The notes below the pieces were generated by a model. The model did not search any database and had not been told where the DNA came from. It worked only from the letters and a program-made list of their open reading frames with translations. Below, piece by piece: positions 1-64,000 of a DNA stretch of 64,000 nucleotides. The stretch is from Delphinus delphis (Eukaryota; Chordata; Mammalia; Artiodactyla; Delphinidae), in contig NC_082688.1 in assembly GCF_949987515.2 (NCBI RefSeq), forward strand, positions 72,792,731 through 72,856,730, written 5' to 3'. Within the stretch, counting starts at the first letter, position 1. Each line of letters starts with the position of its first letter. Made by a program: the position numbers and the translations under genes.

Positions 1-1437
1 AGACATTTCCAGACATACATGATTATCAAAATTTACTTTCCATGTATCTTGTATTAGAAAACTTCTGAAGATAAGATCTCCCACAGGTGGCGAGCGAGCA
101 ATAACAACAGATCAGATTGAGAAAAAAGGAATTTTTGATGCATATATGAATGAGGAAATCCCAGGAAGAGAGGTATGCAGCTCACACAGAGAGGAATCAG
201 TCCAGTATAGCAGACAGAGTGTATTGGGAAGGAGAACTCCTGGGAAACAAAAGAATTGAAAGAATTTATGTTGGTGGAATATAGTATTATGGAGAGCTTT
301 TACAGTTCTGTTAAAGGAATTGGGAATGATTATTGATAGACACATGGAAAAATGAAGGACTTAAATAAACCAGCCACCTTTAATGTCACCCTCTCTTGCT
401 CTCTCCATTCATTCCTACAGTGAAAATTGGTATCAGCCTATATGACTCAGTTCAGTGTCCAGCAGGGGATCTCGATTCATGCATCTGGTTATAATCGCTT
501 TTTTTCCTTCTGAAGACTTCGTCTCTGTTTGGTATTTAGCCCAGATTTTTGCATCTACCAAATTGTTACAGTGTTTTTATTGCATAAAGCATTCATTCAT
601 TTTATTAAGTAGTCATTTGTTTAGACTATCACAAAGCAGTAGTGCTGTAACATCATTTCCTCTACCCCACATCCCTCACATTTGAAGGATACGTGCTTAC
701 TGAAAACAGGGAGTCGGTCTTTAGAGTATCTGTTTTTAAAAATGCAGGATACCTCATGTTTAAAAAATATTAGGTGCTTATAGTTCTGAGTTACTTGTCA
801 GTTTTGCTAAAGCAAATTAATTAGTCAGCAAGACCCTGAGAATTCATCCTCTTACCTTCTGGCAGGATTGTACTTAGACATTCTAGACAAATTAAAATCT
901 GCTTTTGCAAGAAAATTTATTCTTTCCTACCTGACCCATCCTAACACTTAACAATTCTCTACTGCTAAGAATTTCTTCTTTTATGTCTCAGTTAAATCCC
1001 TTGAATTGCTATTTAAGTCCTTTTTTTTTTTGGTGATTTGCTACACCAGCTGGCCAGTGGGCTTGGGCTCTCTCTCTCTCTCTCTCTCTTTCTGGTCTAG
1101 GTTGGTTCAAATTGAGGGTGAAAACAAACTTTTTTCTTAACATAGCATGGTATCTTGAAAACAAAGTAAGGGACTATAGTTTGAAAGCTAACTTCAGGTA
1201 ACTTACAAATTTAGTCAGTTATTGTCTTCTGATGTGGAAATTCTGCAGCATAATGGCCCATTGAATCTTGTAAACATGAAGAGAGTTTGATTATTTACTG
1301 ACCTTGAAAGTCTTACTAATTTAGCCTTCTACCTTTTGGAATAGACTGCTTTCCTAGAAATTTCTATTTTGGCTCATTGCCATGGCTGTGGGACTATATT
1401 ATTAACCATCCAAACTATAAGTTTAATGCTACATTAA
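1..1437. other. Intergenic, no gene seen
   Basis: AT-rich unique-looking DNA with a (CT)n run at 1068-1089. No convincing exon or recognised repeat. Confidence 0.5.
1068..1089. repeat. (CT)n microsatellite
   Basis: Eleven CT repeats following a short poly-T at 1021-1031. Confidence 0.9.
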
Positions 1438-1642
1438 TTTTTTTTTTTTTGCGGTACGCAGGCCTCTTACTGTTGTGGCCTCTTGCATTGCGGAGCACAG
1501 GCTACAGACGCGCAGGCTCAGTGGCCATGGCTCACGGGCCCAGCCACTCTGCGGCATGTGGGGTCTTCCCGGACTGGGGCACGAACCCATGTCCCCTGCA
1601 TCAGCAGGCGGACCCTCAACCACTGCGCCACCAGGGAAGCCC
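1438..1642 (-). mobile_element. CHR-type tRNA-derived SINE
   Basis: Reverse copy: poly-T, then the gcggtacgcaggcctctt body, ending ccaccagggaagccc. The bases ctacattaattttt at 1429-1442 and ctacatgatttttt from 1643 look like a slightly decayed target-site duplication. This SINE family is restricted to cetaceans and close relatives. Confidence 0.9.
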
Positions 1643-3734
1643 CTACATGATTTTTTAAATAACCGATGTTTACTGTTGATTTCTTTCCTATCTTATATAA
1701 TGATAAAAAATAACATATTTAGGGACCCTTATAAAATCTTACTTATTAGAAACAAATGGTTAGATCTTAAACCTAGGTTCTTGTAGAAAATATATCATAA
1801 AATACTTCTATTACACAAATATTAAATACCTCTGTGTAATACAAGAAATTTATGAAATGTAGATAATATATATTTACCCTATATATTAAATAATAATACA
1901 CTTTTGTTAATATGTTAGTATCCAGGCATAAGTTCGCTGCTCCTAGGGGCTGATACTAGTAGAAGGCTGCTGAGAAGAAATCTTCCAAGAGAGATATATA
2001 CGCCAAGTGTCTCATAATCAAGCCAATGCATAAGATTTAAATATGCTGTGTGTTGTATTATTAATGTTGTCTGCTTTTCTGTAGACCATTTTTGTGACTA
2101 CCCTTAAAGTCCTTCACAGTGTGTGGGTGGTCAAAGAATTTCTGAGCTACTCCCTATTGCTTTCAGATTATTGAGCCAATTTGGCTCTAGTTAATAACTC
2201 TGTTAACTGGATAATGGTTACTGTCCTTTTATCAGCTCAGTAACACTACATCCCCATTATAAACAACTGGTCAGTGACAGAAATCTCTTTATATAGTAAT
2301 ACACAAAATACTTTGTCTCTTAAGGGCAGTCTCACACAAACAGTAACCAGTACTGCATTTTTCACTGGGAAAAGCTGCCTCAGGCTCTGTGGGGCTGCAA
2401 CTAGGTAGCATCTTCTAAATCTCTTCTCTGGAGTTGAGCAGATGGCAGCTTTCAGATTGGAAACTTGATTCACTGCTGCATTTAGTGTGGTTAAAACAAA
2501 TGATGAGCCTGGAGCTGGGTCTTATATAGCCCCACAGAACAGTTGGCAAAATGGATAATGAAGGTAACCAGTTTATTTGTCTACACAACACCAAAGAAAT
2601 GGCTTGATGAATTTTCCCCTACTAGACTGACTGATTTTTTTTTTCCTCATCAAATGAATTGAATTGACCAACTGTATTGGCGTCCTGTAGACACAGTCTG
2701 AAAAGTCTCCTGCTCTAACAGGCTTCAAACTAGTGGGGGTCTGTAGTGACACAGCAGGTGCTGAGATCTAAGCCCTTAAATGCAATGTATACACAGAGCT
2801 CTGCAGACAGCCCCGTGGAGCTACCACATAAGATGGTTTTTCATGTGTAAATGAGAAGGTCTTTCATTTTTCAAGCTATTGCATTATATCCCCTTCTGTT
2901 GAAAGACAAACACAGGAAATCAACCAACACTGAGTTAATTACAGAAGGGTGGCCGGTCCCAGAGTCAGGATTGCAGGCTTCATGGTACTCAGAGTTCAAG
3001 CCACATTGGGGATTCATGGCTTTCGTGAGATTGCTCCCTGGGAAATGAGTTCTGGGCGTATATTGATTTTGAATGAAATGCTTACCGGGTTGGGGGTCGA
3101 GAAGGGAAAAAGTGTTAGGACAAAGAGTTATGAAGAGCTAAATGGCTGATTTACAAAGTGAGAAATTACCTGGCAGGGTGATTTAGTAGAGACTCCCCCC
3201 ACCCAAAAGTTGCTGCTAGAAAGCAAATTTGAAGTCTCCTAGGATTAATAGAAATAAATGTGGATAAAAAATAGATTCGGTGATACCACGTGATCTTCTT
3301 AGTCATGGAATGAAAAACTTTATTTCAAATTACTGTAAAAGATGTTTAATTTTTTAAAATTTTCAATATTTAGTTTTTGAAAGAGTCACAGTTAGAGGTT
3401 TTTATATATTTATGACTTCATATTTTATTTAATAATTTTGGTCCTATAAATATAATGGGACCTTAAAATATTTTAAAAATGAGTTTCTCATGCTACGTGC
3501 TTATGTATGTACTTCTATTACATGTGCACAGACACACATATCTTTGTGTTTCATAGATGTAGGTATTTATGCACAAACACATCATTTGTTTATATACTAT
3601 TCTCTCTAAAACACTTAAATTTTATTTATAATGCCTTTAGTGATAAGCAAGTAATGAATGCTAAAATTTCTCATGGTATGGAGTGTCCTCTCTGACAGAC
3701 GTTGAAACTTGAAGTTTTGATATTGCCGTCATCT
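1643..3734. other. Intergenic, no gene seen
   Basis: No recognised repeat. Short open frames at 2246-2473 and 2851-3149 lack homology that I can see. Confidence 0.5.
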
Positions 3735-3855
3735 CTGTTTAATTAGTGAGAAAGCTGATTCAGAGAGGTTAGGTAATTTTCCAAAGTTACAAAGCTTGTA
3801 AATGACACAGCCAAGAATTTTAACCTAGGTCATAAGTCTTTGAATACTGCCATTC
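3735..3855 (-). mobile_element. MIR fragment
   Basis: gattcagagaggttaggtaatt then ccaaagttacaaagcttgta resemble the reverse of the MIR core. Confidence 0.6.
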
Positions 3856-4299
3856 ATCTCCTCTTGTGGAATATATATTTTAAGGTAAATGCTTGAAGTA
3901 TATTTCAGTATGTTCTACAAAATGAATATTATGTATACATATGCTCAGAATGTCTATCCTGAACATTTCTTTAATGAATTAATATTGTACAGCAGATTTC
4001 TAATATAGGCCATGCTAACATCTGGTTTTCTTGGCCAAAGTAGAGATCAGACATATCCTTGTTTTCTTTAGTAGTATTCATCTCTTGGAGTTGTTCTCTT
4101 TTATATGGTTTACATTCATGTTTTATTTTAAGTTTAGCCTCAAAAGATTGATATTAGAAACATAATTTTAAGGCCACATTTTGGTTTCTTTGCTATTGTT
4201 AGTAACTAGTGGAGAAAAGGATTTGGGTCTTTTCCATATAGCATCTCCATATGACATTGCTCTCCTGAGTGGCAGGTGGCATTTTTTGTTTGTTTCTTT

Positions 4300-4660
4300 T
4301 TTTTTTTTTAAAGTTATTTATTTTATTTATTTATTTTTGGCTGCGTTGGGTCTTCGTTGCTGTGCACAGGCTTTCTCTAGTTGTGGCGAGCGGGGGCTAC
4401 TCTTCGTTGCGGTGCGCGGGCTTCTCATTGCGGTGGCTTCCCTTGTTGCAGAGCACGGGCTCTACGTGTGCAGGCTTCAGTAGTGGCAGCACACGGGTGC
4501 AGTAGTTGTGGCTCGTGGGATCTAGAGCACAGGCTCAGTACTTGTGGCACACGGGCTTAGTTGTTCCGCAGCATGTGAGATCTTCCCGGGCCAGGGCTCG
4601 AACCTATGTCCTCTGCATTGGCAGGTGGATTCTTAACCACTGCGCCACCAGGGAAGCCCC
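4300..4660 (-). mobile_element. Long CHR-type SINE
   Basis: A longer (about 360 bp) member with the ggctgcgttgggtcttcgtt body and the gccaccagggaagcccc head. It is flanked by a perfect 13-bp target-site duplication tgtttgtttcttt (4287-4299 and 4661-4673). Confidence 0.93.
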
Positions 4661-4673
4661 TGTTTGTTTCTTT

Positions 4674-5774
4674 AAAGAAAGGAACTGATGTAAAATCTGC
4701 AGTGGAAATAATATTTATAAAACCAAAGAGGACATCAAAGACAAGTCTGGGTCTTAGAGACTCCTTTGAAAAAGTCTATTATTAAGCTCCATGTAGCCTA
4801 ATACTTATGTGATTTGGAAATATATTGTTTATAAAAGTACTAACAGAGCTCTCCCAAATGCTCTAGAAGAAGTATCTTGGGAGAGGTCAGATGGGCTTAG
4901 ATCCCACTGTTCTATGTTTGTTGCAGTGCGGCAGTATTGTAACCATTGACTTTCTGAGCACAAAAGGGAAAAATGAAAGGATACCAGTCATGCCGTAGAG
5001 GACAACTTTGGCACAATCCTCTCAGCTGTTCAACGAGTATCTTCTGTTGGGTCTGCTCTGTTATTGACAGCCAGGGGATTGATGTGTGCGGGACGAGCTG
5101 TAATGCTAATGGTGCTGTATGTGTTCAGTCCTGCCGCAATGACAAAGGACAGATTCAAGTGTTGAGTGTGAGACTTCTGTGAAAAGCAAGTTGGGATTGA
5201 TTTTGCTAAAATTACTGTTCCTTTTGCCAATCCAGGGCCTTTCACAAGACAAATTGGCCTTTTTTTCCCCTGGATGTTTGTTGGGCAAGGAAAGATGCAG
5301 AAAAAAAGTAGGTGCTATTCTTGGTGGTGACTTACTACCAAAATTAATTTAGAAAAAGGCATTTTTCAAATTACAAAAAATACTGTAATAGTTGTCCTAG
5401 TTGTTGTCTCTGCATGATCTCATTTATTCAGGTAAAAAGATTTAATAAACTCTCCAGAAGTTTCTAAATATCTGGGTATTTCAGTTCTTATAAGAAAGCA
5501 AACAAGATGATTAGAGCTTTTCAATCTTTTCTTTGAAATTTTAAATTAATTCCATTTACAAGTGATTTGAGTGATAATACTGGTAGGGAGCCCTGCACCG
5601 TAGTTTAGCATTTTTGATTATTTAAAAACTTTTCCTAAGTGTTTTCATTACTTTTGGTTTTATTCTACCGTATACTAAAATGGTTCTTTGGCAGAACTAG
5701 CAGCATAAGAATTGTTTCCTTATGGAGACAAAGATTGAAGTAATTTTCTCCTGCTTCCTGAAATTATTAATCCA
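4674..5774. other. Intergenic, no gene seen
   Basis: Overlapping open frames on both strands at 4973-5288 show no family motif. Confidence 0.5.
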
Positions 5775-6060
5775 TGTTTATATGTCTATTGAATGCCTGC
5801 TCTGTACCAGGTATACTTCTAGGGGCTGGAAGGGGGACAGGGAACAAAACAGATAAAGTCATGCTCTTATGAAGACTATCTTTTAGTGTGAGTAGGTAGA
5901 AAATAACCACAACCAAATTATTACATAATATGTCTGGTAGTAGTAAGTGCCATGAAGGACTACACAGCAGGGTAGTGGGAATAGGGTGTGGTGGAGGTTG
6001 GGGCTGCTGTTTTTTCCGTGCTGATGAGAACTCAGGTGGCATTAGGGGTAAAGGGCTTGA
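5775..6060 (-). mobile_element. Ancient repeat, same family as 38130-40260
   Basis: tattgaatgcctgctctgtacc, cagggaacaaaacagataaa and tgtctggtagtagtaagtgcc are typical of the start of that family. Diverged; strand uncertain. Confidence 0.5.
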
Positions 6061-6468
6061 GGGGAAATGTTTACCATCTGCCTTTGTGGAGGATTAGACC
6101 TTGAGGAATATGGAAATAGGTAACGTCTGTTCCTTTTTAAAGAATAGAATGACATTTCACAAAGTGACATGATGTGACCTCTTTCTCTCATCTATCCAAT
6201 ACGAGATGACTTTGAGAGATGGAGCCTTGAACATGGAATCCTGTCGCCAGTTCGTTGTCACATCGGACAAAGGAAGTATTTGGGAAGACTGAGCTTCAGA
6301 ATAATTCACATGATAGAAGAAAGGCAGGAAGGATTTTGCTACCACCCCACTGAGCTCAGGAACAGTGTTGCCTTTGAGATGCTTGAGAGGTTTTAACATC
6401 TCCTCCTTTGCCCATTCCCTATGCTTTCTACTCCCTTCTTCCCTAGGTCGATGCTGCCATCATTCTTT

Positions 6469-6677
6469 TTTTTTTTTTTTTTTTTTGCGGTACGCGGGCC
6501 TCTCACTGTTGTGGCCTCTCCCGTTGCGGAGCACAGGCTCTGGACGCGCAGGCTCAGCGGCCATGGCTCACAGGCCCAGCCGCTCCGCGGCATGTGGGAT
6601 CTTCCCGGACTGGGACACAAACCCGTGTCCCCTGCATCAGCAGGCGGACTCTCAACCACTGCGCCACCAGGGAAGCC
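6469..6677 (-). mobile_element. CHR-type SINE with perfect 15-bp TSD
   Basis: Body as for 1438-1642, closer to the presumed consensus. The target-site duplication ctgccatcattcttt is at 6454-6468 and 6678-6692. Confidence 0.94.
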
Positions 6678-6895
6678 CTGCCATCATTCTTTATAGGATT
6701 CAGTATGGCATGCCCTTCCTCAGAGGCGTCTCCCCTGACCAATCCTGTCATTCCCTGATCACTCTCTGGCTTTGCCCACCTACTTTCTTCAAACTTGAGA
6801 GGGAGAGGGAAGGAAAAAGAAAATGATATCCTTTAGATGCAGGCATTTCAAGAAAGGCATTAACAAATAAACTTCACACCACTGATACACCTTTA

Positions 6896-7400
6896 ACATG
6901 CGGTCACATTATTCCATTTTTAAATTATAGGCTTGCTGATCAAGATTATCAGAAAACTGCCAGCAATCAGAGTTGGGCAGTTAATGCATACATTTATCAC
7001 TGCAGTTTTCTTATTGTTTACTCAGCCTGTAGAAAAAATAAATTATTACCTTTCATACATTTAAAATTTGATGACAACAATATCTAATGTTTATTGAGCA
7101 CACACAGTTGCCAATCATTATGCTAAGAGGTTCACATGCATTACCTCATTTTACGCTAATGGCAATTCTATGAAGGAGATATTGTTATCATTCCTATTTT
7201 AGAGGTGAGAGAACCAAGGCTTGGAAATATTAAGTAAGTTGCCTACAGTTACAGGTCTAGTAAGTGTCAGATATGGAATGAAGACTGAGGCAGTCTAAAT
7301 CCAAAGTCTACATATAGTCACAGCATTCAGATACTGTTTCCAGAGATTAGGGAAAAGAAAATGCAATCCCAATTCCAAAGCCTATAGTTAACCACTGCTA
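6896..7400 (+). repeat. Copy 1 of an ancient ~500-bp local duplication containing a MIR
   Basis: Sequence before, through and after a reverse MIR (about 7080-7310) matches 8998-9480 in order: gcagttaatgcatacatttatc, tacatttaaaat, attgagcacacac, then after the MIR ccagagattaggga. The shared non-MIR flanks argue for duplication rather than two independent insertions. Confidence 0.7.
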
Positions 7401-7814
7401 GTTCCAGAGCTTACTGACTTTAAGTTTTAGAAAGCTTAAGTATCTTTTTACAAAGCATTTAAAAATGACATTAATGAAAAGCTTACTTGGTATTAAACCA
7501 GTATGATGTGGAACCTTCTGAGTGTCCCTTCTATAGGCAACATTCAGAAGTAGATCAGTTGTGGAGCTCCTGCCATGAGTTTGAGGTTTGCCCAGAGAAA
7601 AGGGGCTGCAGTCAGGATTAAGACTTGATGAAATCTAGGAGCAAATGCATGTTTCTCTTGGAAAGAGCATCCCAGAGACCAGCATTGTATAAAGTGCCAA
7701 AATTTGGGTTTTCTTTTTCAATTAGCAGCCAGACACAGAGAGCTGTGAGTGAGCACAAATCTAGCCTCATTGCTCTTTCCTCAGCTCCCTCAGGCTCACC
7801 CACAGTATCATGAT

Positions 7815-8110
7815 TCATTGCTAGTTCAGCATTCACTGAGGAGCTTTCACTTGTCAGGAATTGTTGTAGGTGTTAGGAAACCAATAGTGAACAAAGCATG
7901 AAATCCAGGCCTTCAGTAGAGCTCACATTTTAGTAGGAGTAGACAGATAATAACCTAAAAAATAAAATTGATAATTATATGGTTGAAAATATATCAGGAA
8001 GGGAAGAGAAGTGTAATTTTAGATAGGATGTCAAAGAGGGCCTCATTGAGAAGGTAACTTCTGATTAAAGATGATATTCCTGTTAGGAAGGACTATACCT
8101 GAGGAAATCG
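7815..8110 (-). mobile_element. Ancient repeat, same family as 5775-6060
   Basis: agtgaacaaagcatgaaatcc, agctcacattttagtaggag and gggcctcattgagaaggtaac match the same consensus as I recall it. Confidence 0.5.
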
Positions 8111-8685
8111 ATAGAACAGAAGTTTCTCTCTCATTCTGACTCACAGTGTCTCACTCCCTCTGTCTTCTGATTGGCCCACCGACTATTTCAGCAAGGTCAG
8201 GCATGTCATGGCATTGATTGTTTTGAATTCAGTGCCAAGTTGTGGAGTTACCAGACTAGTATTCTCGCCCCTTTTTTTTTTCAAGAGTTTTTGTCTCGTT
8301 TCCCTGCAACTAAAACATAGGATCATTTTCTTTATCCATGTATATAAGAAATACATAATCTCCTGCACAAATCATTACAAGTTTTGTAGGAATTTGTTCT
8401 TTGGTCAGGAATGTGCGAGAGCATGTTTCACCAGTTGCTTTTATTTGATGAGCAGGCAGGCATGGAGCCAGAGCCTTCAGAATAGTTTGGAATGTGGAGT
8501 CTATGGGCATGTGCTATAAGACATGTACTGACATAAAACCCTCAATGTAGGTAATATTATTCTTATTTTACTAATGAAGTGATTGAGGCTGAGTTGACCA
8601 GCCTTCCTCCAAAAGCAGCATTCTGAAGGATTGTCTGATTTATTCAGTTTCAGACATCAAGCACCTAATTTTATTTTTCTGGGCT

Positions 8686-8692
<7 letters not shown>

Positions 8693-8731
<39 letters not shown>
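8693..8731. repeat. (TG)n microsatellite
   Basis: About 19 uninterrupted TG repeats. Confidence 0.95.
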
Positions 8732-8732
<1 letters not shown>

Positions 8733-8997
8733 TGTATGTCCATATGGCATAGTTACATCACAGGTGACACAGGCTTTTAGGGGCTACAATGATAGCACCT
8801 TTCTTAATATACTACAATATATATCAACTTTTATTTTTAAAGTTCTCATTGAAATGCTTGAATTTGCTGTTCAAATATTATCTTGTATCGATGGAATGCT
8901 GAATAACTTATCACAGAAAATAACAAGCTTTATGCAACATAAAATAAAATTTTATTTCATGCTATCTATTAATCTTTATTCTGTAGTAAATTTATTA

Positions 8998-9480
8998 CAT
9001 GTTCAAATGATCCTATTTTAAAATCTCATGTTTGCTAACTGAGGTCACCAGAAAGATAGACCATAATCATAATTGGACAGCTAATGAATGCACTTATCAT
9101 TGCATTTTTCTAATCTCTGACTCAGGGTTTACAAAATAATTATTGCTGTCCATACATTTAAAATATGTTAGTAAAAATCTAATAATTACTGGGCACAAGC
9201 TATGATAAAATTTTATGATAAGAGCTTTGAGTACATCACCTCACTTCATCCTCATGACATTCCAGTGAGGAAGGTACTATTACTCTGCCTATTTAAAGAT
9301 GATAAAGACATGCCTTGATCAGGTAAGAAAACTTGCTTAAAGTTACGTACAAGAGGGTGGGTTTAAGATTTAGGCAGACCAACTCCAGGACTTAAATTAC
9401 ACTTAACTCTTGCACCATCTATATACTTCCAGAGATTAGTAGAAAAAAACATGAAATTCAGAATTGTAAGTTCATCATTT
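8998..9480 (+). repeat. Copy 2 of the ancient local duplication containing a MIR
   Basis: Matches 6896-7400 about 2.1 kb away: acagctaatgaatgcacttatc, tacatttaaaat, the reverse MIR (9180-9400) and ccagagattagtag after it. Confidence 0.7.
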
Positions 9481-9664
9481 TAATGGCTGTGTGGTTTTAT
9501 ATTTTGTTAAAATATAAAAAATACTGTTTGACTCATAACACAGGGATATTCTGTGGAGAAAATTGTACAGTATATGTGAAAATGCTTTGAAAATTTTGAT
9601 ACTACTCAAATAAATATAACTTATTCTTTCCTTAAACACAATCTTTTAATTGCTAGTTGCTAAT

Positions 9665-10065
9665 AAGGCAAAACTTGGAGACAGTACAAAGATCAGTGGT
9701 CATCAGAGGTTAGGGTAGGTGTGGACCAGGAGACACATACGATAAATAGGCAAGTAGAGAGGATTTATAGGGCAGCAGAACTCCTCTTTATGATGCTATA
9801 AAGATAGATACCTGTCATCATACATTCTGTGGAATGTAGAACGCCAAGAGTGAACCCTAACGTACACTGAGGACTGTGGATAATGTTGTCAAGGTAGGTT
9901 CATCAGTTGTTAACAAATGTACCGCTCTGGTGGGGGGTGTTGATAATGGGGAGGTTGTGCATGTGTTGGGGGAGGGGGCAGATGGGAAATCTCTGTACCT
10001 TCCACTCAGTTTGCTGTGTCCTAAGACTCTAAACTGTAGTCTATTAAAACAAAGTCTAACCAAAC
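9665..10065 (+). mobile_element. Old L1M 3' end
   Basis: Contains recognisable L1M tail blocks in order: ggagacagtacaaagatcag, gtgaaccctaacgta, aacaaatgtaccgctctgg, gggaaatctctgtacctt. About 400 bp, plus strand, diverged. Confidence 0.8.
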
Positions 10066-10987
10066 GTTTTGTTTTGACAGTGTGATTTAATCTAAAACGT
10101 AAATGAAAAATTACTTAAAATTTCTTTAAAAAAATACATAGCTCCTAAAAACAGCATTGCAAATTTCACAGCTTTTATGCAAGGGAGATGTTTATGTTAT
10201 AAATCCATTTAACAGAGAGGTTTGTAAGGAGAACTAATACATTTGGTCTTAAAAATAGTACACAGTGGCATAGATACTTATCATTTGGGGCAAATTATTT
10301 TCTTCTAATGGCTTATCTATAGGAATATAACTATGGTAAAATATATGGCAAAGGGTTTTTGGTCAAAGTTTGGCAATCCAGCAATGACAGACATACCTCT
10401 TTCCATATTTCAACGAAAATCCCGATCAAACTATATTAGAAGGTAAAAATTCCAAATAGATTGCCCTGAAAACCAACAGAGTCAACTGAAAAGCTATGTG
10501 AATTTATGTAAATTTCCAGGAAAATTGCAAATTTAAAAATAAACACACACATCAGTGATACATGTAATACATAAATCAGATAAAAATATCTTTAGAAAAA
10601 TATTATAATCAATTAGCAAAATATATGAAAGAGCACCTAGAAGTAAACTGAATACGCCAGATCTTTTACAAGATATGAATCTTGACAGTCTGGATCAATG
10701 GAGAGACAGACCAAGCGCCTGAAGTAAAATATTATAAATACAATGATCATAAAGCAGTATGAGAAGACTTTAGTGAAAGCACAATAGTATTTTGATACCT
10801 TTTGGTGGGTCCCCACTCTTTTGTTTAAATATTTTATAAACAGCCTTATTGAGGTGTAAATTAACATATAGTAAGCTAAACACATTAAAAGTGTACACTT
10901 TTATGCTTCCCAGGATGTATACACAAATAAAACCATTGCCACAGTCAAGGTTATAAACACGTTCGTCACACACAAAAGTTTCCCAGG

Positions 10988-13900
10988 CCGTTTTTTTTTT
11001 TTTAACATCTTTATTGGAGTATAATTGCTTCACAATGGTGTGTTAGTTTCTGCTTTATAACAAAATGAGTCAGCTATACATACATATATCCCCATATCTC
11101 CTCCCTCTTGCGTCTCCCTCCAACCCTCCCTATCCCACCCCTCTAGGTGGACACAAAGCACCAAGCTGATCTCCCTGTGCTATGTGACTGCTTCCCACTA
11201 GCTATCTAGTTTACATATGGTAGTATATATATGTTCATGCCACTCTCTCACTTCGTCCCAGCTTACCCTTCCCCCTCCCCGTGTCCTCAAGTCCATTCTC
11301 TACGTCTGCATCTTTATTCCTGTCCTGCCCGTAGGTTCTTTAGAACATTTTTTTTTTAGATTCCATATATATGTGTTACCATAAAGTATTTGTTTTACTC
11401 TTTCTGACTTACTTCACTCTGTATGACAGACTCTAGGTCCATCCACCTCACTACAAATAACTCAATTTCATTTCCTTTTATGGCTGAGTAATATTCCATT
11501 GTATATATGTGCCACATCTTCTTTATCCATTCATCTGTTGATGGACACTTAGGTTGCCTCCATGTCCTGGCTATTGTAAATAGGGCTGCAAAGAACATTG
11601 TGGTACATGACTCTTTGAAATATGGTTTTCACAGGGTATATGCCCAGTAGTGGGATTGCTGGGTCATATGGTAGTTCTATTTTTAGTTTTTTAAGGAACC
11701 TCCATACTATTCTCCATAGTAGCTGTATCAATTTGCATTCCCACCAGCACTGCCAGAGGATTTCCTTTATTCCACACCCTCTCCAGCATTTATTGCTTGT
11801 AGATTTTTTGATGATGGACATTCTGATCAGTGTGAGGTGATGCCTCATTGTCGGTTTGATTTGCATTTCTCTAATGATTAGTCATGTTGAGCATCCTTTC
11901 ATGTGTTTGTTGGAAATCTGTATATCTTCCTTGGAGAAATGTCTATTTAGATCTTCTGCCCATTTTTGGATTGGGTTGTTTGTTTTTTTGATACTGAGCT
12001 GCATGAGCTGCCTATGTATTTTGGAGATTAATCCTTTGTTAGTTGCTTCATTTGCAAATATTTTCTCCCATTCTGAGGGTTGTCTTTTCGTTTTGTTTAT
12101 GGTTCCCTTTGCTTTGCAAAAGTTTTAAGTTTCATTAGGTCCCGCTCGTTTATTCTTGTTTTTATTTCCATTTCTCTAGGAGGTGGGTCAAAAAAGATCT
12201 TGCTGTGATGTATGTCATAGAATGTTCCGCCTATGTTTTCCTCTAAGAGATTTATAGCATCTGGCCTTACATTTAGGTCTTTAATAATCTTGAGTTTATT
12301 TTTGTGTATGGTGTCAGGGAGTGTTCTAATTTCATTCTTTTACATGTAGCTGTCCAGTTTTCCCAGCACCAGTTATTGAAGAGGCTGTCTTTTTTCCATT
12401 GTATATTCTTGCCTCCTTTATCAAAGGTATGGTGACCATATGTGTGTGGGCTTATCTCTGGGCTTTCTATCCTGTTCCATTGATCTGTATTTCTGTTTTT
12501 GTGCCAGTACCATACTGTCTTGATTACTGTAGCTTTGTAGTATAGTCTGAAGTCCGGGAGCGTGATTCCTCCAGCTCCATTTTTCGTTCTCAAGATTGCT
12601 TTGGCTATTCGGGGTCTTTTGTGTTCCCATACATATGTGAAATTTTTTACTCTAGTTCTGTGAAAAATGCCATTGGTAGTTTGATAGGGATTGCATTGAA
12701 TCTGTAGAGTGCTTTGGGTAGTATAGTCATTTTCACAGTGTTGATTCTTCCAATCCAAGAACATGGTATATCTCTCCATCTGTTTGTATCATCATTAATT
12801 TCTTTCGTCAGTGTCATAGTTTTCTGCATACAGGTCTTTTGTCTCCTTAAGTAAGTTTATTCCTAGATATTTTATTCTTTTTGTTGCAGTGGTAAATGGG
12901 AGTGTTTCCTTAATTTCAGTTTCAGATTTTTCATCATTAGTGTATAGGAATGCAAGAGATTTCTGTGCATCAATTTTACATCCTGCTATTTTACCAAATT
13001 CATTGATTAGGTCTAGTAGTTTTCTGATAGCAACTTTGGGATTCTCTATGTATAGTATCACACCCTCTGCAAACAGTAACAGTTTTACTTCTTTTTTTCC
13101 GATTTGGATTCCTTTTATTTCATTTTCTTCTCTGATTGCTGTGGCTAAAACTTCCAAAACTGTGTTGAATAATAGTGGTGAGAGTGGGCAGCCTTGTCTT
13201 ATTCCTGATCTTAGTGGAAATGGTTTCAGTTTTTCATCATTGAGAATGATGTTTTCTGTGGGTTTCTCATATATGGCCTTTATTATGTTGAGGTAAGTTC
13301 CTTCTGTGCCTACTTTCTGGAGGGTTTTTATCATAAATGGGTGTTGAAGTTTGTCAAAAGCTTTTTCTGCATCTATTGAGATTATCATATGGTTTTTCTC
13401 CTTCAGTTTGTTAACATGGTTTATCACATTGATTGATTTGCGTACGTTGAAGAATCCTTGCATTCCTGGAATAAACCCCACTTGATCATGGTGTATGATC
13501 CTTTTAATGTGCTGTTGGATTCTGTTTGCTAGTATTTTGTTGAGGATTTTTGTATCTGTGTTCATCAGTGATATTGGCCTGTAGTTTTCTTTCTTTGTGA
13601 CAGCTTTGTCTGGTTTTGGTATCAGGGTGATGGTGGCCTCTTAGAACGAGTTTGGGAGTGTTCCTCTCTCAGCTATATTTTGGAAGAGTTTGAGAAGGAT
13701 AGGTGTTAGCTCTTCTCTAAATGTTTGATAGAATTCGCCTGTGAAGCCATCTGGTCCTGGGCTTTTGTCTGTTGGAAGATTTTTAATCACATTTTCAATG
13801 TCAGTGCTTGTGATTGCTCTGTTTATATTTTCTATTTCTTCCTAGTTCAGTCTTGGGAGGTTGTGCTTTTCTAAGAATTTGTCCATTTCTTCCTGGTTGT

Positions 13901-14138
13901 CCATTTTATTGGCATATAGTTGCTTGTAGTAATCTCTCATGATTCTTTGTACTTCTGCAGTGTCAGTTGTTACTTCTCCTTTTTCATTTCTAATTCTATT
14001 GATTTGAGTCTTCTCCCTGTTTTTCTTGATGAGTCTGGCTAGTCGTTTATCTATTTTGTTTATCTTCTCAAAGAACCAGCTTTTAGTTTTATTGATCTTA
14101 GCTATTCTTTCCTTCATTTCTTTTTCATTTATTTCTGA
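10988..14138 (-). mobile_element. 5'-truncated L1, 3.15 kb
   Basis: Poly-T at 10991-11003, then the 3' UTR and about 2.7 kb of ORF2 read on the minus strand, truncated within ORF2. A short repeat tcccagg (10981-10987 and 14139-14145) is the probable target-site duplication. The host sequence is the older L1M tail. Confidence 0.92.
11395..14138 (-). pseudogene. L1 ORF2 remnant (reverse transcriptase), broken
   Basis: Read 5' to 3' on the minus strand: a coiled linker region ([10 protein letters not shown] near 14140), then RT fingers and palm (13565-12795, with [10 protein letters not shown] and [11 protein letters not shown]), thumb and the cysteine-rich C-terminus (W-W-E-C-K-L at about 11750). 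ORF2 normally supplies endonuclease and RT for retrotransposition. Here the endonuclease is missing, several frameshifts and stops break the frame, and the RT active-site motif is FAEG (13073-13062) rather than FADD, so it is inactive. Confidence 0.9.
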
Positions 14139-14480
14139 TCCCAGGACTTTTGTAATACTTATCACCCTTCCTTCTCTGCCATCGCCCAGCTCCCCAAGCA
14201 TCAACTGATCTATTTTCTGAATACTTTTCATTTTCTAGAATATTATATAAATGTGTTGTTACACTATGGACTCCTTTTTGAATATGTGTTCTGTTGCTCC
14301 TCATAATTATTTGAAGATTCATCTATGTTGTTGTTTGTATCTGTAGTTCATTCTGTTATTGCTGAGTAGTATCATATTTTAGGAATATGCCACAATTTGT
14401 TCATCTAGTTACCGGTTAATGAACATCTGGATTGTTTCCAGTTCTTGGCTGTGATAAATAATGCTACTATAAACATTTGA

Positions 14481-15224
14481 AAATAAGTGAACAGTTAAGA
14501 ATTGTTGAGTAGAATACACTTCTTCATTGATGATAAATATTATTTTGATGGTGGTGATAGTAATAATGGCAATTACCATTAAGTAAGCATATGTTATGTA
14601 TCAGATATTGTGTCATATTCTATATGTCAGATATGTTTTACATTTGTAACTGTAACAAGATAAGATTAAAGTTCAGCTCAGGCATGAAAACAGCAAAATT
14701 GTCAACTTCTCTGGTAAGTGTGAAACCACCTTAGAGAAACTGTGAAATTAGATATACAAGGCTTGTTTCCATGGCTCTGGGGTGAAGATTTCTTCCTATA
14801 GTGAAGGGTTGAGAGCATGTCATCTCTGTACCTTGAAAGGTATAGAGCTTCATCTGGACTTCTTAGAGGGCTTGATATTCATTCTATGCAGTTGGAGGAC
14901 CCTGGGTGATGGTGATTGACCACACCAGGGAGAGATAAAGCCTAATTTGGCTGAGCAAAGTGTGAAAGTAGGAGGCTGTTTTCAGAAAGTAGCCAGGCTT
15001 TTACTGAGTACAATAGAGAGTGATGTCAGCTGAAGTTTAGTCTTGTCCAGGGGGCTGTCCTGGGAGGGTCAGAGTGCTCCAACAGCAAGTGTAGGTTGTG
15101 GACAACCAGAGAACCAGGGCTGAGCATGGAGGAGTGGTCAGAGAGAGGGAGCAGGAGACACTGAGGAGCACCCTGACGGCACGTGTGTGCTCTGCCATCT
15201 GCCTGGCCCCGAGAAAAAGCAAGA
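14481..15224. other. Intergenic between L1 insertions
   Basis: Unique-looking. 15020-15220 is more GC-rich, but no gene is recognised. Confidence 0.5.
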
Positions 15225-15236
15225 AAGGATTTTCCT

Positions 15237-16082
15237 ATCATAAATGGGTGTTGAATTTTGTCGAAAGCTTTCTCTGCATCTGTTGAGATGATCATATGGT
15301 TTTTCTCCTTCAATTTGTTAATATGGTGTATCACGTTGATTGATTTGCATATATTGAAGAATCCTTGCATTCCTGGAATAAACCCCACTTGATCATGGTG
15401 TATGATCCTTTTAATGTGCTGTTGGATTCTGTTTGCTAGTATTTTGTTGAGGATTTTTGCATCTATGTTCATCAGTGATATTGGCCTCTAGTTTTCTTTC
15501 TTTGTGACATCCTTGTGTCCATCATCGGATGAATGGATAAAGAAGATGTGGCACATATATAGAATGGAATATTACTCAGCCATAAGAAGAAATGAAATTG
15601 AGCTATTTGTAATGAGGTGGATGGACCTAGACTCTGTCATACAGAGTGAATCAAGTCAGAAAGAGAAAGACAAATACCGTATGCTAACACATATATATGG
15701 AATTTAAGAAAAAAAATGTCATGAAGAACCTAGGGGTAAGACAGGAGTAAAGACACAGACCTACTAGAGAATGGACTTGAGGATATGGGGAGGGGGAAGG
15801 GTAAGCTGTGACAAAGCGAGAGAGTGGCATGGACATATATACACTACCAATCGTAAAATTGATAGCTAGTGGGAAGCAGCCACATAGCACAGGGAGATCA
15901 GCTCGGTGCTTTGTGTCCACCTAGAGGGGTGGGATAGGGAGGGTGGGAGGGAGGGAGATGCAAGAGGGAAGAGATATGGGAACATATGTATCTGTATAGC
16001 TGATTCACTTTGTTATAAAGCAGAAACTAACACACCATTGTAAAGCAATTATACCCCAATAAAGATGTAAAAAAAAAAAATT
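15237..16082 (+). mobile_element. L1 insertion with 5' inversion (twin priming)
   Basis: 15509-16075 is a plus-strand L1 3' end finishing in caataaagatgt and poly-A. 15237-15508 is ORF2 RT sequence in the opposite orientation (matching 13330-13600 of the neighbouring L1). Both lie within one 12-bp target-site duplication, aaggattttcct (15225-15236 and 16083-16094). Confidence 0.93.
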
Positions 16083-17130
16083 AAGGATTTTCCTGCCCTG
16101 ACTTCCCTTGGCCTGCACTCTTTGACCTTAGTGAGCTTTAAAAAGCAGTGTATTTGAGGAAGAGGTAGAAAGCAGAGCAGAGAAAGAGAGCAGGGGCAGT
16201 CAACTATACCCTCACCCTGAAGGCAAGCAGGCTACCAACTATAGGCCTTAGCTCCAGAGAAAGAAAATAAATAAAAAATGATTAAAGTGTTGATAACTTG
16301 AATTGGACATATTTAATTACTGAAGCAAGACATGGCTTTGTAAGTTAAAGTTTTTGTAGAATTATCTATTTTTGAGATGCATAGGGAGCTGCTTTCTCCA
16401 CTGGATAGATTTTAAACGGACGGGGGAGGCAAAAATAAAGTTACAATTTGACTACATCCTATGTGTCATTCCTTTTCAGTGTCTTGGTTACATGTGAATT
16501 ATTAGCTTATATAATGCATGGCTCTGAAATTATACTTGCTGAATATAAAAATCTTCAGCACAAATATTCATGTGAGAGGCAAGAAATTTAGCTATTAGGT
16601 GAGAAATTCAGAAGAAAAAAATTCTTGCGCCCCAAATTGCCATGAAACCAGTATTGCAAACAGCTTAGTGCTGACCTGCCTTGGGAGATAAAAACTAGTT
16701 CGTATCTCAAAGAGCAAGATTTTAGAAATCTCTTTGCAGATAAAAATTTAAGTTATGAATCCTTTGAGAATTGTTCATTTCATTTCTGAAAATGCCACTG
16801 TCCTAGTTTAAGTTCATATCAGTTAACTGCATGTCTTTCTCTGGAGCTTGCTGTTTGTTTTTAAGCAGGAGACATGAAAAATGAGGGTTCTGTATAGAGA
16901 TGTAACTTGGTCACAGTAGAATGCTCTCCATCTAGTTATATCACAGAGCTAGCAGAGCCGTAAGAAACTAGAGACAGAGCTTTGAAATGACAATTGTAAG
17001 TATAATGAAATAGTCACTCTACCCAAAGCTTATGAGTAAAGACTTTTTTCCTGGCAGTTTTATCTTTTCTTTATATTAACCACCAGCCAAACACACACCC
17101 TACGTATGCACCCACACCCATACCCACACA

Positions 17131-17131
17131 C

Positions 17132-17176
<45 letters not shown>
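17131..17176. repeat. (CT)n microsatellite with CA-rich shoulder
   Basis: About 22 CT repeats preceded by a CCCACA-rich stretch (17085-17130). Confidence 0.95.
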
Positions 17177-17178
<2 letters not shown>

Positions 17179-17312
17179 ATTCTGAGGCATATATATGATA
17201 TATGTGTGTGGTACATTTAGCAGTTGGGGAGGATGTATCTTTAAATAGAAGTTAATCTTGGCCAGATTTACCCTAAACTTTGTAATAGGATTTTGTATTG
17301 TCTTTTCTGAAA

Positions 17313-17365
17313 ATGAAAATGAAAGAGTAATTCTAGACATGCTAGAATTACTCTTTCATTTTCAT
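17313..17365. repeat. Near-perfect 53-bp palindrome
   Basis: 24-bp arms at 17313-17336 and 17342-17365 are perfect reverse complements, separated by 5 bases (acatg). The DNA can fold into a hairpin or cruciform. Confidence 0.97.
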
Positions 17366-18593
17366 GAATGGCAATCCAAATCAAATTCCAGCAAATTGAC
17401 TTATTTACATTTAAAATGTGTTCAGTATTTTTTTATCCTGTATGTATTCTGACTAAGAAAATTCCCAGTAAACATTTTCCACTCCAACTCCCAGTATCAG
17501 ATTATCACAAAGCGAATTTTAAGAAATCTTCTGTATAAAGTAGTTATGATTATAATTATTTAGGAAAAAATTGTGTCAGCATGCACTCATGTTTCCTAAG
17601 ACACTTGGGTAGGAAATACTTCAACATATTTATCTTGAATATTTTTCTGGAAAAAATCTTACATTGCCCCTGTTTCTAGTTTTAATTGATTTCTTTAAGT
17701 TTTTAATGAGTTTTCATTAATTTTAAAATAAAAGTAACTATATGATTACTTGCAGAAAAAAATATTTTCCGGAAACATCACAACCAGTCAACATGTTTGA
17801 TTGTGATAACTACAACATTTAACTAGCCAAGAGCTAACAAATTTATGTTTTTAATCGGAGAAGTATTTGAAATTTGGGGAAAATAATTATAAGATAAATT
17901 GGATACTCCAAACTCATCATTTTCCAAATGAGTGAATTGAGGTCAGAGCAATACAATAGTAGAGCCTACAATTCTTTTGTGTAAAGGTATTGGTCATTCC
18001 CCTAAGCCAGGTTAATTATACTATTTATTGTTTTATTATTGAAGCACAGCTTTCAAATCAATATGGAGGAGCTTATATGGTAGATTTTGATAAGCATTTG
18101 TTCATATGCATAATCCTTTGATATTTGTGATGTGCTATAGGGTGAGAGCACAATTCCAAAGTAGAGTTACTTATCTTTTAGCAGGAAACATTTTCTTAAA
18201 TTTTCCCCATACTTCAGCACTTAGCACTATCTTGTGTAAAATTGATTCTCAATGTAGATTTGAGTCAAATTAATTTGGACCTAGGAAATGTTTGTTATGA
18301 ATGGTATGGGATGGACGTCAGTGCTGTGAGTGATACAGGTTGAAGACATGGGACCACACTAAACCAAATTTTTTAATGCATGTGATAGTTAATGATGAAA
18401 TAGCTGACAGATGCAGTAACTATTTTTAACTCACTGATATGACTTAGCTTTAATGATTTAGGATTATATTAAATCAAGTCATTTGGAGTTTGTGGACCTA
18501 AGGTTATTTTTGTGTGGTGTTTACAGAGGATATGTACGCAAGGGAAATAGAAGGGCATGTGCGCACACACATGCATATATAATAATACTTACA

Positions 18594-18810
18594 TATTCAA
18601 TAAGTATTATATACTTATAATATTTATATATACTTATTGAATACTTTCTGTGCATTATCTCATTTGAACCAAAAATAATGCTATGAGGTAGGGACTATTA
18701 TCAACATGTTACCATTAAGGAAACTGAAGCTCAGTGAGATTAAACAACCTGCATGATTTCACACAATTAGTAAGATTCAGGATTTTAACTGATGTCTACT
18801 TATTTCCAAA
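18594..18810 (-). mobile_element. MIR fragment with AT-rich palindromic end
   Basis: cttattgaatactttctgtgc, tatgaggtagggactattatc and ggaaactgaagctcagtgag are the reverse MIR core. The left end carries 13-bp inverted arms (18594-18606 and 18631-18643). Confidence 0.65.
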
Positions 18811-20576
18811 GTTCTGTGCTCCTTTTCATTGACTTTCTGCTTAAGAAATCAAGCAACTCAGAAGAATTCTAGCACATTAATAATCAACTGGCAAATGTCA
18901 ACAGTTTCAAGATATATATGAGCTTAATTTATTTATTAGAAAATCGTGATCAGTCTTAGTCCATGGTAGAATCTGAGCTTTAATCATTAAGAACCAGCTT
19001 GTCTGTACCTGGTTGTCAGGAAAAAGGTATCATAAAAGGTCAACCTGCTTGAAGGAATTATCAGAGTATGGTGGCGAATTTTGATAAGGGTTTTTACCCT
19101 TACTAATTGTAATATTTAAATCCGTAGCTCATGCCCTGTGAAGCACACAAAAATTACTGTATTCTGAGTATTATTGTGGTGAGCAAATAGCAGACAGATT
19201 TCCTTGAGACAGAATTTTTTCCTGTATACAAACAATATCCTCCTTTATTTGAATGAGAACAGATGGATGAAGCCTCAATATAAATACTTATTGCCCATGG
19301 TAATGGATGATTTTATGAGACATTAAAATTTGGCTTAAACAAGGGTATGAGTTAGTAGATCTGCTTAGCTTGATATTTTTATTCTGACAATAAGAATTTC
19401 TATAAGAAAGGGTGAAACTGAAAGGGCAACTGAGACCCCTTTGAGTGAATTAGTATTCCTATTGAATTACCCGTGTGGATAATATTCTTTACCTCTGATG
19501 TGACCCTTACAAATTTAATTAAGTATGATGGCTGGCCAGCATGTAGATTATTTCTGCTACAGACAAAACTTGAATGTTTTCTGGCTATGGACAAAATATT
19601 TATGGAAGTTCCTGTTAATTTATGTCACCTAACTTTTCTAACTTTAGGTGCTGGAGTTGAGGAACAAATTATCTTTGTGGCCTTGCTGTTATGTGATTCA
19701 TGTCTATTAGGGTTTAATCAGAAAGATGTAATAGCAATGTATGGTCAAGTTACTGGAGATATTTTATAAAATTTCCTTTAAAAATGTTTGATTTCAAACA
19801 AACTTGGTATATAAAACTTAGATGGAAGTTTTATTTTTTTTAGTGGAATTTATTTCTCTCTCTGTGTGTGTATATATGTGTACGAAATTAGGAATCATAT
19901 TCCCTAAAGTAAACTTAAAAAAAAGAACCATATCCATTCCATTTAATGAGCTACATTTTTACTAAGGCATCACACTTTACTATTTTATATTGAAAACCTA
20001 GCTCTAGTAAATAGTTGATTTTCTCTTCTGAGCAAATCCTATTCTTAGCATCTTGATACATAATATTTCGCATGTTACATTTAAGTGCATTTCATGATTT
20101 TGAGATATTACCTCTTTCTGAATCAAGCCTTCCTACTGTCACAGAAGACTCTAAATGGAGCTTTTATTCTAGGAGCATACTGAGAAGTAGAATGGTGGGG
20201 TAGAGGTACAATGGGATTGGCATTTCAAAATTAAGCATATTGCTTTATGAAGTTATGGCTCTGGAGAAACCAGCCAAGGCTTCAGTGTCTCCATTCCCTC
20301 ACCTGTGAATTGTGATTGACAACATCTTTGCGGTGATGACTGACAAGCAGTGTATTTGGAGAAGCCTTGTAATCTTCAAATTTTACATCATTATTGTTGG
20401 AGCACTGACAAAGCCTACTAATTAATGGTAGGGTTAAAGAAAAGAGGAGTACTAGAAAAGAGTTCCAGAGCCACAGTAAAAATTACACTGATTCACTGAA
20501 GAGCAAGATGCAGTGTGATAAGAGCCAAGGACGATAGGGCACTTAAAGTATCTGCTCTCTGCTCCGACTACTCTTT
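18811..20576. other. Intergenic, no gene seen
   Basis: AT-rich. The open frame 19473-19769 has no recognisable domain. Confidence 0.5.
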
Positions 20577-20709
20577 TTGTTTTTAATTTTTATTATTTTT
20601 TGGCCCCGCCATGTGGCATGCAGGATCTTAGTTCCCCAACCAGGGATCGAACCCATGCCCCTGCATTGGGAACACGGAGTCTTAACCACTGGACCACCAG
20701 GGAAGTCCC
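20577..20709 (-). mobile_element. Short older tRNA-derived SINE (CHR/artiodactyl group)
   Basis: Reads ttttggccccgccatgtggcatgcaggatcttag and ends ggaccaccagggaagtccc on the plus strand, i.e. a reverse copy of a short tRNA-derived SINE of the cetartiodactyl group. No clear target-site duplication remains. Confidence 0.8.
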
Positions 20710-20711
20710 AC

Positions 20712-21095
20712 TGCTCAGGCAATTCTGGTCTCATCTTTATACCTCACCCTGCTCTAGACCCACTGGCTGCCTTGCTGTCTCTAGAACACACCACTCATCC
20801 TTGGGATGACCTTCCAGATACCTACATGCCTCACTCTCTTACTTCCTTCAGATCTCTGCTCAAATAGGATTTCATCAAAGCGGCTTATTCCCAAGATCCA
20901 ACATAAAATGAACCATCATTGTCAATTCCATCAATTTTCATCCCTTTAGTCTGCTTTATTTTGCTTTACTATCACATGACATATTGTTTATTTTCTTCTC
21001 ATTGAAACACAAGCTCCTTGAGAGTTAGAATTCTGTCCATTTTATTTATTGCTACATTCCCCAGAATCTATAAAATATGGACATAAATGAATGAA
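20712..21095 (+). mobile_element. L2 LINE fragment
   Basis: L2-like order of phrases: ttacttccttcagatctctg, then ttgctttactatcacatgac, acaagctccttgagagttag, attgctacattccccagaat and aatgaatgaataaat. Confidence 0.65.
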
Positions 21096-21279
21096 TAAAT
21101 TAGGCTAGGTGCAGAATGCCTGGGTTCCAGTCCTTACTCACTGTATTAACGTGGAAAATCTCTCAGTTATTTTTGCATTTCATTTTTCTCATTTGTAAGT
21201 AAGGGCTGATACCAATTTTGTTTTTCACTCAAGCGTTGTGATGTTTAGTGGAAGAAACCTTACTTATGAAACCTACCAT

Positions 21280-21400
21280 TGGGCATACATTACTACAAGT
21301 AATTTGCATAAATTATCTAAACCCCATATCAGCTTGATAGCTATTAATATTATTATTTTACAGATTAAGAAACCAAGGCTGAAAGAGTTTGTGACTCTTG
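21280..21400 (-). mobile_element. MIR fragment
   Basis: attattattttacagattaag followed by aaccaaggctgaaagag resembles the reverse MIR core. The open frame over it (21238-21507) is incidental. Confidence 0.55.
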
Positions 21401-21515
21401 TAGAATCCAATGCAGTGAAAGTGTGTGAAATAGATGTTAAAGATATAAAAGGCTTTTTAATACAAGATATTTATACTCATCAAACTAGCAAAGAAATGAA
21501 TGAATAGCTGTCTAT

Positions 21516-21625
21516 TTTTTGGCCATGCCATGCAGCTTGTGGGATGTTCCCTGACCAGGGATTGAACCCGGGCCACGGCAGGGAAAGCCTGGAATCCTAA
21601 CCACTAGGCAACCAGGGAACTCCCA
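21516..21625 (-). mobile_element. Short older tRNA-derived SINE (CHR/artiodactyl group)
   Basis: Same type as 20577-20709: ttttggccatgccatgcagc to ggcaaccagggaactccc. atgaatagctgt before and atgaatacctgt after look like a decayed target-site duplication. Confidence 0.78.
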
Positions 21626-23286
21626 TGAATACCTGTTTTTAAAGAAATCATCATATAATTTCTTGATGGAAATAATTTATGGTCAGGTTAGTTTCTCCCT
21701 TTTTATGTTTCTCCTTTTTATGATAACTTTAAGCACAGACAAGGAATAAGTAAAACGAAAATGATTCTTTTGGATATATTACCATTGGCACTTTTTGCTG
21801 AAAGGTTTATGGTTTCTACTTTTTATAGAGATCTGTTACAGCTTGAGAGCAGTTATTTCCTAAACATTTCAGACTTTTTGTAATAGAAATTTTTTCAGAC
21901 CCACTTAATAATTTTTTTCAGCAAAGGAGAAATTAGGACCAAATACCACGGTTAATTTGATAGCGCTTTGAAATTAGTTTCCATTTTGTACACTACTGCA
22001 TAATTAAAAAATTTTAGAATGTATATGTGTAGGACATATACTATATTCAGGGTGCAGACAAACTTTGATAAACATATTGATGTAAAGGCCTCTTGTAATA
22101 ACTTAAAGGCCTTCTAATATCTATAGCACAAGCTTTGGCAAATGTTCAAGAAACTAGATGGAGAAAGCTTTTTTGGCCAATTCAGGTACATAAATAAGAG
22201 GTCTCAATCCTTTTACCCAAGAAGAGGTCACAGAAAGCTCTTTGGAAGAAAATTTTCAAATGTAAAGTGGGAGAGAAAACACGAAAAAAGATTTCTCCAT
22301 ACAAAGCCATTTAAAAAACAAGCTATCTGAATTAGTCTCTCCCAAAGGCTTATTGGGTACAAAAGGGAAAGGAAAAGGAAAAAAGGAATTATTTATCATC
22401 CTAAGTGCTTTACACTTCACATCTCCTTATTAAAATTTGGAAGAAATAATCTTAACTGGGCTTAGAGCCATTTAGAAAAACTGAATAATTAATTCCTGAT
22501 ATTGTTTGCTTTTCTATACCAGGCCAAAATATTTTACTCTATTCACCTACATGGCTTTAGGCCAAGTAAGCAATATGCTAAATGAAAAGTTTGTCATGTG
22601 GAAAGATCTTTAAAAATTAAGCAATTTTCTCATCTTAATAATTTTAAGACACCCAGGGAAGATCTTGTTTTAGGTAGATTGATAAAATTGAATTACCTTT
22701 TAGTTTTGATTCTCTACTCTTAAAATGTATGGAAAGGTTCATTAGAAATGCACATATGATTTCCATTGATTAAATTGAGGACGGTATTCAGATGCTTTTT
22801 AGTTTCTGTTACTGGTCCGAGGTCTGTGGCCTTAGACATGCTGTTTCAGATCCTCTGGGGGGCAGTTTAAATGACTGGCCAAGTGAAAATGACAAGAAGA
22901 AATGTTTCTTACTCTCCTCCAGAGCTAAAAAAAAAAAGTTATGGAGACATGAGATGAATGAGGGAAATGAGTATCAAGCATCAGGCAAAGGATGGGTACA
23001 AGTACATTGTGTACTTTTTCTGATGGAGCAGATCAGTCATAAAAGGAACTTTTGACATCAGTCTATTATTTTACTTAGTTATTCACTTGACAAGGACAGT
23101 GTGAAATAATATTTAATAAAGATGAAAAAATCCTATAGTTTGTGAAGTGAAGAGGAAAGTCGAGATTTGCCAAATTGTTTTGTATTTATTGAAATACTTG
23201 TTCTCATGTTTATTAGAAATACATAGCTACATGTACTGAATGTTAATAAGTGGCATGAAGCATAGAATGAGGGCAACGTAGGATAG

Positions 23287-23334
<48 letters not shown>

Positions 23335-25620
23335 GGTAAAGTGATTTAAACTGTAGTTTTAGAGGATAAAAAAGGGAACTATATCCAGGTACATATGTAC
23401 CCGTTTTCTATATAGTGATAATGTATCAAAAGCTTAAACATGTGAAAAATATATTCTGGAGAGAACATTTTAATGTAGACCCACCAGCTTCATCTGATCT
23501 GTGGACTAATCAATGTTACAATTATGATTTGAAAGAAAAATATGCTTGGTCTGCAAGGATGCTTTAGAAAACAAAACTAAAGAAAAATTAAAGGAAAGTT
23601 CAGATTTTTTTCCTAGCATACATTGCTTTTTGCACGAGTAGCAGTATCCTAGCAGTTTTTATCTGAACCATTAGCCTGGCCCAGTAGGTGTCAGATTAGA
23701 TATACATTACTCCATTATCTTGGTATACTACTCCGCATCAAAGGATCTATGGACTTGGAAACTGAAAGGGAAAGAGAATAAATAAAGGATATCTCTTTTC
23801 AGTTTTAGAGTAGCACTTTTAACATTAAGAAAAATCAATAACTGGATTGACTGCATTCAGTAGGGAGCATTATTGTTTCCCATAATGTACCTAATGCATA
23901 TCATTACCAGAGTAATCACATTATTATCTGCCTCTGCCTTGCCGCTTGCTTGGCTAGATATGAAGCCAGAGCTATTTGTAAAGTAAGGATTTTTTTCTCT
24001 TTTGCGAAATCGCTGCAAATTGTATTCTTCCCATTTTCTTTATTCATTGTTTGAACTAGTCAGAACCTCTGAATTCAGATTAAGTGGCTTGGTTTGTTGT
24101 GATGGTGGTTAATTTTTCCCCTTCAGGATTTCTTTTTGTTTCACCTTCAAATTGATCTCACCTTTAGGAAATGGGACAAATCATGTGTGGGTCATTGTAT
24201 TCTCTGGCATGGAAGATGGGGTAGAATAAACTATTTGGGAGTGGGTTTTTTGTTTCTGAGAGATCTTTTAAAGTCAGCAGTTGCAGAGTGATTCTGGAAT
24301 GTGTTTCAAAGAGTGTTACATCCCAACACTCCAGTGCAAGGGGCTCAGTCTAAAACAACAAAGTGCATCTAAAATCTAGAATAATCCATTCCTTTTCTGT
24401 TTGTGATTATAAAGGGGGGTAAAAGATGTGTCTGTTAACATTTAAAGGCACATTTAACTTAAGTTTAAGTCTTTCACTCATGAGCTTCATGATATTTAAC
24501 TAGCTAAACAGTGTGAGCCTTTCTTTGTTCTCACTTGTATAAGTAGAGTCATACTAAATTCCTTGGTACAGATTTTCAGTGGAGATTCAAGACAGTGCAT
24601 GTAAGATAGCTAGCCAAGAACACTGTAGTGGTGCTCTTCCAAGTGACAGTATAATAAAAGAGGGTCAGTGGAGCAGAAAAACTGCCCAGAAGATAACTGA
24701 AATGAATATATGTGGAACCTGTTTCTCCCAAGAACTATTTATACTTCAATGCTGAAGTTGCTGATGATGTCCAATTAAAGGGACAAACAGTGGGAAAGAA
24801 AAATAAATAGAAGTTTTTAAAATATGAAACTTTGAATGTACAGGAAACAATTAGAGCTTCTCAAGTGCTGAGCAGTGCAATCAGACTAAGATCATTTTGC
24901 ATTAGATAAGGAATAAGGGGGATGTGCAGCTGGACTAATTCATGGGCCTGGCTGAAAGGCTTCAGAGGATAAGATGGCACTTTTGGTAAAATAATTGTTC
25001 TCAGGAACAATTTTTGCTTTTGCTTTTCCCGTGGACCTTTAATCCTCAATCTGTCATTTCACTTGCATACTAAAGATGTCATTACTGAAAGGGAGATTTC
25101 AGAGTTTTCTAATCAGAAATAAAAATCACACATATTTTTCCTTTCTCTCTTCTTTTTTGTAGGCCTGTTCAATCAAGAGAGTGGGTAATAATTAATCTAA
25201 GAGCCCCATTTGACAGAAAATTTGAACTTTGGCAAGTAATCTACTTTATGCTCACTTGGAAATACTTACTTGGTTACAACCACTTGTCCATTCAGTTTGT
25301 GGAAGCAGATTAAGCCACAAAGCTGCCAATATGTTTCCATATTCAACTCTTTGTCTACAGGATGGAAAGGGAATCAGAGTACTTGGGAATTAAAAACCTC
25401 TTTGATTCCAGACTTCAAGTGTATTGCTCAATTTGGAACTGGCAAGGGACACAGAGGGACAACAAAGTGAATGTGGAAAACAGATGTTCTAATTTCCCTT
25501 CTAGTCCAGATGTAGGCATTTAAAAGAGTCATGCTTCTAGGATCTCTAGAATAGCCAGGGCAATATGATGACCAGGCATTAGCGGGAAATGTAGGGAATG
25601 CTTCTGCTCAGACCCTTAAG
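21626..25620. other. Intergenic, mostly unique DNA
   Basis: A 4-kb stretch with few repeats (TG microsatellite at 23288) and no coding signal. It could hold conserved non-coding DNA, but this cannot be judged from one sequence. Confidence 0.45.
23288..23333. repeat. (TG)n microsatellite
   Basis: About 22 uninterrupted TG repeats. Confidence 0.95.
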
Positions 25621-28600
25621 TTTTTTTTTTATTGGAGTAGGGTTGCTTTACAATGTTATATTAATTTCAGTTGTACAACATAGTGATTTGAAATTTTTAT
25701 AGATTATATTCCATTTAAAGTTATTATGAAATATTGGCCAGATTCCTTGTACTGTAAAATGTATCCTTGTAGCTTATTTATTTTATACATAGTAGTTTTT
25801 ATCTTTTAATTCCCTACCCTTGTCTTCCCTCTACTACCCCTATCCTGCTTCTCCTCCCTTCCATTTCCCCAGTGGTAACCACTAGTTTGTTCTCTATATC
25901 TGTGAGCCTGTTTCTGTTTTGTTATATTCACTCATTTGTTTTATATTTTAGATTTTACATATAAGTGATCACATACCATATTTGTCATTCTCTGACTTAT
26001 TTAACTCTGCATGATACCCTCCAGGTCCATCTGTGTTGTCACAAATGGCCAAATTTCACTCTATTTTATGGCTGAGTAATATTCCATTGTATGTGTATGT
26101 ATATCCCATATATATACACACACCACTTCTTTATCCATTAGTCTGTTGATGGACACGTAGGTTGCTTCCATATTTTGTAAATAATGTTTATTTACACTGT
26201 AAATAATGCTGCTGTGAACGTGGGGGTGCTACTGTATCTTTTCGAATTAGTGTTTTGATATTCTTTGGATATATACCCGGAAGTGGAATTACTGGATCAT
26301 GTGGCATGTGGTAGTTCTATTTTTAGTTTTTGAGGAAACTCCATACTGTTTTCCATAGTGGCTTCACCAATTTACATTCCCACAGTCTACAAGAGTTCCC
26401 GTTTCTCCACAGCCTTGCCAATATTTATTATTTGTGGTCTTTTCAGATAGCCATTCTGACAGGTGTGAGGTGAAATCTCATTGTGGTCTTGATTTGTATT
26501 TCCCTCATGATTAGCAATGTTGAGCATCTTTTCATGTACCTGTTGGCCATCTGTGTTTCTCTTTGGAAAAATATCTATTCAGGTCTTCTGCCCATTTTTT
26601 AATTGGGGTGTCTGTTTTTCAATGCTGAGTTGTATGAGGTATTTATATATTTTGGATATTAACCCATTGTTGGTCACATCATTTGCAAATATTTCTCCCA
26701 TTCAGCAGGTTGTCTTTTCATTTTGTTGATGATTTTCTTTGCTTTTAAGTTTAGTTAGTTTCCATTTGTTTATTTTTGCTTTTATTTCCTTTGCTTTAGG
26801 AGACAGATTAGTGTAGTCTTAAGTCAGGGAGCATGATTCTTTCACCTCTGTTCTTCTTTCTTAAGATTGTTTTGGCTATTTGGGGTCTTTTGTGTTTCCA
26901 TACAAATTTTAGAATTATTTGTTCTAGCTCTGTGAAAAATGCCATAGATATTGTGTAGGGATTGCATTGAATCTGCAGATTGCTTTGGGTAATGTGGTCA
27001 TTTTAACAGTGTTAATACTTTCAGTCCATGAACATGGTATGTTTTTCCATCTGTTTGTGTCATCTTCAATACAGGGCTTTTACCTCTTTAGTTAGATTCA
27101 TTCCTAGGTATTTTATTCTTTTTGAAGCAATGGTAAATGGGATTGGTTCTAGTGTATAGAAATTCAACAGATTTCTGTATATTACTTTCGTGTTCTGAAA
27201 ATTTACTAATTCATTGATGAGCTCTAGTAGTTTTTTGGTGGTGTTTTGAGGATTTTCTGTGTATGAGCTGTTTATATATCATGTCATCAGCAAACAGTGC
27301 CAGTTTTACTTCTTTCTTTCCAATTTCAGTTCCTTTGATTTCTTTTCCTTGTCTGATTGCTGGGGCTAGGACTTCCAATACTATGTAGAATAGAAGTGGT
27401 GAGAGTGGGCATTCTTGTCTTGTTCCTGATCTTGGGGGAAATGCCTTCAGCTTTTCTCCATTGAGTATGATGTTAACTGTGGGTATATTATACATGGCAT
27501 TTATTATATTGAGGTAGGTTCCCTCTATACCCACTTTACTTAGAGTTTTTAATCATAAATGGATGTTGAATTTTGTCAGAAGCTCTTTCTGTATCTATTG
27601 ACATAACCATATGGTTTTTATTCTTTAATTTGTTAATGTGGTGTATCACATTGATTGATGTGCAGATATTGAACCATCCTTACATCCCTGGGATAAATTT
27701 CACTTGATCACAGTGTATGATCCTTCTAATGTATTGTTGAATTCGGTTTGCTAACAATTTGATGCTAATTTTTTACATCTTTGATCATTAGTGATATTGG
27801 CCTGTAATTTCTTGTTTTGTGATATCTTTATCTGGTTTTGGTGTCAGGGTGATGCTAGCCTTGTAGAATGAGTTCAGAAGGGTGCCTTCTGCTGCAACTT
27901 TTGTGAATAATTTGAGAAGAATAGATATTAATTCTTCTCTAAATGTTTGGTAGAATTCATCTGTGAAGCCATCTGGCTCTGGACTTTTGTTTGTTGGGAT
28001 TTTTTTTTTAATTACTATTTCAAACTCATTACAGGTAATTATTCTATTTATATTTTCTAGTTCTTCCTGGTTCAGTCTTGGGAGATTGTCCATTTCTATG
28101 AATTTGTCCATTTTTTTTTTCAGGTTCATTTTGAGTACAAAGTTCATAGTAATCTCTTATGATCCTTTGTATTTCTGTGGTGTTGGTTGTTCCTTTTCCT
28201 TTTCATTCCTGATTTTATTGATTTTGGCCCTCTCTCTTCTCTTTCTTTCTTAATGAGTCTGGCTAAAGGATTATCAATTTTAATTACCTTTTCAAAGAAC
28301 CAGATCTTAGTTTCTTTGATCTTTTCTGTTGTTTATTTTATTCTCTATTTCATTAATTTCTTCTCTGATTTTTGTGATTTCATTCTTTTAACTAACTTCG
28401 GGTTTTATTTGTTCTTTGTCTAGTTGCTTTAGGTATAAAGTGAGTTTTTTTGTTGTTGAGATTTTCTTGTTTCCTTAGGTAAGGTAAGCTTGTATCACTA
28501 TAAACTTGTTTCTTAGAACTGATTTTGCTCCAATCCCATAGATTTTGGATAATTGTGTTTTCATTTTTAGTTGTCTCCATGTATTTTTTGACTTCTTCTC

Positions 28601-28747
28601 TGATTTCTTCATTGATCCATTGGTTGTTTAGTGGCGTATTGTTTAGCTTCCATGTGTTTGTGTTTTATGCAGTTTTTTTTCTTATAGTTGATTTGTAATC
28701 TCATAGTGTTATGGTCAGAAAAGATGTTTGATATAATTTCAATTTTC

Positions 28748-28895
28748 AGGAGGGTGGGAGGGAGGGAGACACAAGAGGGAAGAGATATGGGGATATATGT
28801 ATATGTATAACTGATTCACTTTTTTATGAAGCAGAAACGAACACACCATTGTAAAGCAATTACACTCCAATAAAGATGTTAAAAAATAAAAAATA
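28748..28895 (+). mobile_element. 5'-truncated L1 3' tail inserted in the long L1
   Basis: Matches the final ~145 bp of an L1 3' UTR (gggagggagggagac to caataaagatgtt plus an A-rich tail), nearly the same as 15935-16070. It is the first half of an insertion that continues into a SINE and is flanked by ataatttcaattttc. Confidence 0.9.
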
Positions 28896-29115
28896 GGGCT
28901 TCCCTGGTGGCGCAGTAGTTGAGAGTCTGCCTGCCAATGCAAGGGACACGGGTTCGTGCCCTGGTCTGGGAAGATCCCACATGCCGCGGAGCGGCTGGGC
29001 CCGTGAGCCATGGCCACTGAGCCTGCACATCCAGAGCCTGTGCTCTGCAACGGGAGAGGCCACAACAGTGAGAGGCCCACGTACCACAAAAAAAAAAAAA
29101 AAAAAATTAAAAAAA
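28896..29115 (+). mobile_element. CHR-type SINE joined to an L1 tail
   Basis: Begins gggcttccctggtggcgcag and ends in a poly-A near 29088-29106. It lies immediately after an L1 3' end, and the pair share one 15-bp target-site duplication (28733-28747 and 29116-29130). Confidence 0.93.
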
Positions 29116-29418
29116 ATAATTTCAATTTTCTTAAATTTACTGAAACTTTTTTTGTGGCTAGCATGTGATCTATCCTGGATAATGTTACGTGTGCAATTGA
29201 AAAGACCGTGTATTCTGCTGCTTTTTTCCTGTCTGGATAATCTGTCCATTGATATAAGTGGGGTATTAAAGTACCCTACTAGTATTGTGTTACTGTCAAT
29301 TTCTCCCTTTATGTCTATTAATATTTGCTTTATGTGTTTAGGTGCTCCTATGTTGGGTGCACACGTACTTACAATAGTTATGTCTTCCTTTTGGATTGAT
29401 CCCTTGATCACTATGTAA

Positions 29419-29465
29419 TATCCTTTGTTTTAAAGTCTATTACATCCTTTGTTTTAAAGTCTATT
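29419..29465. repeat. 24-bp tandem duplication inside L1 ORF2
   Basis: The unit atcctttgttttaaagtcta plus four bases occurs at 29420-29443 and again from 29444; the reading frame is kept but the host L1 is already broken. Confidence 0.9.
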
Positions 29466-29880
29466 TTGTCTGATATAAGTATTGCTACCCTAGCTTTCTT
29501 TTCATCTCCATTTGCATGGAATACCTGTTTCTGTCCCCTCTCTTTCCTTCTGTGTGTGTCTTTAGATCTGAAGTGAGTCTCTTATAGGCAGTATGTAGAT
29601 GGGTCATGTTTTTTGTATCCATTCAGCTACTGTACTTCTTTTGATTGGAGCATTTGGTCCATTTACATTTAAGGTAATTATTGATAAGTATGTAATTATT
29701 GTCATTTTGTTAATTGTCTTTGGCTTATTTTTGTAATTCTTTGTTTCTTCTCTTGTGATTTGATGACTATCTTTAGTGTTCTGTTTGTATTCCTTTCTCT
29801 TTTGTATTTGTATATCTATTATAAATTTCTAGTTTGTGGTTGCTGTGAGGTTTATATAGCAATCTCACTCTCTCTCTGTG

Positions 29881-29929
<49 letters not shown>
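29881..29929. repeat. (TA)n microsatellite inside L1
   Basis: About 49 bp of TA repeat between two copies of a gaggtttatatagcaatct segment (about 29849 and 29936). Confidence 0.95.
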
Positions 29930-29931
<2 letters not shown>

Positions 29932-29969
29932 TATGAGGTTTATATAGCAATCTCTCTCTCTCTCTCTGG

Positions 29970-31495
29970 ATCTAGTATTGGCCTCCTCTTAGTGGGTAGG
30001 GCCATTTTCTGACACAGCGGGCTTTGGGTTTTGGGGTGTGCTAAAGCTGGTACTGGCCCACTGGTGAGTGGGATTGGATCCCAGTGTGGCTGAGGGGTCC
30101 AAGGGGTCTTGGATCTGATGTTGGCCTCTGATAGTGGGAATAGATCCTGAGGTTGATGACTTTGAAGCCCAGGTTGTCCCAGAACTGGTGTCTGCCTGTT
30201 GGAGGGCAGAATTGGGGCCCAGTGGATCCCAGGGCTGGGCCTACCCACTGGTGGGCAGGGCCAGGTCCTGGGGTCTATGACTGCAGGGCCCAGCATGCTC
30301 AGAGCTGGTGTCAGACTGATCATGGGTAGGGCTGGATGCAGGGCATATTGGGGCTGGTGCCAGCCTGCTGGTGGGTGCACTATGTTCTTCTATGACAGGT
30401 TGCGGGGCTACAGTGATCTTGGGGCTGGTGTCTACCTGTGGTCAGTAGGGCCATGGCCTAAGGGGTCTTGGGGTTGGTGTCTGCCCACTGGTGTGTGAAG
30501 TTAGTCCCAGAGCTGGTGCTGGCCCTCTGGTCAGCGGAGCCGGATCCCAGAGTTGGTATGTCTGCATGCTGGTGGGCGGGGCTAGAGTGCAGCGGGTCTT
30601 GGGGCTGGTGCCTGCTCACCAGTGGGCAGAGATGAGTCCCAGAGTCTCTGGCTACAGGGCCGTGTGTGTCTCGGGGTGAGTGTGGTGTACTGGTATGTGG
30701 GGCCTGGTCCTGGGCCCTCTGGTGGACAGGGGTGTGTCCTGGGGTGGCTGTTGGCTCAGAGGGTCTTAAGGCAACCTGCCTGCTGGTGGGTGGGGCTTTG
30801 TCCCCACCTGGCTAGTTGGTTGGCCTGAGGCATGCTGTTCCTTGTAGCTGGTAGGTGGAGGTGGGTCCCAGTGGTGAGGAACTAGATGGAGCACTCCAAA
30901 ATGGCTCTTGCCAGCAACAGTGTCCACGGCAGAACAAGCTCCTTCAAATGGCTGCGATTAGTGTCTGTGTCCCAAGGGTGATCTCCTGTAGTCTCCTGCC
31001 TCTTCAGGAAGCTCTCAAAGATCAGCAAGTAGATCTGATCCATGGTCTTTCAAATTACTGCGTCTGCCGTGGCTGCTGGAGCATGTGAGATTTTGTGTGT
31101 GCCCTGTAAGAGTGGAGTTTCTGTTTCCCACAGCCCTCTGGCTCTCTGGAAAGTAAGCCCCACTGGCCTTCAAAGCCAGATGTTCTGGGGGCCCTTCTTC
31201 CCAATGTAGTACGCCTGGGCTGGGGAGCCCGATGTGAAGCTTGGACCCATTGCTCCCTGTGGAGAACCTCAGTTGTAATTATCTTCCTGTTTGTGGGTCA
31301 CCCACCCGGAGGTATGGGGTCTTGACTCTGCCCCTCCTACCCATCTCGTTATTGTTCTTTCTTTATATCTTTAGTTGTAGATCTCTTCTGCTAGTCTTCC
31401 AGTCTTTCTCATCAATAGTTGCTCTGTAAATAGCTGTAATTTTGGTGTGCCCTTGGGAGGAGGTAAGCTCAGGGTCTTTCTACTCTGCCATCCTG
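29970..31495 (-). mobile_element. L1 5' UTR, GC-rich
   Basis: Repeated ggggctggtgtctgcctg-type phrases. It matches 58100-59636 in the second long L1 in layout and wording. Its open frames on the plus strand (30199-30828) are chance products of stop-poor GC-rich sequence. Confidence 0.8.
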
Positions 31496-33960
31496 GCTCA
31501 GTCTCCTTTCTTACCTTTTAATCTATGTTCTTAGGTAGTTTTGTGGTATGGGTATATTTATTTGTTTATATTATTATTACCTAGTAAATATATAAAATAT
31601 ATTTAGTGTATGCACACACACATATATATATATAAACTAAAAATGCAACTGTAGCAAAAGGAGGCCATTCTGCCCTTTCTCAAGGAAACAAGTTTGAGAA
31701 ACATGTTAAAATGAAGGTATAGGAGAATTACTCTGTGTGTGTGTTTGTGTATTCTTACTTTTTTTTTTTTTAAATTTGCTTGTTTCCCTCAGGAACATGT
31801 TTTAACAGATGTTGTAGCAGGTTGATAGTAAATGATCTTTCAACCCAGAACAAAAATGAAACAGGTACCTCTAATCAAATAAACTCTTAATAGCCTCTGG
31901 TCAGTGAGAAAATTCAATTATCTAGTTAAGTTTAAAAATCAATAGTGGCTACTCCAAATTTGACTATAGTTATAAACCGACAAACTTGAACGCATTCTCA
32001 AGATCAGAAATTCTTTCAATCTAACATAATTATGTCAGAATCTGGGGAAAAAAATGAATCAAAACCTCAAAGAGAATTAGGATGTTTTATGGTAGGTACA
32101 TAAAGCTTACTCAGAAAAAATAATGACAAAGTTACCAAATACCAGTAACAAAAGATTACAGCTATTCAGGAATTTGGATTCAATATTCTTATACGTATGA
32201 ATGATATATTTGTTTTGTATTTGCCTGTTGTATCTAATGCATGTCATTCAGTGGAATCATCCCCAGTATTAGCAACGCCATTGTTTAAAGGCCTTGCCAA
32301 CTAAGATTCTCAGAGCCAGATGTCTCAAGAGGCCGTGCTGTTGTTCAGTGGTTAAAAACTCCAATTTTGCCATCAGACACATGTATGTCCAAACTCTGAC
32401 TCAGTACCCTTTTCTTTCAGAACCCCAGTTTTATTGTTTTTGCAATGGGGCTATTCATAGTGTATACTTCATATTAGTATTTAATTATCCTTGTATGGTA
32501 ATTATCCTTATAGGATACTTAAAAGATTATAGGATAACTAAAACATTGCAGCTAATGTATGTAGTGCCAAAACAGAGCAACTGTTGAATATTCCTATTAT
32601 AGTATAATATATAATAGCTAAATAATACAGCTACTGTGACTCCATGGACTGCATGGTTTGGACTGCTTAAGTCATTTGTTAGACTAACACTGAGGTCATA
32701 GCTTTATAATGATTCCTATATAAAGTCCACAAATTTTTTTGATGCATCTATAATATGTAAGTTACTCTGCTGGCTTTTAAAAACAGGAAAATAAATATAA
32801 TATCACTTTTCTTAAGTTGCTTATAGTCAAGCAGGGAATATAGTGGCTGCTCACAGGTAACTGTAAATTTGCGATGGACAAAATTATGTAAGCAAACAAT
32901 TCTCTGGTAGTAAGAAGAAAAGGGAGATACCTCAAGTGATCAATAAACTATAGTTATTATATTTAAAATAGTTATTGCTAACTCTAAATACAAAGCACTC
33001 TTGCAGAGCCAAATAGGTCTTTAAAAATATAGAGGTATCACAAAATGAATTATTAAATCTATTAGCAGCATTCACATGAAATTTTTGTTAAAATAGAAAG
33101 GAAAGTAGAAGAAAAACTATTATAAAAAGTTAAGACTGAATGACTATAATGTGCGTAAGGCAAGTAGACCTCATTGAGAAGAAATCTATGGCTGATTAAA
33201 ATATGAGCTATCCCATTAATCACACAATACATTAGATAATAAATTTTGGTTGTTAACTTGATATGCACCATTGAACGTGGAGAAAAATATCATATAGGCA
33301 GACAAGTGCACTAATGTATGACAGTGTAATAGCTTGTGGATATTTCTTTTTGTAAATATGTCTACAGTTTTTCTAGTGTCTTACTGAACTGTGCTGTAAA
33401 GTAAGGTTATTCTTTAAGTCACAGAGATTAATGCTGCAGATTTTTCAACAGTGGAAAAAAATTATACATTTGAATAGAAGAAAGGGTGAGATAGAAATTA
33501 ACATTTTTCACTCGGAATGTGTCATTCTAATATTTCATTCAGTTTTTTAAGGGAGCTCTGAAGATGTTTGATTAAAAAAAAATGTTTTGAAAAAAGAAAA
33601 ACCAGTGACATATTCTACTGACAGGTAATTATGTGAACTAATTTCAAGACCAGTTTAAACCATGATCGAGGTTATTTAACTGTCTGTGCTGTAGGGATCT
33701 AGTGAGCCTACCCTGAAAATTTGCTAATAGCACAAATAGGAAAGAATAGAAAATGTGCTACGTTCTATAGGCCAAGTAATAGTTTTTACAGAAAATCACA
33801 ACAGATTTCTTTTAACTTTGCTTTAGTAATATGAAGATTTAACACGTAACTGACTGTTAAACATAATTTTGAATAGGTCTCTTGTTTCCATCTTGCTTGA
33901 TAAAGTAACATATATTCAGCAACTTATACCAAAGTTTCACTGCGATTATTATATTTGCCT
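31496..33960. other. Intergenic, no gene seen
   Basis: AT-rich with one MIR (32330-32575) and a possible old-repeat fragment at 32735-32835. Confidence 0.5.
32330..32575 (+). mobile_element. MIR
   Basis: ttcagtggttaaaaactcca near the 5' side, then tctgactcagtaccc, tttgcaatggggctattc and a weak tail: MIR in the forward orientation. Confidence 0.6.
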
Positions 33961-34247
33961 CTGCTGTTCAGTAATGTCAGCCACTAGCCACGTGTGGCTA
34001 TTGAGTACTTGAAACGCGGCTAGTCTGAATTGATAGAGACTATAAGTATCAAATAATACCAGATTTCAATGCTTTAAATAAAAAATAAAAGATGGTACAA
34101 TATCTCATTGGGATATTTAAGGTTTAATAAAAGTGTATCAATTATACTTGTTTTTTACTCTTTTAATATGGAGGCAAGACAATTTAAAATTACATATGTG
34201 ATTTGCATTTATGGATTGCACTGTATGTCTGTTGGTTAGTGCTGCTC
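33961..34247 (-). mobile_element. hAT-Charlie-type non-autonomous transposon fragment
   Basis: Contains ccactagccacgtgtggcta, ttgagtacttgaaacgcggct and a final ttggttagtgctgct, blocks of a common mammalian hAT repeat. The exact family name is uncertain. It is diverged. Confidence 0.7.
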
Positions 34248-35340
34248 TATGGGACCCATGAAGCAAACCACTGATAAAGGAAATAAAATTCTGAACAAAG
34301 AATCCTGACTTCTTCGGAACTATATTAAAATGGCTCACATTCTGATCATAAAACTTGTTTTAAGTTGTATGTAAATGGTTGTATATAAACCATGTAATTC
34401 AAAATACATTATGCATTAGAAAAAGGCACAAGAAAAGTAGACTACAATTATATATGTGTGGAAAGATAACACTGCAAAATATAAAACACAAAACACCCAT
34501 TTTATTACACATTTCTTATCTGGAGAGTAGATCCTGCCTGTGGTCTCTGTAACCATACTCATGTAGATATTGTAATTACAGAGGAAACTCTTCCCCTTGA
34601 TAGTCTGAAAGTTTCTGGAAAGTTTATTTTCTCACTGAAGATTTTTAATTGGCATCAGTCCAAATCAATTATACAAGAATCTTTGCCCAAGCCCTTCTAT
34701 TCACCCCTGCAAAAACAAGACAAAACAAAACAGTCCTCCCTCTCCCACAAAAAGGCCATATAAACCATCTGCTTGATTTCTTTTTTTAAGGTATGTATTT
34801 GTCAACAACAGGATCAGTAAGAGGGGGAAAAAGCCCCAAATGCACTTATAAGCAAGAGCAACGTAATAGGTGACTCTCAGGATTTATTGCTTTGGGGTAT
34901 GACAGTAGTCTGCCTTTGAGCTGATAAGTTAATAAATAAATCTTTATTGCCTGAAAGAATTTATGTGTATTCCAGAGTAAGCCATTTATGTTTTCATTTG
35001 CATTTTCTAAGATTAGTCCTTCATTTATATTTTTAAAATACTGTGCCTCTTCCAGGAATTATCTCCAAGTAAACTCAGAATGCAGTACTTATTCCCCAAG
35101 GCAGGGAACCATCATATACCAGGGGTCACCATCAGATGGGGATATATTCCAAAGTGTTTCTTCTGTATGTGTGTGTACGTTGGGGGTGCTTGTTACCTGA
35201 AAATGTCTGTGAAAGGTGTCTGTAAGGGCCACCATTGGGCTTTTGTGTGTGGGTCAGATCTGAGGTTTGATCCTTAAAGACCTGGAAAATATATCCAACT
35301 TTTGAAAGTCTTAAGCAGAAACAGTTTGTGGATTCTAAAC

Positions 35341-35837
35341 CTGTGCTCTCCAACATGGTTGCCACTTGCCACGTGTGGATTGCAACTAATGTGACTTGGA
35401 ATATAACCAATGTGACTGAGAAACCGAACTTTTAATTTTATTAACTTTACGGTAAATTTAAAATCTGACACTAGATTGAGTGATTGGAAAACTTTTAAGC
35501 ATGCTTGGAACAACTTTGGGTTTACTTTTTCAGCTGTAAACTTTATGATATATAAATGCAAATCAGGTATTTCCAATTAAAAAATTTCAAATTGAGATGT
35601 GCTGAAGGTATAAAATACCAGCCAAAATTTGAAGGCTTAGTTTCTAAATGAATAATTAAAATAGCTCAGTAATAATTTTATACAGATTACACATTGAAGT
35701 GATATCAGTTTGGATATTTGGGTTGGAATGTATTATTAAAGTTAATTTCACCTGTTTTTAAACTTTTTCTTAATGTGGCTACTAGAAAATTTAAAATTAT
35801 GTATGTGCTTTGCATTATATTTCTATTAGACAGTGCT
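35341..35837 (-). mobile_element. hAT-Charlie-type transposon, longer copy
   Basis: Same family as 33961-34247: gtgctctccaacatggttgcc at one end, and atgtggctactagaaaattt then ctattagacagtgct at the other, a degraded inverted-repeat pair. Internal sequence is longer than in the other copy. Confidence 0.72.
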
Positions 35838-36479
35838 TTCTAAAACAAAGAGTAAAACACATGGGAATACACTTGAGATACTGAGATCATAAACGGGATA
35901 GGGCAACAAAAGTGAAAAACTAATGACAGGATAGTAAGGGTCAGTGGCAAATAAAAGAGAAGCAGGTCCTTAGCTGACCTTAGTGTTAGCAGATGAGTAG
36001 TGTGTAATGCCTGACCTGGCTCGTGGCTTAGAATTGAAAACATGACTCTTCAGATTTTTGTACCTTATAATCAATGATAAACAGGGTGTTTCTTTAATAA
36101 TAATAATTATAATACCAGTTTTATTTTTTTTAAATTTCACTGCATTCCAACTCCTTTTAGTCTCCCTTATGGTACTGAGTACATTACATAGAGTCATTGA
36201 AAGGATTTTGCCCCAGTAAGCCTTTGAAACAAAATATACCAGGATTACAGGACAAGAAAAAAGAATGTTAAACCAAATTTCATTTCCAAGGGAAGAAATT
36301 TAAGGAAATAGTCACTCAGGCTACTTTGTTATGTAAAATCTATCTCATAAACTAAATACTGGATTAAATTAATTCATTGGACAGTTTGGAACAAATTGTA
36401 ATATACCGTGTTTACTTTGGAAGTCCTACTGCCCTCAAGTTTAAGTCAAGTATCCCTTCTCCCTACATAAGTAAGATGC

Positions 36480-36680
36480 AAGGTCACTGTAGAATAATGA
36501 GAAACACCAACAAGCAAAAATGAGAAAATAATAATCACTGGTAACCTACACCACCCAGAGATAATGACTGTAAATTTCCCTTGCCTTTTCTTTCAAGGAA
36601 ATGCAGTCGGTTTTTATACAAGATTCTGTATGTCTTAATAAGCATTGCATCACAAACTCTGTGTTTAATATTTTTCAGCC
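36480..36680 (+). mobile_element. Possible old L1M 3' UTR fragment
   Basis: cctacaccacccagagataatg followed by ttcctttg-like pyrimidine-rich DNA resembles L1M tails. Weak. Confidence 0.35.
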
Positions 36681-38854
36681 TTTTCTTTGAACTCTTTGGA
36701 CTGTTTTCATAGCCCAGACTGAGGTTATCAGTTACAGAAACAACAACTTAATAAATGATGTCTTATTGGCTTGAAAGTATTATTCACATAGATTTCCAAA
36801 GTGCCAAAGATAAAACCAGGATGTGTTTTATTCACTAGAAAATCTTGTTGAACATTTTCTGACACTGTTAGTAAGATAAAGAGAATGTGGATGAAAGAGA
36901 AAACGTGAATTCTGAACCTGAAGAGCCTGTGCTTATTAGTACTTTCAGCAGAAATTGTGAAGGGCCACCTCATCAGGCAGATTGATGAAGCCTCGTTAGG
37001 TAGGGGCTTGAGAGGAATGCCTCACGGAAAGCCCTGTAATGGTCCAGTGGATGCTTGACAAACATGCATACCTGCCAGTGCTGCCCTTTAATTGGAAGGT
37101 GTTTGTATTTGTTTCCTATTTTAGAGGAAGATGTGCAAGCACATGTAATATTACATGGCAGTTTTAGTAGTGCTAGATCTGGGAATGCAAACCAGAGAAC
37201 CTGAAGTTAGGCAAGTTCTTTGAGATGAAGTGGAGTGCAAAGTGTCCTTCTTCCATTCCTCAGATATTTACTTCCATTCTCCAACTTTACTCTCACTACT
37301 GTCCTTTTACTTAATCTTGCTATTCAATCTATTTTTAGGTGAGTTGAAAAATAAAAACATGTATATTGAAGTTAGGAAAATGCTCAGGGTAATGTTCCAG
37401 AACCTTCTGTGTTTATTAATATTAATACCATTAGGTACTTAAATACTGACATCTCTACTGCGCCTTACCCATCTCCCACCTTATCCCTGTTATCAGGGTG
37501 ACTCAGGGGAATATGCGGCAGTTTCCTGATCTTTGAGATAATTTCTCAATTTAGATCAGTGCCAAAAGTCATGAGAACTATTAGAAGGTTTGAGGTTTCT
37601 TCAGATCTGGTCCAATTGGCAGTAAGACAGGCTGGTGGGGCAAAGCCAACCCAGCTCCCCTGAGGTGTAAGTGGAGCTGCTGAGAACTTCCCATAGATGC
37701 CCTTGAGCTAGGTTTCACACTAGGAACCTGTGCACTTGATTTGGGAACTTGGTACTTACTCTAACTCTGACTTACGCTGCATGGAATGTGTTAGCTCTAA
37801 ACAATGTTGAGGTAGCCCTTATTCCATGGCACTGTCGGTCATCCAGCTGCAAGGGATTTTAAAGATGAACTGAGGCTTCAGTGGACAATATGACAAAGTA
37901 TATGTGGGAGTGTTAAGAATACCTAGGGTATACTTGATTCCAAATAACAGCGTTCATCAATGCTCTCATTTACATATTTATATTTTCATTTAACTACTAT
38001 TTATTTTTTAGTACCGGGTATTGCAATGATCTCTGTGGACAAACAGACATGATTTCTGACCTCTTGGAATCAGGCATTAATTCATAGTTATATGAAATCC
38101 CTTGATTAAGTGACATTTAAGCTGATGCAGTTTTGTGGTATATTGCTAGATGTTGGGAATATGAAGACAAGCATAGCATAGTCACTGTCCCTATAATAAC
38201 AGTCCTCAGTGAAAAGTGCTTTATAGAAGCAAATGAATTGTAATGGATCCTGAAGATTGTGGGTGATTAATGCTGTCTGACCATCTCAGGAAAGGCTTTA
38301 TGAGATGACTTTAGATGTGGGTTTTGAAGGCTGAGGAAGACTACCAGGCAATCAAGAAAGCATAGCAAGTAATGGCTAGGAGGAAGAAAAGGCCAAGTAT
38401 GTTTGGCAAACCCTAAGTAGAGAAGGAGGCCTAGGAAGGCATTTGGCCAAAGGTGAGATTACATAGTGTAGAATGGTAAAATTTAAGCAATGTAAAATGT
38501 TGTATGAAAGAGTTTACACTTCACTTTTAGGAGTGGAGGAGCCATTGGAGTACTTTACTTAGGAGTTAGAAATCAATTTGTGTTTTTAGACTGATCATTC
38601 TGAGTGCAAAAGGAAGGATGGCTTTGGCTTCTGGAGAGGCTGGGCTCAGGGAGGCTGATTAGAAGGCCACTGCAATCAGCCCTGAGACAGGAGAGAAGGA
38701 CTTCAACTGCTGCAGTAGCCATGGAGATTTAAGAGATATTTAGGAGTGAAAATCAATGCTAATTGAAGAGACTGGCTAGGATAGATGAAGGAGAGAGAGG
38801 ATTCCAGAATACATTGAGACTTCTACCTTCTGGGTAATTTATGGTATCCATGGA

Positions 38855-39030
38855 GCCAGTGCTAGCTAGTGGGCTTTGAATCCTGGCTCCACCACTTACC
38901 AAGTAACCACTTGGAAGAAGTTACTTAAACTTGCTGAGCTTCATCTATACAAAAATAATTTAAAATAATTTTGTGGAATCTATGGGAAGATAAATATGAA
39001 AATGCTCAGTAAAGTGCCTTATCTGTAATC
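38855..39030 (+). mobile_element. MIR inserted in an older repeat
   Basis: gctttgaatcctggctccac, ccacttaccaagtaaccact and gttacttaaacttgctgagc are the forward MIR core, and aatgctcagtaaagtgcctt its end. Confidence 0.7.
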
Positions 39031-39733
39031 TACATTCAACATATATTTTCTTCATATATGAGGACTGAAAGACACTCTGGATAAGGATGAATTGTATAAA
39101 ATCAGAAATGGTTCAAGATAATGAGTTCAGTTTTAGGCATGCCGAGTTTAAAATTGGTATTTTATGTCTAGATGGATATATCCAGTATGTATTCAGAAAC
39201 AGAGGTGGAGGAATTGGGGTGTGCAAATAAAAGTCTAAGAATTTGGAAATACAATTAATAGGTGATAGTTAAAACCTGCTGAGTGGATGAGATTCCACCA
39301 GCTATGGAGTAGCTAGCAGAAAAAATTTGAAGTCTGTTCTCTGGTGTTCAATTTCTAAGTAAGTAGGCAGAGGAGGAAGAGCCCCCCCAAAAGCAGCTAA
39401 AACATGGTGTAAAAATTCGAACAAAACCTTGAAAATAACAAAACCTGCCAAGTGCAAGAGGGGTACTTTAAGAAGGAAACCATTAGCACTCTGATAAGTC
39501 TTAGAACTGACAAGTAACTTGAGGAATAAAGAGAACCCTTTGAATGTAACAACTAAGAGATCAGTGACAACCTTAGAGCAATTTCCAATTGGTGGTGAGG
39601 AGCAGAATGCAGATTGTGGTGAATTGAGAGGAGAACAGGAATGAAGAAATAGTCATGAGATATAGAGTGCTTTTTAAAGAAGTTTGGCAGGGAGGTCTGG
39701 GGTGGTAGTTCGAAGTGGATAAAGGATGAAGAA

Positions 39734-40020
39734 GGGCTTCCCTGGTGGCACAGTGGTTGAGAATCTGCCTGCCAATGCAGGGGACATGGGTTCGAGCCCT
39801 GGTCTGGGAGGATCCCACATGCCGTGGAGCAACTGGGCCCGTGAGCCACAATCACTGAGCCTGCGCGTCTGGAGCCTGTGCTCCGCAACAAGAGAGGCCG
39901 CGATAGTGAGAGGACCGTGCACCGCGATGAAGAGTGGCCCCTGCTTGCCACAGCTGGAGAAAGCCCTCGCACAGAAATGAAGACCCAACACAGCCATAAA
40001 TAAATAAATTAAATAAATTA
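39734..40020 (+). mobile_element. Long CHR-type SINE with 13-bp TSD
   Basis: Head gggcttccctggtggcacag, longer 3' body, A-rich tail with taaa repeats. The target-site duplication aaaggatgaagaa is at 39721-39733 and 40021-40033. Confidence 0.93.
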
Positions 40021-40260
40021 AAAGGATGAAGAAAAGAGGCTTTAACTTATAGTAATGGACACTAAGAGTAAAGACCTAGTATTGAGGAAGAGAAAGGAGA
40101 CAAATGATGGGAGATAAATAATGAAGGAATGTTCTAGAAGAGGCTGGTCAGGAAGTATAAATCATAAAGCATTTGCCTTAGGTGGAAGAAGGTACAACCT
40201 CCTTTTGAGTCAGGATGTAGGGGAATGAAGTTAGAAAGACTATTAATAATTGGAAATTAA

Positions 40261-42180
40261 GAAGCTTCCAGTATTAAACCAGCTGTTGTTTTATCTTGTT
40301 AGTTAGCTTTTATTTTTTATGTTCTAATAATTTATGTTTTGAGCACCTTAATTAGATTGACTAGCACCTTCTAATGTTACCTCTAGATAAAATAAATTAT
40401 TAAATTTTTATTCAGTAAAAGCTAAGTGGAACCTCATCTCTGACCTCTTTTTCCTGAAGAAAAAAAAAAAACCTTAGAAAATACTGATTCTTAATAAAGT
40501 AACCGCAAGAATGATGGGGGGGGGTCAGAAATTGCACCAACTATGCCAGGTTCACAGACTCAGAGAAATATGTTCCCCTAATGATTGATTTGTATATCCT
40601 AGGGAAATGCTAGAAATAAACTCATGCAGGGTTGACATCGGGACATTGGAGTATATGTTAGTTCTTAAAATATAATTGTTCCAGTAATAAAATGATTTGT
40701 ATTGTTTCACTAAGCTATAAATGAGGTTTGGGTTGAGGATTTGCTTGTTGGAAAGGTGTTTTTACATATCTTTTTTTTTTAAATATTAACTGTTAGCTCA
40801 AGCTTAAATTAGGATTGTAAGCAATTAATTTTGTATTTGACATTTGAAAATATAAGTACCACATGACCTTTCCTAGTAGATGAACATATAGTTTAATTAG
40901 GTAATCTTCATGTTACTGTACTGTAAACACATAGAAACACAAAACAACCAGCTCCTCCTCATGTTGGTGATTCTAGAAATGATAACGATCAGACTCTGGA
41001 TTTATATTATAAAGCAATTGCAGTAAATTGTGCAGATGGAAGGGTCACAAATTTGAAACACATAGTCAAAGCTGATGGGAGTTCAGCCCAAAGGCAGCCC
41101 AAAGGCAGCATCTCAAATAAAGGTTTTCCAAGGAGTAAGACTATACAAAACAGGTTGGATTTTTAGGTGTCTTAATATTGTAAGTATCTTAATATTATAG
41201 ATATCTTAATAACATAATATTTCTGGCTGTTCCTCTCTGCCCACTTAGAATTATATTTTAATTTTACTATCATATGGGCATCTTTAGTATCCTATCCTTG
41301 ATCTTCATCACTTCTTCTCTACCTTTTCACCTGGATGATCTTCTTAGTCATATTTTCAGGTTCACTATTCTGTTCAAGTGGTGTTTTGAAATAGGTTTCA
41401 TTAGCTTTGATCTTCTTGCTATATATTCATATATGTAAATTCAAACACTGAATGGATGTCTGTTTTTGAAACCCAAAAAAATTGATACTTAGTATTTTCA
41501 AAACTGAAATTGGGCTCTTTCCATCAAAACCACCTGTTCTCCTGTATTCCTTGCTTTAGTGAAGGAAACAAGCAAGCACCATGTGCTTAAGGTGGGAAGA
41601 AATCATAGTTTCACCATTCAGGTAAAAATCAAAGTCAGCATGTTGTGTCTCATTTCAGATTTTTCCTTAAGCATGGCATTTGTTCTCAGTAGTGCTCATA
41701 CCATTTTTAAATTTCTTTAAAGAACATTGGCAACGTGGGTTATTTTTTCTTCCTACGTCAGTATTGGTAATTTGTACTTTTAATAAAAATATCCTTTCAT
41801 CCAAGTTTTAAATGTTATAGTTGTTTAAAAGAGTCTCTTAAGATAAAAATAAATTCTGTCTATAGTTTTGATCCTTTTATTTCTACCTTTTTAATGTATC
41901 TTTAAAATTTTTTGTTCTGTGTGGATGAAGACTTTTATTAGCATCTGGTGTTATCTCTTTATTTTCTGCTTTGCATTTCATTAAGATACAATCTAATTTT
42001 CCCTCTTTGTACATGTTTTGAGTTTACTTTGTTCTTTTCCTAGCTACTTAAAATGTCCTATTCAATATTATTTTACTTTTTAATCTTTATGATATATGAT
42101 GAATAGAAGGTTATAGTCTCAAATGCGTATAATTAGCTACTCTTCACAACACTTGATAGGTAATGTTTTGTGATTGTTAT
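40261..42180. other. Intergenic, no gene seen
   Basis: AT-rich; an 11-bp tandem repeat at 41084 and an imperfect three-copy tcttaatatt-containing repeat at about 41169-41212. Confidence 0.5.
41084..41105. repeat. 11-bp tandem duplication
   Basis: cagcccaaagg occurs twice in a row (41084-41094 and 41095-41105). Confidence 0.9.
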
Positions 42181-42675
42181 TTTTATGTGTTCAACTTGAC
42201 TGGGCTAAGGGAAGCCCAGAGAGCTGGCAAAATATTGGTTCTGGGTTTGCCTGTAAGGGTAATTTTGGAAGAGATTAACATTTGAATTAGTAGACTGAGT
42301 AAAAAATATCTGCCCTCACCAGTGTGCGTGGGCATCATCCAATCCATTGAGGGCCCCGATAGAACAAAAAGGTGGAGGAAAAGCACATATTCTCTCCCTC
42401 GGTCTTTCTCCTTCTCTCGCCATGGGATCTCCTGGTTCTTGGGCTTTCCGACTCTAGGACTCATACCAGGTAGATCCCCCTGATTCTCAGGCCTTCAGAC
42501 TCTAAGTGAATTATATCACTGGCTTTCCTGGTTCTCCAACTTGCAGGCTGCATATGATGCAATATTTTAGTCTCCATAATGATGTGAGCCAATTCCTGTA
42601 ATAAATCTCCTCTTACATATCTATCTATATCTTATTAGTTCTGTTCCTCTGAGGAACCCAGACTAATACAGATTT
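42181..42675 (+). mobile_element. Ancient LTR-like interspersed repeat
   Basis: Recognised from common mammalian phrases: gttcaacttgactgggc, gagattaacatttgaat, atcatccaatccattgaggg, gagccaattcctgtaataaat, gttcctctgaggaacccaga. The family name is not certain to me. The open frame on the minus strand (42464-42183) is incidental. Confidence 0.6.
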
Positions 42676-43299
42676 TGGAGTTGAGAGTAGTTCTAGAGGA
42701 ATATAATTTTAAGGACGAGTTTTCAGAATTGGTTTTGGGCTTTTTGAATTGGCTCTCTAGTCCTATTACATTTAAAGTTGCTGATGATTTACTGCCAGTA
42801 GTAAAGAGAGCACTGACAGTCCTCAGCATGAACTGTTTATAGAGTTATGTAAAACATCTCCACTGGATACTCCTAATCAACGACTTATAAGAAGCAAGTT
42901 AGGTGATTCTGTATATGATACTTTCCATCATTTTTCGAAAACTAAGTAATGTGATGATGTTGATTGGTTGCTCCTCTTTTTCTGGACAAAATGCTAAAAG
43001 GATGAGCTCCAGGATTCAAATTCTCAGCTCAAACCCCGTATATGTGACCTATGAGCTCCTAGGTGTGCTCTGAGGAAGAGCCTTATCTCCTATAGCTCCT
43101 ATAGTTGAAATTGCTGGAAATAAAACACAGGACTTTATCCTGCTATTGGCTGAATTACAATTCAAGTAGAATCCCAGCCTTGTAAGGTGTCTATTGTTAA
43201 AGTGAGGGCATTGATTAGGAAAGAATGGGATCCTGTAAGTTGGGATGGGGGTATGTGGGCAGACTCTGATGAAGCACATGTAATAATTTTCACTTCAGA

Positions 43300-43760
43300 T
43301 ATTCCAGTTCTGAACACTATCTCTTACACATGGGAGAATCAATAAGTAGATATTTATTGCACAGATGGTTATTGCAGCATTATTTATACTGACTAAAAAA
43401 AGCTAATGAAGAGAATACCCAAAATAGAGGAATGTTAAAATAATTATGGTACGATGCTATTGTGTGCAACTGCCAAAAAGAGTGAATAGATGTTGATACC
43501 AGTTAGCTTAATTTCCACAAAGTATTTAAGTGTGAAATCAACATGCATTAGTGTGCATAATTTTTAATAGCAAAAAAATTACATGTGTAAATGTATTTGT
43601 ATGTATGTATGTGTATCTGTTTACTTATAACCATTTAGGTTTGGATAAAATAATGAAATACATATCCTTGTCAACCTAGGTTTTCTAGAAGAGAGTGATG
43701 AGAATGAAATACAAGAGGAGTGGGGAGGGGACAATAAGCCAATATGACAAGAAATTTAAA
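43300..43760 (+). mobile_element. Old L1M/L1ME 3' end
   Basis: ggttattgcagcattatttat, aataattatggtacgatgcta and a final gatgagaatgaaata-like block match the end of an old L1 in the forward orientation. Confidence 0.65.
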
Positions 43761-44439
43761 AGGCTGCACTAAAGCAAACAAAGAGACACAAAAACACACA
43801 AAATCTAGCAAGTATGTTATCGTATTTGTATAATTATCTATAATGAAAAATAAGTATAAAAACCATAATTTATAAAGACCATGAAAGGAGTTAGTCTCAA
43901 GAATTATTTGGTAAGGTGAGCCTTAAATCGTTGGAAAATGATAGGTGCCAACAACACGATTATTTTTAACATGAAGTTCAAATTTAGCAACTGAGAGATA
44001 TTAACGTTCAGGTCCTCCTCAAGTATATTCTGATTCATTCAATATTTCATTAATATAGCAGCAACAACAAACAAGTACTCAAAGATCTACAGTGGGTGAA
44101 AGATTTGCAAACACTTCTACCCACCACTGAAGCAGGACCTATTCTCCTACTGCTAAACTGTGGTGTTTTTCTTTTGAAATAAGCTTCCAGAATAAAAGGA
44201 CACAAAATAGAGTGGAAAAGTTCATGTATTTTAGGGTTAGCCAGGCCTCAGTTTTATTCCAGGCTTTGCCACCACTGTCTGTAATCAAGTTGATGTTGAC
44301 AATAAACCCACACTTATTATCTTTCCATTAATCTGTCTTTCATAACTGCATGTCTATAGCTGTGAGTTCCAGTCAGATGGTGTGAGTAAGCACAGGTTAG
44401 CCACAAGGGGAGTTTATCATAGCCTAGATTAGTCGCTGT

Positions 44440-44800
44440 GGACCTCGAGTTAGATATTTTCCCGTTTCCTCATCCGTAACGTGGAGGTAAATAACAATAT
44501 TACTCAAAAGATTATTGTAAGGGCTTCCCTGGTGCAGTGGTTGGGAGTCCGCCTGCCGATGCAGGGGACACGGGTTCGTGCCCCGGTCCGGGAGGATCCC
44601 ACATGCCGCGGAGCGGCTGGGCCCGTGACCCATGGCCGCTGAGCCTGTGCTTCGCAACGGGAGAGGCCACAGTGAGAGGCCCGCGTACCACAAAAGAAAG
44701 AAAGAAAGAAAAAAAAGATTATTGCAAGAGTTCAATTAGATAGTAGATGTAAAGCGCTGGTTAGGGTAGTATACACATTAAAAAGTGTTCAATAAGGACA
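44440..44800 (+). mobile_element. MIR split by a CHR SINE
   Basis: ccgtttcctcatccgtaacg with ataacaatattact precede the SINE (44521-44712), and tagatgtaaagcgctggtta with aaaagtgttcaataag follow it, together one forward MIR. Confidence 0.7.
44521..44712 (+). mobile_element. CHR-type SINE with small internal deletions, inside a MIR
   Basis: The body is very GC-rich and otherwise close to the family (ggagcggctgggcccgtga), but it lacks three bases in the head (ctggtgcagtgg) and about 20 bases after the gctgagcctg block. Tail of (aaag)n. TSD aaaagattattgtaa at 44506-44520 against aaaagattattgcaa at 44713-44727. It splits a plus-strand MIR. Confidence 0.92.
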
Positions 44801-45555
44801 ACTAGACTAAGAGTAATATCTAATTCAGTCATAGACCATAGATTTAGGGAAAAATGACTGGGACAAATCTCAACTCAGGACTAATATTTTGGACTTTGTG
44901 TGTGTGCATGTGTGTGTGTATGTGTGTGTCATATCATGATGAAGATTGAGTGTTATGAATTGCCAAGGAATTTTCCACATTGAACCTAATAAATATGGAA
45001 ACGTAGATAAATATAGAAACGTGGAAATAAAAGCAAACTTAGAAATTTAAAAATTTTCCTGATTAAAGACATTAATGAGTTTCCAACCATGAATTCTTTT
45101 TTTTAGGGTGATTACAAGGAACTTTATTCTTATTTATAATAAGTTGAACATTGATTTACATCATAGAAAAAGACAGGTTTAGGAAAAAGATAGTGTTCTG
45201 TTCTGCAAGTATAAATTTTCCATCTATGTCATCATTATCCTAAATGTAGTCTACACTATTAAGAAATTGATTCCACTTCTCTTATTTTGCCTTTTTTTTT
45301 AAACAGAAGAACCAAAACCATACTTTAAAGTTTGTTGGTAATAGTTATACACATTAAGATGTGGAAATATTGTATTTAGTATACACTTCAAAATGCCATT
45401 TTATTGATAACTACTTTTGAAAAAATATGTTTGATTTCTTAATAAGTGGACCAATCAATGGAATGATTTTAGAGTAAACTTCTTGAATAAAAATAAAACT
45501 TTTTTCCAAGCTGATAGGATGCTTAGACTGATAGGATGAGAAAAAAAGCTGAGTC

Positions 45556-45561
45556 TTTATT
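45556..45561 (-). promoter_or_regulatory. Candidate polyadenylation signal for IZUMO3
   Basis: AATAAA on the minus strand about 290 nt past the native stop codon. It is a plausible 3'-end signal for the former transcript, but the hexamer is common in AT-rich DNA and another sits at 45846-45851. Confidence 0.3.
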
Positions 45562-45846
45562 ACGTTTTCCGTAGAATCTTAGACAACCATGCATTCTTTA
45601 CTATCATGCAGCGTATCATCTTTTATGTGCATTGTAGCATACCAGCATTACTTTCTGTACGACTTCCAGTAAATCATTTGCTTCCATTGCTTCAGGTTAT
45701 CAGAAAGGGTCTTTACTAGAGAAACTCTTAAGTTCAGTTTTAGAATACTCTGACTTTATGACTGCAAAAGAGCTTAATTCCCGGTTTTCTACTCTGAGTC
45801 AACACGTAAGAGAATTATGAAAGACCTTCTGGCTGTGTCTCTGTAT

Positions 45847-45978
45847 TTATTTTCTGCCTCCAAAATCTTTCTCCTTCTCATCCATTATCCCTATTCTTCA
45901 AGTTTCTTCTCCAAGTATTTCTTTAATGACCTTCGTATTGCCTTCATTTTCCTCCGATGAGAGATGCAAAAATGGAAT
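45847..45978 (-). pseudogene. IZUMO3: IZUMO3 exon 7, frameshifted terminal exon
   Basis: The acceptor tctag above 45978 is intact. The exon completes the membrane helix (F-H-F-C-I-S-H) and encodes a basic tail (R-R-K-M-K-A-I-R-R). After Glu224 the frame runs into TAG at 45893-45891. Shifting by one base restores G-I-M-D-E-K-E-K-D-F-G-G-R-K and a TAA at 45849-45847, so one base has been lost near 45893. The native stop overlaps an AATAAA (45851-45846); a second AATAAA lies at 45561-45556. Confidence 0.88.
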
Positions 45979-46090
45979 CTAGACTAGAGAAATAAGATAA
46001 TCTCAACTTCAGTACTAGTAGCCCAACTCTTAAAAAAAATTGTAACAATTGTTTTTTCCTCCTTTTTTGAATTCCTCTACAAAAGTTTTT

Positions 46091-46162
46091 CTCATACTTC
46101 ATTGTACCTCCTCCATTTCCTATGTTCTCATACTTCATTGTACCTCCTCCATTTCCTATGTT
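46091..46162. repeat. Perfect 36-bp tandem duplication in IZUMO3 intron 6
   Basis: The 36 bases 46091-46126 (starting ctcatacttcattgtacctc) are repeated without a mismatch at 46127-46162. Lack of divergence implies a young duplication or a variable two-copy minisatellite. Confidence 0.95.
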
Positions 46163-46329
46163 CCAACTTTTATCCCATCAAACTTTATCTCATTCCTGTT
46201 AGTATGAGATCCCAGATTTTGAAATGACTTCTTTCCCATTATTTCCATTGGAAGGAAGGGGAAGATTGGGCAGTCTCTTTGCCAAAGAAATGCTTGATCC
46301 AGTGTTCGTTTGGAGGGAGGAAAACTCAC

Positions 46330-46420
46330 AGTAACAAAGCACCTCCCAATATTACACCTTCTGCTAGTAATATCAGAAATAGTGTGATCTCTTGATTCTC
46401 AGCCTTCTTTGGATCATCTT
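46330..46420 (-). pseudogene. IZUMO3: IZUMO3 exon 6, transmembrane exon
   Basis: A 91-nt exon entering in phase 1 and leaving in phase 2, with acceptor cttctttcag at 46430-46421 and donor GTGAGT at 46329-46324. It encodes an acidic/lysine juxtamembrane stretch (E-D-D-P-K-K) and then most of the single transmembrane helix, rich in Leu, Ile and Gly, as expected for a type I membrane protein. Confidence 0.88.
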
Positions 46421-46844
46421 CTGAAAGAAGAAAGGGCAAAAAAGAAAGTGAATTTTGGAGAAGGAAATTAGTAACTTGAGAACTTTATCCATAAGAAGAC
46501 TCTTTTTAACCTTAAAAATTGCCCTGTTCACCACTTACATCACTGTTCCCTGGTTATTCTGATCTTTATTAATTGCTTAGACTCCTAGGCTCTACAAAAC
46601 TTTTTCTCTTACTGCCCCTAGCCTAATTTCTCCACCTTTAGTACAGCTTTTTCATTTCTAAGCTCTTCAGTTATCCAGTGCCTGGTAATTCATACTGGTA
46701 CAAATTTTGTCCAGCATCTTAGCTCTTATTTGTGGCATTAGCATGACCTACAGAGAAGGTGATCAACAAATATTTGTGGAGTAAATCAATGAAGAACTCC
46801 TTGATCCCTGGCCTTTCAAAATGCCACACTGCAATCTTTGTTAC

Positions 46845-46925
46845 CTGCACAATATTCTCCTTTGAAGCACCAAGTGGTGATGCGAAGACAGGTCCAACAA
46901 TCCAGGATAGGACCTTCAGTCACGA
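46845..46925 (-). pseudogene. IZUMO3: IZUMO3 exon 5, intact, carries C-W-T-C
   Basis: An 81-nt phase-1/phase-1 exon with acceptor ttctctcag at 46934-46926 and donor GTAACA at 46844-46839. It encodes [12 protein letters not shown] and then two further cysteines (158 and 164), the hinge region of the Izumo domain. The open frame is intact; residue 157 is Trp where I recall Arg in human. Confidence 0.9.
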
Positions 46926-47377
46926 CTGAGAGAAGAAAGATAGTTGGAAGGGGGCCATGGCATGGAGTTTCCTTAGCTCAGACACCAAGTATGGATTAGA
47001 TCTCAGGCATTTCCATTGGTTACATTGCTGTGACTTTCTTCTTCCCCTAGCAGTCAATTTTATTGATGGGTCAAAACCCTAAATAATTTAAGTCAGATCT
47101 CTGGGAAGAAGTAGGAAAATGATGGCTCAGCTTATATTGGTGCTTTGGGTTATAAACTCTACTATAGAAGGCCTCTTAGCACCTCTAAAATCTCTGGGGT
47201 GTCTGAGATTTTATAAAATATTTTTTGTTGTCAGAGATCGTTGACATTCCCCCTAGTAGCCAATAGCTCTAGGAATTGCATTCTCAATGTGACAAGTAGA
47301 AGAGATAGGGTCATCTAGAGCACAGGAGATGGGAAAATATGGCTGAAACCTCAAGGCATCACATATACTGTACATAC

Positions 47378-47395
47378 CACAATCTTCAGAACAAG
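47378..47395 (-). pseudogene. IZUMO3: IZUMO3 micro-exon 4 (18 nt) with lost splice acceptor
   Basis: Eighteen bases encode the tail of residue 133 and then C-S-E-D-C (residues 134-138), the second cysteine pair of the Izumo domain. The donor GTATGT at 47377-47372 is good and the upstream tract (tgattctctttta) is pyrimidine-rich, but the two bases before the exon (47397-47396) read AC, not AG. The exon is placed by phase, by its cysteine pair and by the total length. Because it is 18 nt, skipping it would keep frame but remove two structural cysteines. Confidence 0.82.
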
Positions 47396-47611
47396 GTAAA
47401 AGAGAATCAGAAAGATCTAATGAGCTTAGAATCAACTTAGTGTTTGCCATAGTTATCCCCAAGTCATCTTTATTTGGTTACCCATTAAGTTCCAGCCACC
47501 CCTCCACCCATTCTAAATTATTCTAATGTGAAATCACATTCCTACTCTCACCCCTCATTTCCTATTCCTTTCACATAATTTCAGTGTTGTTAGATAGACA
47601 TCTTATATTAC

Positions 47612-47701
47612 CAACTTCAGAGAAGTTCTTTAATAGTTCTTTCAGTTTGGATTCCAGGTTTTGGCGGACATCGAGAAGCTTGACTTGAAGGATAAGGGCA
47701 C
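47612..47701 (-). pseudogene. IZUMO3: IZUMO3 exon 3, intact
   Basis: A 90-nt phase-1/phase-1 exon with acceptor cctttag at 47708-47702 and donor GTAATA at 47611-47606. It encodes residues 103-132, another amphipathic helix of the Izumo domain, with a potential glycosylation sequon N-F-S at residues 128-130. No stop or frameshift. Confidence 0.9.
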
Positions 47702-47849
47702 CTAAAGGGGGGTGGAAGGGACATCAGAAAATAGGGGTGGCCTATCCCTTCATAATTTAATCCTAATTGTTTTGCCTTGTTTTCCCCAGTGAATTTTTCT
47801 CATACTTTCTTGGGCAGTACAGTCTCTTAACACTGAAACAGTACCTCAC

Positions 47850-47924
47850 CTTTCCATGTTTCATTGCTCAGTTTATAAAGTTCATTCTTCAGCCATGTTC
47901 TCAAATTGACATCCTTTTGAACAG
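47850..47924 (-). pseudogene. IZUMO3: IZUMO3 exon 2, intact
   Basis: A 75-nt phase-1/phase-1 exon. The acceptor is a pyrimidine tract ending ctctctag just above 47924, and the donor is GTGAGG at 47849-47844. It encodes residues 78-102 of the helical bundle, including the stretch [18 protein letters not shown], which contains one N-glycosylation sequon (N-E-T at residues 98-100). Confidence 0.9.
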
Positions 47925-48061
47925 CTAGAGAGGAAGGGTGAAGGAACATGTGGAAGAATAATTACATTTATGGAGGAAATTATGTGGGCCCAGGTGCTCT
48001 CTTCCCTACCTCCCTTCTCCCTTTAACCCCCCAAACTCTCAGGGACTCGAGCTTTGCTCAC

Positions 48062-48293
48062 CCAACACCCGAAGCATCTTGTCACTGTGGGAGACCTTGA
48101 AGCTTAAACGGATCATCTTCTTAATCTGCCGTTCAAGCAGATGAGTTCAGCCAGGGACTTCTGAGGGTACCAGCTTTACCAGCAAGGACTTAATATCCTT
48201 GATGAATTTGGGGTCACATTCCAAACAGCCTTTGACCCCGTGGAAGGCTGCCAGGGACAGGGGCAGGAGCAAGAGCAGCCGCAGGTCCCCCAT
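48062..48293 (-). pseudogene. IZUMO3: IZUMO3 exon 1 with premature TGA at codon 49
   Basis: The ATG at 48293-48291 has G at -3 and G at +4, a good Kozak context. It opens a hydrophobic signal peptide ending near residue 22, followed by the first cysteine pair C23-L-E-C26. The frame runs to Gly48, then reads TGA (48149-48147), and then continues as perfectly good Izumo sequence (T-H-L-L-E-R-Q-I-K) to the donor. The intact codon was most likely CGA (Arg), so this is a CpG-type C-to-T change. The donor GTGAGC at 48061-48056 is intact and leaves phase 1. Confidence 0.93.
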
Positions 48294-48971
48294 TTCCTTG
48301 CCCCGACCACCCTTGCCTCAAGATCAGGTTGTCCTGGCAACTAGTTCACCAAGTTCCCTTTCCTTCAAAACTCCAGGAATGAGAGCCTTGTCCTGGATAG
48401 TCTGACTCCACCTTCCCCTCGGTTTCCATCCCACTTCTAGGCAATCTCATTTCTCTAAGGATCTTCAGTTTTCTGACTTATCCTTCATTACAGAGAGAGG
48501 GAACTGCCAGCTGGGGAGCAGATACCTGAGTTCTGAGTGTGGAACACAGAGAGAGAGAGAGAAGTCTTGTGCTCACACAAGCAGAGTTCCGTGCATGGAG
48601 ATATCTCAGAAAAGTCTTTAACTCTGTCTTACTGTGTTCTTAGTAAATTCTCACACTCCTGATCACTGAAGTAGTATCTCAATAGCAGTGGATGTTGGAA
48701 GAGATCTCTTAGGACTTTAGATTGCTTAGCCCAAGCTCTGCTTTTATAGAAGAGGTAAGAAAAACTTGGAATATTGAGCTTCTTGGGGTCCCAGTCCCTG
48801 ATGGTAGCAGTATTGTTGAAAATTAGCAATGGGGGTCTGCATATAATTGATAATCATTGATAATAATGATTTTGATACAATTGATAATTCCTCAGAAATT
48901 TAGGCTACCTTTGTTTGTAGGAATATTTCTCCAGCTATGCTCTGTAACCTTTTTATATATCATTCTTCTTT
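48294..48971. other. 5' flank of IZUMO3, no gene seen
   Basis: This should hold the former promoter and 5' UTR. I see no CpG island and no convincing TATA box. A short GA-repeat lies near 48550-48564. Confidence 0.5.
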
Positions 48972-49140
48972 TAGAGAATCTGGAGCCAGGAGACTAGAAA
49001 CAACAGTTGAGGAATACATAGTGATGAGTGAAACTCCAGTAATGTTCAGGGTTCTTTAACAGGCACCTCTTGAAAGTGCTGATGACACACTTTGTGTAAC
49101 ATATAAGAAAATAACTACAGTTATCATGGGCTGTGTTCTC
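48972..49140 (+). repeat. Copy 1 of a diverged ~165-bp direct repeat upstream of IZUMO3
   Basis: It shares long blocks with 50376-50534: ccaggagactagaaacaa, ccagtaatgttcagg and cataagaaaataac-type segments occur in the same order and orientation. Similarity is roughly three quarters by eye. It is either an ancient local duplication or two copies of an unnamed repeat. Confidence 0.75.
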
Positions 49141-49414
49141 AGGACACCTCCATGGAATGTGGACAAATAAACATGTTTTTCCTTCAGTTTAAGGCTCTTT
49201 GAATAAGAATTTTCTTTGTTATATGAAGAAATTAAGGCTGCTTTGCAGACTTTCCAGAGTACTAGTTACCTCTTTTATAATATATTGCATGTATGGCTGC
49301 GACCCCCTGGAAACTAGGAAACCCTGGGATCTTCAAAGGTTGATGGTAGATTTTAGATGTAAGGTATGGGAGAGTCCTGGAGTAGAAGGTTGTGAGGGAA
49401 GTTAAAAGAACTAC

Positions 49415-49590
49415 CACTAATTATATGCCTTCCATGTGCCTGATTTTGTCTTAAAAGCACTGTAGATGGAATGTCCCAAGTCCTCATGGATGGCACAGCA
49501 ATACTTGGAGACATTATTTCCATTTTATAGATAAGAAACTGAGGCTTAAAATAATTCATTGGTTAGGGATCTGGATTCAAACTCATGTCT
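49415..49590 (-). mobile_element. MIR fragment
   Basis: ttatttccattttatagataag then aaactgaggcttaaaataat, the reverse MIR core, with ggattcaaactcatgtctg at the far side. Confidence 0.65.
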
Positions 49591-50375
49591 GTTTAACTCT
49601 AAACTCTATATACTTTATCTACTGCCTCAATATTTTCTGGGATAAAACAGAAAACAATCTCTTGGAATTTGATAAATTAGAAGATGGTGGGGGGGGGAGG
49701 GAGTATAATTCAAATCCTTTGATGTTCCACTCTGGTTTTATGTTCCCTTGGCTAGATGATCTCATCTTTAGATGACCCCCAAAGGATTTTCACAGGCTGA
49801 GGTCTGAAGGTATGTGTGGTAATGGTATTAAAGTAACTCCGGAAACCAAAGTTGGAGACTAAGAGGGTTAAGAAACTTGGCAGGCAGGTGGCCAAGTATG
49901 AGGAAAGACTATTCTTCAAGAGAAAACACATGTTATAGATGAGATATTTTCCAGTTAACAATACGTGCCTTTACTTTTGGATTAGACAGCTTAAAGGGAA
50001 CACTTTATCATACTACGGAATAATTCTACCTCATTCCATGGCACATTTTCTTGACCTTGACCTAGTGACCCATCTACCATTTTTGTTCTTGCTTTACCCT
50101 CCCAGCTTAATTTGCAATCCAAGATTTTTAGGATGAGAGAAAAAATAATTTGACTTTTGTATAGTCTTGGGAAGACTGGAAATAAACCATTTCCTAAACA
50201 GACAGGTAGAGCTTGAAATTGAAAGGTGCATGTAAAAGGGGAAACAGTGGAGGAACTATCATTTTCATGGAGTAAACAGTAGACAGAAAACAACAATGTG
50301 TGCTAAGGTAGAGAAAGAGATACACACAGAGGTCTGGGGAAGACAGAATAGCACTAAGTGTGGAGGAATTTTTTT

Positions 50376-50534
50376 AGAGAGGCTGGGTCCAGGAGACTAG
50401 AAACAATTAATGAATATATGGTTATGAGTGAGATCCAGTAATGTTCAGGAGCCTTTAGGGGAAGCATCCTGAAATTACTGATGATGGTGTATATAACATG
50501 TAAGAAAATAACCACAGTTAACATGGGCTAGTTC
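50376..50534 (+). repeat. Copy 2 of the diverged direct repeat
   Basis: Partner of 48972-49140, about 1.4 kb away and in the same orientation. Similarity stops near atcatgggct/aacatgggct at the 3' side and at ttttagaga at the 5' side. Confidence 0.75.
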
Positions 50535-52904
50535 TTTGGATTTCGTATATGAAAAGTACTTTAGCTTTGGAAAAGAAGAGCTGTCTGGAAATTGATTAAT
50601 AGTATAATGATCACATTACCTAATTAAAATAATAGTACTTGTGTCAGGGAGGCAAAAGGCTAACACCCAAATCCTAGAGTGGTTATTGCTAGTGTTTGGT
50701 TTGGATCGGCATCAAGGGGATATGATTTATGGTCAGAGTGAATCTGTAGAATAGCTACCTGAGCTCCGTATTTGCCTCAAATAGTATAAAAGATACATAA
50801 CAGCACATGCATTCGTAATATTGTACCAAATATATATTTGCTTGTTTGTTGTTCTTACAGAGATAAGGTATTCATGGGCAGCGTTGTGTATTTTTTGTTG
50901 TTGTTGTTGTACAGCACTATCAATTAGAGAGTCCCTCTTTTAAGGGCTAGAACCAGATGTGTTGTAACATTTGGCCTTTGTTACAAGTCATATAATGCAC
51001 TGAAGTTTAAAATCTGAAGAACAAGTTTCATAAAGAAGAGCAAGAAGCTTCTCACGGTAATTTGCCCACGTTCCATGGTGGATCCCAGATCCATATAAAA
51101 AATAAAGATAATGAATCTCTGTCCCTAAAGCTTCTTACATCATCTTTTCTCCTGGGTTATCTGTCCCAGCTGAGCCCTGCTGCATTGCTTTTCTTATCGC
51201 TTCACTTGATTATCTACAAGTTTGTCAAATGATCCGGATATTTCTTATAGTCAGGTGATATTAACTTCTTTCCTGATTGTAAACTGAGACTAGGAAGCCA
51301 TTATTTGATATTTGGCTATGTTATAAATTATCTTTCTAGGCCGTATAATAATCATAGGTTTAAATATTTAAATAATTACTATGTGCCAGATATTTCACAT
51401 GTAAAATAATTTCAATATTTTCTGTATTCCTGTTCATTTACATTCCATTGTCATTAAGCCAATCTCTCCATATTCTACTCATCTTTTAGGAAAAGTCATA
51501 AGGTTTGAGCCTGGAAAACTTTGAAGAAATCTCTACCTGATAGGAAATCAAACTAAAAGAAAGTTGATCCAATCAGTAGGGATTGTGGGAAGAATGAGGG
51601 GGAGAGAAGTAAAGGAAGCAGAAGATGTGTGTCACAACCTCTTCTCTCTGGGAAGGTCCCAGGAGGGAAGATATATTAGGTTAAAGGAAATAACGAGGGG
51701 AGAGAAGCTTTTGCCTTGCATCCTTTAGTGGCTCTGAAAACTACACCATTACCCACACACAGATAATAGTACCTAAGGAAAAGCCTGTAGGACTGGATAA
51801 TAGAAGACACTCCTGAGACAGTGCCAGTTCCCACATGGCATGGAAAAACGAATATGTTCCCACTGGCTGCTAGGCAAGGATGTGCAAGTGAACTCAGGAT
51901 CTGACTGGGGAACTTGCCAGTGTGTATCATTAAAGCTTTAGGTAAAGGGTCCTTTGTCTGAGATCTGGATAGCAAACCACACAGGCCAAGAAAGGAAAAG
52001 GAGTCTGCAGCAATCCCCAGGGCCTCAATGGGACCAAATTGTTAGGAAAGGCCACTAGACCACAAGGAAAGAGAGAACAGATTCGAAGTGTTCCACTTGC
52101 AGAGTTTCTCAGCAAACACTGCAAGAATAGTGAGAGGTAGGGTGGTACCAACTTTACCTTAAAGATACCAACACATTGTCAAAGAATGAAGCAGATATCC
52201 TCAAAGTTAAAAAAAAAAAAAGTGCTGTCATGCCAGGGAACACACATCAGTGAAGAAATTCACTGCAAAGTTCACTGAGGAAGAAAACTCAGGGGTTTTA
52301 AATACTAGAAAGAGAGTTCATTTTTAACATACTTGGTAAGATGGATTGAGTCCATAGTTAGGTAAAACAAGCTTGATTTTTCAGTGATTAGGAAGATATT
52401 TTAATTAGGCCCAAGAAAGGTCTAGCATCCCAGAGTTTCTCAGTGTTCATGGTTTCTTATCAGTTTCAGGAGGTTGAGCTAGCTAGGGTGGAAAATATAA
52501 CAGTTTTATATCTCCTAAGTAGGTGCTGTTATAAATGGACAACTTTCCTCAACATGCTATGCACCCATGGGCCCCCGTCAACCATGGGGGTGGTTCATGA
52601 ATTAACATAGGACCCCCACCTCCACATTCTTAGGTTCCGTTTTACATAGAAGCAGGGAAAGGGGGAAATATGAAAAAATGATTCCTCCAAAGGAAATTTA
52701 GTTAGCTTAAGAAAATGTTCAAATTTTGGGGTGGGATCAAATTTATCGTATTGTTCTAATATTTCTTTTTTTTCCTCTCCCCAGTGAGGTAAGAAGTAAG
52801 GTTTCCAGAGAAAGTTCAGACCAACTGTAGACTATGAAGAGGCTATGTATCCTTTGTATATCAGAGAGTAGTGTAAATAGGTGAGCTTGCAACATAAATG
52901 CCAC
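50535..52904. other. Intergenic, no gene seen
   Basis: Short (TTG)n at 50896-50910. Open frames at 51676-52151 on the minus strand show no family motif. Confidence 0.5.
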
Positions 52905-53070
52905 AGTATTTAGTACTCACCACAAGTGTGCATTACTCTTTCCTTTACATAAAATATGAGCCTGATGTTCAGAGACGCTAAGGGAAGTGTTGAAGGTCAC
53001 ACACCTAGTAAGGGAAAAATTTGGGGTTGTAACAGACATTTGTCTGCCTTCAAAGTCCATGTGTTTCCAA
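52905..53070 (-). mobile_element. MIR fragment
   Basis: aaggtcacacacctagtaag with gttcagagacgctaag before it resembles the reverse MIR. Diverged. Confidence 0.5.
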
Positions 53071-53489
53071 AATACCAAAATGTCCCTTGAACAGAGTTAA
53101 TTCAAGGTAAAAATCATCACCGCCTCTAATTAGCAAGAAGAGAGACCCTCAGGAAATTATTTTTGTGAGAAAAGAAAAATTATTTCTCATTTTAAACAAT
53201 AAATGAAGTCTGTAATCCCAATAATCTTTTAATATTTCTTCTCACATCCAATTCTTTTTCTTCCTTTTAAGTTACTTGTATAGAGAATATGAAGAACATT
53301 TATGTTCAACTGTAGTTTCTTTGCCTGTCAATTGCAGTACTCAATTTTCTTTAATATTGTATATAAAAGGCATAGGTTTTAATCTAGTTTACCTTAAGTA
53401 AATACTAGGCAAATGTAGTACTACTCCTTTTCTCCCTTCAAATGAAATTAAAATACAATAATATAAACAGCTATAAGAACACAATATCC

Positions 53490-53665
53490 AATAACAAGAA
53501 GTAACATCGTTGAATGCATAATCTGTGTCAAATAGTGTATATTCTTTACATGCATGATTTTATAAAATCCTCATGCTAAGAGATTAGTACTATCAGCCCC
53601 ACTTAGAGATGGGAGAACTGAGAGGGAGTAAAGTACTTTGCACTAGAGCACAGAGCTCTGAGGTG
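53490..53665 (-). mobile_element. MIR fragment
   Basis: tttataaaatcctcatgctaag, actatcagccccacttagag and gggagaactgagagggag follow the reverse MIR order. Confidence 0.55.
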
Positions 53666-53889
53666 GCATAGCTTGCATTCTTTTCTTTTATCTGTTTCAC
53701 TTAAGTTTATTCACCTATTATTGCATGTGTGACAGTAAAGAGCCACTTTTCCTTTCTACAAAAGAACAGTTACATAGAAAGCCATTTACACCTAAGGTCC
53801 TGATTTTATAGGCTAAGGATATACAGTAGTTCATATTCCTTTTGGTTCTGTTTCCAAACCATAGTCTGAAATCGTCCACTTCTTTCCTT

Positions 53890-54370
53890 CTCAGATTCCA
53901 CCACCACAGTGCAAACCACTATCGCCTCTTACCTGGAGAGTATTACAATATCCTCTCCTAACTGGCCTCCCAGTCTCACTTCTTGCCCCACATGTCCATT
54001 CTTCCCACAGCAACCAGAGTGGGCTTATAAAAATGTAAATCAAGTCATTCCCATCTTCTGTTTCTGTAACTTTCCACTGCACTGAGAACAAACAAGCTGG
54101 CCTTCAGGGCCTTCTATGATACGATGTGGCACATGTCCAGATGGCTGTGTCCATCTTGGGCCACTCTCCCTCACATCTCTTAGGCTCCAGGCTGGCCTCC
54201 TCTCACGGCTGAGCACTCGCTATTCCATAAGCCAGGAGCTCTGTTATCTCACATCCCCATGGCTGGCTTCTGCTCATCCTTTAGACTCCAGCTAAGTGTC
54301 ACCTCCTCAGAACGTCCTCTCTGACTACCCTTTCTACAAATACCTCTGCCTTCCCTCATTCCAATTCTGC
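53890..54370 (+). mobile_element. L2 LINE fragment
   Basis: Typical L2 phrases: ttaggctccaggctggcctcc, ctggcttctgctcatccttt, gtcacctcctcagaacgtcc, tctctgactaccc. The next L1 begins in it at 54378. Confidence 0.65.
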
Positions 54371-55993
54371 TATTTTCTTTTTTTAAGTATAGTTGATGTA
54401 CAATATTATATAAATTACAGGTCTGCAATATAGTGATTCATAATTTTGAAAGGTTATACTCCATTTATAGTTATTATAAAATATTGTCTATATACCCTGT
54501 GTTGTATAGTGTATCCTTGTAGCTCACTTTATACAAAATAGTTTCTACTTCTTAATCCCCTACCCCTGTATTGCCCCTCCCCCATTCCCTCTCCCCACTG
54601 GTAATGACCAGCTTATTCTCTGTATCTATGAGTTTGCTTCTTTTTTGTGTTATTCAGTAGTTTGTTGTGTCTTTTGGATTCCACATGTAAGTGATATCAT
54701 ACAGTATTTGTCTTTGTCTAAATTATTTCACTTAGCATAACATCCTCGAAGTCCATGTTGTCTCTAATGGCAAAATTTCATTTTTTATGGCTCAGTAATA
54801 TTCCATTGTATATATATGTACCACATCTTTATTCATTCATCTGTTGATGGGCACTTAGGTTGCTTCCATATCTTGGCTATTGTAAATAATGCTACTATGA
54901 ACATTGGTGTGCGTGTATCTTTTCGAATTAGTGTTTTTGATTTTTTCAGGTATATACCCAGGAGTAGAATTGCAGGGTCATATGGTAGTTCTATTTTTAG
55001 TTTTATTGAGAAACCTCCATACTGTTTTTCACAGTGGCTTCACCAATTTACATTCCCACCAACAGAGTACAAGGGTTCCCTTTCCTACACATCCTCTCTA
55101 ATATTTATTTGTGGTCTTTTTGATGATAGCCATTCTGACAGGTGTGAGGTGATATCTCATTGTGGTTTTGATTTTCATTTCCTTGATGATTAGCAGTGTT
55201 GAGCATCTTTTCATATGCCTGTTGGCCATATGCATGTCCTCTTTAGGAAAATGTCCTTTCAGGTCTTCTGCCTATATTTCAATCAGGTTGTTTGTTTCTT
55301 TGATGTTGAGTTGTATGACCTGTTTATATATATATTGGATATTAACTCATTATAGATCATATCATTTGCAAACATTTTCTCCCATTCAATAGGTTTTTTC
55401 ATTTTGTCAGTGGTTTCCATTGCTGTGCAAAAGCTTTTAAGTTTAATTAGGTCCTATTTGTTTATTTTGCTTTTATTTCCTTTGCTTTAGGAGACAGATA
55501 CAGAAAAATATTGCTACGATTTATGTCAAAAAGTGTTCTGCCTATGTTTTCTTCTACGAATTTTATGGTTTATGGTCTTAGATTTAGGTCTTTAATCTAT
55601 TTTGAGTTTATTTTTGTGTATGGTGTGAGAAAATGTTCTAATTTTATTCTTTGACATGCAGCTGTCCAATTTTCTCAGTACCACTTATTGATGGGGCTAT
55701 CTTTTCTCCATTGTATAGTCTTGCCTCCATTATTGTAGATTACTTGAAGATAAGTGTGTGCATTGTTCCATGTACACTTGAAAAGAATGTGTATTCTGTG
55801 GCTTTCAGGCAGAATGCTCTCTATATATGAATTAAGTCCCTCTGGTCTAATATGTCATTTAAGGCCAGTGTTTCCATATTGATTTTCTGTCTGGATGATC
55901 TGTCCATTGATGTAAGGGGGTGTTAAAGTCCCCCATTATTATTGTGTTGCTGCCAATTTCTCCTTTTATGTCTGTCAATATTTACATTATATA

Positions 55994-56457
55994 CAGTAAG
56001 TCCACTACATATAAACCTTCAAGTTGTGAACTTTCAAAGATGTGAACGTGTGTTCCATCAACATCAGGAGTGAGCGAAATTGCAGCTTGCCCTTCATCTC
56101 CTAGTGCTGAAGATCCTTCAGCTCTACCATGTCCCACCTCCTCTCCCTTCTCCAGTCAGTAACCCTTCTTGCCTGTTCACTTGATGACAGCCCTTGTATG
56201 CCTGCTCTTTTGCTGTACTACTGTACTACTGCACTTTTCAAGGTACTGTACTGTAAGATTAAAAATTGTTTTCTTCTCGTGTGTGGTTTTTTTAATGTAT
56301 TATTTGTGTGAAGAGTATTATAAACCTATTACAGTACAGTGCTATATAGCCAATTGTCTTAGTTGGATACCTAGGCTAACTTTGTTGGACTTATGAACAA
56401 ATTTGACTTATGAACACGCTCTTGGAATGGAACTCATTCGTATGTAGGGACTTACTG
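55994..56457 (+). mobile_element. Tigger/pogo-like DNA transposon remnant with TIRs and TA target
   Basis: The left end cagtaagtccactacat and the right end atgtagggacttactg are inverted repeats differing by one base. The element is flanked by TA on both sides (55992-55993 and 56458-56459), and the L1 text resumes on either side. At 464 bp it is too short to encode a transposase and is a non-autonomous derivative. Confidence 0.88.
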
Positions 56458-56459
56458 TA

Positions 56460-56830
56460 GTTAGTTGCTCTTGTATTGGGTGCATATATATTAACAATTG
56501 TTATATCTTCTTCTTGGATTGATCCCTTGATCATTATGTATTGTCCTTCTTTCACTCTTTTAAGTCTTTATTTTAATATTTATTTTATTTGATGTAAGTA
56601 TTGCTACTCCAACTTTCTTTTGATTTCCATTTGCATGGAATACATTTTTCCATCCCCTCACTTTCAGTCTGTTTATGTCTTTAGATCTGAAGTGAGTCTC
56701 TTGTAGGCAGTGTATATATGGGTCTTGTTCTTGTATCCATTTAGCCACTCTTTCCCTTTCTTCTCTTGTTCTCTTTCCTTGTGATTTGATGACTATCCTT
56801 AGTGTTATGTTTTTCTTTTTTGTGAGTATA
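56460..56830 (-). pseudogene. L1 ORF2 endonuclease N-terminus remnant
   Basis: The open stretch 56748-56560 contains L-Q-E-T-H, the endonuclease motif with its catalytic Glu, and N-G-N-Q-K-K-V-G-V-A-I-L. It is cut off from the rest of the endonuclease by the transposon at 55994-56457 and has no RT downstream. Confidence 0.85.
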
Positions 56831-57139
56831 TGTATTATAGATTTTGGTTTGTGGTTACCATGAGGTTTTTATATAGCAATCTTGCTATATATATGATTGT
56901 TTTAAGTTGCTGATCTCCTAATTTCAAATGCATTTTAAAAACCCTCCATTTGTACTATCCTCCTCTCATGATTGCTGTTTTTTCTATCATATCTTATGCC
57001 TAATTGTTTTGTGTATCCCTTAACTGCTTATTGTGGATATAGATGATTTTACTACTTTTGTCTTTAAACTTTCTATTAGTTTTGTGTGTAGATGATTTCC
57101 TACTTTAACTGTATGTTTGCCTTTACCTATGAGTGTATT

Positions 57140-58070
57140 CATTTCATAATTTTCTTGTTCTTGTTGTGACCTTTTCTTTTTCATCTTGAGAAATTCCTTT
57201 AACATTTGTTTTAAAGCTGGTTTGGTAGTGATGAACTGTTTTAGCTTTTGCTTTTCTGTAAAGCTTTTCATCTGTCCATCAGAATGAATGAGAACCTTGC
57301 TGAGTAGGGTATTCTTGGTTGCAGGTTTTTCCCTTTCATCATTTTAAATATATAGTGCCAGTCCCTTCTGGCCTGCAGGATTTCTGCTGAAAAACCAGCT
57401 GATAGCCTTATGGGAGTTCCCTAGTATTTGTTGCTTTTCCATTGCTGCTTTGAATAGTTTATCTTTAATTTTCATTTTAATTACAATGTGTCTTGGTGTG
57501 TTCCTCTTTGGGTTAATCCTGTATAGGACTCTCTGTGCTTCCTGGACTTGGGGTGACTGTTTCCTTTCCCAGACTAGGGATGTTTTTAGCTTTTATGTCT
57601 TCAAATATGTTCTCAGGCCCTTTCTCTCTCTCTTCTGGCTTCTGGGACCCCTGTAAAAGTGAATATTAGTGTGCTTGATGTTGTCCCAGAGGTCTCTTAA
57701 ACTGTCTTCATTTCTTTTCTTTTTTTTTTTTACTCTGTTCAGCTTCAGTGATTTCCACTACTCTGCCTTTTACCTCATTGATCATTTGTATCATTTACCC
57801 TACTCTTTATTTCTTATAGTGTATTTTTCCTTCTATTTAGTGTATTCTTTATCTCTGCTTGGTTCTTTATATTTTCTGATTCTTTATTAAAAACTTCTAA
57901 CTTCTTGCTCTGTGCATATATTCTTCTCCCAAGTTCTTTGATTATCTTAACAATCATTACCCTGAACTTCTTCTCAGATAGATTGTCTGTCTACACTTCA
58001 CTTAGTTGTTCTTTGGGGTTTTATCATGTTCCTTCATCTGGAACATGTTTCTCTGCTGCCTCATTTTGTC
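57140..58070 (-). pseudogene. L1 ORF1 remnant
   Basis: Minus-strand reading gives the ORF1 C-terminus (K-S-F-T-E-K-Q-K-L-K-Q-F and K-P-A-L-K-Q-M-L-K-E-F at 57271-57180) preceded by decayed RNA-binding and coiled-coil sequence up to about 58070. ORF1 normally encodes the L1 RNA-binding chaperone. Multiple stops and frameshifts make it non-functional. Confidence 0.82.
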
Positions 58071-59636
58071 TAAGTCGTTTTGTATTTTTCTGTATTTGGT
58101 AGGTTAGTTGCATTTCCCAACCTTGGAAAGGTGGTTTTCTCTAGGAGTCATCCTATGCATCCCTGAAGTGGACTCCCGTCTGGTCACCAGAGCTATATGC
58201 TCTAGGGGTTCTACTAATGAGGGATGTATGGGTCCTTCCGTTGTAGTGAATTGGCTATGTGGACAGCCTGGTAGGCTTGATTGGCTCCTAGTCTGGTTGG
58301 TTGCCAGACCCTGCCATGTGTGGAGGCTGTTGGCTGCTGTTTGGTAGGGCCTGGTTATGAGGCGGCTGAAGCGGAACCGCATGGAGCCTTGGGGCTAGTG
58401 CTGGCTCACTGGTGGGCAGAGTCAGGGTCCAGTGTGCCTGCTCACTGGTGGATGAAGCCAGGTCTTGGGATTAACGCCAGACTACTGGCAGGCAGAGCTG
58501 GGTCCTGCAGTCTGGCTTCCAGGCCCAGGAATCACAAAGCTGGTGTCAGATGATCGCTGGTGTGGAGGGGGTGTTTCCTGATGCAGTTGGGTACAGGGTC
58601 CTGGGTGTCCCAAAGCTTGTGTCGGCCATGCTTGGTCCCAGTTCATCCCAGGGCAGGGTCTGACCTGCTGTGGGCCGGCTGATTCTGCAGGCTGGGATAT
58701 CTTAGTTTTTGTGGATCTGGTGTCTGCCCCCTGGTGGGTGAATCTGCTCCAGAGGCTAGAGGAGGCTTCCTGGAGGATAGGACCAGTGCCTGTCTGCTGG
58801 TGTGTGGCACCAGGTCCTGTCCTGTGGTGAGCAGGACTGTGTCTAGAGGCATGTCTAGAGGTGGCTCTGGGCTCAGGAAGTTTTTAGGTGGCCTGTCTGG
58901 TGGTGGTTGGGGCTGTGTCCCTGTCTAGGTAATTGCTTGGCCTGAGGCCTACTACCACTGGTTCCTACAGGCTGTTGGGTAGGGCCAGATCTTGGTGCTA
59001 AAAAGCTAGAGGGAGAATTCCACAATGGCGCCTGCCTGCATCAGTGTCCATGCTGTAGAAGAATCTCCCATGAATGGCTGCCACCAGTGTCTGTCTCCAG
59101 GATAAGCCATAGCTACCCCCCACCTCTCTGGGGGACGCTCCAAGACCAGCAGGCAGGTCTGGACCAGGCTCCTGTCAAATTACTGCTTTTGTCCTGGGTC
59201 TTGGAAGCTGTGAGAGACTTTGTGTGCTCCCTTTAAGAGTGAAGTCTTTATTTCCCCCAGTCCTTTGGAACTCCTAAAACAAACCCCCACTGGCCTTCGA
59301 AGCCAAGTGCTTTGGAGGCTTGTCTTCCCGGTGTAGGACCCCTGGGCTAGGGAACTGGACATGGGGCTCAGAACTCTCACTCCTGTGGGAGAACCTCTAC
59401 AACATAATTATTCTTTAGTTTGTGAGTCACCCATCCGGGAGTATGGGACTTGATTATATTATGAGTCCGCCCCTCCTACCCATCTCGTGTGGTTCCTTCT
59501 TTATGTCTTAAGTTGTATAAGATCTTTTCTGTTAGGTTTCAGACTTTTTTTGTTGATGGTTGTTCTGCAGATAGTTGTGATTTTGGTGTGCTTATGAGAG
59601 GAGGTGAGCTCAGGGCATTTCTACTCTGCCATCTTG
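58070..59636 (-). mobile_element. L1 5' UTR of the second long L1
   Basis: GC-rich, with repeats of gctggtgggcagagc-type phrases, homologous to 29970-31495. It ends at the L1 start motif. Open frames here are not genes. Confidence 0.8.
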
Positions 59637-62024
59637 ACCCTGGCCCTAGAGCTTGCATTCTTAACCCCATTTGAATGATTCTCTATTTATATTCTTTTAG
59701 TAACTAAACTCCCTCTTACCCTTTATTAGTCAATTTTTTTTTAAAGTCCCCTACTCCTGTGCCTAATGAATCATCATGTTTCTGAAAAACTGACACTTAG
59801 TGGGTGAGGCATTGTGGCCTAACATATGGCATTGCACTCAGTTCTAATTCTGGTCCTTGTAGAAACAGATTTCTCTTCAAAGTATAGAGTCAAGGGGGAA
59901 ACTCTTAGTTGAATTTACCTATGTGGTCACTACCCTTTAACAATTAATCTTATTGTTGATGATTCCTTTGCATTAAACTCCCTTTCATTAATATAAAAAT
60001 TACATTTGGACCTTTCTCTGTTTGCAGAGTTTTATTTGTTATCTTGTCTTGAAATGATTGAGTTTCCTCTTAATTTTTTCTAATATGCTACGTAAATATT
60101 TTCCGCTTAAATACACCCTCATTTCAGTACTACAGCTGTATTGGGTTATTGATCCATTCACCAGGAATTTAATAAATTCTGTTATATCTTGCAGGGTCTT
60201 CTGAAAAAGGGTCTGACGAAAATTTACTATATACCTATTTACTACCTAATGACCTAAGAGGAAGCTGAATGGGTCAACCCTGAGGCAGGAAGGTTTCAAT
60301 TCAATGAAAGAAAGAGCACTTGGTGAAAGCATTACTGACTTTAACTATTGGAATGAGCTACTAAGGAAGGTGTGGAATCTCCTTTCCTAGAGGAGATTAG
60401 CGTTCACCTCTGTCAGTGTTGGCACTCTTGCCTAGGGATTTGGGCTTAATCGAATGGGTTCCTCCTAGCTGACACAGCTGCTATCATATACAGAGAATGA
60501 TAACTTGAAAAGTATATTTCATATTAATTTTTCCTTAAATTTAGTACAAGTTTAACAGCAGATATGTGTTCAATTTCTTTTTCAAAGAATGGTAATTATG
60601 GTATTATGTACAGTGAATGGGAAAACAGTTTGTCAAGTTCCATATTCTGTAAATTATTATTTTTTGGCATAAATATATTCACCAAGAGGGATTCTAGAAA
60701 CCAACCCAAATTGGTTTTTAACTGGTAAGGGAAATAGTTTAGAGAAATATAAAATGTTTTTCAGTTGCAGCTATTTGAGAATTTTACCATTTCATTTTCT
60801 TTCCCTGGTGCAGTAAGAGAAGATCTTGACAAAATGTGCATTGACCACTTTTCATTTATGCCAGGTTTAGCTCTATGTCTGAAGGGCATATGTGATAAAT
60901 TGGTCATATATTATCTCATTTACAGTCTGAGTTTTATGAGCTCCTGTAAAAACAATTACCATATATACATTTTACAATAAATGGGCAAAGTGGCTGCAAA
61001 CAATATGGAAAAGTCAATAATTAATTTCAGATTTCCAAATGTAGCAGAGATGCTGGAGCTTTCTCTTCTTTTCAAAAGAGATGGTTTCTTTGTTAGGAAT
61101 ATGCAAGCATGTTAATTCATTACTCTGTGGTTTCTCTTTTTCCAAAGCTTGTCGAATGCCTAATTTATGTGCAAGGCTGAAAGCTGTTTAAACGGATAAT
61201 ATGCCTCCTTCATGAGAAATACCACCGCTTTATGCTCCATTAAATGCAGACGTTGACTCTAAGATACATACCAATTATTTCTTTCCAGAAACAGCAGCAT
61301 AGTTTTTTTTCAACACAGGACAACAGATTATTGCAGGCTGCTATTAATCTCTACATAGTCCACAGAATACACAGGACACTAGGGAGAAAACAATTGAGTA
61401 GCTATTTTAACATTTGCAAAAGTACTATATGGAGAAAAAATAAAAGGAAGATGCTTCTCTGTTTGCTGCCCATAACATATTTCAATTCTCCTCAGAAAGA
61501 TAAAAAAAGACACTTAAATTAATCAATAATGACCTGCTGTTGTTGAAGCAGTGCCTGTGGATGAGCACAGATGGGTCTTTATCTGGCAGATCTTTATTTT
61601 CCCCAACATCATGTATGGCTGACCACTCTACAGTCCTTCTACATGCTCTATTAGTTGGGTGGTGCAGTTAGTGAAATGCCTATTAACATCCTTAAATGGG
61701 TTATTTTATGACAACAGCATTGTTTGGTGTATGATAATGGACCAATTTTCATAGTTAAAGCCAGAAGAATACACTAGTACCTCAGCATAACCCGTCGTAG
61801 GCTAGAATTTAATATAATGGCTGTGGATCATTTTGGAGAGTATGAATCACTATAATTTACAGGACTGTTTACAAAACTAGTGACACTGATACTGGTCCAT
61901 GTATCTGATACTGGTCCATGTATCAAAGTTCAAGTATTTTAATAGTGAAAAGCCAGTAACCAAGTTATTTGTGTAAAAATTTTAACTTTTCTCATTCATC
62001 TAGTCAAAAATATTTGGGTGCCTC
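59637..62024. other. Intergenic, no gene seen
   Basis: AT-rich unique-looking DNA with the 19-bp tandem duplication at 61886. No coding signal. Confidence 0.5.
61886..61923. repeat. Perfect 19-bp tandem duplication
   Basis: ctgatactggtccatgtat at 61886-61904 is repeated exactly at 61905-61923. Confidence 0.95.
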
Positions 62025-62150
62025 CTGTTTAACTTTTATTCAACAAGTATTTATTGGACACTTACCAGTAGTATCAACAAAAATAAAGTGGAGACAGAAA
62101 TGCCTCTGCCTTTACAGAGCTTGGACTCAAGTATAGTGCTGATATTTTAA
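62025..62150 (-). mobile_element. Ancient repeat fragment
   Basis: aacaagtatttattggacac and tctgcctttacagagcttgga look like the start of the same old family as 5775-6060. Confidence 0.4.
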
Positions 62151-62192
62151 TCTAAATGGATTTTCTTTTTTGTGCGCTAGTGGCATATTTTT

Positions 62193-62265
62193 GGTTTCCT
62201 TCCTCCTTCCTTCCCTCCCCCCTTCCCTCCTTCTCTCCCTCCCTTCCTTCCATCTATCTTCCCAT
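62193..62265. repeat. (CCTT)n-type polypyrimidine run
   Basis: Irregular CCTT/CCCT repeats ending before a poly-T at about 62269-62282. Confidence 0.9.
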
Positions 62266-62744
62266 CTTTTTTTTTTTTTTTTAATTAGCGATCCCCTTGT
62301 TTCTGAATGGGGATTTCACTCTGCTCTGTCCAAATGGAGAAACATTTGGGCAGCATGGTTCACAGATCAGTGAGCCCCAGATTAGCTTAAGCTAATTAGT
62401 TTATTTCATTCCCCCAGAAATTTCACAGATAAGTAAACCATTCAGAGTTCATGAGATACTGGCAAACTAGTGGAAGGCTTTGGGGAAAAGACATTTCCTA
62501 CTTCTTCCTCAGGAACTACCAGAAGAAACTTTGTCCTCCAAGACTTAGTGATATAAAAATATGAACACTGAGCTGCAACTAACAGAGGTAATTTTGGAAC
62601 TGGCCCTTAACTGCTTCATGAGAGCTGATTGTATAACCCATCCTGGATTCAGTTATATACATTGATAGCTTCAAATGGCCATGGCTGTGTTGGGAGTATT
62701 TACACCACAGAAATCACAGATACTACAAATGAAGGCTTTTTTTC

Positions 62745-62920
62745 TTTTCCTTTAACTTTTTCCTTTCCCCCTCCCCTCCCCTCCCCTCCCCTCCCCTCCC
62801 CTCCCCTCCCCTCCCCTCCCCTCCCCTCTCCTCCCCTCTCCTCCCCTCTCCTCCCCTCTCCTTCCCTCTCCCTCTCCTCTCTTCCCTCCCTTCCTTTCTT
62901 TTTCTCTCTTTTTTCTTTTT
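62745..62920. repeat. Long polypyrimidine tract with (CCCCT)n core
   Basis: An almost pure C/T strand of about 175 bp. The core 62768-62870 is CCCCT repeated about 20 times, grading into CTCTCCTCCC. The complementary strand carries runs of four G every fifth base. The open frames on both strands are low-complexity artefacts. Confidence 0.95.
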
Positions 62921-63804
62921 AGAGGTAGCTACAGAGAGTCCATAGTGTGGAGACAAGGAGACAGCATGAGGCCAGTGGAGAGCTTGAGAGAAAATGGGTC
63001 TTGTTAATATAATTTGAACTATTAGAACAAGCTTTACTGGAAACCTGCCGTACTTTTGGAGTTTTTAGTGATGTAAGCATATAACGTGCCCACAAAATAA
63101 CAAAAGTTTCATGGTCAGTGTACATTATTTTTTGAAGGTAGAACATTCTAAATTAACATTATTCAAAGTGTGTTCTTAGATGCTAATTGAGATTCCATAA
63201 AAAATGGAATATGCATACTGGGACTCATCAGAGAGGGGTTGAAAAATTCGAATATGTAACTGCTTCTCAAGATACATCTAGTAAACTCAGGAGGTTGATA
63301 ATTTGGAAGAGACAGTTTAATTGTTGAAGACTTGTTGCCTGCAGAGGTAAAGGTTAAGTAATTAAGCAATATGTGTTATTGACCTAATAAGCACTTATTT
63401 CAATGATCAGATCTACTCCACTACAAGTTGTAAATTATATTTGCTAGGTATTACTCCAGTAAAAATTTCAAAGCCACATCTGTAATTCTATACTAGGTAC
63501 TATCCATCTAGGCAGTGAGTTGAAGAGCTGAGACTAAAGGAAAAGAAAAATCTAAAATAGCAGTGTGGTCAAATTGAAATTTCTGTTTTAATATGACCAG
63601 GAAGCAGTGGAGTCACTTGAGTCTACTCAGGCTAAAATAAAATATTTAGTGAGTCTCAACAATCAACAAATAACTTCACATTATTATTAATTGATTAAAA
63701 GTCAAAAGTAAGAAACTATACCTAAAATATGATACAACAAATTATTAATAGGGAAACACTTGTGTACTTTCTAAAGCTAATTTTTTATGATTTTTGGTGA
63801 ATTT

Positions 63805-63995
63805 ATTGACAATATTAGCAGTGGAGTTAGATCTTAAGTATTTAATGAAGTCCTGATATGTGTGAGACACTTTCATTTTCATGACAACCTGATGGACAAA
63901 TGTCTGATGTTCTCCATTTATTAAGTGAAGAAATTGAACCTTCAAAAGGAAAAATATCTTGTCAAAGCTTATGTGTCCTGTGAGAGCAAGAGTTT
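63805..63995 (-). mobile_element. MIR fragment
   Basis: catttattaagtgaagaaattg, aaatatcttgtcaaagctt and gtttgggtc at the window edge fit a reverse MIR. It may continue past the window. Confidence 0.5.
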
Positions 63996-64000
63996 GGGTC

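What the first reader, a model, noticed from the sequence alone, without database searches (positions are those of the whole stretch)
48147..48149. IZUMO3 carries a premature stop at codon 49 in a cetacean genome
The minus-strand frame from a good ATG reads signal peptide, C-x2-C and helical sequence to Gly48, then TGA, then resumes in the same frame with clear IZUMO3 sequence. The expected codon is CGA (Arg), so one CpG transition explains it. The truncated product would lack almost the whole Izumo domain and the membrane anchor. IZUMO3 is needed for normal acrosome formation in mouse, so losing it in a whale or dolphin would be a notable change in a sperm gene. I know of no description of it, but could not search.
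Basis: partly seen in the sequence, partly recalled or inferred. Interest (0 to 1): 0.88.

Follow-up and report, generated by a model that had tools for sequence, protein, structure and literature searches.

The report
Broken sperm gene IZUMO3 in dolphin
In a genome that matches the common dolphin, the sperm gene IZUMO3, which mice need to build a normal sperm cap, is cut short by a stop signal near its start, and the protein seems to have been losing its usual constraint already in dolphins and their close relatives.

Summary
The minus strand carries IZUMO3, one copy found, with TGA at codon 49 (48149-48147) inside an otherwise open exon. Of 129 related protein rows, 128 have a residue there: Arg, Gln or Lys; all 8 cetacean rows have Arg. 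Assembly size, scaffold count and two chromosome lengths match the common dolphin Delphinus delphis, mDelDel1.2, QV 66.4, so a base error is unlikely. It is not a cetacean-wide loss: orca, beluga, narwhal and three baleen whales keep Arg49. Two further lesions were missed: the 18-nt mini-exon with two of the eight conserved cysteines has AC instead of AG at its acceptor, and a 4-nt deletion truncates the tail. Orca, beluga and narwhal proteins lack the same mini-exon and tail. On delphinoid branches 9 of 19 changes hit highly conserved sites, as random hits would; other IZUMO3 clades 320 of 1242; delphinoid IZUMO1 1 of 17. I read this as relaxed constraint in Delphinoidea, then a knockout allele in the common dolphin. 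Whether the stop is fixed or segregating could not be tested: one haplotype, no reads, no other dolphin DNA.

The parts
48062..48293 (-). IZUMO3 exon 1: ATG, signal peptide, C23-L-E-C26, codon-49 stop, GT donor
48147..48149 (-). TGA, codon 49; Arg in all 8 cetacean protein rows, Gln in hippo and camel
47850..47924 (-). IZUMO3 exon 2, AG acceptor and GT donor present
47612..47701 (-). IZUMO3 exon 3, AG acceptor and GT donor present
47378..47395 (-). 18-nt mini-exon 4 (A-CSEDC), two of the eight conserved Izumo-domain cysteines; GT donor present
47396..47397 (-). Acceptor of the mini-exon reads AC, not AG; the mini-exon is absent from the orca, beluga and narwhal rows seen
46845..46925 (-). IZUMO3 exon 5 ([20 protein letters not shown]), splice sites present; holds Arg157Trp
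46330..46420 (-). IZUMO3 exon 6, presumed transmembrane segment, splice sites present
45891..45978 (-). IZUMO3 exon 7 up to TAG 45893-45891; a 4-nt deletion relative to the baleen-whale tail (inferred from protein) shifts the frame here, and GIMDEKEKDFGGRK* survives in another frame just downstream

Best explanation
This is the only IZUMO3 copy found in a common dolphin genome, and it carries a derived loss-of-function allele. Shown: TGA at codon 49; one match in the genome; Arg49 in the other cetacean proteins; an AC acceptor before the mini-exon; a shifted tail. Inferred: a CpG transition CGA to TGA made the stop; translation yields a 48-residue precursor (about 26 residues after signal cleavage) without the four-helix bundle or membrane anchor, and the mRNA is probably subject to nonsense-mediated decay (85 nt to the exon end, with exon junctions downstream). 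The acrosomal granule would then lose the IZUMO3 anchor that mouse spermatids need. The allele fell on a gene whose constraint had probably already weakened in Delphinoidea, where the cysteine-bearing mini-exon and the last 16 residues were lost. I think the stop is more likely common or fixed in the species than rare, but this is not shown.
For: TGA in frame in a 232-nt exon with clear IZUMO3 on both sides. One DNA match in the 2.66-Gb genome, one candidate scored. Codon 49 in protein rows: Arg in 8 of 8 cetacean rows; R 101, Q 17, K 2 in the 120 of 121 non-cetacean rows with a residue. Assembly QV 66.4. IZUMO1 in the same genome is open through 9 exons with GT-AG splice sites, its 21-nt mini-exon included (boundaries set by hand). 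In-frame ATGs after the stop within the first 120 codons are M60 and M73, both without the signal peptide, and the two in-frame GT sites upstream of the stop look weak as donors. Delphinoid branches: 19 changes against 5 on baleen-whale branches; 9 of 19 against 0 of 5 at sites at least 90% conserved in non-cetaceans, where 110 of 218 sites are so conserved. Delphinoid IZUMO1: 1 of 17. Izumo3-null mouse spermatids: the granule fails to attach to the inner acrosomal membrane (PMC9976968, passage).
Against: Only one haplotype of one animal was seen, so a segregating allele is possible. Apart from the stop, the dolphin branch since the orca split shows just two replacements and no frameshift of its own, so no decay after the stop shows a long-dead gene. 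Skipping the mini-exon is also annotated in many mammals (56 of 121 non-cetacean rows lack it, the human row P0078 among them), so its loss need not be disabling. The constraint test is small and was chosen after looking; P for 9 of 19 is 0.0065 against delphinoid IZUMO1, 0.036 against other IZUMO3 clades and 0.078 against short IZUMO3 clades only. The IZUMO1 contrast is partly a difference between the genes: outside delphinoids the share at conserved sites is 0.14 in IZUMO1 and 0.25 in IZUMO3. Protein records cannot show a stop and under-report broken genes.
Confidence: 0.57

Rival explanations
1. The stop is real but a rare or intermediate-frequency allele in a species whose IZUMO3 is otherwise intact; the primary haplotype happens to carry it.
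For: A single haplotype was assembled as primary and the alternate haplotype is a separate record not available here. CpG transitions are the commonest source of recent variants (recalled). All three changes private to the dolphin branch (E32K, R49stop, R157W) fit CpG transitions. No further decay follows the stop.
Against: The gene already shows lesions and signs of weak constraint in the wider clade, which makes a rise to high frequency plausible. No frequency data either way.
Confidence: 0.34
2. IZUMO3 protein is still made, by read-through of TGA, a downstream start, or splicing around the stop.
For: In-frame ATGs exist at codons 60 and 73, and two in-frame GT sites lie upstream of the stop. 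From M60 on, the sequence stays 96-97% identical to the cetacean rows without the mini-exon.
Against: Downstream starts lack the signal peptide and the C23-x2-C26 pair; the in-frame GT sites read GTTTGG and GTGACC, and the better-looking GTAAAG is out of frame; the base after TGA is A, not the C usual in leaky stops (rule recalled).
Confidence: 0.06
3. The stop is an assembly error or lies in a second, dead copy.
For: Nothing positive; raw reads could not be inspected.
Against: QV 66.4 for the primary assembly, about one error in 4 million bases; one DNA match in the genome; introns present, so it is not a retrocopy.
Confidence: 0.03
4. The delphinoid changes are adaptive remodelling of IZUMO3 rather than relaxed constraint, and the shorter protein is a functional version. 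(Not exclusive of the others.)
For: A form without the mini-exon is annotated in many mammals; positive selection on IZUMO3 is reported in primates (PMC3432370, passages); orca, beluga and narwhal keep an open frame of 218 residues.
Against: The share of hits at conserved sites equals random placement (9 of 19 with 110 of 218 sites conserved), narwhal has Lys182 in the presumed membrane segment, and the common dolphin then gained a stop.
Confidence: 0.2

Closest known systems
Lineage-specific gene losses in cetaceans (hair keratins, sebum genes, melatonin modules, enamel genes and others)
   Same: Inactivated genes, in some cases with relaxed selection; only titles and starts of abstracts seen
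   Different: Those listed concern skin, hair, sleep, smell or teeth; this concerns a testis-expressed acrosome gene, and fixation is not shown
IZUMO3 of orca, beluga and narwhal
   Same: Same missing mini-exon and same end at KKLEE in rows P0002, P0005, P0010; Lys59 and Ser70 shared
   Different: Arg49 kept, open frame of 218 residues
IZUMO3 of baleen whales and hippo
   Same: 95-96% (baleen rows) and 89% (hippo) identical to the window's frame
   Different: Arg49 (Gln in hippo), full tail, and an isoform with the cysteine mini-exon in humpback and hippo
Mouse Izumo3 knockout
   Same: Predicted molecular outcome: no secreted, membrane-anchored IZUMO3
   Different: A laboratory null in a species that needs the gene; the dolphin's acrosome is not known to be affected (PMC9976968 and PMC8830517, passages; the original paper, 10.1002/mrd.23520, was not held)

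Membership tests
IZUMO3 (Izumo family) | Izumo domain PF15005 | tested here: met
   E 9.8e-47, profile 1-143 of 143, with X at the stop
IZUMO3 (Izumo family) | Closest relatives are named IZUMO3, not IZUMO1, 2 or 4 | tested here: met
   All 120 listed rows of 191 hits carry PF15005, and nearly all are named IZUMO3 by a source; a few are unnamed or hypothetical
IZUMO3 (Izumo family) | Eight conserved cysteines of the Izumo domain | tested here: inconclusive
   All eight codons are in the DNA, but two sit in a mini-exon whose acceptor reads AC
IZUMO3 (Izumo family) | Signal peptide and single transmembrane segment in one open frame | tested here: not met
   TGA at codon 49 separates the signal peptide from the rest; the locus is IZUMO3 by descent, not a working IZUMO3 by sequence
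Unitary pseudogene | Single copy with introns, intact orthologues in relatives | tested here: met
   gene order around the locus was not tested
Unitary pseudogene | At least one disabling mutation | tested here: met
   TGA at codon 49; also an AC acceptor and a 4-nt tail deletion
Unitary pseudogene | Disabling mutation fixed in the species | not testable with these tools
   One haplotype of one animal
Unitary pseudogene | Neutral evolution (dN/dS near 1) after the loss | tested here: inconclusive
   A protein-level proxy fits relaxed constraint on delphinoid branches as a whole; no codon data from relatives, and too few changes after the orca split
Unitary pseudogene | No protein made | not testable with these tools
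   No testis RNA or proteome of this species held

The most novel reading that the evidence does not exclude
IZUMO3 came under relaxed selection in the ancestor of dolphins, porpoises and white whales, losing two of its eight structural cysteines and part of its tail, and was then lost outright in the common dolphin and perhaps its near relatives, so that these animals build an acrosome without the IZUMO3 granule anchor that mouse sperm require.
Probability: 0.35. Interest if true: 0.66.

Novelty: new member of a known kind. Interest (0 to 1): 0.48.

Why it matters
[quoted passage not shown] A wild mammal that breeds without it would show that this anchor can be dispensed with or replaced, and would point to the replacement. 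Acrosome coverage is reported to vary within dolphins (PMC13404353, passages), so the gene's state can be set against sperm form species by species. If the stop is only segregating, it is a natural knockout in which males with and without it could be compared.

Tried and rejected
Cetacean-wide loss: rejected, Arg49 in all 8 cetacean rows. A truncated or restarted IZUMO3 annotated in another dolphin: a second protein search with the part from M60 on showed no dolphin but orca among the best 120 of 175. Rescue by splicing out the stop: two in-frame GT sites only, neither donor-like. Retrocopy or second copy: rejected. Bottlenose-dolphin sperm proteome: in the main text none of the 7 occurrences of 'izumo' is IZUMO3; supplements could not be read. 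Gene Loss DB paper: no occurrence of 'izumo' or 'sperm' in the main text. The scarcity of dolphins among IZUMO3 rows (orca only, against Tursiops, Globicephala, Pseudorca and Lagenorhynchus among IZUMO1 rows) fits a wider loss but is not evidence, because only cluster representatives are named. A mitochondrial check of the species did not complete; assembly statistics served instead. The delphinoid figure is 9 of 19 when conservation is taken from non-cetacean rows and 10 of 19 when taken from every row outside delphinoids; I first blamed a second narwhal model, P0011, for this, but one search shows that the difference is R55Q, just above or below the 90% line. I report the smaller figure.

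Full report
What is there. The minus strand between 48293 and 45891 carries IZUMO3 in seven exons. Every splice site of the model is GT-AG except one: exon 1 48293-48062, exon 2 47924-47850, exon 3 47701-47612, mini-exon 4 47395-47378 (acceptor AC), exon 5 46925-46845, exon 6 46420-46330, exon 7 from 45978. Codon 49 is TGA at 48149-48147 and the frame resumes at once. With X at the stop, the joined translation matches Pfam IZUMO over the whole profile and weakly resembles solved IZUMO1 chains (best E 0.12). The genome gave one match to the 441-bp stretch over exon 1 and the start of exon 2. A PF15005 search of the genome also found two further first exons on C20, open, and a hit below the cut-off on C3. 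The first on C20 is IZUMO1; the second looks like IZUMO2, by my reading of sequence and position.

Which animal. G000 has 2,663,394,344 bases in 630 contigs, with C6 of 116,596,928 and C3 of 173,057,467 bases. The Delphinus delphis assembly mDelDel1.2 is reported with 630 scaffolds, 2,663.52 Mb, chromosome 6 of 116.6 Mb and chromosome 3 of 173.06 Mb (PMC12022549, passages). I take the window to be common dolphin chromosome 6. The small difference in total length is unexplained. The same passages give consensus QV 66.4, one juvenile male from Scotland, and a separate alternate haplotype. Risso's dolphin (1,145 scaffolds) and orca (447) do not fit (passages). The protein agrees: Asp82 is shared with orca alone among the 8 cetacean rows.

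Codon 49 elsewhere. Two protein searches gave 129 distinct rows (191 and 175 hits, the best 120 of each listed). All 8 cetacean rows (orca, beluga, narwhal twice, humpback twice, right whale, gray whale) have Arg. Of 121 non-cetacean rows, 120 have a residue: 101 Arg, 17 Gln, 2 Lys. Rows are cluster representatives, some are isoforms of one species, and protein records cannot show a stop, so this gives the ancestral state better than it shows how rare the loss is. CGA as the ancestral codon is inferred: TGA is one CpG transition away, and Gln in hippo and camel fits CAA.

Two further lesions. First, the 18-nt mini-exon that encodes CSEDC has AC where an acceptor needs AG. By alignment with IZUMO1 these are two of the eight Izumo-domain cysteines (eight cysteines named in PMC3432370, passage). 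IZUMO1 in the same genome has a like 21-nt mini-exon with an AG acceptor. Orca, beluga and narwhal rows (4 rows) all lack the mini-exon; humpback has it in one of two isoforms. This is limited evidence, because the right and gray whale rows lack it too, as do 56 of 121 non-cetacean rows: the exon is an annotated cassette in many mammals, and the beluga and right whale rows are labelled isoform X2. Second, exon 7 has 2 nt where the baleen-whale protein needs 6, so the frame stops at TAG 45893-45891 while GIMDEKEKDFGGRK* survives in another frame. Orca, beluga and narwhal rows P0002, P0005 and P0010 end at the same KKLEE; narwhal model P0011 reads as if the shift were bridged. That the DNA lesions themselves are shared is inferred from these proteins.

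Constraint. Parsimony on 218 sites and eight tips, with a species tree typed from recall, places 19 changes (the stop counted) on delphinoid branches and 5 on baleen-whale branches; 9 of 19 against 0 of 5 fall on sites at least 90% conserved in non-cetaceans, and 110 of the 218 sites are that conserved. On a tree of 128 rows (2 of 130 dropped for gaps), among clades of 3-8 rows with 8 or more changes, the delphinoid share (10 of 19 there) was exceeded only by three nested clades of New World leaf-nosed bats and kin. Eighteen disjoint clades of that list pool to 320 of 1242; clades with fewer changes, baleen whales among them, are not in that pool. A wider pool of 27 disjoint clades gives 348 of 1383, with delphinoids at 10 of 18, stop left out.

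Control. I assembled IZUMO1 from the same genome (9 exons, 363 residues, no stop; boundaries set by hand) and repeated the count over residues 1-252 with 77 distinct rows of 121 (40 dropped for gaps, 4 duplicates). Delphinoids have 17 changes, 1 at a conserved site, with 101 of 252 sites conserved; 16 other disjoint clades pool to 233 of 1658. P for 9 of 19 is 0.0065 against delphinoid IZUMO1, 0.036 against other IZUMO3 clades and 0.078 against short IZUMO3 clades only. Three limits: the test was chosen after seeing the data; the species differ (IZUMO1 rows include porpoises but no beluga or narwhal); and IZUMO1 has a lower share than IZUMO3 everywhere (0.14 against 0.25), so the IZUMO1 contrast overstates the lineage effect. 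What stands is that delphinoids lie above the IZUMO3 norm and not above the IZUMO1 norm. I read it as relaxation of IZUMO3 in Delphinoidea; adaptive change is not excluded.

Likely consequence. The product would be a 48-residue precursor. The stop lies 85 nt from the exon end with several junctions downstream, so decay of the mRNA is expected, though stops this near the start can escape it (recalled). Restart at M60 or M73 would lack the signal peptide. No donor-like in-frame site lies upstream. In mice, Izumo3-null spermatids have a granule that floats free of the inner acrosomal membrane (PMC9976968, passage). A review reports that cetacean sperm lack the acrosomal equatorial segment and that acrosome coverage differs among dolphins; its text (killer whale about 3/4) and table (about 60%) disagree (PMC13404353, passages). 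That makes a test possible and proves nothing.

What stays open. Fixation is the main gap. One haplotype of one animal was seen; no reads, no alternate haplotype and no DNA of other dolphins could be reached. The three changes private to this branch (E32K, the stop, R157W) all fit CpG transitions, as recent polymorphism or unconstrained drift would both give.

Literature. The searches, over open-licence PMC papers, and the passages read show no report of IZUMO3 loss in a cetacean. Of 52 papers naming IZUMO3, 40 were listed and passages of 5 were read. Subscription papers and supplements were out of reach.

Noticed in passing
window 46089-46160: Perfect tandem duplication of a 36-bp unit in IZUMO3 intron 6.
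   Followed up: no
IZUMO3 codon 109 (exon 3): The window and all 8 cetacean rows have Val where 121 of 121 non-cetacean rows have Gly: a change on the cetacean stem at an otherwise invariant site.
   Followed up: partly
IZUMO3 rows P0027, P0047, P0091, P0092, P0110 (bats): Noctilionoid bats show an even higher share of IZUMO3 changes at conserved sites (0.53-0.59), a second candidate lineage for relaxed or adaptive change.
   Followed up: no
L009 1843-1863 and window 47378-47395: IZUMO1 and IZUMO3 share a mini-exon of 21 and 18 nt carrying the same C-x3-C pair, an old shared exon structure.
   Followed up: partly
window 28944-28995, 39833, 44566-44617: Short signatures of a tRNA-derived SINE that I recognise as the cetacean CHR type (name recalled; string matches).
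   Followed up: partly
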